Origin: Isoetes taiwanensis
Taxonomy: Eukaryota; Streptophyta; Lycopodiopsida; Isoetales; Isoetaceae
Direction: 5' to 3'
Assembly: GCA_021234155.1 (NCBI GenBank)
Contig: JAJEKV010000505.1
Coordinates: 1-64,000, forward strand
Length of the DNA: 64,000 nt
Position numbers and translations under genes: made by a program. The notes under the pieces were generated by a model. The model did no database searches and was not told the origin of the DNA. It worked only from the letters and a program-made list of their open reading frames with translations. This document shows positions 1 to 64,000 of the stretch, one piece after another; the first letter of the stretch is position 1, and each line of letters opens with the position of its first letter.

Positions 1-115
1 TTATTTGCCTATATCCATGACCTCATGTAGCACACTAGCGACTATCTTGAAAGAGATGCTCCCTGGTTTGCAACATCAAACTTTCCAAACCAATCCGGGG
101 TCACTGCGGTTCAGT

Positions 116-530
116 TTAGTTAGCATAAATAATGAACATAATAAACATGAGAAAATCATATAATACATGAAATGTATACCTCAACATGAAGAATTTGCAG
201 ATCGTTAAGAATGAAGTCCCTAATAAAACAGATGCGAGATAAAGAATGTTGCACTCCCGCGATCTGAACCATTTTTCTTGCTCAAGACAATGCATTTCTA
301 CCAGTTGGATGTCAACCCATTCTGGGGCAGGGGTATCCCAAATAACATGGACTTCTTTGATCAACCTGCAGCCATACAGAGGTGGCTCTTGGGTTTTGGC
401 AGGAATCACCTTCCTCCAAATGGACACAGACTTGTTCATGTATAGGTCCACCAAGCCCGGTGGAAAAAGCATTAGGGATTTTTTGAGATCATAAAAGGGC
501 CTTCTAAGAACTGCTGACTAAGCTATATGA
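116..530 (-). pseudogene. Unrecognised coding fragment, probable exon(s)
   Basis: Open frame on the minus strand, about 118 codons from the first ATG, and still open upstream of it (reading RRPFYDLKKSLMLFPPGL). The composition looks coding: GCRLIKEVHVIWDTPAPEW, then VEMHCLEQEKWFRSREC. Near 170-215 a short segment bounded by AG and GT (RDFILNDLQILHVE) could be a separate exon, so the 3' end of the single open frame is probably intronic. I do not recognise the product. It lies on the same strand as the decayed coding block at 3062-4622. The repeat DNA at 540-2920 lies between them, so both could be parts of one gene split by repeat insertion (inference). Confidence 0.35.
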
Positions 531-554
531 ACTACCAATCGAGAAAAGCAGGCG

Positions 555-935
555 GTAATCGGTCAACCAAAAGCGATTATAACTAACTCACTCGATCATA
601 TTTTCTAGCATAAGTGTTGATAGAAAAGTCCAAATGAGCTTTTGTTTGGTGCAATAGATAGATCTCATTGAGATATTTGCAACTTTGGGTGGTTTGCATA
701 TCTTTTGGCCCCATATGATAGTAAAAAATGGTAAAAACCATATTTTTTGGAGTTTTGACAATCATAAGTGGTTAAAATATGTGCAAAACACCTAAAGTTG
801 GAAAGATCTCAATGAGACCTATCTATTGCACTAAATGAGATCTCATTTGGACTTTTCTATCAATAGTTATGCTTGAAAATGTGATCGATGTTTAGTTATA
901 ACGGTTTCTTTTGGACCCGTCGACTCCGATTTCGA
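555..935. repeat. Long foldback hairpin (inverted repeat)
   Basis: Two arms of roughly 155 bases (about 560-715 and 772-935) are imperfect reverse complements around a loop of about 55 bases. Matching words include GACTTTTCTATCAA with its complement at 615-630, and ATCTCAATGAGA with its complement at 660-675. Ordinary protein-coding content is absent. This could be a MITE or foldback element, or a small-RNA-generating hairpin. One arm recurs at 50883-51040. Confidence 0.75.
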
Positions 936-1778
936 TTAGTGGTTCATTTTATCTTCATTTAGCTTAGTTGGCATGCTTTGAAGGCCCTTTCTTAATGTCG
1001 TCGATTCGCGTAGCGAAATCGGGCATTCTAACTCAAAGGCGAGCATGCATGCATTGCATCGTCGCATGCATGCATGCATGCGTTTTGGAGCCCGTTCTTC
1101 CGGATTTGCGTTTACTTATTGCGGAGTTCTTCATCGGCGTTTTCATCGAGCTTCCTCTTCTTCGGTGGTACCCTTATTCTCTTTGAATTGTTTCGGGCGG
1201 GAGGGGCTTCTTCTGCTGGTTTGGCTAATTGGCGTTGCTTTCACCGCTGTTACCCCGGCCTTTAGCCTTCATCCTGACCTTAGTCCTCGATTCTAGTTTG
1301 TTAAAGTCCTTTGGTGACCCGGGCTTTGTTGGTTTCATGCGGTCAGCGGTGCAGAATGTCGTCGATTTCAAATGTGCGAATCGGCATTCTTGCTCAAGAG
1401 CGAGCATGCATCATCATTAAGCGTACATCGTCGCGTCATCGCGTTGGGCGTTCTTGAGGGTTGGCGTTTGCTGCTTAATGCGGAGTTCTTCGCCGACATT
1501 TCATCGGGCTTCCTCTTCTCTCGCGGTACCTTATTCTCTTTGAACCCACCCTCCCCCCCCTTCTTTGTTTATTATATTTTGTACAAGTTACGTTTATCAT
1601 GTTTTCCGCCCGGTGGGTGATGCTTTTTCCACTTGAAGATGCTATTCTACGGTATGTTTCTCGTTTGTTGTGTTGGTGATGTGCGAGTGCGGGGTTGCGG
1701 CGCCATCGTTTTGACTTCTCCATCGCGGGGTTTTGGGGGCGATTCTATGCCTTCGTTTGTCTAAGCCCCCTTGAGAAG

Positions 1779-1842
1779 GCTTATCACTAGGATTTTTTCC
1801 TCGAAACCGAAGAAGAAGGGGTTTTTAAATCCGTTGATAAGC
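1779..1842 (+). other. Conserved stem-loop, copy 1
   Basis: GCTTATCA pairs with TGATAAGC, followed inward by GGATTT with AAATCC. The loop region carries CCTCGAAACCGAAG. Copies 2 and 3 are at 2636-2698 and 13801-13867. The stem here has one mismatch relative to copy 2. Confidence 0.5.
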
Positions 1843-2635
1843 TTTCGGCGGTATCAACCACTCATCTATTAGCATTGTATTTGTTTTGGGGTCCAAATGA
1901 TATAATTGGATTTTCCCTTTATTCTTAATTGGGTGGATTCATGTGTGCGGCTATCCCTTGTCCCTCATGTAGAAATCTGTGAGATGAATGAGAAGCCTAT
2001 CTATCGCCCTTCTCTCGGCGGTACCTTATTCTCTTTGAATTGTTTCCGAGGCGGGGGGGGCTTCTTCACGCCTAGTTTGTCAATTTGGCGTTTACGTCAT
2101 GCTATCCTTTTTGGCCTTTGGCCTTCATCCTGTGTCCTTAGGTCCTCGATCCTGGTTTGTAAGGAAGTTCTCACGGTAGTCGGCGGTTTGTTGGTTTCTT
2201 GCGAGTCCCATTCTAGAATCGCATCGTCAGAACAGCCGGATCACCATTCTAGAATGGGGCGAGCATGCATGTATTGCATGTATGCGGCGGCGCATGCCGT
2301 TTTGGTTGGGGTTAAGCTATTTCGGTAGCGTTTTGCATCGTCTCATCTCATGGCTTCCTCTTCTCTCGGTGATTACCTTATTCTCTTTGAACCCACCCTC
2401 CCCCTTCTTTGTTTATTGTATTGTGCACAAGTTTACATTTATTATGTTTTCTTCCACCCCATTTGGGTGATGTTTTTCCACTTTGGGTGATGCTATTCTC
2501 TGGTATGTTTGTGTTGTCTCGTTTGTTGTGTTGGTGATGTGCGGTCTGAGGTTGGCGAGTGGCATCTGTTTGACTTCTCCATGCGGGGGTTTTGGGGCGA
2601 TTCTATGCCTTACGTTTGTCTAAGCCCTTGCGAAG

Positions 2636-2698
2636 GCTTATCACTAGGGGTTTTTCCTCGAAAACCGAAGAAAGTGAGTTTTTAATCCGGTGATAAGC
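2636..2698 (+). other. Conserved stem-loop, copy 2
   Basis: A perfect 9-bp outer stem, GCTTATCAC with GTGATAAGC, encloses GGTTTTTCCTCGAAAACC and TTTTTAATCC. It lies in the second copy of the 520-base tandem block. Confidence 0.5.
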
Positions 2699-3061
2699 TT
2701 TTTCGGCGGTACATCAACCACTCATCTATTAGCATTGTATTTTTGGGGTCCAAATGATATAATTGGATTTTCCGTTATTTTTAGGTGGGTAGTTAGCATG
2801 TGTGCAGCTACCCGCATCCCTCATTAGAAAATCTCTTTGAGATGAATGAGAAGCCTATCTATCGAGGCTTTGTTGGTTTCATGCGAGTCGCAGTGCAAGA
2901 ATCTAAAAAAAACCCTAATGACATGAGACCTTCTCCTCGGGACCGGTATCATATGATAAACAATCCTGTATGAATTATGAATTCACAATCAGTGCAGAAT
3001 TGAAATAAATGAGAAGGAGGGACTCTTACATGGGATAGGCTCCCACACATTGCTTATTCAG

Positions 3062-4622
3062 TTAAGACTGTCCCATCTTTTCAGGATTATCCATACCAGG
3101 ATGCTCGAAGGAGAAGGCCTCCACTATCACGAATTCACCTTTTACATCCGTGATCGTAGCCCAAAGTGCGCTCCTAAGATGGACATGCCATTGTGCATTA
3201 TATAGAAGAATGAGATTAGATTTGGTGCTCATCCCTTTTTTCTTCTTGTTAGCCCATTCTAGAGTGGTAAGGTCGTCCAGATGCATAAAAAAATCAAAAT
3301 CCAGAATAAAGTCATATGTCATAATCACCATTGTTCTCATGATTACATCGGGATCATCCTCCCCATCATCTGTCACATTGAAATATATGGATATCTGGTG
3401 CATGGGTGATGAAGCAGCACCCAATTGGTCGGATGAGGGTAAATCTTTTTCAATCCTCATTCTTGGTTTTTGAGGGGCTTTGAAGAACATCCCTGCAGCT
3501 ATAGACTTGGTTAGCTTGCTAACCGGTGTGTAAGGGGATTTCGGCTGCTACGGCTCCCGTCAAACATGCCACAATAAAGTAATTTGATCTGCAAACCCTC
3601 CTTGCATGTCTCTAGATTACTATAAGCTTCTCGGTCTGCCCACTCTTTTCTGTCCACAGAATCCAACCCATAATTTTGTGCCACATACATCTCATACTGT
3701 GCAATCTTTTTACCCTTCATTCTCTCCCTCTCAAACCTCCTCCGAGCAATATAAATGTCAGCATACTAAACCAAAGTGTACTTTTTGTCCTCATCCTCTG
3801 GAATATTTTCGAGCATAGCCCGACCACAACCCAAATCAAGCTGCCAGCATCTCTGCAAAAACCTGTACAGATTGACCTTGTACTTGTACTCGAGATCAAG
3901 GGCATGCCTCAAGTTATATTGTTCCATGTCACGCCCTTCCCTTCTTTTTTGCTTTGTAACAAGCGGCCTTTTTCTGCCCTTTGGAGCCCCTGCTACAACA
4001 ACATCCCATTCGTACTCCGTGAGCAGGTGAAGTGCTTTTTGGTAGAAGACTATACACAACCATGAAATAGACAAACATGCTTAGCCTTTTTACTACTATA
4101 GAGTAATACCTGCATTCCCAAGCTGCATCATCGATCTCAAGTCCTCCTCTGAGTAGGCTGCTACCACTTTAGAAGGTATGGGTTTCCCCCGGGTTGGGCT
4201 AACCTCTCTGTCCGCTTGATCTTCTTAATCTCCCTCAAGGAGCTCGGATGCAAAGGAGTTAACTGTTTTTCCTCCTTGGCCTTGGCTTTCACAACCCAGG
4301 CTGCTTGCATCATCTCCTTCTACTCTGGAAATAACTCCCCTTCACTACCGTGATCCTCTTCCACAATATGATCTCTGTTCTTCCTCAGGATCCACTTCCA
4401 TTCTCTTTGAAGATTCTGCTACATCCTCTTTCTCCAAGGATTCTTCCCACGGCATCTAGAAGAAGGATGAGCTCTCACTCTCATCCTCACTCTGCCATTT
4501 TTGAAATCTCGCCCCCCGAGTGCTTGCTCTGTCGCCGGAAACTGCCATAGCTTATCCTTTGTTTTCCTACTCTGTTTTTTCAAAACCCTCGACCACTGTT
4601 CTGACACGAGAAAAATTGACAA
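3062..4622 (-). pseudogene. Unrecognised decayed coding region
   Basis: Several minus-strand frames read as one protein broken by single-base shifts and stops. In order (5' to 3' on the minus strand): 4622-4419, a basic N-terminal part; 4074-3766, with EYKYKVNLYRFLQRCWQLDL; 3720-3511, with ARRRFERERMKGKKIAQYEM reading across a stop; and 3490-3062, with STKSNLILLYNAQWHVHLRS. Between 3520 and 3480 a frame change joins the third part to the fourth. I do not recognise the family. There are no transmembrane segments or cysteine fingers. The last part ends in a stop at 3062. It may belong with the fragment at 116-530. Confidence 0.45.
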
Positions 4623-4650
4623 TTATTAGAATATTTGATATCTGACAACT

Positions 4651-4830
4651 TTATGGGTAGATAAAACCATTGCTAGGGAAAGAGATACCACCATATTTAC
4701 CCAGAAATGTCATGGCTACAAATACAGCTGCTTTTGGCCAGAAAACCATGTTCCTGGCCGGCCAAAAATACCATGTTGTTGGCCAGGGAGAATAATACAT
4801 TGTTGAGAAAAAATAAGCTAGTGTTATTAT
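4651..4830. repeat. GGCCAGAAA-type short repeats, locus 1
   Basis: Degenerate repeats of the word GGCCAGAAATACCA, for example TTGGCCAGAAAACCATG and TTGTTGGCCAGGG. A cleaner tandem array of the same word is at 16770-16920. No gene is supported here. Confidence 0.4.
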
Positions 4831-5265
4831 AACACTAGAGTTGTCCGCTGGACCATCCATGGTCCATGGACTAGAATTGGTCCATCGTACCTCTGCTACT
4901 TAAACACATATATCTAGAGATGAACTTCTCCATTTTGCAATCTACCACCACCTTTTGAATCTTCACTTGATTCTTTATGATCTAGAATAATTTCATGACC
5001 AATGGATTCAACTATGTCTTGTGGTAATTGTCCAAACCTCATACAACTTAGCAGTTTTTGTACTAGTCCAGAACTGCATTCTTCATATTTTCTAGCACAA
5101 AGAGGTCCAAACCTTGCTAAAATCAAAAGCAAATGGTTTTTTATGATAAAACATATTGATTTGTATGTTCCCAAGTTTTTTCACTATTATATGACATTAG
5201 ATGAAGTCGCCATATCCAATTTTCCTCAAAAGAGCTGTTTGAGGGTATGCATTATTTCTCTCTTA

Positions 5266-5279
5266 CTATTATAAGTTTT
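5266..5279. repeat. LINE target-site duplication, 3' side
   Basis: CTATTATAAGTTTT is repeated exactly at 11723-11736. It directly abuts the poly(T) run, which is the minus-strand poly(A) tail. Confidence 0.85.
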
Positions 5280-6239
5280 TTTTTTTTTTTTTTTGAAGAA
5301 ATGGCAGATTTTTGTATTCATTAATACATGAGATACATACTTATAGCTAATAGTACTATAGCTACAAAAAAGCATAGTCATCTCCTTTATAGATAGGTAG
5401 ATGATCGATAAGATACCTATGTTACTCTATTATAAGGAGAATAAGAAAAAGTATTCAAAAATAAACAGTAAAGTTCTGGAAAGGTGGCTTCTTTTCAGAA
5501 AATGTTGTATTCAGCTTGGATGAGATCGCCAATGGAGAAATCCTCAATCCTCCTTCTGCCGAAGATTTGAAGCCATCTATCTAATTCGTTTTTGTACTCA
5601 TTTGTTTTATTGAGGGAGTTCGGTAGAATCCTCTCCTTTTGTCTCGACTAAATTACGGAATATTGGCTTTGAGTGTTTGTGCTCCCAAACTGCATCGTCT
5701 TTCAGGATCTTCTTTATAGTTTTGGCTCTAACCATAGCCATCTTCAGTTTGATCAAATTCTCCTCGGTTTCCCCTCCGTAAAGCGTCCATCCGCATCATA
5801 TACTCGTCACGTATCTTTGTGCTTTATCATCTTGTTTATTTGGGCTGCAAAACAAAAACTTTTGGAATTAGTATTTAGGTAGAGATCGGCCATGGTTCAA
5901 GCTCCTGAATGCTAAAATTAAGCATCCCCTCTTGCTCTTTCAGAATCAGGTCGAAAAAGTTATAAAGACCCTTGAAGGATCCTACTTTATCCCACTGCTT
6001 ATCATATCCCAATCCTTTATCCATTTTGTGAGCAAGAGCTGTTTTTGATTAGTCTCCCCATAAACTGTTCTTTTAACCAGTTCAAGGATGGTCCCTGGTG
6101 TTGAAAAGTCACTCTATTTACTGTGTAGCCAAATGCATCATAGAGCTATGGTTCTACTTGGTAGCCACAAATCTGTCTCCCTCCTCGAGGAATTTGAAAA
6201 ATCTCTCTCATTGACTCTGTTGAGTCATTAGTGAGTTTC

Positions 6240-9200
6240 TTAATCCAATTCCAAAGGGCCCAAGCGGGGGCATTGGAAAATATGCAGAGGAGTTTCATTA
6301 CTACCACATCCTAAGCTGCATGACTCATCAATGACATCTCGAAATTTTGCTGCTCTAGTGTTACAGGAAAGGCTTTGGTTCAAAATAAGCCATCTAAAAA
6401 TAACCATTTTCCTTGGACAGTAGAGTTTCCATCCAATTTTAGCTAGCTTGATAGCCTTTTTTTCATGACAATTCCATTTTAATAGCCATCTTCAATCTCG
6501 GTTTTCCAATAAAAGTGGGTAAATCCTTGAGACTTTGTATCGGCTTATTACGAATTGTCCATATTGGAACTTCATCGCCGGGTTTCGACATTGGAACTTT
6601 AGCCATAATGGCATTGTAAATTTTTCTATCTGTTCTGTTCCCCTTATCAATGTTTCAACTCTTCCCAAGTTATCCATTCGACCTCTTTGAAGATCATAGA
6701 GAGTTTTAGTCCCCGCTCTACACCAAGCTTTATATCTTTGGGGGGTGTTTAAGAGCCGGACACCCCTCTTCTGAGAAGCTAAGCCCATATGCCAGAAGAA
6801 GTGGCAGTTGCCATTTTCCAAATTATCTTCTTTTTCCCTGAAGAGGAGAGAGACTTCATTCCAGGCTTCTAGAATTCTTTTTACTAAAGGGGAGGTGTGG
6901 CTGCCTGTGTTGAATTGAATGAATGCTGATTCAGGAAGTTGGTGCTCCATATTCAAACTTCCAACAGGCCTAGATTGCAATATCCAATACCTCAATAATT
7001 TCATAGTTGGGAGATTTGGATCCATGAATGGCTCTCCATACTAATTTTGGTAACCCGAGCTTGGATTTTGTTTAAACATATCTTTGCAGCCCAAACCTCC
7101 CTCCTTTTTGGCCTCACCAGGTTATGCCAGGCCACTTTATGATCCTTGTTCCAAATAAAGTTCCTGATAGTAGATTCCAGCTGATTGTAGGAGGCTTTGT
7201 CTGCTATTATGACTGACGAGAAATAAACATGCGTGCTGGTGATAACATTATTGGCTATCTCAATTCTGCCAGCCATAGAAAGGGAAGTAGGATATTGTGC
7301 GACTTTTTTTAATCCTATTCACTATTGAAGACCACAGTCCATGGATATTCATGTTCAGAGCTAGGGGTAGGCCAAGAAGCTTAGTGGCTGAGTTTTTTGG
7401 GAGGACTTTAACATCTTCCATAACTGTATTATCAGTCTCCATCACCACCAAACTTTTTTCTTTGTTAAGGTGAACACACGAGGCTTTCCCAAATATGCTT
7501 AACATGTTTAAGAAGTTTTTCAAGCTATGACCATCATCCTGTAAAAAACAGAATGTGTCATCAGCATATTGCATCAAAGTTAGGGTTTTTCCTTGTTGAG
7601 GTAGTTGCAAACCCTTGAGATGGCCTTCTTGCAACATGCTCTTGGTAGCACGAAGTTACCATTTACGCTACTATAAAGGAATAAATAGGGTGCCGGGGGC
7701 AACCTTGTCCCTCCTCTTTGAATAGGAAAGAATTATTTGGATCCCCATTCACTAGAATAGAAGAACATGCTTTAAGGTTGAAACCATGTATCTTCTTAAT
7801 GAAATCTTCAACAAAAGCCCATTTTCTCCATAGCTTTATATAAAAGGGCCATTTGATTGTATCATAGGCTCGCTAAAAATCGGATTTAAGTAACATGCAA
7901 CCTTGCTTTGAAAGCTTGTTCGGTGTAATCCTTCATGAGCTCCCACAAAGTTGTCAAGGATGCTTACGTTTGGAAGAAAACCAGTTGAATTTGGAATTCG
8001 ATCACATTCATCAAAGTCCCTTTCAACCTTTCTACCATGATCTTAACAATGAGTTTGTATGTGGTGTTAGTGAGTGAAATTGGTCTCCACTCATTAAATT
8101 TCTTTGGATTCTCTGTCTTAGGGATCGTGAGCAACCAGGCCAACATTGATTGAGGGATGAAGACTCTGTGCCTCCCATGCTCCCTGCACCAAGGTGATAA
8201 TATCTTCCTTCAACATATCCCAAAATTGGACATAAAATTCAGGGGGCAGTCCATCCGGCCCTGGACTTTTACCATGGTCCATCATCTTGAGAGTATCAAA
8301 AATCTCTCTTTCAGAAGGAGTTTCAAGCAAATCTTCAGTATCAATATGAGAAGATTCAGGGATAGCCTTGAAGAAAGTGTCCATGCTGTGTAGATCCACC
8401 TGCTCCTCCTTAAATAATTCAACATATTTTTGTCTAAAGAAATTCTTAATTCCTGCTTGGGTCCTCTATAATTTCATTTTTCATTCTCAACCAACTGAAT
8501 CCCATTGTTTACAGTGCATTTTTTCTTGGCTCTAAAAAGAAGAAAGAGTTATTGCTTTTATCCATGCAATTAGTGTAAATGCATTTACTTCTCACAGCCA
8601 TGGACTTTGCCTCCTGTTCTTCTATATGCTTTACCTTGACTTCCAGTTCACTCTCCTGCTGTTGCAATGCTACATTTGCTTTATCCACAAAAAGTTTTTC
8701 TCTGACTTCTTTCATTGCCCTGTAGATAGAATTTTTTTCTTCTTTCTTTCCCATTGTCCACTTCTTTCCCCATTCCTTGATCCAAGCTTTGACTTTTTTG
8801 TACTTCTTGCTGAAATTTCCCATCGACCACTTGTTCCAGACCTAGGTAAACTTAAGAAGAAGTTCTTAAATTCTTCCACAAATTTTGCATTTGATAGATA
8901 TGAAGTATTGAGTCTAAAAGGGGTAGACATTCCTCTCGGGGCTATAGTGTTATCCTTGGATTGCAAAATCTGAGGAAAATGATCTGACAATGAGTTACCA
9001 AAATCAGAGGTAACTATTGCACCTTCCCAAGGGCTCATTCCTGGATTAGTAATATAGTATCTATCCAAGAGGCAGAAAATTCTATCCTCATTTTTCCTTT
9101 GTTGCTCCGGGAAAAGGTATTTGAGGATGAAGGGGCTGGTAGACAAAGGGGGCATCGGGAGCTCCCACTCTTCTTTTTTCTTTTCTTGTCATATTAATTT

Positions 9201-9560
9201 TCTTGCCCACTTTTCGATCCCAAGATGGAGTATTGTTAAAATCCCCACTTAAGATCCAATTATCGCATTTTGACTCTGGAGCCAGATCCTCATTTCTTTC
9301 CACTGATTTTCTCTTTCCCCAGGGTCTGTAGATGCATAAACATTTATTACTCCCAAGGAGCCATGCTTTGTATCCAAAACAACACATAACCATCACTTTG
9401 TTGGATGCACAAAGGCTGAAATCGTTTCATTCCCTTCCAAGCAATGAGAGTGCCTCCTTTTGTACCCTTTGCTACGCCTTGGATGGAGTTGTACTGGGGT
9501 CAATCCATTTTTCCTGGTGTGTTTGATGCTTCAAAACTAGGGAGCCTATGTTCTTCAAAG
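6240..9560 (-). pseudogene. LINE ORF2 (endonuclease, reverse transcriptase), broken
   Basis: Endonuclease part: WILSGDFNNTPSWDRK in the frame 9396-9088, and GNSLSDHFPQIL in 9155-8712. Both are signature blocks of APE-type LINE endonucleases. Reverse transcriptase part: HGKSPGPDGLPPEFY in 8399-8118, FNEWRPISLTNTTYKLIVK in 8146-7964, and MQYADDTFCFLQDD (catalytic YADD at about 7557-7568). This is followed by thumb-like sequence 7276-7001 and 7025-6492. A zf-RVT-like end, GCGSNETPLHIFQCP, is readable at about 6270-6330. The protein nicks DNA and copies LINE RNA at the nick. Multiple frameshifts and stops make it non-functional as sequenced. Confidence 0.9.
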
Positions 9561-9570
9561 CATTAGAATG

Positions 9571-11644
9571 TCAGCTTTTCAAGTCCCTGATTGCAATAAT
9601 GGCTCTTTTTCTCTTAAGAGGTCCCTTGATCCCTCTAAGATTTTCATTTAATTTATTTCTTGTGTTACTTGCCGGCCCATCCTTGACAAAAGTGAATTGT
9701 CTCTTCTGTCTCTTTTTGACAGACCCTGGCATAGGTGTCATAAAGACTTCCTCTTCCACAGTTAACATTTGATCAGTTGGGGCCCTAATTTCCTGTTCAG
9801 GCTCCTCACTTAATGTATTCTGATCCATGTCATTTGTCTTCTCTCTTTCTATGTCAGTTGGAGTTTGAGGCACAACTTCAATGTTATCCCCATAATCCTT
9901 TGGGAGATGAACTTCCACGGGAATCAGGGATAATTGTTTCCATATCTGGCTGCTTGTCAAAAAGCTTTTGAGCCAGAAGTGGTGAAACCTCAAAAAATTT
10001 TGAGCATTCTCCAATGTATTGATTCCCATTAGGTTCTTGTTCAGATTCAGTTTCAGAGTCCATCTGCTGGACATCAATCCTTTCCCTTATTGTAAGTTTA
10101 GGATTTGCATTGACATTTTCATTGAAATTTGAGTGAAGAGGATCTTGCTGATCTTCAATCTTTTTATCCTCCACCTTCCCTTTCAATTTGAGGTTTTCCA
10201 CAGGTGGGGGTTTATTTAACACTTTTACTTCCCCCATCATTTCTTTTTTTTGTTTTCTTCACCCATTCCTTATTGGCCTTTTTCTTTTCCCCCTCCTGCT
10301 GTCTCTTTTGTTGTTGTTTCTTGATCCTTCTGCTGCTACCATTCCTATTTTTATTTTGTTTGGCTCTCTTAGACACAGGAGTAATCCATTCACCACCCTG
10401 CTGAATCTGTTCCTTAAAAGCCACCTGTTTGGGATAGATCCTTTGACTAGCAACTTTGCAAATACCTCCTCCATGCAATCTGAGACCACAGTCCTCACAG
10501 ATCGGAGGTAGTCCATTTAATTGGATCTTTAAATATCGGTTGTTTCCAAAGAAATCAATGTATTCGATTTCTCCCGGGATCTTCTTTTGCAAATCAACCT
10601 GTTTCCATGCTCTCGGGGCCTTTTCAGAAACAGTTTCCATTCCAATGTATTCTCCTATCTCGGAGAAGAGAATCTTGAAAATTTCCTCGTGCCAATACAT
10701 TGGATTTAAACCCTCTGTTGACACCCAGGCTGGGTGATGCACTTGTGAGGGATTTTGTGGGTCAAAGGTCGGGGTCTATTTCTGAAAGAAAAATTGCGTG
10801 TTTGCTCTTGAAATAGTACCCTGTTTTAAAAGAAATTTTGCTGATGACTCACTCCAGCACTCCACCATGAAGTAGGGAAATTCCAGCCAATAAATCCGCG
10901 TAATTTGAACTTCCCTACTCATCTTGATGAGTTCGAGCTTGATGCTAGAAAGATTAACTCCCTCATGCCTCACGCATCCAATTAATGCCCTGGAGCTGTA
11001 GATACCCATTTTTTCTTTTGAATAGGAGTGATTTAAAACAGGTTTTTTACCTCGAAATTCTTTGGGGGCCGATTGATTCATCTTTGCTTGAACCTCCCTT
11101 TGAATCTCGTTCACCCTATCGATAATAGGCTGCACCACCGTCCCATTTTGCATCTCCACCATCGTAAGCCCTGCCTGCTTTCTTGTGCCCACCATTTTCT
11201 TGCTTTCCGGCTCCGGCTGCAGGTAAACCAAGAAATCTCCAAACGCTTAATGATCTTTCCTGGACCGGACTTCCCCTTTTCGATTAGCCTCAATAGCGGT
11301 CGAATGATGTCTTCTTTTTCCTTAGGTTCTAGCTTGTGGAGAAGCGTTTCGGATCCGATGTCTTGTAATCTCGTGGTCCCGGCCCACCTTATCATAGTTT
11401 CATCCCTGGTCTGTGGAAACTGTCACTGTTAACCCCATATTTCCCTTTCTTTGCCAAGGTGCAGGCACACATTCCATGGTTGCCCATCTTCTTTCCCTTC
11501 AAAAGATACAATCTGTTGGCTCTGTCCCTGTTGCACACTCTCCAAGGCAGATTGTTTTATCTCCCCTTCTTCCACATCTCCCAATACGACCGTAGGGGCC
11601 ACATTCCCATTTTCCTGACCTATTTCCATCTCCCTCACCTTCAT
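9571..11644 (-). pseudogene. LINE ORF1 (nucleic-acid-binding protein), broken
   Basis: Five minus-strand pieces run in order from the ATG at 11644. The second and third contain the segment resembling the plant DUF4283 N-terminal domain, with RIYWLEFPYFMVECWSES in the frame starting at 11231. The next frame (10742-10212) has a perfect C-x2-C-x4-H-x4-C knuckle, CEDCGLRLHGGGIC, followed by a very basic Lys/Arg/Gln-rich stretch. The C-terminal part is acidic then basic and ends near 9571. In plant L1 elements ORF1 packages the RNA and ORF2 copies it. At least four frame changes separate the pieces. Confidence 0.8.
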
Positions 11645-11722
11645 GTCGCTAGGCGCTCATTCCCGCCGTCATCCCTTAGGCAGCCAGGGAAATTAGATCC
11701 GTACCCACAACTTCTGATAGCC

Positions 11723-11736
11723 CTATTATAAGTTTT
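11723..11736. repeat. LINE target-site duplication, 5' side
   Basis: Exact copy of the 14 bases at 5266-5279. It marks the 5' boundary of the LINE. Confidence 0.85.
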
Positions 11737-12219
11737 GGCCTAATTCTTGTGGTCATAAGTTGTTGACTCTAAGAATTCATAAGTTATAATGATTTCAAGG
11801 TTGACTAAAGAATCTTTTATATAGAATTCAGGATAAAAAATAAATCTAAAATGATTTAATAAAACTCGTATATCATCTTTAAAAGGGTAATAAAAGATGC
11901 ATGCTATGCATTACACTTATATCTATGTAGATTATAATTTTATCGACCTGTATGTAGCAGTTAATCATGCATTCTCTACATTTAGTTGTGTTTGTTACTA
12001 CACGATATTGGAGTTTAAGTATGCTAATTGTACATATAGTTCATCTTTTAGAAAATGCTATATTTTTTATGAATGCAAGGCTTCTTTGGCAATATAGATG
12101 TCAAATTTGATGTGAAAGTGACATAGTAGTTGCAAGATTTAAATATAAATATCCATGGACCTTTAATGGTCAATACTTAGACACTGTCAAAATTTGAACT
12201 CACTCTGGTAAATGGGGAT
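11737..12219. other. AT-rich non-coding stretch with a dispersed repeat
   Basis: No gene is supported. The segment 12000-12110 is a diverged direct copy of 16090-16215: both contain AAGTATG, then ATAGTTCATCTTT or a variant, then ATGAATGCAAG or ATGGATGCAAG, then AATATAGAT. Only the repeat relationship is evident. Confidence 0.5.
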
Positions 12220-12552
12220 TTGTGTAATTTTGACATAAGCTTTATGCAGTATGACCTTAAACTTAGTCATAACATCACCTTTGAGAATTTCCAATTGGAC
12301 TTTCCGGAGGGCTTTGAAATTGATGAGTCACGTGCTTTGCTTCGTTTTGATGACTTGCTAAACAATTTCGAAGGTCCTTTTGCTAAAATGTATTGCTACA
12401 TAAATATCCCTTTGTTTAAGAGAGGTAAGACAATAAACTCAACCAAACATAATTTCATTCTAAGACAACTCCCACCTATGTTACACCATGCAAAACCCAT
12501 TTGTAGAGAACGTTCATTTGATTTGAAGAAGATAAAGAATTATAGAAAATGA
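12220..12552 (+). CDS. Hypothetical 110-residue frame
   Basis: The frame is open for 110 codons, with a plausible mix of residues (FENFQLDFPEGFEIDESRAL) and no membrane segment or known motif. It ends at the left boundary of the inverted-repeat element at 12553, so the true 3' end may have been lost. I do not recognise it. It may equally be a chance frame or an exon remnant. Confidence 0.25.
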   Translation: MCNFDISFMQYDLKLSHNITFENFQLDFPEGFEIDESRALLRFDDLLNNFEGPFAKMYCYINIPLFKRGKTINSTKHNFILRQLPPMLHHAKPICRERSFDLKKIKNYRK

Positions 12553-13172
12553 TAAGTTCTAGAACTACTATGGGAGAACACAGACAAGAATGCTGTCATT
12601 AGAACTTGAATCGCATGATTACATGAGGATATGGTTTTATTTTAAAGCATAATGTCTCCTAATGCTCATTTAAATCGAAAGCAGTGTCTTCTGTATGCTC
12701 AATTAAATCAGTTTAGGTTAGCTAATGGGCGGAGTGCATTTTATTTCAAGTGTTTTACAGAGCCTGTTATAACCGTACTGGATGGTTATTGCTACTTTAC
12801 GATGTTGTGACTTGAACGTTATATTTCTTTGGTGTTTACTCATGGTTACTTTGGTGTGCCGAAAGTAAGCAGGAAAGTTGTTTTGCCTTGAGTTTTGTAA
12901 TCTACCAACCTTATGTCCAATTGCATCTTAGATATTGTTGCCCTTTTTCTCTTTGCCATTTGTTCAACATGTGTGCTTATTCTCTATGAGCCATTTTCCT
13001 TTGAGATTTTTGGAAGTATGTGGCCTTCTATACTACCCAATTTTTTGGGCTTTTGCCATTTTTTATGAACATCCGCTAGCCCCGTACTCTTGGCCCGAGC
13101 TTTAGTGGATCTGCTTTCGTTCTGCCTCTTCTTCAGCATTCTTGTCTGTGTTCTCCCATAGTAGTTCTAGAA
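12553..13172. mobile_element. Small inverted-repeat element (MITE-like)
   Basis: The first 42 bases (AAGTTCTAGAACTACTATGG onward to AATGCTG) reappear as the reverse complement at about 13134-13172, almost perfectly. This is the structure of a short non-autonomous DNA transposon of about 620 bases. ATGAT occurs just outside both ends, which may be part of a target duplication but is not decisive. The interior holds no recognisable protein. Confidence 0.6.
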
Positions 13173-13232
13173 ATGATGTTTTCCTTCGTTTCACCGAATA
13201 GAAGGAAAACAAAGTTCTAGAACTACAATGCA
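13164..13232. repeat. 69-bp palindrome at the element's right end
   Basis: GTAGTTCTAGAA followed by GTTTTCCTTC is mirrored by GAAGGAAAAC and GTTCTAGAACTAC, around a loop near 13190-13203. It shares its outer arm with the 12553-13172 terminal repeat, so the TTCTAGAA end has been used twice. Confidence 0.55.
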
Positions 13233-13392
13233 GTTGGTAGTTAGTTATTTGGCAGTTTCTAGACCCCTATTTAGCTTCTTTGTCGCCCATTTCTTTCTTT
13301 ATCAGCCTCTTTGCATCTCCCCGCTTTCTTCCTTCTGCTTGGGCCCACCCCCCACCCTTCCCTGCATGTATATCTTATTGGTAAACTAATAT

Positions 13393-13570
13393 TTGGTTGA
13401 GGGCCTAGTGCTGGTGGAGGCCGTGTGCCCTGGTTTGAGGACAAGGGCTTTGGTGAGGCCTTGGTGCCTGGTTGAGGCATGTGTGCCTAGTGGAGGCCTT
13501 TGTGCCTAGTTGGAAGCCTTGGTGGCTGGTTGGGAGGCTCGATGCCTGGATGGCCTTGGTGGCCTTTTAA
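13393..13570. repeat. GAGGCCTTGGTGCCTGGTT minisatellite
   Basis: About seven degenerate units of roughly 20-27 bases built on GAGGCC..GGTGCCT.GTTG. No gene is supported. Confidence 0.6.
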
Positions 13571-13800
13571 TTCACTTTTTGGTGTTTGCAGGAAATAGTT
13601 CGTGTGCGCGTTCCTTTAACAGGGCTTTTGACGAAAGTGTTGGATTCTGGGCGTAAGATCGAGATCAATAGAGAAGGAAGCTCAAACATGTTTCAGCTTT
13701 GGCAAAAGTCTTTGCTTTATTGTAGTTTCCACCCGACAAGGCTGGTCAGCATGAGGGTGTAAGGTCTTTTCTGTGTTGATTCCAGCATTGGTTAGTGGTC

Positions 13801-13867
13801 CCATTATGGTCAGGGTTTTTCCTCGAAAACCCGAAAGGGCGAGGTTTTTTAATCCCAGCCATAATGG
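13801..13867 (+). other. Conserved stem-loop, copy 3
   Basis: A perfect 9-bp outer stem, CCATTATGG with CCATAATGG, encloses GGG paired with CCC and an inner hairpin CCTCG-AAAA-CCC-GAAA-GGG-CGAGG with a GNRA-type GAAA loop. The core matches copies 1 and 2, but the outer stem has a different sequence that still pairs. 13571-14394 otherwise shows no gene; it may hold an LTR-like remnant. Confidence 0.55.
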
Positions 13868-14394
13868 TTTCACTATCTTGCTATCGATATGTATTTGGTT
13901 TGATTATCAAGGAGATGCCCAAAGAGATCATAGCATCCAAATATCAAGGTAATAATATTGCAGCTATGAGGTTTCAAACGTAGCACATACAACTACCCCA
14001 ATGTCATGTTGCTTATCTTACAATGGACTCAATATTACATTTATTGTTACATTGTCAGTCTACTGTAAGCATCCTCAAACAGATAATTTTAGTCTTATAA
14101 TTTAATTTGCAAGACCTTTAATTTGTAAAACCTAACTTCCAGTTTGTAGCTCATATTTTTTTGTAGCTCATATAATCAAGCGCAATCATCGAATTCGAAT
14201 ATCTATTATTCTGACATAAATCAGAGGCAAAACACAACCAGTATGCAGAAAGGCCTATTTTTGCTGTCCTAAGGACTGGAGTTCGAATCACAGAATAAAG
14301 TGTTTTAGCCTCTCAATATCCTTTAAACATTAACACATATGATATCATCGATTGTGATACTTGTCTCTGATATATTTGTTGACAGAACCACCTA

Positions 14395-15130
14395 ATAACA
14401 GAAAAAGGGGAACCATTTATACCAGGAATTGAGCAAAATCCTTATATGCTGACCAGTTTCGGCAACGTATCTTCCTCAGGCCAACATGAGAATGAGAGAA
14501 TACAATGACTTCTTGTTCTTGTGCAAAATTAAAGGGGTCTCCTTTAGAACCACCATCTCCCATCATAAAATATAAATATTTATCTCGAGGGCCAAAGATT
14601 ATAAGTCCACCATGATGTGTGGAAAACGGGAGGCCCATTGTTGTAAGTATTCTTGTTATTTCCTGTGAATTGGATAAGACTGCCTGCAGGAGAAAGGAAA
14701 TGATTAAAGCTTTGCAACTCCTTGTTAGGAAAAGCAAAATAAGAAAATCATTTAACTTCGATGATGCTTTATATTCTCGCAATAACACTAGAGTATTGGC
14801 AAAGGAGCTGGTATCCATGCCCACAAGCAATGCGGGACTACAATCCACATCGAGTTATAGGAACATCTTCCCACAACAACGACCATTTGCTTTTGTCACA
14901 ATTATATGGGACAAAGCGTCCATTTTTAAAAATTAGGATGAAAAGCCGGTGACATGAAACCAAGTTGAGCATTGTTAACAACTTGATTTCGATATTCAAA
15001 AAGAGGGAAGATTTGTTGGACTAATAGGTCCAGAACTACCCTCTTCGGCATGTTGGCTAACCAAATGACACCCGTTGATTAGCCAAGAAAACTCTGTCTC
15101 AAAAAAAAGAACAGGCAAATGCCTCATTCA
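14395..15130 (-). pseudogene. HIPL (HHIP-like, sorbosone-dehydrogenase fold) pseudogene
   Basis: The frame 14848-14417 contains GGLIIFGPRDKYLYFMMGDG followed by DPFNFAQ, a strongly conserved block of plant HHIP-like proteins (HIPL1/HIPL2, secreted or membrane-anchored, related to soluble glucose/sorbosone dehydrogenases). The preceding ILTTMGLPFSTHH also fits. Upstream, in shifted frames at about 14860-15090, read GVIWLANMPKRVV, QLGFMSPAFHPNF and KNGRFVPYNCDKSKW, colinear with the family. Downstream, IPGINGSPFS fits the next family block after a stop. Several stops and frameshifts show it is decayed. The N-terminal cysteine-rich part is not seen. Confidence 0.78.
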
Positions 15131-16769
15131 GAGCCTAGGGCTGAAAAGGAAAATATTATCAGCAAATCTATGTGGGCATCAATCATCTTCCTTGTCCAAC
15201 AACATCATAAAAGCAAGACACGGAATCTTTGAGATAGTTAGTTCGTGGTCTAATTGAAGAAATGTAGAAGGTATGAGCACACAATATAGAGTAATAAGAA
15301 GTCTATGACAATTTCTTGAGAGGAGACGGTTGGGCAAATCTGGAAAGAGCTTCTAACCATTTCCTTAAACGGACGGGTAGAAATACACAACAGAACCTTC
15401 ATAGAGCCTAAGTCACGAACAGCTCAAAGGCTTCAAGATATTATTTGATATCGCCCATAGCTACTGCTGCCATCGCTCACACATGCAAGATGCCGCCTCA
15501 CCTCTACATCCAAACAACTATCGATGCTGGTAAAGCCCTCAATTTTTTTTTACCTTAATAGAAATACGACATAAAGTGGCAACATGCAAGAAAACTCAAA
15601 GCCTCAGGAGCCCCATGAGCGAGAAGAACTTCCTCAAATACGGTCAGATCCTTTGCGTGCCTCCAATGCAACAATCGAGTATGATATGCCTCCGACACTT
15701 CAAATTTAAAAATATTATACGCCTGAAACCTCATATTCATATTCTGGCTATGGAGCGAAAGAGAAGACTGTGCGGTAATGCAACTTTCGTAGATTGAGGA
15801 GCTACTTGCAGCTGCAAGGTTCTCATCTTGGCCGCACTGAAGCCAGATGCAACTGCTGCCAAACGTCGAGTAAGATTGTCCAATATAAAAGACGTGGCAG
15901 AAAAATACGAGATTGGATTGCGGCGCAGAAAAATAGGAGGGACAAAAAAGAAAAATTACAAACTGCTTTATATATGTTTTGATAACACTCTTTTTCATCT
16001 CACATATAATAATACATGTGCATAGAGGTTCTTGATGTCATATATTGCAAAAAACACAAAGAAACCTACTTTTCTCTTGCTATCATAAACTTATTACTAT
16101 GTGCCAGAAGTATTGTAGGTTAAGTATGATAATAGTGCATGTAGATCATCTTTCATGATGAGCTATATTTGTTTTATGGATGCAAGCCTTCCTTGGTAAT
16201 ATAGATCTCTAATTTCGTGTTAAAATAATTATTGGTCCACAGAAGACAGAAAATAGTTTTGACCCTGTCATGTTCGATGAACCCTACCTTCCTTCTCATA
16301 CCTTGGAACGAGGTGCAGTTTTTTGTGTTGTACTTTATAACTCGCATAGAAAAATAAAAAAATACTGAAAAAAATAAAAAAAAAATCATTTCATTAGGAC
16401 AGTTTTAACTTATGTAAAGATAAGGCAGTCTTGGCATGACCCTCTTAGATTCACCTAAGCATAACTTCCAAGAATGGAGGTAAATAGATTTTTAGATATT
16501 TTTTATATGGAATATGACTGTCATATATGAACTTCTAGGAAGGGTTTTATTGAATTTTGAGCCATTGATTTTATATGAATTTTAATGTGAACAGTGCAAA
16601 TGCACCTTTTTTGGTCCGTCGCCTGATAACTCTAGTGATAAGCCTTATAAGCTTGTTGCTAGTGAGGACTATGTTACTTTCTAACAAGTAAAGGCTTTGG
16701 TTGCACTTAAAAATTTAATAGTTGTATTGATCTAAACCAATTTATGTTGTGATAGCCTCAGTGATCATG
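15131..16769. other. No gene supported
   Basis: A 147-codon minus frame at 15998-15555 has no recognisable motif and may be chance or a remnant. 16090-16215 is the second copy of the repeat at 12000-12110. The rest is AT-rich. Confidence 0.4.
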
Positions 16770-16920
16770 GCCAGAAATCATGTCACTCATGGCCAGAAAT
16801 ACCAAGTAGCTGGCCAGAAATGCCAAGTATATGGCCAGAAATACCAGGTATATGGCTAGAAATATCAAGTATTTGGCTAGAAATACCAAGTATTTGGCCA
16901 TAAATACAAGGTAGCCCACA
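16770..16920. repeat. 21-bp tandem repeat GGCCAGAAATACCAAGTAT
   Basis: Seven or so direct units of about 21 bases (GGCCAGAAATACCAAGTAGC and close variants). Related words occur at 4651-4830. 16921-17500 shows no supported gene. Confidence 0.75.
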
Positions 16921-17504
16921 CTCACCATAGCTGTGCTGAAAAATGTAGAAATAACATTCTCATGATATTTCTCATCGACGAATATTGTGGAATTTGGTGG
17001 AAGAGGATAGCAGGACTTGATGGTGCCATTAGTAATGGCAAGACTACCTGCAGTATTCTCAGCAGAGAGAGGCTGAAGGAAAGGCTGGTTGGCAGGCTCA
17101 TGCTTGTCACAAAACTGAAAGGATGTTTATTGGAAGAGACTGGTTGGAATAGCCCCAACCGTGGCTACAAATAGGTAACCAAGAGGTACAGACATGCCTT
17201 TTACCAAGAGACGTGACCATTGAGATATCCACATCATCGATCCAGATCTTATCTGATCAATCTATCCTCAATGCTGAAACAATTCCTTGTTACATCGTGC
17301 TTGCTCTGGAGTCAACAGCATGATAGAAGCCATTTGCAAATCGTAATGCTAGAAAAGATCGCTGAAACGATCTTATGAGACTTGATGAACAACCGGGCGC
17401 TTTATGAAAGAATTCTGTTCACAATTCTGTTCATTGCTGCGGTCATTGCTGAGGTCATTTCTGTGCACTTGGACCTCCTCTTCAGCATAGGGAGAAATTG
17501 TAGA

Positions 17505-18990
17505 TGGCCTCCATTAGTACAGTGGTCCATGCTCTCTTTTTAGTTTACTCTACCAAAGTTGTATTATTGAGAAAGTGTATTATTGAGCAAGTATTAAGTT
17601 ACTCTACTAGAGCTGTATAGGAGAGACAAGTGTATCATTGAGCCTCCCTTACTACAGTGGTGAATCCTCTCTTTTTACTTTATTAAGTGCTGCCAGAGCT
17701 TCACATGGCACCGTACTGTACTGTAGGGAGAAATTCTTATCAATCGATAAGAATAATCCGAATAGACAATCGTATTGTATTGTAAATGAATGAATTTCCA
17801 ATGATACAGTGGTCCATCTTCTCTATGATCACACCACGTTCACGTTGCAGATAACATGGGCTGTTTCAGAGAGGTACCACCATACCATCCCTCTTGTGAA
17901 TCACGAGCAATTTCCCATGAATTTGTTTGGAGTATTATATTGTAGATGGTTCCGTCTTCAGCATTGCTTTCACGGTTTCACATGGCAGAGTTCCCTCTAC
18001 TTAATATATATTAATATATGGTTGGGAGATAAGGTGTTAGCCCCAAATCCATAAGCATTTCCCCATGCAGATCCTTGGAGTATTATATTGTAGATGGCTC
18101 CATCTTCAGGATCGCTTTCAATCAGCTTCACGATGAGCCTCCTTGATACAGTGAGTGGTCCATCCTCTTTTTAGACAAATCCCTTAGACAAGTCTGTCCA
18201 TCCTCTTTTAGACATAAGTAGACAGTAGTCCATCCAATTCTACACAGTTGTCAATCCAATTCTAGACAGTGGTCGTAATGTAATTGAAGATACACGTGCC
18301 ATTGCAGTCTGCATAGATGGACCATAAACCATGATGAGGAATTTCCCATGGATTTCTTTGAAGTATTATATTGTAGATGGCTCCATTTTCAGGAGTTTCC
18401 CTCTGATATGCACGCTTGGCAACGTGTTAGCCCCAAATTCATAACACATTCCCCATGCATTTTCTTGGAGTATTATATTATATTGAAATGCACCTGAATT
18501 GATTCCATGGCCTCTTCGACCTGAATTGATTCCAGAGCTTCAATTCTTCGATAAGGACAATCCTGTAGAAATAAGTGGACCTCCATTGCTACAGTGGCTG
18601 TGGTCCATCCTGATCCTCTCTTATCAGAGCTTCAAATGGAAGCGGTTCATTTACAACAGTACTCTGAGATTCCCATTTACTTGTTTGAAAAGAGCCCCAG
18701 GCACTTCCCATGGATATCCTTGGAGTATTATTATATTGGAATGGACCTAAATTGATTCCAGAGCATCAATTGTTCGATAAGCATCAATTGTTCATTCATC
18801 TACAGGATTGTCCTTACTGTAGATGAATGAGAACTGCTAGTGGTCCATCCTGATCCTCTCTTGTCAGAACTTCACAGTCGGGTCGCAACTCTGTTCCGGT
18901 AGTGCAATTTGATGCTCCTCCGATTCTAGATGACACATGGACATTTGCAGCGGTTCATTTACAAGAGTAGGTTAAGTACTCTGAGATTAA
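17505..18990 (+). repeat. Shuffled tandem modules upstream of the orphan gene
   Basis: Two word families recur. Family A, AGTATTATATTGTAGATGG followed by TCC.TCTTCAG, starts at 17931, 18079 and 18362, with shorter variants at 18469 and 18724. Family B, ACAGTGGTCCAT.CTCTC, occurs near 17520, 17812, 18150, 18592 and 18840, with a variant at 17655. CCCATG. and TTGATTCCAGAGC words also recur. The modules end less than 200 bases before the ATG at 19082 and could form a duplicated promoter or upstream region, but could equally be unrelated satellite-like DNA. Confidence 0.6.
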
Positions 18991-19081
18991 TTTACTTGGC
19001 AGCTATTCTGAGATTAACTTACTTGTTCAATAAGAGATAGCCAGCCATCAGCCAAAGAGTATCAAGTAGATTGCAGGCTAG

Positions 19082-19861
19082 ATGGCTCCTCTTCTTCTGA
19101 CTGCCGAGCAAGCTCGCCGTAACTTAGAATTGTTGAAATATGAAGGCAGCAAGAAGATCAAGACAGAAGATCTTCCAGGGGCGACTAGCATTGGCGAAGC
19201 CATTAGCGGAGCTAGTGCTCTCAACTTGCCCGAAAAGGCTTCCCCTCCTTCAAACGTGGAGACGTTTCAGAATCCAAAGCTTCATGCTGATGTCCTTTCT
19301 ACTTTTCTTGCCACAGCCATGGCCAGCGTCAACTATACCCCCACCAATGCAACTGGAGATCCTGCAAAGGAAGCCAAAGGGTTTGCAGATCTACTTTCCG
19401 CCCTGGTAGGCTTTGGGAGCTACATGCCTTTGGTAAGCTCCGCCAAACGAGACTTTAGTTTTGGCAAAGTATACTGTAAGGCATTGTTAGAGGAGATTGA
19501 GTCGTTTGTTGGTGAAAGTGGCATTCAGAATCCAACCATCGTGATTAGGCAGCTCCTAATTGAAGCTTCTTCTTTGACAAGCATAGAAGAGACGCAGACT
19601 ATGTTTGTTGGGTATCACTTCGAAGGTGCAGAAAGCAACCCAGCACTCTGCATATTCCATGGCATTGCCAAAATGTCACGCACAGATCTTGGTAAAAGTA
19701 TGCCAACTCCCAACCAGTCCATCGTAGTGCGATCCTACAAATATGAAATCATCAGTAAGCTTGTGAGCAGCATGGCTGAGGCATTGGCTATCACTGTAGT
19801 GCCTGCAGAGACCCTTATCAAAACCATCAACAACGCGCTCTTCCTGCTCCCCAGTAACTAA
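19082..19861 (+). CDS. Intact 259-residue protein, family not recognised
   Basis: This is the longest uninterrupted frame in the window. It begins with an ATG in a favourable context (G at +4) and ends at TAA. The protein starts MAPLLLTAEQARRNLELLK and is mostly helical in appearance. It has a hydrophobic middle (ADLLSALVGFGSYMPLVSS), no clear signal peptide or membrane anchor, and no known motif. The C-terminal third (ISKLVSSMAEALAITVVPA) is also helix-like. No in-frame stops or splice signals interrupt it, unlike everything around it. Tandem modules lie directly upstream. It could be a lineage-specific gene or a captured foreign gene; nothing visible decides between these. Expression is likely but unproven. 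Confidence 0.65.
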   Translation: MAPLLLTAEQARRNLELLKYEGSKKIKTEDLPGATSIGEAISGASALNLPEKASPPSNVETFQNPKLHADVLSTFLATAMASVNYTPTNATGDPAKEAKGFADLLSALVGFGSYMPLVSSAKRDFSFGKVYCKALLEEIESFVGESGIQNPTIVIRQLLIEASSLTSIEETQTMFVGYHFEGAESNPALCIFHGIAKMSRTDLGKSMPTPNQSIVVRSYKYEIISKLVSSMAEALAITVVPAETLIKTINNALFLLPSN

Positions 19862-22784
19862 GCTAGCTTATATTGAAAATGGTAGGTCTAAAAGTAGATT
19901 AGGCAATAACAAAGGATTACCTATGTGTTTATGGATTCCTCTTTATATTGTCTACCGATGGTCTTTCTTGTTATGAAAAATATAGTACAGTTTTATCAAT
20001 ACAAGAAATTGGACCATAATGCAATTCCTGCTTAGTAATATATTTATGTTTATTCGCAACTGTGCAAAACACACATAATGTCAAAGATTCCTTCATCTCT
20101 CCTCAAAGTGGACTATAGTCTATGTTTTACTCATGATACATATTTCTTCATCTCTCTTGAAAATGGACTTTAGATGTCTAACTCATGTATATATGTCTAC
20201 GACTGTTCATATTTCATGTTAATTTTGCAAAAGTAACATTATTATAACGAGAGGGGAAAAAAAAGGTCCTCTAATAAATATGTGCTTGGTGATGTATGAG
20301 AGTACCATATTTAGAGTCGTCGGATGAATTTTGATCCTATGTGGCACATAAGAGGTATGTGACACACATGCATTTATGACTCTATTCAGCACGTAACAAC
20401 AAAAGCGAGATTGTGTGCAATGAGCAACGCTTGATCTAAAATAGCTCTAAGATCTAAAGCATATGCGGCCAAATCCACGCTGACATTTGTGGAATGAGCA
20501 CCCTTGCTTATCTTATACTGCCATAAAAATCTCATAAGATCTTTATGGAAAGTATCCTAAACAAAGTATTCATCTTTATGCAAAGTATTGAACATGGGCT
20601 TGCCAACATGGATATGGGCTTCACTATTCTAAAGCATGTTATTCTAGCATGATTTATGGACTCCTATCATTCATAGGCTCTCGTGATGTTCACATTATCT
20701 CAAACCCGGCATTTGCATTATCAAATTGGGATCCCATGATGCTTATATGATCTCAAACCTATTGATTCTTGCAATTCTTTTTTTTTTTTAAAATTCACAA
20801 TATATAGCAAAATCTATAGTTTTATAGTCTTGTGAGACAATGGTTGATATAACAAGATACCACGAGTTTGTGCTCGTTTTACCAACCTTCAAAAGTCCTC
20901 TAATTTTTTATAATCTTGTGAGACATTTCTAGATCGAGCATATATATTGAACATGAGTACATCTACTAGAGCATAGGAAGAATCTAAAAGACTATCTAGT
21001 TAAAACATCTCCCTAGCTCCATATTGTTGCACAATATGCAAGCGGTAAGCACAATCATCCATAAATAAATGCCAAGTGGCATCATTCTTTTAAGAAATTC
21101 TTCTAGTTTATTGAGAAGAATCCTTTATGAGCTAGAAAAACCTACTATAGAGGTCACGAGACAAAACAATCTAGTCATTCACCTTGAATTCGAGCATTAA
21201 CTCTTGTTGGAGTAATATAATATGGTTGTTAATTTATTCATGGCTAATGAGGTGGTGTTAGCCAAGTCACTCCTTTGGTTTACACGGTGGTCATTTTTCA
21301 ATTTTCTTGTTTCTCTTCCTCAAGCCATGTGATTTATACATGACATTTGACCAAAACCATATGACTAGAATATTGTCGTTCAAATGTTACGACCTAAATA
21401 ACTTCAAAATAACTTTGAACTATTCATTGAAATTAACCATGACCACTTACAACAAATGTAGAACGAAAACCACATATAGCTAATTGATTGAACATCGCAG
21501 AATACATGTGTTATATTTACTTGAATAGCAGATCCAGGTCTATTGAGGTCTACAATAATAGTTTCTAGAATCATGATCATGCTCAATTTTGTAAATATAA
21601 TGCATCTTCATTAATAGCAACAATCATGCTTAATGAGATACTCTTGCAATGACAAACTTATGAAATACCTAAGGAGATAATCATGGAATAAATTACTACT
21701 CCTATATTTTAGTGTGCCCGAAATAGATTTAGCTAAACTACCTTCAAATTGGGGTTAGAAGTTTCTAACACATTGGCTAAAACTAAATGATTTTTTTTCT
21801 CCATTGTAGTTTCTTGCTTTTGGCTAAACTTTACAAAATGAAGAGGCAAATATTAGCCATCATGCTCCAAGCATTTTTGGCAAAGACATTCAATTCTTGT
21901 AACTCATAATAAATACAGCGTAATGCAATATAGATAAAGTAATGACAATCAACATAATATAGTATAATTGATGGAATTATTATCATTGTTATGACTTCCT
22001 TTATATGAAGAACAAATTAAAACACAAATATACATGAACATGTTCAAAAAAAAAAAAAAAAAAAGAGTACATTGTTCTTTTTTTTTTTTTCTAATGCTTC
22101 AATTTTTTACTTGGAATAAGGAAAAATGGAAAAAGAAAAGAAAAAAGATAAACCCTATTTGATAACTTCTTAAAGTTCCCTTTACATATATTGGTGTGGA
22201 TTCAGGGTAATCTATCCATTTTCCAAGCCCATTCTATCTTAGATTTAGCTAATCAATGTCCTAGTAGATATGTGCGGAGGTAAAGGTTTGGCTATTCAAC
22301 CTAAAAAGATCACTTGAAAACCAAAAAAAGTTAGGCTAAAATTTTCTTTTTAGGGGGACACCATTTTTCCATTTACTTTATTTATTTTTCTTGGAAAAAT
22401 TGCCAAAAAATAACCATTTGGCTAACCTTAGCCGTTCGTTTATTCCATGCGGATAATGAAGATTTTTTTACAAACATATAGCAACTAACTCTAAAGGATA
22501 CCCATATAATTTACTATAGTTTAACGTCAATAGCTAACCCTTGACTTTTGTGTATTTTCAATTACTTCTTGACTTTGTGTATTTCCAATTACTTTGGGAT
22601 GCACCATTTAGAGATATTTAGAGATATAGAAACATTATAGCCTCAAAATGGTTTCCTCTTCTAACAATAAGCACAAATAAACAACTGGAGGTAACTTTGG
22701 CTTATATATTCTTACCATGTCGAAGGACCTGCATTCCCAAAACCCTCCATTGTGACATGAGGCAAATTCCTAGACCCCGAGAAG
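19862..22784. other. AT-rich DNA without supported genes
   Basis: Homopolymer runs occur at 20779-20790 and 22048-22093 (an A run then a T run). GGCTAAA/TTTAGCTAAA words around 21730-21840 and 22390-22440 resemble those at 48390-48830. No frame longer than about 75 codons is convincing. Confidence 0.5.
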
Positions 22785-23000
22785 CGGAGCAAGATTTGAA
22801 ACCAAGAGCAAATGGATCATGAGCGAAAAATAAAATACAAAAGTGAGTAAAAGCCATAATTGTTGCATTTCCAAAGTGTGCAAGTCTAGAAAACCCATAT
22901 GCAGAGCAAGATTTGAAACAAAAGAGCAAAGCGGATCATGCATAAAATGAAATACCTAATTCGCAAAAGCCATAAATGTTGCAATTCTAGAGTCCCAAAT
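22785..23000. repeat. Tandem duplication of about 120 bp
   Basis: GAGCAAGATTTGAAACCAAG at about 22786 recurs as GAGCAAGATTTGAAACAAAA at about 22905. Both copies continue through GGATCATG and AAAAGCCATAA.TGTTGCA. Confidence 0.7.
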
Positions 23001-23116
23001 TGGTGCAGGCTTAAAAAATACTTTGCAAGATTATGGGCCTAAACTTCAAATTAGATGCAAATGTTTTATTTTCATTCAATGTTTATCCGGGTCATGAATT
23101 AAGCGTAGGATACAAT

Positions 23117-23178
23117 GGAGAGAGAGAGAGAGGGAGGGAGGGAGGGAGGGAGAGGGAGAGGGAGAGGGAGAGAGAGGG
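23117..23178. repeat. GAGA/GGGA microsatellite
   Basis: A purine run made of GA, GGGA and GGGAGA units, about 60 bases long. Confidence 0.9.
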
Positions 23179-23320
23179 GAGGGCTTAGATGCCACAAAAT
23201 AATCAAATGCTCAAATCCCTTCATGGGTCTCAACACTTGTACAAAGAATATCAACCAAATGCAACATAGCATTTAAGAATGCAAGATAAACTTTGATCAA
23301 GATCAATAATAACAAAACAT

Positions 23321-23949
23321 CTGGAGAAATGTATGGCAGAAGTATTTGCCCTTACCGGATAAATGCTCGCTTTGGCAAATGATACCATGTGGTTCCAAGG
23401 GTCAATCAACTAGTCTCAAAATGGGACAATAACGTCAACAAGTATGCCCCATGTCAGGCTGAACAGAATCCATGGTGGAATGTGAGAAGTTGCAAGTAGT
23501 ATGGGCATGGAGTCACGGATAGCTTTGAATACCGTTAGGGTACCAAGGAACTACTGTTGGGAATCCTTCCCATAGAATGGTGCACCACGAAAGAAGGTGG
23601 CCTTTCATATAGCTAGGGCCCGGACAATGGGTCAACATGGAAGAGGAGAAATGCCTTAGTCTTCGATGAGAATCAAGAGGACATAACACAAAATCTTCCG
23701 TGATATGGTGCTTGAAAGGAAAAAAATTCAGCGAAAGTGTTTGAGATTGAAGAAGAAGTAAAGGTTGAAATATGGGGCACCTACCTAAACTTACACTAGG
23801 TTGTACAAGAGAATAGTGCAAGAAGGAGCCAAATAGCTATCCTCATCTCACATTTGTAGATGAGTGCACCGCTATGTGGCTTTGTATCATTCTCTTTAAA
23901 GTAAATAAAGTCTATTTTTATCCTCAAAAAAAAAAAAAAAAAAAAAAAC
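23321..23949 (+). mobile_element. 5'-truncated LINE 3' end with TSD
   Basis: An A run of 23 (23926-23948) ends a 629-base insert flanked by TAACAAAACAT at 23310-23320 and 23950-23960. The end carries AATAAAG. Broken frames contain RRNALVFDENQEDI and VAFHIARARTMGQ, which fit the zf-RVT region and the W..RN..F block after it in plant L1 ORF2. The 3' end resembles that of the insert ending at 63348 but differs from the LINE at 5280. Confidence 0.7.
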
Positions 23950-24570
23950 TAACAAAACATGTTTTTGTATTATATACTGTCTACATCACGCCAAAATATC
24001 AAATATTGAAAAAACTCCCGTTCTCCTGATTCTCGGTCCTTTTTATTCAGGAGTTGGAGAATTGCCAAATATATCGATTTTATTAGGGAACGGGTTGGCA
24101 AAGGTTTATTTTTCAACTCAGGTCATTCATTAATGGACTGAAAAGGGCCTCTAATAGTTTTGCTAAATATATCTCCCTATTACATCATTGCACTCTAATC
24201 AAAGGTTAGAAAAGTCGGCATCTTTTGTAGAAAGAATCATTGATGATGCTTGCGTTGGCAATTTAATCACTATTGCGGGCATCCTATAAAGGCAAATTTC
24301 TTTGATATACATCGTTATTACGGCTAGAAGTGCCATCAATATCAAACACCTAATAAGAGGACGTTAAACTTTGTTGTATTATATGCTACAACTTTTCTAT
24401 GGCTCCTTAGCTATACCCCAACCAATAAGGCCGGGTACCATGATAAATAATAATAAAATGGGATATAGCTAAGCACACAATGGGAGGAGTCATACATGCA
24501 CCATGGAAAATACATAATATCATACAAGGGTCCGAAACAAAAAGGACACAAATGGCTCTCCCCTCCTTAA

Positions 24571-24574
24571 TCAA
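24571..24574. repeat. TCAA target duplication, left
   Basis: TCAA directly precedes the left terminal repeat and is matched by TCAA at 31966-31969. Confidence 0.65.
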
Positions 24575-24605
24575 GGGCAAAAGTATGTTGGCGGGGGTAT
24601 CAAAA
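24575..24605 (+). repeat. Left terminal inverted repeat
   Basis: Begins GGGCAAAAGTATG and pairs with 31937-31965. Two substitutions and one 2-base gap separate the arms. Confidence 0.8.
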
Positions 24606-25559
24606 GCATCGCGTCCGGACGCATGCTTATATGTGGTTTTAGCCCGCTTTTAAAGCACCCCCGCTTTTGCTTAATTTGGGTGTTGGTGGGTGTACCGCTG
24701 GTCATTTTTCACGCCCTTCATGTACCTCACGGCCGTCCACCTCGAACGAACGTTAGGAAAATGATTGTGGGATTTTGGCTACGGATTTTCACGAAGTGGT
24801 TGTACCTTGCAAATTCCGAGTGGTGAACTACCGATCTCATGGCCCATGCAAATTCTCCTCAATTCACTTATTCTCCAGTCTCAAGAATTTCATGGCGCCC
24901 TTGATGCGGCACGAAGGCAATCACCGTTTAGCATTGGATTTTCGAAACTGATGAATTCCAATCTGATGATCTAGATTTGTTGAATGTCAATGCAACAGGA
25001 AATATCGGCGTGAAGATCGGTTTTTCTCTGCAATTTACAAGAAATTGAATGCAAGAGAGAAAGAGAGAATCTGATTACAATAAGATAAGATAAAGCGGTG
25101 GTTGAGCGGGGGAAGATCGAGCATGAGGACTTGAGGCAAGAAATAGCCAAGCTTGTAGTTGATTACCTCAACAAGCTCACTAAAAAGCATTCACCGAACT
25201 CAAGGCCGGAAGTGTGATGAAAGAGGGTGGTTCATCACCACAGAAATGGAAATCTCGGAACACTGAATTTTGCCAAATCCAAAGGATTGCAAGATAGGGT
25301 TCTTGCCTCAACAACTTGAAACGGCACAATGGTAGCCACAAAGAGGCAAAAAGAACCATGCTTCTTCCACAAAATTGAGATGCAATTCCACTATGGCGGA
25401 AAATTAGGTACATCTAATTCTTGCTTTCATGCTTGTGCTTTTTTATGCTTTTAAGTGCTTAATTCTGAATTTTAAAATCAAGTGCAGGCTTCTTTATCCT
25501 TGAAGGTGATTGTATCTGCTTTCGGTCTTTGGTTGGGATAGGTTCATTGAATAATGTGC

Positions 25560-28158
25560 AATATCTCTTATGATAGGTTCCAAAAGGGCAACAATTGCAA
25601 CTGCTGCATTAAGAAAATCTAAAGCTGTCCTTGGATATGGTCCGTGGTCTTGCTTCCAAAGGAGGTTGAGGTGCGATTCTCTCACCCCTGCTTGCAAGCA
25701 AAGCATAATAGAATACGGAAACAAAATAGCAGAGTCTCTCCTTGCAAGAAAGATGTTGTGAACACTGTTGGAGAGTCAGACTTCCAAATTTCTTATCCCT
25801 TGCACCTTATGGAGGTCACACCTGGTATAAGGTTCCATACAAAAGCTCCTTGCTATTCTTGCATAAATATTTCTAACAAAAGGCCACCATTCGGTGACTT
25901 TTTCAACAATACAAAAAGGCACATCCTGAACACCCTGTTTGCTTAAAGGCTTTCGAGAAGTTGAAGCCTATTTATGTAAAAAAATATCGAAAGGAAATCT
26001 GATATTGCATATACCATATGAAGTTGGGTATGCGTGGTAGGCTGAATGCTTTAAGGTCAGTGAAAAACGGATTTCATGGTGAAGAGTGCAAAATGCTGTT
26101 AGAGGTCACGTGGACTGGTGAGAAGATGTCGACCAACCAATATCACGTTATGACTCAAGCGGCGAAGCTCACGGAGGGTCGTGGTTTGCAACAAGAGCGA
26201 GGGTGAAGAATGGTATAAACATGGCGCTTGATCGAGAAATGTCGAAAGTGTGGCATAAAAAGTCTTCCTATATGTCCAAAAAGAGAGGATCATGAGTTCT
26301 TGCTTGAATGGAAAACATTTTTAAAAGATAATACTCTCTTTATTGCATGTTGCAACATGCTTGAGATGTGTTGTCATCCATTTGAATACTGTGCTTTTTG
26401 TGCTCTGGACCTTGCCTCTGATTCGGTGGAAACAGAAGAAGCTGGTGGAGTTGCAACTATGTGTTACCAAGGAAGTACCGGTGGGCTAGAAAAAAGATCA
26501 ATGCGACCAAGAAGGGAAACAAAAGTAAGAAATCCAAGGTAGGCGGTGGGACCTGATCACAAAGGCGCAAAAAGCACAAAGGCGAGACCTCAACGGCAAG
26601 GGGAAAAAAAGAAAGAACCAAAGCGGTTCTTAGATTGTCTTACAAGAGAACGGCGGTGAAGAATTTTATTTCTATCGTGTTCCACATTGAAGATATTTGT
26701 GCCACACAATTCTGAGGGCTAGATGGCGGGGCCACAATTCGAGTTACTGGAGTTGCCCCAAGATAGCACTGTTATTTATGTAATTGATTTTGCAGAGAAT
26801 TACAACATAAAAATATAAAGGGAGGTTCAAAGCCAGCACTGGCACAATGACCAGATAACAATTCTTGTCCACATCACGTATAGGATAGACAAAAGCTCTG
26901 GGAATAGAAAGCTATTGAAGGAAACCCATTTTTACTTAAGTGATGACAAGATTCATGACACTCTTTTTTTTTTGTGCAACACTTGTCTTAGAAAGCACAA
27001 TTCATGGCTTGTATCAAATGGTGTAGAATTCTCCAAGCATATAGTTTGAATTCAGGATGGTTGTTCTAGCCAATTCAAATATGCCTTCTACCATTCTATT
27101 TCCTACCAAGATATCACTATGATGAGCTATGGGGGAAGAAAATAGTATAGAATTTCTTTGGGACAGCCCATGGTAAGGGAGAGCACGATGGACAAGGGGC
27201 AGTCCTTAAAGGGGCATTTACTAGAGAGCAGCTCAAGTATGATGGGGTGAGATTTAGGGGTGATGCTGATGCTTGTGAATTCGCAACTCGTTGGAATGAA
27301 GGTACCAACAACGGGAACATCAAAAGGTATTATGCTTTCATCTGGCAGATTACGTTGAGTAATGATGTTGGAATGAGGTGACATCCGCTATCTTATCTGC
27401 TGTATACTGGTAGTAGTGCTGTAATAACTGTGCGAATAGTATATGCCGTCTATCTGTGAACTGCTGTAATGTGATGAGTAGTGCTGTATTATGCTGTCTG
27501 TGAGCTGCAATACTTGTTGCTGTCTCTTTGCAGGTACTTCTGGTTAATTGGAAAGGATGATGTTACAGACCGGCTGGACTGTGCCAGGGTGGAAGGGACT
27601 AAGGAAATACACAGCATCCGGACATACATGTCCAAATCGACTACAAAAGTGGCTCAGAGAGGTTTAAGTTGTTTCTGTGGTAACTGTTTGAAGGGAAACT
27701 GGTCATGTTGTGTGAATAGGCACAGGTTGAAGAATTGGAAGTATGTGACACTAAAGCCTATGAAGTCTACTGGCGAAACACTTGATGACGAAATTGACGA
27801 GGCATTTTTTGAAGGTGATGGGGAATGGCTTAGTGGAAACATAGAGGAAGGTGACAACTTTGCAGTTGTAGCCAAGGAGGGCAATCAAGAGAATGCAGAC
27901 TTCTATGTGGTGAAGTGTGTGAAGCCGAGGCATATTCTTGACAAGATTGTACATGACAGTTGGGGTCAGACTTTTAATGTCGATGAACATGTGCTGGCTG
28001 GTGTATACTATGTTATCCAACCCGATGGTAGTTGGGAGCTACTTCAAAACAAAGGTCTTACTTATCAATACAGTCATCATGTCACATCAATCAAGTTTGA
28101 GATGAATCAAATTCCCGACACCAACAGGTTTTCCTTGGCGGGGCTGTCCCATCGATGA
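25560..28158 (+). pseudogene. Transposase-like protein, broken
   Basis: Consecutive frames read as one protein family that I recall from several plants and some aquatic animals as long uncharacterised transposon-type proteins. In order: NSRVSPCKKDVV (about 25720-25755); FEKLKPIYVKKYRKEI and CIYHMKLGM (about 25950-26035); a C-x2-C block IEKCRKCGIKSLPICPKRED (26231 on); VIDFAENY (D at 26786) with QHWHNDQITILVHI; FYLSDDKIHDTLF; DGCSSQFK (about 27056); FFGTAHGKGEHDGQGAVLKG (about 27160-27220); and RGLSCFCGNCLKGNW in the intact last part 27481-28158. The three conserved Asp blocks could form a DDD-type catalytic site (inference). Stops, such as the one after YNIKI, and frameshifts disable it. Confidence 0.72.
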
Positions 28159-28359
28159 TCCTTGACCTACCATATGAAGGTTGAAAATGGTTTGACCTAG
28201 TCGTTTCATCATTTCAGCATTTATTTAAATTTTGAAGACCTTTGTCTTAAATTTTGGAGACCTTTATCTGGAATTTTTATGTTGTATTAGAGACATTACT
28301 TGGAATCAATACTCAAGATTACATAAAGTAAGTCATATATATATTACAAAAGGGTAGTG

Positions 28360-28960
28360 TCATGAGTCATTGAAGTTTTCAGAGTGGTTAGAGTCGTCAG
28401 GAATGGTGCCCAGCAACTGCCTTTGTACCTCTTCTGGAGCATTGAGGATATAATAGGCCGAGACAAGATAGTTGTTGAGACAGTAATCCAGCACATCAAC
28501 TGTCTCCTTCTGCAACCATGCATCAGTGATGTCTAGCTGTGAGATTGTTTCTTCTATGATATGAGAAGACAAATAATCCAATCTTTGGACACACAAACTT
28601 CTGCAAAAGTTGTCCTCTTCCCCGCCTTTGAAAGGCATAACAGCGGTTGTGTGCGAGTTTAGAAACCCTTTGTGTAGGTCATCATCTACCAAGAAAATGG
28701 CATACCATGATATTCGTGAAAATCCTCAAGTACAACCTTCAACTCCTTGAAAAAAGTTGCTTTCTTTGTGCGGTTGGATGCTCGCATGCATAACACCGCT
28801 CTTGACCATATACCTTCAAGAATTTGATCATAAATCGGGGAACAATGCATCCACCATATCCCCTTGTATTTAGCAGAGAAGCACTCAGATCACAATATCA
28901 AACCTGCGAAGGCCCACTCCACAAACTCATAATACCCCTGGTGCGCAAATGAGGTACTTA
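28360..28960 (-). pseudogene. Transposon gene B, C-terminal part
   Basis: The frame 28692-28360 ends in TAG/TGA context after LGTIPDDSNHSENFNDS. It joins upstream, through a frame change near 28690, to a readable stretch with IYDQILEGIWSRAVLCMRAS and ELKVVLEDFHEYHGMPF. It is likely the 3' end of the minus-strand gene of the transposon, converging on the transposase gene. The product is not recognised. Confidence 0.45.
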
Positions 28961-29451
28961 CTTGAGTTTCTTTTACAACATGGTTCGATTTGAGGTGGAG
29001 GCAAGATTTTTGGTCTATTCTCCTACAGTTGTATGCGTGTCAAGACACCATTTATGTCAAGCACCATCAACTTACGCCCGGGTTCCCATCCCTCAACGTT
29101 TGCACTCATGTGTCGATGTATGCATTGATTGTGCCGGTCTTTGCGATATGTCTTGGACTCTTTTGGACTACTATGACCATCCGGATCTGTACGGGTGTCT
29201 TTGGCATCTTAGAGATGTCTTGGACATTCTTTGTGATCTCTGGACGGACTCTGCTTTAGATTTGCTACCCGATGATGGAGAGTGCCGATAGCCATAGTCG
29301 ATACATGTCGTGATTAGTACCTCCCTGCCCCAAGCGTATTTGTGTTTCTTGGCTATCGGTAACCCTTCGCGGTGGCCTTCCTTGCTTTTATCCTCCATTT
29401 CATCATTCACAACCCTGCCTTGTTCTCCCAAGATGCAAGGATGTGCTCCAA

Positions 29452-30406
29452 TTACCTAACCGAATTTTGTAGAGAATACACAAGGTGAAATATACGGGAT
29501 AATGAGCACCTTTTGTATGTTAGAGTTTGTGAGCCGCACTCCTTTATCATCAGATTGTCTTCTTCATCCGATTCACTAAGTATAACCATTGGTGCCTTTT
29601 TTCTGCAGACAAGTTTTTTACTCAAGCCTAAGTTGAATGAATTATCCAAATAACATTTGCACATTCAAGGTGGAATAAAACAGGGGATCAAATATATTAA
29701 TTGTTTGAACAAAACCTTCCGGTTGATGGTTTGGGGTTGTCTTGAGCTATCAAGATTTGCACGCTTGAAATACATATGGCAAAATTACATTAGCCTTGTT
29801 TTTTCCAAATGCTACTTCTATAGGGACGTCTTCATCAAGATCAACTTCTGACTCACCCTCACTCTCTTCTTCCACAACCTTCCTGGTCCTTGACCGTGTC
29901 AATCTATTGACCTTGGAAACGACTGCCTGAACCTGCTTGTCGACATCTTTGCCGTCGTTTTTCCTTCTGCAAAGAACCGTATTAGAGGAGGCCTTTGTAG
30001 AGGCAGCTGCAGGATTTGGAACTATAAGATAATTGGTAGCACCATCAGTACTACTTGAATCTCCCTTAGATTCTGCATGGGTTGGTGTCTTCAAACCTTT
30101 GTGATGCCAGTGTACGCAGTTGTGCTGCCAGACTAACTTGTTGTCCAATGTCTCAAAGACATCTTCTAATGTTGCCAATTCAAATTGAGACCCTAAAAAA
30201 AGGCATGTACCTTTTTTTTCCATGTCTTGGTGTGGAGTTTTCACCCTTGTAGACTTGTGCTTAGCTGATCCTGGGGTCCTTTTACTTCTTGGTGTATTGA
30301 CTTGTTTCCTTTTCCTGTTGCTATCAAGAGTTGTGGCTACATGCTCATCAACATCAATCATCTTATTCTCGGTTTTGTGAGATGCTCCAAAGATATAACA
30401 CTTCAC
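29452..30406 (-). pseudogene. Transposon gene B, middle part
   Basis: A 218-codon frame (30406-29750) rich in Lys, Arg, Ser and Thr (NRKRKQVNTPRSKRTPGSAK looks like a nuclear-localising stretch). A more ordered segment follows (GSQFELATLEDVFETLDNKL), then an acidic tract (EEESEGESEVDLDEDV). A smaller frame with ILSESDEEDN lies at 29664-29452. Not recognised. It is probably part of the same minus-strand transcript as its neighbours. Confidence 0.45.
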
Positions 30407-30417
30407 GATTGATCAGA

Positions 30418-30726
30418 TTAAAGCTTCCCCAATTCACGCACTAACCCCGTGAGGAATAGTCTCGAGCACTCGAGGCAAAGATGTTTTTTCCATGAGCAAA
30501 TGAGGCAGCTCACATGGTAATGATGTCCACATTTCATCCGCAAGATGAGGGTGTAATCATCCGGAATGCAAGACCCGCAGTGGAGCATCTCCCCACATCT
30601 CCAATTGGCAATTGGAATGGTATTGAGTGATACGACCCGGTGATCATTTCTCTTGGTCATCTCCCTCAACACTTTGACGATACGTAAGTGCTGGCTTTTT
30701 TGCAAGGGAGGGACTCGTTGTTGCAA
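30418..30726 (-). CDS. RING-H2-type zinc finger (transposon gene B)
   Basis: A 102-residue frame whose second half has the full ring of ligands: C50-x2-C53-x12-C66-x1-H68-x2-H71-x2-C74-x9-C84-x2-C87. Visible pieces are CGSC, CGHHYHVSC and CLEC. This spacing matches the RING finger consensus, typical of E3 ubiquitin ligases that bring an E2 enzyme to a target. The frame ends at 30418, and the next frame downstream starts at 30406. Upstream, in another frame (about 31050-30830), reads ESMIQGMQDALKMQQSDLVS, so the finger is probably one exon or frame-broken part of a larger protein. RING fingers are unusual in transposons, so a captured host gene is an alternative. Confidence 0.55.
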   Translation of the reverse strand: MQQRVPPLQKSQHLRIVKVLREMTKRNDHRVVSLNTIPIANWRCGEMLHCGSCIPDDYTLILRMKCGHHYHVSCLICSWKKHLCLECSRLFLTGLVRELGKL

Positions 30727-30829
30727 TCTCGGCGGTTAGTCGACCACCTTTTGTACCATGGTTTCATCTATTGTCCCACCCCCATTTCAAGGAGGGACTT
30801 CAAAACATATCTCGACATATCTTTCTCCC

Positions 30830-31650
30830 TCCAAAGAATGAATCTCGGAGAGGCACATGCATTAGGATATCGTGATTTTGAAGGCGTGCAATATTGTCCT
30901 TTATGGTCAGCAACTTCCCCTCTGTAGCCGAGAAGAAGGTGCCCTTTGCCTAAGATTGTGCAACTAGTTCCTTCTTGGACACTAGATCACTCTGTTGCAT
31001 TTTTAGGGCATCCTGCATACCTTGGATCATGCTTTCAGGCAAAGGGCAATATTTTCTCCATAAGTCGGAGAACGCCTTTGGGCACATTGCGGTGTTACTC
31101 GAATGACAACCTCCCCCTTCTAATTTTACAACGGTTTCTCGGCCGAGGCTAGCCTTTCTGCTATGCTTTCAGGTGCTGTTGTCTGCTGTGATTTGTTGGG
31201 CTCTCCTATGCTCACAGGGCCGTTGGTGCTGGGTTCACTCTTAATCTTGCTTTCGAATAGGTTCGCCAGCTTTTTGCCCAATTAACCTTGAAATTTTCTG
31301 GATTCTGCTTGCCACTTTGGCAGTTGTTGAATGCAAATAGATAGGAAACCGTCTTCCTTCTCTATTCTTCAACCCACGGGTATACCTTGCTTTCAAAGAG
31401 TTCAATTAAAGATTCTTCATGCTCGGCCTTACTTTTGTCAATTGATGTTTTGTTGGAAATGACACCATTGGTATCCCAAACCTCGTTATACTCTGCAGCA
31501 GAAATGACATCGTTCAAAATTGAGAGGGATGTACACCCTCGTTTGGTAGACCCGCATAAGCATGGAAGTCCTCCTTCGTTCGGCAATCAGCCAGGTCCGG
31601 TCTTAGGGGCACGTTCCTTCTGGGCTGGAAGAAAGCAAGAAAAATAAATT
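30830..31650 (-). pseudogene. Transposon gene B, N-terminal part
   Basis: The frame 31586-31362 begins MPNEGGLPCLCGSTKRGC, a short Cys-rich start that may be a degenerate zinc finger, followed by an acidic helix-like part. Further along, a frame near 31050-30840 reads ESMIQGMQDALKMQQSDLVS and LLTIKDNIARLQNHDILMHV. Stops between the pieces may be introns or decay. Not recognised. Confidence 0.4.
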
Positions 31651-31936
31651 AACAGGGCACCCTAAGCCCATTCAAAATTGGCAGTGCATTTTGCTTACCT
31701 GGCAAGATGGCATCCGTTGGAATTCTTGGTTGAGCCAATGATTAACAACCTTCTTCACCATAGTGCATTTGAGTTTTGGAATACTAGAGTGAATGTGGAA
31801 ATTCTCGAGCTTCTTCTCCACGGGCTATTTGGCCGGAGTAGCAAAAGTTGGGGAACAGGAAAACGTTCCTTCCGGGTCACATTCATTACTTACGTTATGT
31901 AAGAAGGTTATGATTAGAGCGGGTGACCCTACGTTT

Positions 31937-31965
31937 ATTTGATACCCACCAGCATACTTTTGCCC
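31937..31965 (-). repeat. Right terminal inverted repeat
   Basis: The reverse complement of GGGCAAAAGTATGCTGGTGG. The outer end abuts TCAA at 31966-31969. Confidence 0.8.
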
Positions 31966-32667
31966 TCAAGTCGAAGTGTATCTCCATCATCGAGTTGAAA
32001 CATACCTATAATGAGAACACAACCACTAACATGGGGGGACTTGTCCCTCCATCAAGTGTGAAATACATGACAAAGGGTAGGAACCCTTGACCATCTAGCC
32101 TTGGGGCATGCCCCTTAGCTATATGCCACAAAAATAATGTTGGACATCATGCTATAGAATAAAGAAGAAAGTAGCTAAGTATCAGACACAAGGAGGGACT
32201 AACCACCATGTGAAAAAACATATCTATCATAGAGCTTAAATAATCTCGAATGGCACAACCCTCAGAACACCATCCCTCCCTCTAGATGAGACCAAGCGAA
32301 CCTCATCTCCAAATAAACACGCAAGCAAACAAGGGGGACTCATACCTCCAACATGAGCTCAATACAATATGAGAATTTGAACTCTTGATCTCACATCCTA
32401 GGAAGAAATTCTAGACTTAGCATCGTGACCACGTGGTGCAAGCTCAACAACCATAAACAAATATCTTCCCATAGGAAATATCACCAACATAAGGAAGGCT
32501 CTTACTTTGCTACTTATTGAAATCAGTGTGAACCAACTCCATACAACATCAAATATTGAAACTACAGTAATAGATTTATTGGCATAGGGTGTTCTTGAAC
32601 AGTAGCAAGAAATATGTTGGCTACATCATGAAGTTTTTGTGATTTGGGTTGTGTGATATTGAGATGT
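31966..32667. other. Spacer between two transposons; TCAA target duplication, right
   Basis: 31966-31969 is the right TCAA copy. The rest has no convincing frame. It carries old-looking repeat words and shows no features. Confidence 0.4.
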
Positions 32668-32670
32668 CAT
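32668..32670. repeat. CACTA target duplication CAT, left
   Basis: CAT precedes CACTAATAGAA and recurs after TAGTG at 41882-41884. Confidence 0.75.
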
Positions 32671-32689
32671 CACTAATAGAATTTAGGGG

Positions 32690-33010
32690 GGTTTGATACG
32701 CTCTAATAGTAACGCTTTAAAACTTTGAAACGCAAAGTTAGTTGTAGCGCGTAACAAAGAACAAAATTCATTTCTTGAAATGCGTTACAAAATTTACCAT
32801 TTGTAACGCGTTACAAATATGTTTGAAATGCGTTACAATTAAATATCGTTTCAACTCTGAAACGCGCTTCAAAGTAGAAGTTTGACATGCGTTACAACTC
32901 ATCTGAAACGCGTTACAAATTAAATGCGTTACAACTTTGCAACGCTTTTTAAGTTAGATGTTGAAATGCGTTATTAACCGACCCTTTACGTTACAAAAAG
33001 CTAACGTTCT
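32690..33010. promoter_or_regulatory. Left subterminal repeat array
   Basis: More than ten copies, in both orientations, of ATGCGTTACAA or TGAAACGCGTTACAA. Similar words fill 41573-41870. In CACTA elements such arrays are transposase-binding regions and often lie close to the transcription start. Confidence 0.8.
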
Positions 33011-34522
33011 AAAAACTTTGAATTATTCTATTTCTTCGTTTTTCAAAGGCGCCGCCTTCCTCTGTTGAATCCGCGATTTTTTTCTTCTTAGAATCAGCTC
33101 CAACATACAAAGCGATCCCCTGGTCGGGTTATCCGCCTTTCACGAGGAAGAGAAGGGCTCGTGAGCTACGTAAACAAGGAATAGAACAACCAATTCTTCA
33201 AGGAGAGTTATCTTGGGTCAATTCTCACCTTGTTGGTGTAGAGATTAATTTCGACATGAACGAATACCAATGATTATAGCGAGATCATCTACAAAAGTTG
33301 GTCCATCTTGGTGTGCTCGAGAGAGTTTTTGCAAAGCAAAAGCATAACCCCCTATGATCATTCCACTTCCGGACGACAAAGTTAGTATATGGTTAAGTTT
33401 ATTTGCTTTCATATTTTTATTCCCTTCAAGTTCTATGTAATGGTGTTTGACATAACACATCACATCGCAGAGTGTAACTCAATTATGTTACATTAGTTTT
33501 TCAAAAGGAGTTTGGAGAAATATCCACGAGGAAGATGATGAGGTGGACTCAAAGACAATGTCGAGTCTAGATGTCGTACTCGCATGCATACATTGTGTGC
33601 CTCTATGATGGGGAAGTATTTAATTCATCTTTAGCTTGTTCTACGTGCCTAATTTATCTATGCCTTTAGATGTTGAAAGGATGATAAAGCAAGTTGATCG
33701 GAAGGCGTCTTGGATTATATGGACGGGCCATTGCCATCTATAGGTCAAATATTCTCTTATGGGGTAATAGATACATGATTAAAGATTCTACAATTTCTCT
33801 TTGGTAGAGGCTTATTCATTCTAAATGATGTAAAAGTTCCTTACAATGGGGAGGTGTCACCGATGATATATGGAGGTCCTATTTACAAGTCACCGAGTGG
33901 GAGAAATTGACACAATACTCATTAGGTATGATGGTGTATGGGTGTAATAACAATGCAGACTTCCATGGAGATGAGTAGAGTACAAGAGGACAATTTAAGG
34001 ACCTATATTGATGGTGACCGGAGAAGAACATGGAAATATAGCAGATTAATCAATAGTTGAGGAGGGAATAAAACTCTAGTGAATTGTGTGTTTGAAGAAA
34101 GAAATAATGACAAAGAACCTTATATGGCAGGAAAATGTCATATTTTTGTCATGGTGATGGCTATAAGAAGTATTTTCAAAGGTGAAGAGTTGATTCTAGA
34201 CTATCCAATACGAACAGATGTTCCTCCACAATTTGTTAGTGATTGAAAAACCAAGATTATCAATTGTGAACTAAACTTGATTCTAAAGCTTTAGTGTAAT
34301 GAAGGACTTGTTGTCTTACATCTTGTCATGTCTTTTAAATCTTTAATACTTTGAGTTTTAGAATAATGTGTATTATGCTTGATATGTATGTTAGCTTTCA
34401 TATCGCTATGCAACATCTTAATTATCCACTATAAATTGAAAAACTTATTGGTCTTTGGGTTTCATATTATTAGTATTATGTACTAACAATCTTATTATTT
34501 TAAGAGAGAGGATGGGCATCGA

Positions 34523-37167
34523 ATGTCTGCAAAACAACTTGCATCGAAGGATAAGATCATAAAGGAAAATCCGGTGATTATTCGAAGCCAAAGACCTAAT
34601 CCACCATTAATTGAGAATGCAAGGGATGAACCAGCTACTATTGACAATGCATATGATGAGACTGCACGCAACCTTATAGAAGATTTTGCAACTTTTGAGC
34701 AACTCATGGAAGATGTGAACACACACACACACATATGGAGCATCATGACAATGCAACTAATGACAATAATGACCAAGAATATCCAACACAATATGTTGAT
34801 GAATACATCATGAAGGAGGCTTCAAAGAAAAAAATTGTATGAAGGTTGTACAATATCGCAGCTTGTCGGTCCAATCTATCAATACTCAAAGATTCAAGCT
34901 CAAGACAAGATATCCAATATAGCTATTGACGCTTATACTCAAGTACATCTCTCTTCCTTTTGTGTCTATTCTCATAGTTTTGTATTATCTACTAATATAT
35001 AGAATGGGTTTATAGGGAAATTATTGCCGAAGGAAATAACATGCCTAAAAGTCGGCTAAGCGACGCATAAACTAATCAAGGCGCTTTGGTTTTGAGTACT
35101 GAAAAGCATTCACGTAGTGTCCTAATGAATGTATTTTATATTATAAAGATAAGAAGGACTATACGGTTGCCTTATATGTGGATCAGGAAGGTATAAGGAT
35201 GGATTTCAGAGTGATAAAGTCCCCGCTAAAGTATTACATTACTTTCCTATCATTCCAAAGATGAAGCACATGTTTAGAATGAAAGAAAAGGCTGCTCTCA
35301 TGACATGGCATGCACACCACCGTAGCAAGGATGGGATTATGCGTTATCCTGCAGATTCTAGGGCATGGAAATTTATAGAGGAGACATGGTCTGATTTTGC
35401 AACTGAACCTAGGCACATTCGTATGGGGTTGGCAACAGATGGCTTCAATCCATTTTCACAACGAGCGGCCTCTTGGTCAACTTGGCCAGTAATGCTTGTA
35501 AATTACAATATTCCGCCAGATGAATCCATAAAGCGTAGCCACATAATGTTGGTCATGATCATTCCAGGTATTTGCTTTAATATAAATTTAATATCTTTTT
35601 GAAATCGACTAACATTGATTGTGCATATAACAAAGGGCCTTCCCAACCAACGAATTTTGATGTGTACCTTTCTCCGTTAGTTGATGAGCTTCTACAACTA
35701 TGGGATGGAGTGCCAATGGTTGATGCTTCTAGGACAAAATTTACGGGACAAAACTTCATCTTGAGGGGTATTTTGATGTGGACAATGCATGACTACCCAG
35801 GCCTCACCGTATGTACAGGTGTGTGGTTAAATAGCCATTTACAATTTGACATGGTCGCGGATACAACATTTTAAGACCTTACATTGAAATGTAGGACTCC
35901 AAACAAAAGGCAAAATGTGCCGTGTGCGTTGTGGTGAGAAGGTTACGGCTCATTACTCCAAAGAAATGAGGAAGATGGTTTTGAGGGTCACGATAAATTT
36001 CTTCCGAACATCATCCATTGAGGTCGAGAAGAGTTGAAAGCAACGTGACACAAAAGTCAATGACCTCAAAAGATTGGTTTAAGTTGTGGAATAATGTTGA
36101 AGAGAAAGCATGGATTGATGCATTCAATGAGGGGGTGTGTGAAGGACCTGATGATATTGTGATGGATCCTCCTGATGGTATGAAGTGGCTTTCAAGATTT
36201 TATCAATTGCCATATTGGACCGAATTAAAGTTCACGAGCCTATTAGATCCCATGCACATAATAAAAATGTGTGAGAATCAATATGGAAACACATTACGGA
36301 GAGAAAGAAAGACGGAAGGAGCAAGGCAGACCAACTTCAAGTCAAGCCCCGCACAATGTGCTTGGATGAGATCAAACAAACCACCTCCATGGATTCTAAC
36401 AAAGGGTGACTATCAAAAGGTGTGTGCTTCATTAAAATCTCTACGTACTCCAACTGGTTACTCCTCTTCCATGCGCAAATGTTGGACAAAGGGACTCAAG
36501 TCACATGACTTTCACAAGTTACTAGAGGTAAGTTATGCACACTTATTATACTCATTGATGTTTGTTTTTAACTTCACTATTTCTTGCATGTAGGAGTACT
36601 TGCCAATTGTTCTACCAGGTACTCTACCTTCAAACATTTGTGAACCCATTTTCAAGCTAGCCAAACTATGCAGGTATAGCACTTGTACCTTCTCATGGTT
36701 AATAATTCACTTATGTTGATGTTATACCATGTTGTAGGTGGTTGTCATTGAGGGAGATTACCATCAATGACCTACCAGGAATGAGAGAATTAGCAGCTGA
36801 AGTATTGTGCTTATTTGAAAAACAATTTCCCACTAGCTTTTTTGACATCCAAGTGCATTTAATTGTTCATCTGGTCGATGATATCGAGTGGGTTGGTCCA
36901 GTATCATATCGATGGATGTTTTTCCTCGAACGATTTATGAAGGTGCTCAAAGATTTTGTTCGTCAATTAGCAAGACCTGAAGGGAGCATGGCCGAGGGTT
37001 GGATTGCTCAAGATTGTAGATTTGCAGTTTGTCCTTATCTGAACTCAAGAGTTAAAGAAGAATTGAAGCTTCTAGCACCTGACGAGTGTGACGGTAGGCT
37101 ATACAACAAGGGAACAACTTACACATTTGATCGATTGTCTACTTTGCAACCATGTGCCGTGGGATAA
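34523..37167 (+). pseudogene. CACTA transposase, TNP2-like
   Basis: Cut-and-paste transposase of the tnp2 / Transposase_21 family. Blocks in order: CPNECILYYKDKKDYTVC (about 35120, a frame join); VPAKVLHYFPIIPKMKHMF (35220 on); MGLATDGFNPFSQRAASWS (35429 on); the block FDVYLSPLVDELLQLWDG (about 35657); MHIIKMCENQYGNTL (about 36252); GLKSHDFHKLLE; and after introns the DUF4218-like end FFDIQVHLIVHLVDDIEW to YRWMFFLERFMK and PEGSMAEGWIAQDC. Canonical introns fit at 35568-35635, 36528-36593 and 36674-36737; the last restores the frame exactly. A stop near 35872 and frame shifts near 35030-35130 suggest the copy is no longer fully functional. The N-terminal part (34523-34940) is weakly matched. 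Confidence 0.88.
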
Positions 37168-39429
37168 CTCTGACCTTTCGGATGCAATCCTGCAATCGAA
37201 CAGTCATTTCGAGTCGTACGATGTCCTGCTTGTTACGAGCCATCGTTGCGCGGCAAGTTTGGAACCGGCGCATGGGGAGGGTTTTTTCGTTCTCCCTCTT
37301 GAGGTCTCTCTTCAAACCCTCGAGGGAACTCTGCACGCAAGCTCTCAACAACTTCAGAGGTAGGGAAGGCTGCCAAATTCTAAACCCTACAGATTTAATA
37401 GGGTTTAGTTATCGGGGAATCAAAACAACTCCATCTGTTAATCCCACCGTTCAAATGGTAGCTTATGTCCCAAGAAATGACCCCGAAAAAAAAAATTGGC
37501 CATCCACCACATGGATGTGCCAATCCCCAAATTTCCCCTTTCTCGACATAGGGGCACGGCAGAAAAATGACTTGTTCCAACAGTTCGGCCAAACTATGGA
37601 GCTCGGAATGGGGTTCTAACTCTGGGCATAAGTCCAAAGCATCCAACTTACTGTAAGAACCAGGTATTATGACCAACAAAGCCAAACTCAAATCGCAAAT
37701 GGCCATAATGTTTGGCTCATCCTTGAATGTTTGATGGTGTAAATAACCATTTAGCCTACAACTCTACGAGAGCATGTGTTAAGAATATGGGTAAGACATG
37801 CCGTATGTTAAGTAAAAGATAAGTTGGGGCAAATCTTGCCTTGTATTTTGGCCACATGGCCTTGGCTACAAAATCCTTGAAAAAGCAATGGCCACTAAAT
37901 TTAAAATGCAAAAATATCTCTAAGGCATCTCGTGTTGTGGCATTATGGGTGATACCATGGCAAGGTATGTCTTAAAAGTAAAATATTTATGTATTTTTAT
38001 ATTTCTAAGGCAAAGCCGTTTACAAAAGAAAAATGGCAAAAAAAAGGGGCCTAAAGCACTTCCTCCTAAATAACTTTTAACACGTGAATTCTAACGAGGT
38101 AAACCTGTGAATGTCGATGATGCCTGGCTTCAGACAAAAAAAAATCGAATTGATCCGTTGCCTTTAATATGGAAAGGGCCTAATGCCGATTAAAGGTTCT
38201 GTTCTGGGATCGCTCTTTATAGATCCAGCAACACTCTCTTCACTGATGACAACATTAATTACTATTGAGTATAATACTAATATAGACCCCATTTTTAATG
38301 TCTTAAAATATACATGTCTATACATTGAATGAAACCATTGAAACGGAAGGAATGTTTTTTTTTATTATTACGTTACATGCAGGACCAACCTTCCAACCGA
38401 ATAACCATTGAACTCCTAATCAACAATTTTTTTGAACCGAATCCATTCTTGGCGGCCCAGTTGCCTGTGTTGAATGGGCAGGAAGGTAGCAGTGGTTCTA
38501 TACACAGGCATAGGCAAGGAGATTCCGGGAAATTTCAAACTTCATTTTTCTTTTAGTCGCTGACGATCCAAGTAGGGAGCAATCGATCTTCAAAGAACAG
38601 GAAGGTAAATCGTGCCATTTGTTTTTTAGAAGAGTGAGCAGCATGCAGCAGCAGACTTAGGTTTCCTTGTATTTCGTCCTCAGAACAACCAAGGAGCAAT
38701 AATCAGGTAAGATTTGCTTCAATGCTTCTAATTTTCTTGCTTTATTTTTGTTTTCCTGAGCATGTTCTGAATGGCTGCCAAAAGTGCTTGTGCTGTCCAT
38801 TTTGCAAGGTTGTTGGCATTATTTCTTAAGTCAATGCTTGTTGGCTCTTGCAGTTCAACTTCGTTACCATCCCTCAGAGCTACTTTGTTACCATCCCTCA
38901 GGCAATCGAGGTAAAACAGTCAAATCTCTTCCAATTCTGCACAAAACGCTAAAGGACTAGGAGGATTGGGTCTGTCAATCCAATTTTGCACCTTCTGCAT
39001 TTTGGATATTCCCATTAGGTCACTTGTTGGAATTGCTTAGCTATTTCGCTTGAATTTATCATAGGAGTGTTTCAGTCCGCGCGTATCTTTCTATAAACCA
39101 GATACCTTGCTGGATTTGAATGCGACTTTTTGCAGGAACATTTAGCAATTGAAGCTTTTAAAGCGGTATCCACCGTCTCACAGATTTTTGAGGGGAAACC
39201 GTTAACAGATGATTAAGGTTTTTTAATCCAAAGGACTAGAAGTTGATTTTGATAATAGTAAAACTTTGTCTTGCCCTAGGGCTCAGTTATTTATGCAAAG
39301 AGTTGAGGCCAAGGAAACAAATGGTGCTGTACACTTTAAAATAATAAAAAGTCTTGAATTACTGTAGGTCTTGGGTTGAGAAAAGCTGATGTATTTATTT
39401 CTTAGCTTTCATGCATTGAAGTCAGATAT
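37168..39429. other. CACTA interior without a recognised gene
   Basis: Frames at 37152-37619 (plus) and 37706-37395 (minus) have no recognisable motif. At 38869-38911 a repeated phrase TTACCATCCCTCAG is bounded by CTCTTGCAG and GTAAAA, like a tiny exon. It could belong to the captured host segment whose kinase part begins at 39430. Confidence 0.4.
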
Positions 39430-39922
39430 CTTGTATGCTTCTTCTAATTATTCTAAGTTTTTGGGTTTCAGAGATCTGAAGGCAAGCAGTGTGCTTCTAG
39501 ATGCAGATTTTGAGGTAAAGTTAGGGAGCTTAAGCAAGTTAAGTGAGCAACAGGACGAGGGCTGCAGGATGTATGACTTATTCTGTTATGGTAAAGTTCT
39601 GCTAGATATATTGTCAGGATTAGATGTGAGTGACTCGCCTGATGCATACACAGATGCATGGTTCAGGAAAGCCCTGCCATTTATGGATTATCAACACCAG
39701 CATTCTTTTGTCAGATTCATAGACCCAACTCTGGTTCTAGACGAGGATCATCTTAAAGAAGTAATGGTAGTGGCTGTTCTTGCTAGGCAATGTCTTGAAC
39801 CCCATCTGGATGAAAGCTTTGGAATAGGTTTTGTGCTTGAATGCTTGAAAAATCCACAGGTTTTGCCTGAAAAGTGGACCAAGCTGGACAGATTTATGGT
39901 TGAATTTAATGGGCAGGCCTAA
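39430..39922 (+). pseudogene. Captured LRR receptor-like kinase fragment (C-terminal kinase lobe)
   Basis: From a good acceptor (TTTGGGTTTCAG at about 39460-39471) the frame reads RDLKASSVLLDADFEVKLG, then MYDLFCYGKVLLDILSG and VVAVLARQCLEPHLDESFG, ending FNGQA at the stop at 39920. This is the catalytic-loop-to-C-terminus part of an LRR receptor-like kinase, close to the group that includes Arabidopsis At2g16250. The DFG motif is replaced by VKLG, as in that pseudokinase-like group. The N-terminal LRR, membrane span and ATP-binding lobe are absent. It sits inside a CACTA element, so it is a transposon-captured fragment rather than a local gene. Confidence 0.8.
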
Positions 39923-40331
39923 TTTTGTCTGTAATCTGTCTGAAGCTGGCTGGCTGTGGCATCGTTTTCGATCTGTGAGACTGCAAAAATTTGCAGGTTG
40001 CTTGTCATGTACGTAGTGTTTTCCCTTGTCTCTCCTATCCAGACGTGTATTCAGCATATTGTTGGAAGACTACGTACCATCTCTGCCAACGCTTCCCATA
40101 AAGAAAACAAATATTACACATTGCCATGGATATTTAAATCCAAATCTCGAAAAAGTTCGCCGGTGTTGATAACTTAAGAAGAATATGGCCCAACTTTTCT
40201 TATGTCTTTATCAACTTTGGAGCTGAAGATGATGTCTTTGGCTATGTCCCTAGGCATATCGCTACCTGGTTATCACTTACCCACCGTATTGATTTGAAAT
40301 TCATCCCATAGCTTTATATTGTTTTTTTATG

Positions 40332-40652
40332 TCATTTAGCTTTGATTTTGTTCTCAAGGGTGAGTCTCAACGAAATCTCCTTTTGCAATTCAGCAGATAG
40401 CTTGGCTACGCTATTTTCACCATGCTCGACCTTTTCATTTGCTGCCTTTAGGTCTCCTTCCAGAACTGCAGATTTTGATAGAGAATCTTGTAACTGTTGC
40501 TCAATCTTCTCTAAAGATTCCTTTGTGCCCTGACAAACTTGTAACAAATTAGCAGTATGATTATTGGCTGCTTCAAGTGCTGAATCACGTTCCTGCAAGG
40601 CTGTCCGAAGTTCCAGAATGTGCTCTTCAAGTGCCTTAATTTTCTGCCACAA
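40332..40652 (-). pseudogene. Captured coiled-coil exon
   Basis: A 106-codon minus frame after an acceptor-like TTTTGTGGCAG at about 40655, reading KIKALEEHILELRTALQERD and AVLEGDLKAANEKVEHGENS, and ending KIKAK at a stop. The heptad pattern of Leu/Ile/Val with Glu, Lys and Gln marks a long coiled coil. The parent protein is not identifiable from this. It lies opposite to the kinase fragment, so the transposon took up at least two separate host pieces. Confidence 0.6.
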
Positions 40653-41149
40653 AATTTAGTCGGATGTCAAAGATAAAAAATGAAAAGCGCATCTGCATAC
40701 AATATGGAACAGTTCAGATGTATGAAATGCCTGCGCAATATAGTCAAGCCAGTTGTCAGCTGAAGGATGTGTAACCAGGACTTGTAAGTGTTTGTTATGT
40801 TGTTGATGCTTACTGTTTTGGGTTCCAAATTAAGCAAAGTATGAGCAGAATATACTCCAGCAACTATAGCATTGGCATATACAAAGATGTTTTAAGTTTC
40901 TTGCAATATGGTTTGCATATAAAAATGTTATCAATGGTCATGCAATTCTAGCGGTCTTACATTCTATTACCTTACTATTATTTGTTGTTTGCCTTATCTT
41001 GCAGCCCACCTCTTCTAGACTGCAGCTGCGATTAAGAAGGTGCCAGCTTCTATACGATTTGGAATTCTTGTAAAATCACTCCCATGTGTCTATCTGTGTT
41101 GCTTATATGCCGCTATGTATGTACTTACCTTTTTTGTTCATTTACTAGT

Positions 41150-41497
41150 ATGAAATGTATGATCAACCTCCGTCGGAAGAGGAATCTCGTCTTAGCAGTA
41201 CTCTCAACTTCTGTAAGATGCAAAAGCATCTAGCAAGGCATGGCATTTGGCCAGTAGAGGAGCGACATCGAAAGGTAATTTTTTCTAGATTATGAAATTA
41301 GTAACGAATTCATAATTTAATTTTATATCATTTTTCTTGTGTAGGCTATTGAGCAATTGCTTCTTCTGGATGATATGGAAGTACAAGCTGATAATGAAGG
41401 TCTACCTAATAACGTTGAACAAGATGATATTTATGCACATCAAAATTATGATGATGAGCATGATGGTAGTGGTGCAGCAGGCAGCTATGCTTGCTGA
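41150..41497 (+). pseudogene. CACTA second gene, C-terminal exons
   Basis: The exon MYDQPPSEEESRLSSTLNF to GIWPVEERHRK ends at GTAATT at 41276. A GTGTAG acceptor at 41338-41343 precedes AIEQLLLLDDMEVQ and an acidic tail ending at the TGA near 41497. Its place near the right end of the element is where CACTA elements often encode a second DNA-binding protein (TNPA/TNPD-like), but the sequence itself is not recognised. Confidence 0.4.
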
Positions 41498-41572
41498 AAC
41501 AATATTGTATTTCTTTTGAATTAATAAAATTTTTCTTTTTGTTATGTTTTACTAATTCGTCCAATTTTTTTT

Positions 41573-41870
41573 TGTAACGGTTCATGAACTTGTAACGCGT
41601 TGCAAGGATCTTTTTTTTTTTAATATTGTTATTTGCAATGCGTTTCAATATTGAAACGCGTTTCTGTTTTAATTCTTTTGAAACGCATTGCAAGTTATTG
41701 ACGCTGCTTTCAAACTTGTTATGCGTTATAAATCCGTTATGCGGCGTTTCAATTGACCCCATCATTAAGTAACTTCGATCAAATCAACATTGTAACGCTT
41801 ATTTTTAATTATATTATAATATTATTTTAGTTCAAAAAGCGTATCAAAAAGCGTTACAAGCATAGGGGTT
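41573..41870. promoter_or_regulatory. Right subterminal repeat array
   Basis: Words such as TTGTAACGCGTTGCAAGG, TGAAACGCGTTTC and GTTATGCGTTATAA repeat in both orientations, matching the left array at 32690-33010. Confidence 0.8.
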
Positions 41871-41881
41871 TTCTTCTAGTG

Positions 41882-42601
41882 CATGCTTAAGGTAATAGCT
41901 TCTTTTAGCATAACCTATAGGTCTTGATATTCCATGGGGTCATATGTTAATCCCCCAACAACCCAAACGTGATGACATGGTGCCCAATTCCTAGTCGAAT
42001 CCGACGCTTACCTTTAGGTTTGCGCAGGTTGTCAAAAATCGCCGTTGGTGCGATTGGAATAGTGGCACACAAGGTGACATGGCAATGATATGGCACTAGA
42101 AATAATGAGGTGGCATCAAAAAGAGCAAGCTTTTTTTTTTTTTTAGGAGAAAGTGACTATATGCAATGGGAGTGACATGGCATGAGTATGATGAGGTGGC
42201 ATGAGTATGATGATGTGGTGAGGTGGCAAAATATGAAGGTGTGGAAAAATGAAGAATGTGCATAGACAATTTGACAACTTTTTTAAAAACATATTTCTCC
42301 ATGGTGACATGGCATTTTTTTTGGATGGTGTGACATGTCACATGACGACCAAGCATTTTTATGAACTTTAGATAGAAAATGACTAGGCCAATTTTTTGAA
42401 AAGGGTTTTTCTTAGTGCCCGTAAATTCCCTTGCCAATTCCTTTATGAAATGTTAAAAGTTGTCATATTTCTTGGAAAAATGCTTAGTCATCATGTTCAC
42501 ATCATCTTATCTTGCCATGTCGCCCAAACATTGCCACAACACCCCATGAAAGACCAAGACTATACTTCATTCTTGTTTGGCCTTGCTTACTTCACATGAC
42601 A
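41882..42601. other. Spacer between CACTA and Helitron
   Basis: CAT at 41882-41884 is the right CACTA duplication. Repeated GGTGACATGGCAT and GAGGTGGCATGAGTATGATG words fill 42070-42240. No gene is supported. Confidence 0.5.
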
Positions 42602-42631
42602 CTAGAAACGTGTGCCCGGCGATGCCGGGCA
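42602..42631 (-). other. Helitron 3' end: hairpin and CTAG
   Basis: Stem TGCCCGGC with GCCGGGCA and a 3-base loop, followed on the minus strand by CACGTTT and CTAG. This is the usual termination signal of plant Helitrons. Confidence 0.85.
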
Positions 42632-44599
42632 TTAGTCATGGATGTTTGGAATGAGTAGAAGTGGTGGAGTTTGTAGATAAAATAACCTTCTTAGGTCCTC
42701 AAATGTATCCTAGACAATAGCAACATTCTTTTGGGTGAAAGCATGTTAGGGCCTACATAAAAAATTACCAAAAAGGTACTTTTCTGTGTACTTCTGTGCA
42801 AGTACATAATTGTATTTTAAAGTACCTAGACTACAAGATTGACTAAAAGAAATTGTGTTATGTTCAAGAGTAGTAGTACATACATGTTGTAAAGGTACTT
42901 TGTGATGTCAAGAAGATGTTAAGAACTCAAATATATCATCATCTTTGACTACCCAGAGTATTTTCCAGGTAGTTTCCAAAACATGTAGGCCCTAACATGC
43001 TCTTACCCTTTTATGGTTAAGTTCCAACCGTACTATTATAGTCATGTTACTATTTTAGTCTATTTGGGTTATGGCAACTTACAATTATGACTTGGGTTAA
43101 CATGAGAATGTTGCACATGAGCAAATATTCATTTTTTCTTTAAATCTAACAATAGACTATTGTTTTAAGCAAATTCCAATATGTAAATTTGACCAAGGGA
43201 GCCAAAAACTAAATATAGATTTCTACTATCTAAAGGAAAAATGTCTTCAAATATATGCTTCAATTCCTACTAAAGAAAAATGTTCAAAGTTCTTTAATGC
43301 TAAGATGTGTGACAAAACCATTGCTAACTTGTTTGTATTTTAATGCTAATGAATCAATGGTCTTGTTAACATTCATATACATTTGTGCTAACAAATATTT
43401 GCTTTATATTGCTCTCTTGAGTCTTGCTCAGTCTATCACCTTTCTATTTTACAACTCCTATACCACGTCCATGGACATGACCATGGCCCTTCTCAACATG
43501 TTATCTTTCTATGCTTAGCTTTGATGGTACACAACTTAATTGTGGTTAGGGAATCCAAAATTTCCACTTTGAACACAAATAACCAGAATCTAGTCAGTGC
43601 ATTAATGACGGTCTTGTATTTTCTGTAAGTATATTTTCCATCTTTATACTTCATCTTTTTAAAAAGAGTTGTCATAAATCTCGCTCCAAGCTTAGCTTTT
43701 GCAAATCCTACATAACATAACAATAATGAATTTATTTCAGAAAGCATTGCCTAAATATAAAAAGTTCTTGATGGTGCAAACCAGATTGAAAATGTTGTTC
43801 TCAATGTGACGTAACAACAAACGATGGCTATATATGCAAATAAGCAATCAATGCGCCATAGAACTTAAAAGAGTAATTTATTCCCATGCACATCTTTGGA
43901 AGATATATTATGCATAGATGTTGAACGCATGCAATTTCAAGAAAGATACTAAGGAAGAAGTACCTTGAACCACCAAACATATAGTCACAAAAAAGGCCAC
44001 CAAAACCCAATTCAAGAAAGATAAAAAAAAAAGAATTACTCTGAACCACAAACATATTGTCACAAAAAGGCCACCAAAACCTAGAGAAGCAAAGGTTCGC
44101 GATCACGTCAAGAGGGAAATGCTTTTATCATCCCATTTGGGAATGCGTTTGGAAGAGACTCCTTGGCAAACTCCTAAAAAATACAAAACCTGTATGAGAA
44201 ACATGTTTCCAACTACCTATTTGTAAGCATAAAATGGTAATTGCATGATTCAAAGACCCAACCTAAATGGTTGTACTTGATTTTACATGTGACTTGGACT
44301 TGATTAATTGGAAGAAATCTAGATAGACATCATGTATTATACAAATGTAGTTAGTCAAAATACGGGGTGTATATCCTCTAAGAACAAACACATCCCTGAT
44401 GGTCTTCAGAAGTATGTTGTCAAGGTTATCATTTCTGCTTACATCAACATTATGTCATTTTTGCATTTGGATTTTTGTTACCTGATCTCAACTCTTAGCA
44501 TAAGCCAAGCGATCGTGGTTGAAGCTCCTGCATCCACAATCGATGGTATCTCCATCCGGGTTTTGCAGTCGCGTGTATTGCCTAGCCTCTATAGAAAGT
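42632..44599. other. Helitron interior without recognised genes
   Basis: No convincing frame. Includes a 75-bp direct duplication at about 43936-44085 (TTCAAGAAAGATA, AAAAGGCCACCAAAACC). On the minus strand at about 44500-44590 a frame reads NPDGDTIDCGCRSFNHD, which weakly resembles the start of neprosin-type proteins. Confidence 0.4.
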
Positions 44600-45765
44600 T
44601 AGGCCACTGATCGAAGCGACGCCAAGCGGGCACCATATGTCGCTTCTTCCCGCCATATCTAGCTTCGGGGGACCTTCAAGGATCCATTTTGCCATAATTT
44701 TCCTGATATCGGCTAGCTTTACACCATCAGTTCTGAAAAAGTCCCCATGCACTACAAAAATTGGTCATTCAAAACATGTGCTAGTGGCAAACAATATTTC
44801 GAGAAAATCCGTCATTGTCTGGTTGTATTTGTGATTCACTTCACCATCAAACCCATAAATCTTGTTCATGCACTTGCTCTCATGATTATCTCCGATAAGT
44901 ACAAGCATAGGGACATGAAAATAACTGAAGTATATTTGTTTGGTATTGAAAGAGCAAACTGTCATACAACAATACACCAAGGATAAAACATTTGAACGCT
45001 TAAGAGTGTCAAAATGACTTTCAGAGAAAATGATCCATGGTCTACAAAGTCCCCATTGAAGAGGTAAGGATTAGTGGTCGGATGGATAACCATTCAGCTC
45101 AAATATGTGAAGGGTAAGGATTCGTGTCGATGGATAACCATTCAGCTCAAATATGTGAAGCCAATCATAATATCGCAAAATAGTAAAAGCACGATCGTAA
45201 ACATATTTCTTATGTGAACTTCTAGAGTGTTAATATATGCGTATGTATATAAGTAACACAAGACTAAAAAAGCGTATTCTTTATTGAGAAATGTCACATG
45301 CAATGACCTGTCCATGAATATCACCACAGATAATGAAGTTGCCATTGCCATTGTCCGGTTGAAGTAGGAAGGAAGAGAAGCAATTCCTTTTCGCAATAGA
45401 ATCTAAAAAGGCATATCCGCAGAAATCCATCATCTTGATTTTTGAAGTCTTCCATCATCTTTTAATAAAATCCGGTGTCAAGTCCCCTTCAATCCGAAAG
45501 CACCAAGATAGGAATCGCGGAACCTTTGTAAAAATGTGCATATCACAATGTCAATTCCAAGAAAAGCATTAGCCAAGCAATATATTAAAATTTCGTAATA
45601 AAAGATGTACCTATTGCTTCAAGATTTATAGATTCAAGCAACAAAAATGTCTCGTGCTCTACATGATATTGCCTCCTCAAATCCCATTCTTTGGAGAGCT
45701 TTTTCACATTCTCTAAGTTTCTTGGATGCATCCTGAATCTCTTGGGACAATTCTCGCAGATCTAC
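44600..45765 (-). pseudogene. Captured protein phosphatase 5 (PP5) exons
   Basis: Serine/threonine phosphatase PP5 normally has TPR repeats followed by a metal-dependent phosphatase domain. On the minus strand, in the right order, read: LRECEKALQRMGFEEAIS (TPR linker, about 45715-45655); KMMEDFKNQ (about 45450); NFIICGDIHGQVI (metal motif, 45308-45325 plus neighbours); [17 protein letters not shown] (45031-45070); DNHESK, then CMNKIYGFDGEVNHKY (about 44895-44840); and FVVHGDFFRTDGVKLADIRK. Introns separate several pieces. GNHE is altered to DNHE and HGG to HGD, and frames are broken. With the Helitron ends on both sides this is a captured fragment, not the cell's PP5 gene. A 51-base duplication at 45063-45160 lies in its intron. 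Confidence 0.85.
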
Positions 45766-48700
45766 CAAAAATGCATGCAAGTACCGTAATTAATGTCACA
45801 ATATACAAATAAACAATTACAAAATAAAATCCCAATCGATTTTGGCATCCATTTTTCCACCAGCCATATTTACCGATCATTAGGGCAAAACCGTAGAAAT
45901 TGTATCGGCGCCATGTTGTTTTGCATGAAGAAATCCAAATACACATAAGCATCTTCGATTCCGGGATGAACTGCAGGTTGTGTAAGCCCGAAACCAATGG
46001 TCCATTTGAGCATCTTCGTATTTGAGCATCTCGAGCCCGCCGCTTTGCCAGAAAGAAACCTTAGAAAGGTAAGTTTGGAAGAAATAAACCTAAGAGTATG
46101 AAACGTAAGATAGAAATTAAAGAGGCTACTCACAACAAAAAATGCAAAGAGATAGTAGAGACTTAGCAACCGTGTTGAGCTCAGATCACAAGATAGCTTC
46201 CAGCTTTTTTGCATCATGGCTAGTGAGAGGCTTCCGAAAAGGAACGCCATGCCGCTAGAACTGCTAGATATGAAATGATATGAGAACTAAATTCAAGAAA
46301 AATGATAGTGATTCTTTACCCCTTTTCACTTCGCTTACAATTAATCTAACTCTGTTTGCCTCACCGCAGTCTGTCGCGGAAAAGAACCCATTCAGGTTAT
46401 GGCTATGCCATACCGAAAGCAAAACCCATATAGTCCCATTTCCGGGCCGGGGACACAAAACTTCAACTCTACACCTTTTCCCAAAAGCCGGTATATGGCT
46501 TAATCCGACATTGTCTCGGATAACATGAAAATCGATGTCACTTGGTCCGCTCTCCATCCTCTTAGTTGTGAGCGGCACACCCTCTTCCTCTATCATAAAA
46601 ATTTGAAATTCCAGATTCAATGGGCAACCAAAGATAACGCTAAGATCGAAGGGAACGCCAGATGCGGCGAAGATCGGCGTTCCTCGGCACGCCACCCAAC
46701 GCTATCACAAAATAAAAAAAGAAGATATCACCTACTTGGAGTGCCATGTCATCATATTCCATGTCAACTTTTTGTAAATTTTATTTCTACCACTTATCTT
46801 GTAGAAATTGCAAGAATAACACTTTTCCAAATCATCATGCCGCTTTTGCCATATCTTCACAACAATTTGGCAAGTCATTGGCATACATCAACCATTTCTC
46901 ATATAGGTTGCATTTGCCTTGAATCTTTTTTTTTTTTGAAAAGTCCATAAGTGCCTTCCTTCCTTCCTTCCTTTGGGATTTGACTAACATTAATTTGCTT
47001 CCTTCTAGTACTATAAGCCAAGTACTATAAGCACCTAAAGTTTAGGTATAAGTGTATCCAAAACTCAAAGCATGTAGAATTGAAGTGCAATTGAAAATTT
47101 GACTAGATGCCATAAGGTTCCCACTACACGTTTTTCATCCGCTTTTTAAAGATTGAGAAGGGTTTTAATATTCGGTAGTTTTAAAGGTTTATTTTTGGAA
47201 AGTCCATGCGTGTCACATGGGCTTCCTTTTGGCCGAACCTATTTTTCTTGCAAAGGCGACGTTGGTACAGGGGATTCCATGGCTAGAGAGGGCTTTGTTG
47301 AAGAGGAGTGATGGCGGTGAATTTGTTCTCTATAGGTTTTGGCAAATTCAATACTAGAAAAATTAAAATTTGAAAAACGAAATGATTTTTGAGCAAGCAT
47401 AAGCAATAAACATTTAAGAACTTGAATTCAAATTATCCCGCCCTCCCACGCAATGGGCGGGATAAATTTGAAATGCATGTAGCCTATATTGTCTTTATTG
47501 TTCAAACCCTTATTCGAAACGCTATTCTTCATGTTACGTCGACTCCAGCGTCCACAGTGTCCAACTCCGAACCCTTGGCGGATCCAACTCCGGCCTCCTA
47601 ATACCAGCGGCTCCCCTATCGGAAGAAGATCTGGCTTTGGATATAGGAAGAAGATTCGGATCTGCCTCCAGATCAGCACTGTACAAAATTTTTCCAGGAG
47701 CCTATTCTTGAAGAACAATCCGATATCTCCCTGTTCTATTATTTTTTTGAAGTACTTGTGCTTTTGCTTCCATATCTTTTCACTGATCTCCTTGTGCTTG
47801 TTTACGGCCTTGCCTTAATCTGAAAATAAAAACACGTAGGCTCTTGTATGCATATGGTATACTTGCTCCATTGTTTATTTTGTTGTGGAAGGGTTTCTTC
47901 CATATGTGATCTGCAAAATAGGCTATATCTGTAAAATAGGCTATATCTGCCTTACTCTTTATATCTCTATAATGAGGCGAAGGAGCTTCCCCTTTTTAAT
48001 CCCACAGATGCTTGATGTGTTGGTTTTCACATTGCACTCTTACCCATATCTCAGACACATCAATTGGTATGTAGATCTTTCTGCACTAAGAACTTTGCCC
48101 AAAGATTTATGGCTACTATCTATATATCTTAAGCTCTCGTTGACTTATTCCTGTATGCTGAGAATGTGCAAATTCTCACATCTAATGGATGATGCAATTA
48201 TTTCTTTGGAGTTGTGGTCTCGATAGCATCAACAAAGATTTACCTCCATGGAATAATTTAAGGGCTAAACTTAGCTATTTACGATTTTTAGCACATTTTC
48301 AAAAAAAAAATTTGGCTAAAGTAAATGGAAAAAATTGGGAAAAAAAGATAATAATTTTAGCTTAACTTTTTAGGGGACTGCACTAACCTAGGAGCTCTTT
48401 AGCCAAACGTTAGAAAGTAAGAGAGTGAAATTTTGTATTGTTTAGCTAAACCATAGAAACTTTTAGAATGAATTTCGGGCTAGTTTAGCTAACATCATTC
48501 TAGTTTATATGAAATATATGATTAGTAGTTTAGTTTCTAGCATTATGAATTAATTTGAGTCCTAGACTTTGCTAGTTAGCATTATTTTTAAATTGTTTTC
48601 ACAAAGAAAATGACTAAAATAGTGGAATATATTGAAAACAAGTATAAAAATTTGGCTTAATATTTTCTGTTTGCCACACCATAGAAATTTTTGGGATGAT

Positions 48701-50490
48701 GTTTGGGTTAGTTTAGCTAAACACTAGAAAGTATGAGAGGAAAAATGTGTAGTGTTTAGCTAAACCACAGAAAGTTTTGGGATTAATATCGAGCAAGTTT
48801 AGCTAAAGTCATTCTGGCTAATAAGAAATATGCGATTAGTAATATATTCCCTGTTTACCTCCAATTCTAATTTGTCATGTTCCTCAAAAGCAGCAGCCAC
48901 TCACAATGAGCCTGGAGGAAGTGATATATGGTCTCTATTTAGCCAGTATGCACTTGGAAACTTCAATGCCATGGGATCAAATATTACCCATCTTACTCAA
49001 CCACAATGGCCGCTTCACCAGAAATTATCAGTAGTCTGATCAGTTAAAAAAAGGCAAAAAAAATATATGGAACTACAAAGAAAAGAATATGTTACAACAA
49101 TTTGAAAACATACTCATCGTGATAAGAAACTTTTGCAACATGTTAGAGCTAACGCATTTACAACATCCTTTCAAGCATGAGAAAATCTATCGTTAACCTC
49201 GAAACTTACCCCAAATTGAAATCAAAATAAAAAAAGAATCATTCTTTGCAAAGTTCTATAGCCACAAATATATGCTTTAGCAGCATATATATGAGGAATA
49301 ATATATGCCACTTTCATCTCGGTTGAGAAGCCATGCCTTTGCTCACAACTATCAAATGTAAACAGAAAAGATCAGTAGAGAAGATCTGCCCATGACTCTC
49401 AAAACCATTGCTGGGCTACTGCAACTAAAGAAGACTTAAGACTTAAAGCCGGGATGTGTGCAAGAATCTTACTTTCAAATGAAGCTTCTAGTGTTGGAGC
49501 TATATGTGGATAACCTTGCTGCGAAGTATTTTGCTCCACGTTATTTGTTTTTGTGTCCTAGCCCATAACACGATGCCTCTGGTGAAGATGCTCATGAAAT
49601 CCAGACGGAATGAAAACAGACTGTTTGAGCCTGTGTAAGCCCATGTTATTGCTCGTCAATGCTATTATTCGTCTAACCCGGTCTTCAACAGACATTTTGA
49701 CAACCACAAACCTTTGTAGGCCTAATACCTTGTAACGACCATGGCTGCATGAACATAGCTCGCAGAAAAAGCTCTGATGATTTTGCAATCAATCTTTAAA
49801 AGCCCTATTATGTTCGATCCTTCTGTTTGAAAGCTCATTGCAGATTCATAAGGCCAAGGCCGAAATGGAAGATGCAAGCTGAGCTTCTTTGTGGCTCTGC
49901 CAAGACGGCCTCACCGAGAGATAGCCCGAAAATCGCGGCGTGGACACTGGAGGAGTGTAGTGGGCGCCATACCGGCCTCACAAACCCTAAAAACACCAGA
50001 ATCTGTGGTTTAGTCACAAAAAAAGAAACTTGGACAGATTTGTATTGCTGGCTGCCAAACAACTGCTTCTAAGTGTTGTCTGCCAAACAACTGATTCTAA
50101 GGCAAATCTGGCATCTTATTCGTTGTTACCAGTTCTTGTATTTTTAGCATTAGAGCTCAGGAAACCCAGACGTGCCTTTTTCTTCGTGTCCGAGAAAGCG
50201 ATGCGTGTGCGTTTTAGGGACCTAGGAAGAAGCTTGAGCGGTTTGTGCGCAGCTAGGGTTCTAAAGAAGAAGCCTGAGCCACCATTGCCAAGCAGGAGTT
50301 TCGCCAGATCTAGCCTATGAATGCCCCTGCCGTAGTCACATGGATGCTGCCGCAGTCACGAAAAGCCCTTCTTTGTTTTATTTTAGCTCTTTTCCTTTTT
50401 TTGCCCTTTTTTAACTGATCGTGATCGTCCAATGAAAGAGTCAATGTCAACCGCCCGATCTAGGGCGTGATTCAAGGCACACGGTAAAAC
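45766..50490. other. Helitron interior: unassigned frames
   Basis: Minus-strand frames at 46250-45870, 46695-46264 (with SHIPAFGKRCRVEVLCPRPG) and 49788-49558 (with MSVEDRVRRIIALTSNNMG) look partly coding but are not recognised. They may be further captured exons. On the plus strand, 48892-49037 reads GGSDIWSLFSQYALGNFNAM and may be one too. CCTTCCTTCCTT occurs near 46958. Confidence 0.4.
48390..48830. repeat. TTTAGCTAAAC-type repeats
   Basis: Three or four diverged units of about 150 bases with TTTAGCTAAACCA.AGAAA and TTTAGCTAA...CATTCT. The same words are scattered at 21730-21840 and 22260-22440. Confidence 0.55.
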
Positions 50491-50504
50491 TTTATTATAT
50501 AGGA
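50480..50504 (-). other. Helitron 5' end
   Basis: The minus-strand start TCCTATATAATAAAGTTTTA, with the inserted T after an A at 50505 (complement). Confidence 0.8.
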
Positions 50505-50882
50505 TAACATGTGGACAATTGAAGAAAAACTATGCTAAAAACTATGAAGATCATGCATTGTTTACAGGTGAATACCATACTTGAAAACCATGTTGTTTTT
50601 TAGTGAAAACTACACGTTGTTTTTCTCTAAACCACAAAATTGACACGTTATTTTTCTCTAAAAACTATGGTGAAAACTACACATAAAAACTATGCGTTGT
50701 TTTTTCCTAAAAACCGCGCATAAAAACTACAAAATCTTTTTTGTGTGAAAAACCACACAAAAAAACTACGCGTTTTTTCTAGCATTTTCGGAAGATTACT
50801 AAGTTTTTAAGTGTAGTTTTTTTGCAAAAAAGACAGCAAAAAACTACACATAAAGCAGATTTTGGGGTTGTTGTGTGAATGA
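50505..50882. repeat. AAAACTACGCGTTGTTTTT-type repeats
   Basis: Degenerate units with AAAACTAC.C.T.GTTTTT fill most of the stretch. No gene is supported. Confidence 0.55.
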
Positions 50883-51070
50883 GAACTCATTTGGACTTTT
50901 CTATCAACAGTTATGCTAGAAAAATGTGATCCAGTGAGTTAGTTATAACAGTTTTGCTGACTGGACCCGTTAGGCTCTAATATCTATTTTGTTATTTCAT
51001 TTATCTTCATTTGCTTCGTTGGCATGTTTTGAAGCCCCTTATGGATCTCAAAAAAACCATAATGACTAGG
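50883..51070 (+). repeat. Second copy of the foldback end
   Basis: Matches 840-990 (CTCATTTGGACTTTTCTATC through TTGGCATG.TTTGAAG.CCC) and then joins AAAAAAACC.TAATGA, which in the first locus lies near 2905. The roughly 1.9 kb of tandem DNA at 990-2890 is absent here. Confidence 0.7.
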
Positions 51071-53870
51071 TATTAAGGGTCTACAACTCTATAGTTGCCT
51101 CATAGAACCGTACTTATGCTGAAAGCTTGGTACCCGTTACTAGTGTGTAGTTAAGATTTTGAACATATGGAAAATAAAATGGACAGTAGGTATCTCATAG
51201 CTAGATTATGATTTATAGGTTCGAAAGCTATGCCCAGTATTGTTGGGCACCATCAATCTTTATATTATAATGTTATAGTGTAAGTGTTGGACCCAGCCCT
51301 AATTTGGACGCTCCAGATTTGATCAAGCCAATGGAGGAGATGATGCCATGTCATATCCTTAAGATAACTTGGGTTTTTTTTGTTGCTAGGGTTAGCGAGG
51401 GCGGCCATCGCACCTTCAAGCTGCTAGCTCCTCCTCCAGAACGCACCTTCTCCATAGGTTTCTTCCATTCTTGGTTTAGGTCATCGTCCTCCTGCTCTTA
51501 AAATTTGTGAGTCCACGTTGGGCCACATTGGCCAGATCGAGACCAGTAGTAGCTGGATGCACCAAATTATTCAAGACTTTGCTCAGGTCAATTTCGGGGC
51601 TCTGCAAGCATCCTTTGCAATTACGGGGCAAGGCGTACCTTTAGCAAAAACCGGATCCGTTTTCATTTTAGGCTTTTTTCAAATGTCGTTTCTCTCCCTT
51701 CTTTCAGCAACATAGTACGGTGTGGACCGGGGGACCCTCTGTTTATCTTCGGCTTAGATGGAAAAGAAGGAAGCAAGGAGGAGAAAGTATGGATGGAGGC
51801 CATCGGAGCTTTGAGCAAGGTAAGCCCTTTTCTTTTTTCTTTTTTTACATGTTTGATTTGGATGGTGTTATAGCTCATTCTGAGATGGTCTACAAGAATA
51901 ACTATTGTTTGTAATGCCGACAATGGATTTTTGCAATAGCTGTGGTCTGCAAGCACATCTATGGTCTGTTGCCCTGCATCCAATAACTGACATATCAAAG
52001 CATGATATAAATCTCAATGCTGCAGCGAATACAAGGATCCAAGTGGATGCACCATAATGGTTTTTAAATAGCCAAATCTAGCATGCCAATCTTCCTCTTT
52101 AGTTGTCAATTTGCCATGAGGACAGCTCTAAATGACATCCCGTCATCCAACTTTAGCATTGTCTCTAATTAGAAAGCGTAATTTCGAGTTCTAAAGCATC
52201 CGTGTCTAATTCGAAATCTCTCCATCAATATCCGGAGGCAAGTGTGCAATATGACCGAGGCAATCCCACAAGGTTTTGACGTTTCTAGAAATGAGAGTTT
52301 CGATCTTGATTTGTCTCTTCCTCCTAGCTTTTTGTACCAAGCGGTTTTCTCTAACCATTAGGGCAGATTTGGGGTCCGAAAATGGCCTCCTATCAGCCAT
52401 TCCGTCATATTTCCGCTCCTTTTTTCCCATGCCACCTAGGATACCAAAAATCTCATCATTCTGATTTACTTGGAATATTCTCCGGGAATAAGGGGGGGCG
52501 CATTCATGGCGCCATATGTATTTAATTACGTTGGTTGTCGGTGATCGATGCAACACGTGCGCTTCTAAAAGCCACTTGCATTATAGCATACCGGCAACTC
52601 ATGGCGGTGTCTCTTGATTTGTCAGATACCAAGCATGTGCGTCACCGATTCTTGCGCTATTTTCATTTAGAGGCCATAGCCATACAAGCTTCCCGCCTTC
52701 CACATTTCAAAATTTGAATGTGTAGGTTGAAGCTTTGTATCGAACTTTCATTTTGAGGTATTTGTACGTGTGCCTTATGGGTGGTTCACATGGAGAAGTT
52801 TAGGCCCCCCTCGAAGTTTCCATGAGTTAGCACCGATTAAAAAATTCCGCATTTGCATACGCATAAGTTGGATCTTGCGAGGGCTGATTTTCCAAAACGA
52901 GGCTGAATTTTTTTGCCTCAGCCCAAGTTCAACAGGTTTTAAGCTAGCGCTTCGCAGTTCGTCCATGTGAACCCAGCATTAACCGGGATCTTTACTTCAT
53001 CCCAATACTGGCTTCCCGCCCCCTACAATTCGAAATTTGAATTTGCTTAATGTATAAAAGCATGGATTGTAGGAGAATGGACTTTCCGATTTCCATATGC
53101 ACGTTGCAAATTTCAAAAATGAGGTTAGTACGGACGTTCGCTCACACGGCGAATTGTCTTTGGGGCATAAAATTGTACACCTTCATTTTCGCGCCCGTCG
53201 CGATCCACGCATATGGAAGCTCCAAATGATATGTGGATAAGGATCCAATTGACTCACGATCGCATAAAAAGGAGGTCTTCAATCGCAAAAAAAGGAGGTC
53301 TAAAAATAAGAACTTAGACCTCGACATGTTAGCGTCTTGCGTGCTCAAAAGTGTCAACATCTAGGGCGGATGGCGGTTTATATCCATTGGATCTGTTGAG
53401 TGGCAAGAAACCGATCATTTCGGGACGTTTCAAGTTTAGTCCGATTTTGTGGTGACCGTAACTCACGGCCTCTGGGATATTGTGAGAGATTGAGAGAGGA
53501 TGAAGGCATTTAATCGAATACATTTCCTTGAGATGAGCCGCCCGATAAGGAAGGGGAAATGTCCGTGAAGATGCTAATAAATGACATTATACTTTGCAAT
53601 GCGAAGGGTTTATACATTCTTGAAGTACAAAGATTATGGTATTTGTGTTTAGATACCTCTAATACAAGAAGTCTTTGACTACTTTTCACAATAGATTCCT
53701 TTAAAATCTATTGCTATTTAAATTATAGCAAAATGAGTCTTGAAACTCTTTAAGTAGTAGAAGAACTCTTTGACTAGTTATCCATTTGATGACCATTTTT
53801 TAAGAAAATATGATATGTGACATTCTTATATGCAAACATTCATAAAATTTATGAACATTGAAGGTCAAAG
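51071..53870. other. No gene supported
   Basis: Several 60-115-codon frames on both strands, such as 52556-52206 minus, have no recognisable motif. A short FDLDGVIAHSEM reading at about 51851-51890 is discussed under rejected items. Confidence 0.4.
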
Positions 53871-53879
53871 CCATCCTTA

Positions 53880-55560
53880 TTTAAAGAGGATCATATGATG
53901 CTAAATCTTGATGGGCGTAAGTAATTCCATATAAGAAATGGGCCGGTGTGATCCTTTGCGTAAAAAAGTAAATAGAAACACAAATATTGAACTTACAACT
54001 TAGCGTAAACGAATACTATTTTAATAAACCAACACTTTACATACTAACACTTTACAATTTAAATAAGATATCTCTTTCTTTCCTTTTACTTGAAAGCTAT
54101 TTTTTTTTCAAGATGGATCACACCAAGCGAATAATACATATGCAAAAAAAGGGACACACTAAATTAGCATGGTGTGATCCACTTTCTTATTTGTTGTCAA
54201 ATTAAAATTAAACACAAGTACTCATTCCTATTTGTATCTAAAATGCTTTACCACTCTTAAGTACATAAGTCATTATCCCTTTTCAAAGAGCATATTATTT
54301 TTCAAGAAGGATCACACCAAGTGAATAGTACATATGCAACAAAAATGGAACACAATTAAATTGGCGATCGTGTGATCCACTTTCTTATTTGTTGTCAAAT
54401 TAAAATTAAACACAAGTACCTTCTCATTTAATGCTTTACCACCCTAAGTGCATAAAGTTATTAGTCCTTTCAAAGAGCATATCTTTTTTAAGAAGGATCA
54501 CATCAAGCATCCTATTTGCATCTAAAATACTTTACCAACTCTAGTAGTACATAAAGTTATTAGCTTTTTTCAAAAAGCAAACACTTTATCAATAAATGGG
54601 CACGTCACATATCCACACTTAACTTCAAATAAGACACATATATATTTCTTTTATTAAAAGATAATCAAAGTAATTTTACTATAGGAAGTCATCTTTTTTC
54701 AAAAAGATCACACCAAGCTTAATTTTGTATAAGCTAAAAGGTTGGAATATACTAAATTCGCATGGTGTGATCCACTTTCTTGTTTGTTGTCAATAGATAA
54801 TAACACCAAGTCCCTCATCAATAGTCTCCCATTTGCATATAAAATATGTATCATTCCAAGTTATATTATGTTTTATGAACTAAACTTTTTCAAAGAGGGT
54901 CCCAAAGCAAAATACAAACACTTAATCAATAAGCCAACACTTTACCAACAACCAAAGCTTTATTAAATAAGATTTTTATCTCATTTTATCAAACCTAACA
55001 ATGTTTCCATATGTGACACTTTGAGTTAACTGATCCAAAGGCTCATGAAAGCGACATTTTATACAATATATCTTTGGAGCTTTTGTGTCGTGGCATTAGT
55101 AAACACCTCTAATGGAGCAAATATTTTGTAACTCATTTTTTAAACAACCCTGGATGCACGTCTTATCATCTTCATTGCAAGGACACCATTCTCATAAGGC
55201 TTGCACAATTCGCCTAAAAGAGGTCATGAGACGACTTTCAAGCTCGGCTCCCACAAATTTACAACGTAAAACTAGATGCCCATTGCCCTGAATGTATATC
55301 TTGGAAAAGCATGTCTCTTATGTCCATATGTTGGACAACAACGATGCTAGTAATGCTTTTCCCTAGTCTCAAATCCCCGACATCTGATAAATATAGCCCA
55401 AAGAAAAATATTTGATTCAGTGAGTGAATATAAATCAAGAAGAGGGAAGAAAAAAAGAAGCAAGGATCACATGACGCGAAATCTCACTACACATTTACAA
55501 AGTGCATATGCATTTTCGCATGGTGTGATCCATGTATTATTGAGGGTGCAAATTTGCAAA
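53880..55560. repeat. GGATCACACCA hairpin repeat family
   Basis: Units built on GGATCACACCAAGC ... GCATGGTGTGATCC (11-bp arms) with a conserved ACTTTCTTATTTGTTGTC tail. Copies are at about 54114-54230, 54306-54400, 54496 (partial), 54707-54790 and a diverged one at 55465-55535; a first relic is near 53890-53955. The period is about 190 bases between the first units. Each unit can form a short stem. No coding sequence is seen. Confidence 0.7.
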
Positions 55561-58500
55561 TATCCTCCTCTTCAAATCCCTTCCCCCCCTCCCTTCCCTT
55601 TTTTTTTTTGCAATATACTATCCATAGCATTTATTTTGAACCCTATAGTTCTACCTATTCATTGCATATGAATGTCGCTCCGACGATGTAACTCCATAGT
55701 CACCCTTCGTTAAGGATAGCATTCTCACCCACGAGCCTATGGATAGATATCCTTCCACCGTCATGCCTTTATTGTTTTGTAAGTGATGAACCGCTAGGTA
55801 GCAATGTAGGAGTACTAGGAGCAATGATGGATGCAATTAGAGATAACAGTCGTTACGTTGAATTGTAAGAATGAATGGCGTGGAGCAACGATGAATGGGG
55901 AAGATTTGAAAAGTAGGAAAACTTCAGAATGAAAATTTGGGTAGTAAAACATGGCATGTAACGTGACGCTTGCTTGTCCCAATCGCCTCGCCCGTTGTTG
56001 CTTAACTCTATGCTCCCCATAAAAACACGTATTAATTATTGGAGACTTGATTCCAAATGAAGAGAAGGATGAGAGGATGTAACGAGCGGCACTAATGTGA
56101 ACAATGGAAATCTTGGTGCCAAAATTTGATAAGGTGGTTGGTGCATGTGGGCATGTACCTGATGAGGGCTGAAAAGTAGCCATTAATTTGGTCCGCGATA
56201 CGATTTTTAAAAATGCAGGCCATTAATGTGGTTGCAATGAATGCACAAACATGTCCTATGAAATTTTCGCCATGTGGATGCCAAGTAAGCCCCGCTCCTC
56301 TTTCTACTTGCCAACTAATATCGACTTTGGAAAAAATGCCAAACATCATTGGTCGCGAAAACATGACGTGGAATTCGGCATCCAAGATATGGGCCATTTT
56401 GAGACCCCAACCGCCCTAATGGTAAATTTTAGAAGGCAACTTAGTGCCAAAGTGATTGCATCATTCTTAAAGCCTCATTTTTATTCTATAACTGGGTCAG
56501 AGTCATTTTAAGGTGTAAGTAGTTATATAATGCAGACCATAAAGATAAATGTTTGTTTTTCCCATTGGCACATGGAATTTAATGTGGCTATTTAGCAGTT
56601 GAATGAATGTAGATGCTATAGGTTTTGGATTCAAAAAAGGGTAATCGTTTCTAATAAAGATGACAATTTTTGTTGGAAGTAGCTCTGTCTAAGTTGGCTT
56701 GACAATACTGTTGTTTATGGTGCTTTCTTCTATGAATTTGGAAAAGGACAACTCATTCTGACAGTTTGCTGATTTATAACAGTTTAGATGGACGTTTTTC
56801 ATCATGCTGTAGAGCCTTGGAATGACTGTTGTTGTCTAGATTTCCTGGCAGATTTGCCATCATGCATATGAAATCCTAATATTGTGCAAAAAGTCCTCGT
56901 GTGTATTTAGAAGAATAATTAATGGCAAAGGAATGTTACTATTGGCAAATGCCAGATTTGCTGGCTTGCTGAAGTTTGAAGAATCACGAGATCAGCGATT
57001 AGTGGCCTAAGCGATTCTAAGCTTAGAGTGCATCTATAATCCTTTGCAGTTTGAGTAAGAAAGCTGTGATAATCTTTTTCAAAGGTATACTGAAAACAGT
57101 AGAGCAGTTTGCAACCTATGGGAGTTGTGGTTGTAATGCAATGTCCATAGCAATACACGTGATAAGGTTTTATATGCCTATATCAACGCAGACTTAAAAA
57201 AAAAACCATTTGGCACTTTGGGCATGCATTATTGAATATACATAGAAACTTATTATTATGGAAACTAAGGCCCTTTTTCCACGACCAGAGTATCTTATTT
57301 TTTATTTGATTTGGTTGGTCCAAGTCAGCGTTTAAGACATTACAGTTTTTCCACCGCAATTTTTACGACATGTCCTAAAGTTCTTCCGTACAATGTTGCT
57401 GTCTCATTTTCTTAGGGATTCCCCCGCCACAAAATAAGATAGCATTCTTGAACCAATCATCGTTCAAGTTAGCCGCAGTAACTGTGGTGTCGCAAAAAGG
57501 GATTTCTCATCAATCGGGTTCTTGGATAGCGAGACCAAATCAGCAGAAAAGGGCGATCATCTTTTGTTCCCGTGGCTGTTGATGCATGTTTCGGGAAGAA
57601 CTCCAAAATCCGGATCGCGAAGCCCGGCAATGGCGGATGGTTTGTTGCGGCGAGAGAATAGAAGTGCTCTTTTGTTGGTAGGGAGCTTTTTGGTTGAGTC
57701 CCAGGATCTTCGCATATGGGCTTCCTCGGATGCCCGCTCGTGAGTTCGTTGGCGAGTTTATGCCCTACAATCATACCTATCACACAATGGTTTATTTTAG
57801 GAGAGAAGGGCATCTGAAATTTAAGCTTCGAATGCAAATTTTTCACGAATACAAAGAAAAAAATCCAAATTTTCGATTGAAATGAAAACAGAACCTCACA
57901 AATGTGTCGGATTCAAGCCCAAACAGTGGGATTCAAGCTCAAAAGCGGGGTCGAAAAATCGATGCTTCATAAGGATTTTGGCCCGTTCTTGAAGCCAACA
58001 GATTTTAGTGTGAATATCTTGCTCTGTCCGGTGTATATTTTTGCATAGTGGAAAACCGTCATTATAAGACATGTCTTATGTGAATAAGACATGTCTTATA
58101 TTAAAGTAGTGGAAAACCATTTTTTTAAAGACATGTCGTATAGGTGACATGGAACCCAAAAGGATGTCTTATAAGAATAAGACAGCCATAAAATAAGACT
58201 GTTGTGATACCTACAGCCAGTTGTTGGTGGATCCCTTTTGGGTGGCGGGCGGGATTGTCCCTTGGTCTCTTTGTCCATCCATTGACGCATCGCTTCGGTG
58301 GCGAGCAACGAGTGTGTGTGCTCCGTGATACGCATGGTATAATGAGACAAGATTGTTGACATGGAATGAGTTCAAATTGAAGTTCCTTCTTCTTAGATTT
58401 GGGACCGGGGCATTTGGGAAAAGTAGTCGCGCTACACTTCCTCCACACCCACAAGCCGTGGCTCCCCAGCTCTGGGTGGTTCATGGCAGTGTTATGGAGG

Positions 58501-60949
58501 AGCACTTGGTGCACTCGATGTATGTGGTCCTGCTTCATCCTGAGGTGTTGCCTCCATCACCAAAGTGGCCTTTAGTTATCCCCGAGCCTCATCGTAAAAG
58601 CACCGGCGATGGGTATGGGATAAATAAGCACAATTTCATTAATTTTGGACAATACGAATTTATGGACCATTTTTAATGCACTTGCATGAATGACTCTTTT
58701 CATACACTAATTGACATCCCCCAAAGTATTGCATATGCCTTCACAAACCGCATCGCGTATCGTGATAGTGCTCCGGTATCTTCTTCTTGTTGGACGGCCC
58801 AAACATAGTCGATAGTCTCTATCTCTATGTAGTCACTAGCGGTCATTGGCTTCCATCTCCCACGTTAGACACAAGACATCAGGCGGGCATAGGTTTATCT
58901 TTTCGCGGACCAATGCTTTCGCGGTGATGGCTTGCGGCTTTGGTGGTACATATTTGGTCACTCAAACTCAAAAACTAGAGGCCCAATGTGCCGGTCAACC
59001 TCTCATCATCATCAAAGATGTGCACATGTTATTGAAATATGTAAAATATATGAAATCACATACCTATTTCTCGCCTTGTACAAAAATGAATCGTCCGGTT
59101 GCAAGAGAGAAATCTCCAAGAAGAACTTCACGGATGGCTCGTCAAATGGACATTCATGTTCTTACACGGTGAGACGCCTTGATACTGAAACAATAGATAG
59201 TGCCAACTTCGGATGAAATTGCCTTCTTGTTAAAAGTCCAAGTAGCTCAAGTCTTGGATGGCACATATAGCTTTGTCATGTAGTAGTCCATATATAATGA
59301 AATAGTCCAAAAAGCACAATTTCATTATTTTTTGGTCGACCTGTGAACATCCGATTACGTAAGAAAATACGAGACTATTCGAAGATATTGTGATGCCATG
59401 CACCGCGATGATGTCACATTCTAATTATTCAAGGTATACCTAGTTAATGGTGTTGCCCCATTACATCTTCCACCGCCTTTCTTTAGACTTCAAGGTGTCG
59501 CTCAATGTCAACTCGATGCACAACATCATGGTTCCGAGTCTTTAGGCTCCCCCTAAAGTATCTGCACCCTCCATGGGCAACAAACCCTTTGGCAACCAGG
59601 CGTCCACCTTTGTCGGGAACCCCTTCGGTTATGGATCTTCAATCCTAGAAACCCGGTCACACGATGAAAGATATATCATTACAAATGGTCAGGCCTCATT
59701 TTCAAAGCATAATACATGAAAATCATAAAACTTGGTGAAAATGTCTTTAAAAAAGGAGAGAGAAAAATGACTCACATTAATGAGCCCAAATTGGATAGAC
59801 AAACCAACCCCAGGCCAATCAAAGGCCGTCAGCCCAATTTATGGGCTAAAAATTTTTTTTTTTTTTTTTTTTTGCCCTTAAATTTATTCGCCCAATTTGG
59901 ACCTAAAATTGGCTCTCCCTTATTTGGGCTCTCAAATTGGCCGTCCGCCTCTATTTGATTGCATAAGATTGGCCTTTATATGTGCATAAAATTAGGATCC
60001 CATTTCGTTGTAACTAGATTTGGTCTTCAAAGATGTCGCAGGCACATCCTTAATTCAAATCCCGCCACAACTAGCTATGTGATTTCGGATAAAAAGCTCT
60101 AACCTCTTCTTGAAGCCTAAGATGTGTCTCATCATCTCATCATGAGTGTCGCAATGCATAATGCAACTCTTAGCTAAGAGCATTAACCAAAGGAGATCAA
60201 CCACACGATTAAACATTTAAATTACAATAAAACTACTCTAGAATAGCAATAAGATTACAACTTCAAAAAAAAAACTACAAAGTAGTAGTGCATTACACTA
60301 GTATATGCTATGTGCGAATAAAAAGACAAAATCTACCTTGTGGTGGCAAACTACCAGTCAAGAGCCAAAGATGGATGGCAAGATGTCTAGAACATAGAAT
60401 GGGTAGTAAGAGCTTTTTGGCAATATTAAAGTCGAGGGGGAAATTCAAATTTGAATTTTGAATTTCAATAACCACACGTGGCAACTTTATTTTAAATTTT
60501 AAATAGTCATAAAAAGGGGGTTTATTTTGTGATGCATTATGGGCCCACCAAATATCCCCATGATCTTTCCTTTATGATGCCACGTGCCATCCTCCATGCA
60601 ACCTTTATCCATCGCTTTTCAAATATTAGGACATCATTTTAGAGCTGCAAGGTGGTTGTTTTCTTCCTCCTCCATTGGGTGTGTGCTCGTCGAGGAAGGT
60701 GCCCATCTTTTAGAAGACTTTTTGAAGCATTTTTGCATGTCTAAGACCATTGAAAGGTTAGTGCATTTCATTTTTATTGCTTTTAGTTCTTTTTTATATA
60801 GTTTTGTCCTCCTTACATGCTTTATATATGCACCTCAAATGTTGTTCCCCTACTTTTGACATGGATGATCCTTCCTTTTCTTGCTTTTGGTGGGGATACA
60901 TGTCCTTGCTTTTCTCTTATCTTGCTATTCGACATGCATGTTGCCCACC
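55561..60949. other. No gene supported
   Basis: Frames on both strands (for example 56397-56092 minus, 58538-58125 minus, 58846-59172 plus) lack recognisable motifs. Long T runs lie at 55600-55610 and 59850-59872. GCCCAATTT words at 59780-59940 are related to the array that begins at 60950. Confidence 0.4.
58064..58099. repeat. Twin 16-bp palindromes
   Basis: ATAAGACATGTCTTAT, its own reverse complement, occurs at 58064-58079 and 58084-58099. A decayed copy follows near 58130. They could form a cruciform or be inverted binding sites. Confidence 0.6.
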
Positions 60950-62130
60950 AGCATAGAGCCCCTCCAAGCACTCGTAACAAGCATTCCAACGAGCTAATGT
61001 AACGCCCTAAAACAGAGTCCAAAACCAAAAAGTTATGTCGAGAAACCTACACTATACCACCCTTTGAGCCCCTCAAATTGGCGCCCGTCCAATTTAAGCC
61101 CAATTTACGAGCCAATCTCTATAAATAGTATGCTTCATTAGTGCTCTATCAAAGCCCTCTGAACAAGCTTTCCAACGAGATAAAAAAATGCCAAAATCGG
61201 AGTCGGATGCAAAAAGTTATGCCAAAAAACTATTTTGCCACCCCGAACCCTTTAAATTGGGCGCCCAATTTGAGCCCAATTTTATGAGCCCATCTCTATA
61301 AATAGTATGCTTCATTAGTGCTCTATCAAAGCCCTCTGAACAAGCTTTCCAATGAGATAAAAATGCCAAAATCTGAGGTCGGATGCAAAAGTTATGCCAA
61401 AAAATCTATTCTCGCCACCGGAACCCCTTAAATTGGGCGCCCCTTAATTTGAGCCCAATTCTACGAGCCATCTCTATAAATAGTATGCTTCATTAGTGCT
61501 CTATCAAAGCCCTCAAGAAGCTTTCCAACCAAATAAAAAATGCCAAAATGAGTCTGATGCAAAAGTTATGCCAAAAAATTTATTGATACCCCAAGGAACC
61601 CCTTAAATTGCGCCCGCCCAATTTGAGTCAATTTACGAGCCTATTTCTATAGATAGTATGCTTCATTAGTGCCTCTATCAAAGCCCTCTGAAGAAGCTTT
61701 CCAAAGAAATAAAAAATCTAAAATCGAGTCCGGATGCAAAAGTTATGCCAAAAATCTATTACGCCACCCCGAACCCCTTAAATTGGGCGCCCGCCCAATT
61801 TGAGTCAAATTTACGAGCCTATTTCTCTAAATAGTATGCTTCATTAGTGCCTCCATCAAAGCTCTTTGAAGAAGCTTCCAACGAGATAAAAATGCCAAAA
61901 TGGACTACGGATGCAAAAATTATACCAAAAATCTATTCTCGCCACCCCCGTAGCCCTTAAATTGGGCCAGCCCATTTGAGCCAAATTTGGGGACAATTTG
62001 TATAAACATTATGCCCAATTAGATATTTTATCAAAGATCTCTCGAACAAGTTTTTCAACGAGCTAAAGGGCGTCGGAACGAGTCGGGATGCAACGTCATG
62101 CCAAACAAATCTATTACGCCACCCGGAACC
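60950..62130. repeat. 177-bp satellite-like tandem array
   Basis: The word AGTATGCTTCATTA starts at 61127, 61304, 61482, 61655 and 61833, giving spacings of 177, 178, 173 and 178. A diverged sixth lies near 62007. Each unit contains CAAGCTTTCCAA.GA.ATAAA, AAAAGTTATGCCAAAAA, and GCCCAATTTGAGCC. About 6.7 units. The size is in the range of nucleosome-length satellites. Confidence 0.8.
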
Positions 62131-62300
62131 ATTTAAGGGGTTCCGTGGTGGCGTATCAGAACTTTTGGCATAACTTTTGCATTTGGATTCCATTTTCTAT
62201 GTTCTTTAGTTGGTTAGAAAGCTTGTTTGAGGACTTTAATAAACATAATAATTAAACATAATGTTCATACAAATGGGCTCCAAATTTGGCTCTTGGTCGA
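62131..62300. repeat. Inverted copy of the 177-bp unit
   Basis: ATTTAAGGGGTTCC, then TGGCATAACTTTTGC, then AGAAAGCTTG, then CAAATGGGCTCC is the reverse complement of the array unit. It meets the array head-on near 62134, so the junction is a long palindrome. Confidence 0.7.
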
Positions 62301-62739
62301 TCAAAGGTGCAAGGCAACACCATCTAGGGCAAATTGGGCCCGCCGGTTTGGCCCCTTTGGGGAAAAAACTTTTGCCATGCCCGCTTTGGCCCTTGGAACA
62401 TAATCTTTTGTTCTAACCGAACTTTTATTGTTGTGCAGAATCAAGGGCTATGAGAGTCTTGACAAATCGAGAAGTCTACCCACATGAGGTAGAAGAGGAG
62501 GAAAATAAGTCACCGAAGCTTCCAAGAATTCATGGAGAGGACTAAGCTTTGAATAGAAACAACGCCGCCATCTCATCTACCCCGCACGATTCGAAAATTT
62601 TGCATCATTCTAATAAAAACCCTATATTCTAAAAATTTGGGTTCATTTGAGGAGGCATATGGACTTAGGGAAAGTCCATATATAATGAAATTGTGCTTAA
62701 AATTGCTTCATCCTAAGCTATCCATTTTATGGTGGCGAT

Positions 62740-63348
62740 CACTCATAGATGTGTATGGGTAAACAACATTGTTCATCGATTTCGGCCCGAAGTCTCGCGG
62801 ATCCGCCCCTCTTTGCACGCAGAGGGATGAGACAATTGAGCGTAACGCTTTTTCTTGTGTCACCATGTTCGGACCGCTTGGCGATTGGCCGAAGTCTTTT
62901 CCATTGTGACTTGAATAGTCGACAGATCCTATTGTCGATCTATCCTAGTTCTTGGGACAAGTTGGCAAAGAGGGCTTTCCACTTAGCATCCGCTTGGATC
63001 ATGGTCCATCCGAAGAGACGAAATCTCCTCATCTTCAAGGGACAGCTCTTTTTGGATGCGCGCAAGTGCTTAGCGATGCCCGTAGTCGCATTGTGAAGGC
63101 GTACAAGTGTTCTTCCTTGAAGGATGACATCAAAAGTGTCATTTGGGAGCAATATCTTTGATTCGCACCTACTCATAGCAAATAGTTGTGCTCATAGTGA
63201 TCGTGTTCCTCTTTTTCTATGTTATGTATGTGGTGGGTAGTGTTGCTCTAGTGGATATCTTCTCCAGCGGGTTTTGAGTCCCCATGTACTCTTTGTATTC
63301 TTTTGAGTAATAAAGGTCCACGCTCATCAAAAAAAAAAAAAAAAAAAA
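62740..63348 (+). mobile_element. 5'-truncated LINE 3' end
   Basis: An A run of 20 (63329-63348) follows TTGAGTAATAAAGGTCC. Upstream, a frame reads AFHLASAWIMVHPKRRNLLI (about 62976-63035) and a second frame VKAYKCSSLKDDIKSVIWEQ, consistent with the C-terminal W..RN..F block and end of plant L1 ORF2. The 3' end resembles the insert ending at 23948. The 5' boundary and TSD were not found; the start given is approximate. Confidence 0.55.
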
Positions 63349-63494
63349 CTATTTCACATGCAATCTTTAAGCAACAGGTGCAACCTTTAAGCAACTTGGG
63401 TGATGCATTTCAAAACCACCACCAAGGCTAGGCGTTTCTTACTTTTTTTATGCAGGCTCACACAACATGCATATATTTAACTTTATGCTATATA

Positions 63495-64000
63495 CACTAC
63501 AAGAGGATGAGGGTATAGTGTCAACTCTTGTGTCAAGATATAAATGTAGTGGCAATTTTGTGTCAAAGGCTAGTACCTTGACACAAAGAGCTTCTATTGT
63601 GTCAAGAATGTGTCAATGTTGCAATGTCAAATATTTTGTCAAAATAATGACATCTTTTTGTCAAACTTATATTGTAATTTATGTGCACAATTATAACAAC
63701 TTCTAAACAAACGTTATGATTAAGTTGTGCCAACCTTTTCTGAAGTCTTATAACAAAATTTCATTCAATGTTCTATAAAAAATATGACATAATGTTTATC
63801 AAGTTTACGTTGCAAAATTATGGTTTGCCAAGATTCTAAGACGATTATCAACAGTTGTATCAAGGAAAGATATTGTTATAAACACTCAAAACCTAGTCAA
63901 ATGAAGGAGAATAGATGATAGTGAAGGGTACTTGGCAATACTGAGTTGGGACCGTAAGAGCACTTAACACTGCCCATTCGATAGGGGTCAGCCGTGCCTG
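63495..64000 (+). mobile_element. Second CACTA element, left end (runs off the window)
   Basis: It begins CACTACAAGAGG and is followed by many TTGTGTCAA and CTTGACACAA words in both orientations up to about 63660. These are the terminal repeat and subterminal array of a CACTA element, distinct from the one at 32671. The rest lies beyond 64000. Confidence 0.65.

What the first reader, a model, noticed from the sequence alone, without database searches (positions are those of the whole stretch)
24575..31965. Plant DNA transposon with a 4-bp TSD, GGGCAAAAGTATG ends and two convergent genes
Seen: matching terminal inverted repeats of about 30 bases, TCAA on both flanks, a plus-strand transposase-like gene with DFAENY, DGCSSQFK and HGKG..DG blocks, and a minus-strand gene set ending about 200 bases away. 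Known: this protein type occurs widely in plants and some aquatic animals, usually annotated only as uncharacterised. Inferred: the three Asp blocks could be the catalytic triad, and the 4-bp duplication points to Sola or an unnamed group.
Basis: partly seen in the sequence, partly recalled or inferred. Interest (0 to 1): 0.85.

Follow-up and report, generated by a model that had tools for sequence, protein, structure and literature searches.

The report
Two-gene plant DNA transposon family
This is a worn-out copy of a cut-and-paste jumping gene of a plant, whose two head-on genes - one looking like the cutting enzyme, one like a helper with a phosphatase-type fold - also occur together in very different relatives in the same genome, although the protein-family libraries searched do not list the enzyme.

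Summary
Window 24575-31965 is a 7,391-bp element with 28-30-bp terminal inverted repeats and a TCAA duplication; six aligned paralogous empty sites carry one TCAA. Of 16 independent copies whose two ends could be paired, 12 have exact 4-bp duplications, 2 have 3 of 4 bases, 2 have none; none reaches 5 bp. The sequence varies (TCAA, ATAT, AGGT, CTAT, AATC...): length is fixed, motif is not.
The plus-strand gene has diverged relatives here with open frames up to 629 codons (family A rows 28-39% identical to that one; dN/dS 0.09-0.26 in five pairs from other families). Its three Asp blocks are nearly invariant and in RNase H-like order. No Pfam, NCBIfam, PHROG or PDB family matches credibly. The minus-strand gene looks like a kept partner: its NIF/FCP1-like HAD domain recurs in families A, B and C, with a remnant in E; a Ulp1 domain occurs in C; RING-like clusters are by eye. 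The window copy is broken.
It works like a DDD cut-and-paste transposon. New variant of a known kind, or an unnamed superfamily.

The parts
24571..24574 (.). left target site duplication TCAA
   Evidence: single TCAA at paralogous empty sites
24575..24604 (+). left terminal inverted repeat GGGCAAAAGTATGTTGGCGGGGGTATCAAA
   Evidence: like ends in other copies and families
24713..25451 (+). possible first exon(s) of gene 1, broken
   Evidence: tblastn with the L019 ORF, 38-39% identity in two broken frames; exon status inferred
25675..26203 (+). N-terminal Cys-containing part of gene 1, broken
   Evidence: tblastn with the L002 ORF
26228..27339 (+). core exon of gene 1 (transposase-like): DFAENY 26786, DGCSSQFK 27056, HGKGEHDG 27169; several stops
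   Evidence: tblastn with an L021/L019 query; 151 matches in the genome; alignment A1
27532..28184 (+). C-terminal exon of gene 1 with CFCGNC cysteines; open to about 28135, then frameshifted (stop at 28158, homologous end 28184)
   Evidence: 84% over 210 aa to the L018 exon; aligns to the C-terminus of relatives; end read
28360..29100 (-). gene 2, C-terminal NIF/FCP1-like HAD domain (LDINGVL at its start), broken
   Evidence: less broken copies match PF03031 at 8e-12 and 3e-13
29111..29451 (-). gene 2, linker
   Evidence: tblastn with the L005 ORF
29795..30412 (-). gene 2, basic/acidic linker
   Evidence: weak Transposase_24 match 0.011, 16.3 bits under a cut-off of 28.7
30421..30669 (-). gene 2, RING-like Cys/His cluster
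   Evidence: pattern by eye; zf-RING_2 1.6 in the window, 0.083 in L002, both below cut-off
30878..31621 (-). gene 2, N-terminal domain and coiled-coil-like region, broken
   Evidence: tblastn with the L020 ORF; coiled coil by eye
31938..31965 (-). right terminal inverted repeat
31966..31969 (.). right target site duplication TCAA

Best explanation
A defective copy of a two-gene, cut-and-paste DNA transposon. Gene 1 is a DDD-type transposase: its Cys-rich N-terminus probably helps to bind the ends, and its RNase H-like core (D..D..D, 86 and 40 residues between them in family A) probably cuts at the GGGY end and joins it to the target with a 4-bp stagger, which leaves the 4-bp duplication. Gene 2 is a kept partner rather than captured cargo: an N-terminal domain, a coiled-coil-like region, a RING-like cluster, in one family Ulp1, and a NIF-like HAD domain. 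I propose that it helps the transposase through protein contacts or ubiquitin/SUMO control, or blunts silencing. Shown: ends, duplications, empty sites, many copies, purifying selection on gene 1 in relatives, NIF-like gene 2 in several families. Inferred: fold, triad, end binding, role of gene 2. It is Sola-like in anatomy; membership is open.
For: TIRs and duplications: 12 of 16 independent pairs exact at 4 bp, 0 of 16 at 5 bp (chance of 12 or more about 2e-26 under equal base use; many pairs were chosen because both ends had matched). Empty sites: 9 of 16 matches cross the junction, 6 aligned with one TCAA. Diverged families share the end pattern GGG[TC][AG].AAG.A (12 typed ends of families A-E). 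Gene 1: D235 20 of 20, D319 21 of 21, D360 20 of 21 rows with a residue; strand/helix order by a crude Chou-Fasman pass fits RNase H; dN/dS 0.09-0.26 in five pairs from other families. Gene 2: NIF matches in families A (3e-13), B (3e-6) and C (2e-4, just under cut-off); pairwise BLASTP A-C 1e-11, A-B 3e-5, B-C 2e-7, C-E 1e-8; Ulp1 in C (4e-5 on one uncut piece, 7e-8 on a typed mixed join).
Against: No fold was computed: the job was interrupted and the tool then switched off. No credible hit of gene 1 to a known transposase. D283 (21 of 21) and E373 (20 of 20) are as invariant as the proposed triad, so the third residue in particular is open; the rows include near-duplicates. Two of 16 pairs (C926, C1054) lack a clean 4-bp duplication. 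Right ends were not found for L066-L069, nor either end for C1033. Family A core dN/dS is only 0.50-0.80 in six pairs. The second family C copy reaches NIF only at 0.0055, A-E is not significant (0.15), A and C N-terminal domains neither (0.55). RING is below cut-off in A and unmatched in B and C.
Confidence: 0.88

Rival explanations
1. A true member of the Sola superfamily (Sola1, 2 or 3), extended by a second gene.
For: Published features met: 4-bp duplications, size, variable ends; DDD transposase by motif only (PMC10741241 passage); AT-rich 4-bp duplications in Sola2 (PMC3627910 passages); a moss Sola1, also in two Capsicum species, is listed (PMC9033089 table passage).
Against: No sequence kinship shown. 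No bacterial or archaeal relative found with the A1 profile, although Sola is reported in bacteria. Sola is said to be not common in flowering plants, but the kind of plant here is unknown.
Confidence: 0.45
2. An unnamed DNA transposon superfamily, related to neither Sola nor another named group.
For: 0 of 22 members match a transposase family in Pfam, and the PDB, NCBIfam and PHROGs give nothing credible; shared GGGY ends and two-gene layout.
Against: I do not know whether these libraries hold Sola or Academ models, so their silence does not exclude those.
Confidence: 0.4
3. Gene 2 is host DNA captured by chance (Pack-type cargo) in the window family.
For: NIF, RING and Ulp1 are host-type domains; C1054 lacks most of gene 2.
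Against: Similar NIF-like domains lie on the same strand and side in families A, B and C, with a remnant in E, although gene 1 of family A is only 28-39% identical to L046. Repeated capture of related host genes was not tested by a tree.
Confidence: 0.1
4. A chance inverted repeat around host genes.
For: None after the genome search.
Against: Repeated ends, duplications and empty sites.
Confidence: 0.01

Closest known systems
Sola superfamily (Bao et al. 2009, not held, recalled; described in passages of PMC10741241)
   Same: 4-bp duplications, short TIRs, size, DDD-type motif
   Different: no sequence link tested; a NIF/RING/Ulp1 partner gene is not mentioned in the passages that I read
Sola1-1_Ec32 of Ectocarpus (PMC12477816, passages)
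   Same: large element with a second gene on the strand opposite to the transposase
   Different: its second gene is ParB/DNA methyltransferase, not NIF/RING
Ginger1 (PMC2836005, passages)
   Same: 4-bp duplications; Ulp1 domain in some elements
   Different: Gypsy-type integrase, TGTNR ends, CCGG/CCGT targets, Ulp1 fused to the transposase
plant CACTA, PIF/Harbinger and MuDR elements
   Same: additional coding sequences beside the transposase (PMC9033089 passage)
   Different: other duplication lengths (MULE 7-12 bp in a PMC10741241 passage; others recalled) and other transposase families; none matched gene 1 here

Membership tests
Sola | 4-bp target site duplication | tested here: met
   12 of 16 exact, 2 of 16 with 3 of 4 bases, 2 of 16 not
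Sola | DDD transposase | tested here: inconclusive
   three near-invariant Asp in RNase H-like order; D283 and E373 are equally invariant; no fold
Sola | mostly 2-9 kb, some over 15 kb; TIR 11-1124 bp (PMC10741241 passage) | tested here: met
   7.4 kb in the window, about 9.1 kb (C926), 9.7 kb (C1007), 4.5 kb (C1054); TIR 28-30 bp in the window
Sola | sequence similarity to Sola1-3 transposases | not testable with these tools
   no Repbase proteins held; founding paper not held
Ginger | Gypsy-type integrase | tested here: not met
   no integrase match in 22 members
Ginger1 | CCGG or CCGT duplications, TGTNR ends | tested here: not met
   against PMC2836005 passages
Kolobok and piggyBac | TTAA duplication (PMC9587614 passage) | tested here: not met
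   0 of 16 pairs have TTAA
Mutator (MULE) | 7-12-bp duplication (PMC10741241 passage) | tested here: not met
   0 of 16 pairs match at 5 bp or more
Academ | transposase similarity (duplication length 3-4 bp recalled) | not testable with these tools
   no Academ protein held

The most novel reading that the evidence does not exclude
An unnamed superfamily of plant DDD transposons with GGGY ends and 4-bp duplications, in which the transposase has long travelled with a partner that joins a NIF/FCP1-like domain with a changed active site (DIN, DLN or EIQ where HAD phosphatases have DxD, the latter recalled) to ubiquitin/SUMO-type modules, as a dedicated host-interface protein.
Probability: 0.3. 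Interest if true: 0.72.

Novelty: new variant of a known kind. Interest (0 to 1): 0.55.

Why it matters
Hundreds of confirmed matches, and by rough first-look counts possibly thousands, in one plant genome belong to a transposase-like family that the searched libraries do not name, so annotators may call them host genes. The recurring partner gene makes a question testable: why would a transposon keep a phosphatase-like, ubiquitin-linked helper?

Tried and rejected
Gave nothing: viral contigs with the single protein and with profile A1 (12 and 14 pattern stretches, none confirmed), bacterial and archaeal genomes with A1 (71 stretches, none confirmed), plasmids (two hits at E 0.8 and 4, one unannotated, one under an ion channel gene), PDB (one hit at E 1.2, a methyltransferase; none), PHROGs and NCBIfam (best 0.15 and 0.0033, the latter far under its cut-off), motif strings in papers (none held them beside a Sola or transposase text of use), NIF/Ulp1/FCP1 with transposons in papers (listings only, nothing like this partner gene). 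Copies at 67-80% identity looked like frame-broken family A copies, not new families. A pattern for a variant HGKG block gave 4 hits (1 in the reversed control); one, L042, opened the other families. I first read the loss of homology between L066 and L067 as an element end; a genome search showed 38 of 39 other copies ceasing to match L066 at the same base, so L066 probably holds an insertion there. The chance, cargo and Ginger readings were set aside for the reasons given above.
Full report
Check of the observation. The element runs from 24575 to 31965 with TCAA on both sides. The left 230 bp has 40 matches, itself included, for 40 scored of 771 first-look candidates in the 1.66-Gb host genome; the right 230 bp has 57 matching stretches, itself included, for 40 scored of 467. 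The host is a plant: SBP-box domains, recalled as confined to green plants, give 54 matches, with 0 of 14 control genomes. Two more places, C32 (L001) and C1066 (L007/L008), show the same flanks, so they do not count as independent. On C1066 the two halves lie 45 kb apart and a second left flank half lies 7.4 kb before the right end, so that pairing is uncertain.

Empty sites. The two window flanks joined with one TCAA gave 16 matches. Nine run across the junction; the other seven are the two halves at the three filled sites plus one lone left half on C1066. Six of the nine were fetched and aligned, and all six read AATCAA then GTCGAA without an insert. The flank is itself a repeat, so these are paralogous empty sites.

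Duplications. Copies examined for both ends: family A, the window, 10 pairs, 5 loci and 10 more, 26 in all, with both ends found in 14; other families, 9 copies, with both ends in 4. The 10 pairs were chosen because both ends had matched; four of them lie 14-34 kb apart, presumably with nested insertions (not checked). Without the two shared insertions, 16 independent pairs remain: 12 exact at 4 bp, 2 with 3 of 4 bases (L002, L003), 2 not (C926, C1054); 0 of 16 match at 5 bp. C926 could be read as CAAG with one terminal C lost, or as a 3-bp AAG. The exact 4-mers are TCAA, ATAT (twice), TGAA, AGGT, CAAG, CTAT, TAAA, ATTA, AACT, AATC and AACA.

Gene 1. The core exon gave 151 matches for 150 scored of 8,289 first-look candidates; such candidate counts are rough. 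A variant motif pattern led to other families, and a search from there gave 152 matches for 150 scored of 7,891 candidates, many with long open frames. I fetched 20 of these; 19 gave a frame with the motifs, and 17 of the 19 went into alignment A1 with five family A rows, 22 in all. L046 has 629 open codons; the family A rows are 36, 35, 35 and 39% (core exons) and 28% (C-terminal exon) identical to it; the others 48-98%. D235 is kept in 20 of 20 rows with a residue, D319 in 21 of 21, D360 in 20 of 21; D283 (21 of 21) and E373 (20 of 20) are as invariant. A crude Chou-Fasman pass gives strand-D, strands, helix, strand-D, helix, strands, then a helix that starts at D360 and holds E373, the order of an RNase H-like transposase (recalled). 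dN/dS in five pairs from other families: 0.15, 0.09, 0.12, 0.12, 0.26 (some share a member); two further pairs had saturated dS; family A copies 0.50-0.80 in six pairs. Pfam showed no transposase match for any of the 22 members, best chance-like hit 0.0038; PDB, NCBIfam and PHROGs gave nothing credible.

Gene 2. In family A, stretches match NIF (PF03031) at 8e-12 and 3e-13. Family B (C926) matches at 3e-6, above the cut-off. Family C matches at 2e-4 (L067) and 0.0055 (L078), both under the cut-off. Pairwise BLASTP without composition correction links A-C (1e-11), A-B (3e-5), B-C (2e-7) and C-E (1e-8), but A-E only at 0.15 (typed, in part mixed rows). They lie on the minus strand, convergent with gene 1. 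The N-terminal domains of B and C are similar (2e-4), A and C not significantly (0.55). Ulp1 (PF02902) is found in family C (4e-5 for one uncut piece, 7e-8 for a typed join); pieces of B that look like it gave no match. The RING-like cluster of A reaches only 0.083, and pieces of B and C that look like it gave no RING match. A linker of A has a weak Transposase_24 match (0.011 and 0.17, under the cut-off), which I take as chance. A piece beside C1033 resembles the end of gene 2 of C by eye, without a Pfam NIF match. At the place of the HAD nucleophile motif A reads DIN, B DLN, C EIQ; that HAD phosphatases need DxD is recalled. Gene 2 dN/dS in family A was 0.16-0.67 in eight pairs.

Ends across families. 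The 12 ends typed into, from families A, B, C, D and E, fit GGG[TC][AG].AAG.A. Other ends seen depart from it by a base or two: the left end of L011, the right end of C1048 and the left end of C1007. Lengths: window 7.4 kb, C926 about 9.1 kb, C1007 about 9.7 kb, C1054 about 4.5 kb with a remnant of gene 2. For family D (L068, L069) and for L066 and L067 only the left end was found; for C1033 neither, in the flanks fetched.

Mechanism and name. Cut-and-paste by a DDD transposase with a 4-bp stagger explains ends, duplications and empty sites; a helper role of gene 2 is inference. Published Sola features that could be tested are met (passages read), but no Sola protein was available, so membership stays open. 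Ginger is excluded by the integrase, ends and targets. I found no paper on a transposon with this partner gene in the listings; that does not show that none exists.

Noticed in passing
window 24575-31965 against L001 (C32): The two copies share flanks that differ at 2 of 400 aligned bases, but their interiors differ at 701 of 7,241, in patches; in several patches L001 is nearer to other copies than the window is. Gene conversion or assembly errors in repeats could explain it.
   Followed up: partly
window 24529-24574 and 31966-32050: The insertion lies inside another repeat with nine uninterrupted relatives found.
   Followed up: partly
C1066 about 261196-306425 (L007, L008): The left flank of the window insertion occurs twice on this contig (261196 and 298888) and the right flank once (306341), so a local duplication or rearrangement is likely.
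   Followed up: no
L006 (C907), oriented element 7743-9821: A 693-codon open frame with a YADD block, LINE reverse-transcriptase-like (recalled), is nested in gene 2 of this copy and runs on in frame from its N-terminus.
   Followed up: no
L017, oriented about 4395-5108: Long CT-type microsatellite between the gene 1 core and the NIF-like part of gene 2.
   Followed up: no
L068 oriented about 7141-7269 and 9319-9697; L069 about 6977-7299: Short repeats, some with CCCTAAA-like units, follow gene 1 in family D where the right part should lie.
   Followed up: no
L076/L067 (C1034), about 9501-15109 of the joined stretch: The right part of this copy is present twice and inverted compared with C112 and C1007, after about 3.5 kb of other sequence.
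   Followed up: no
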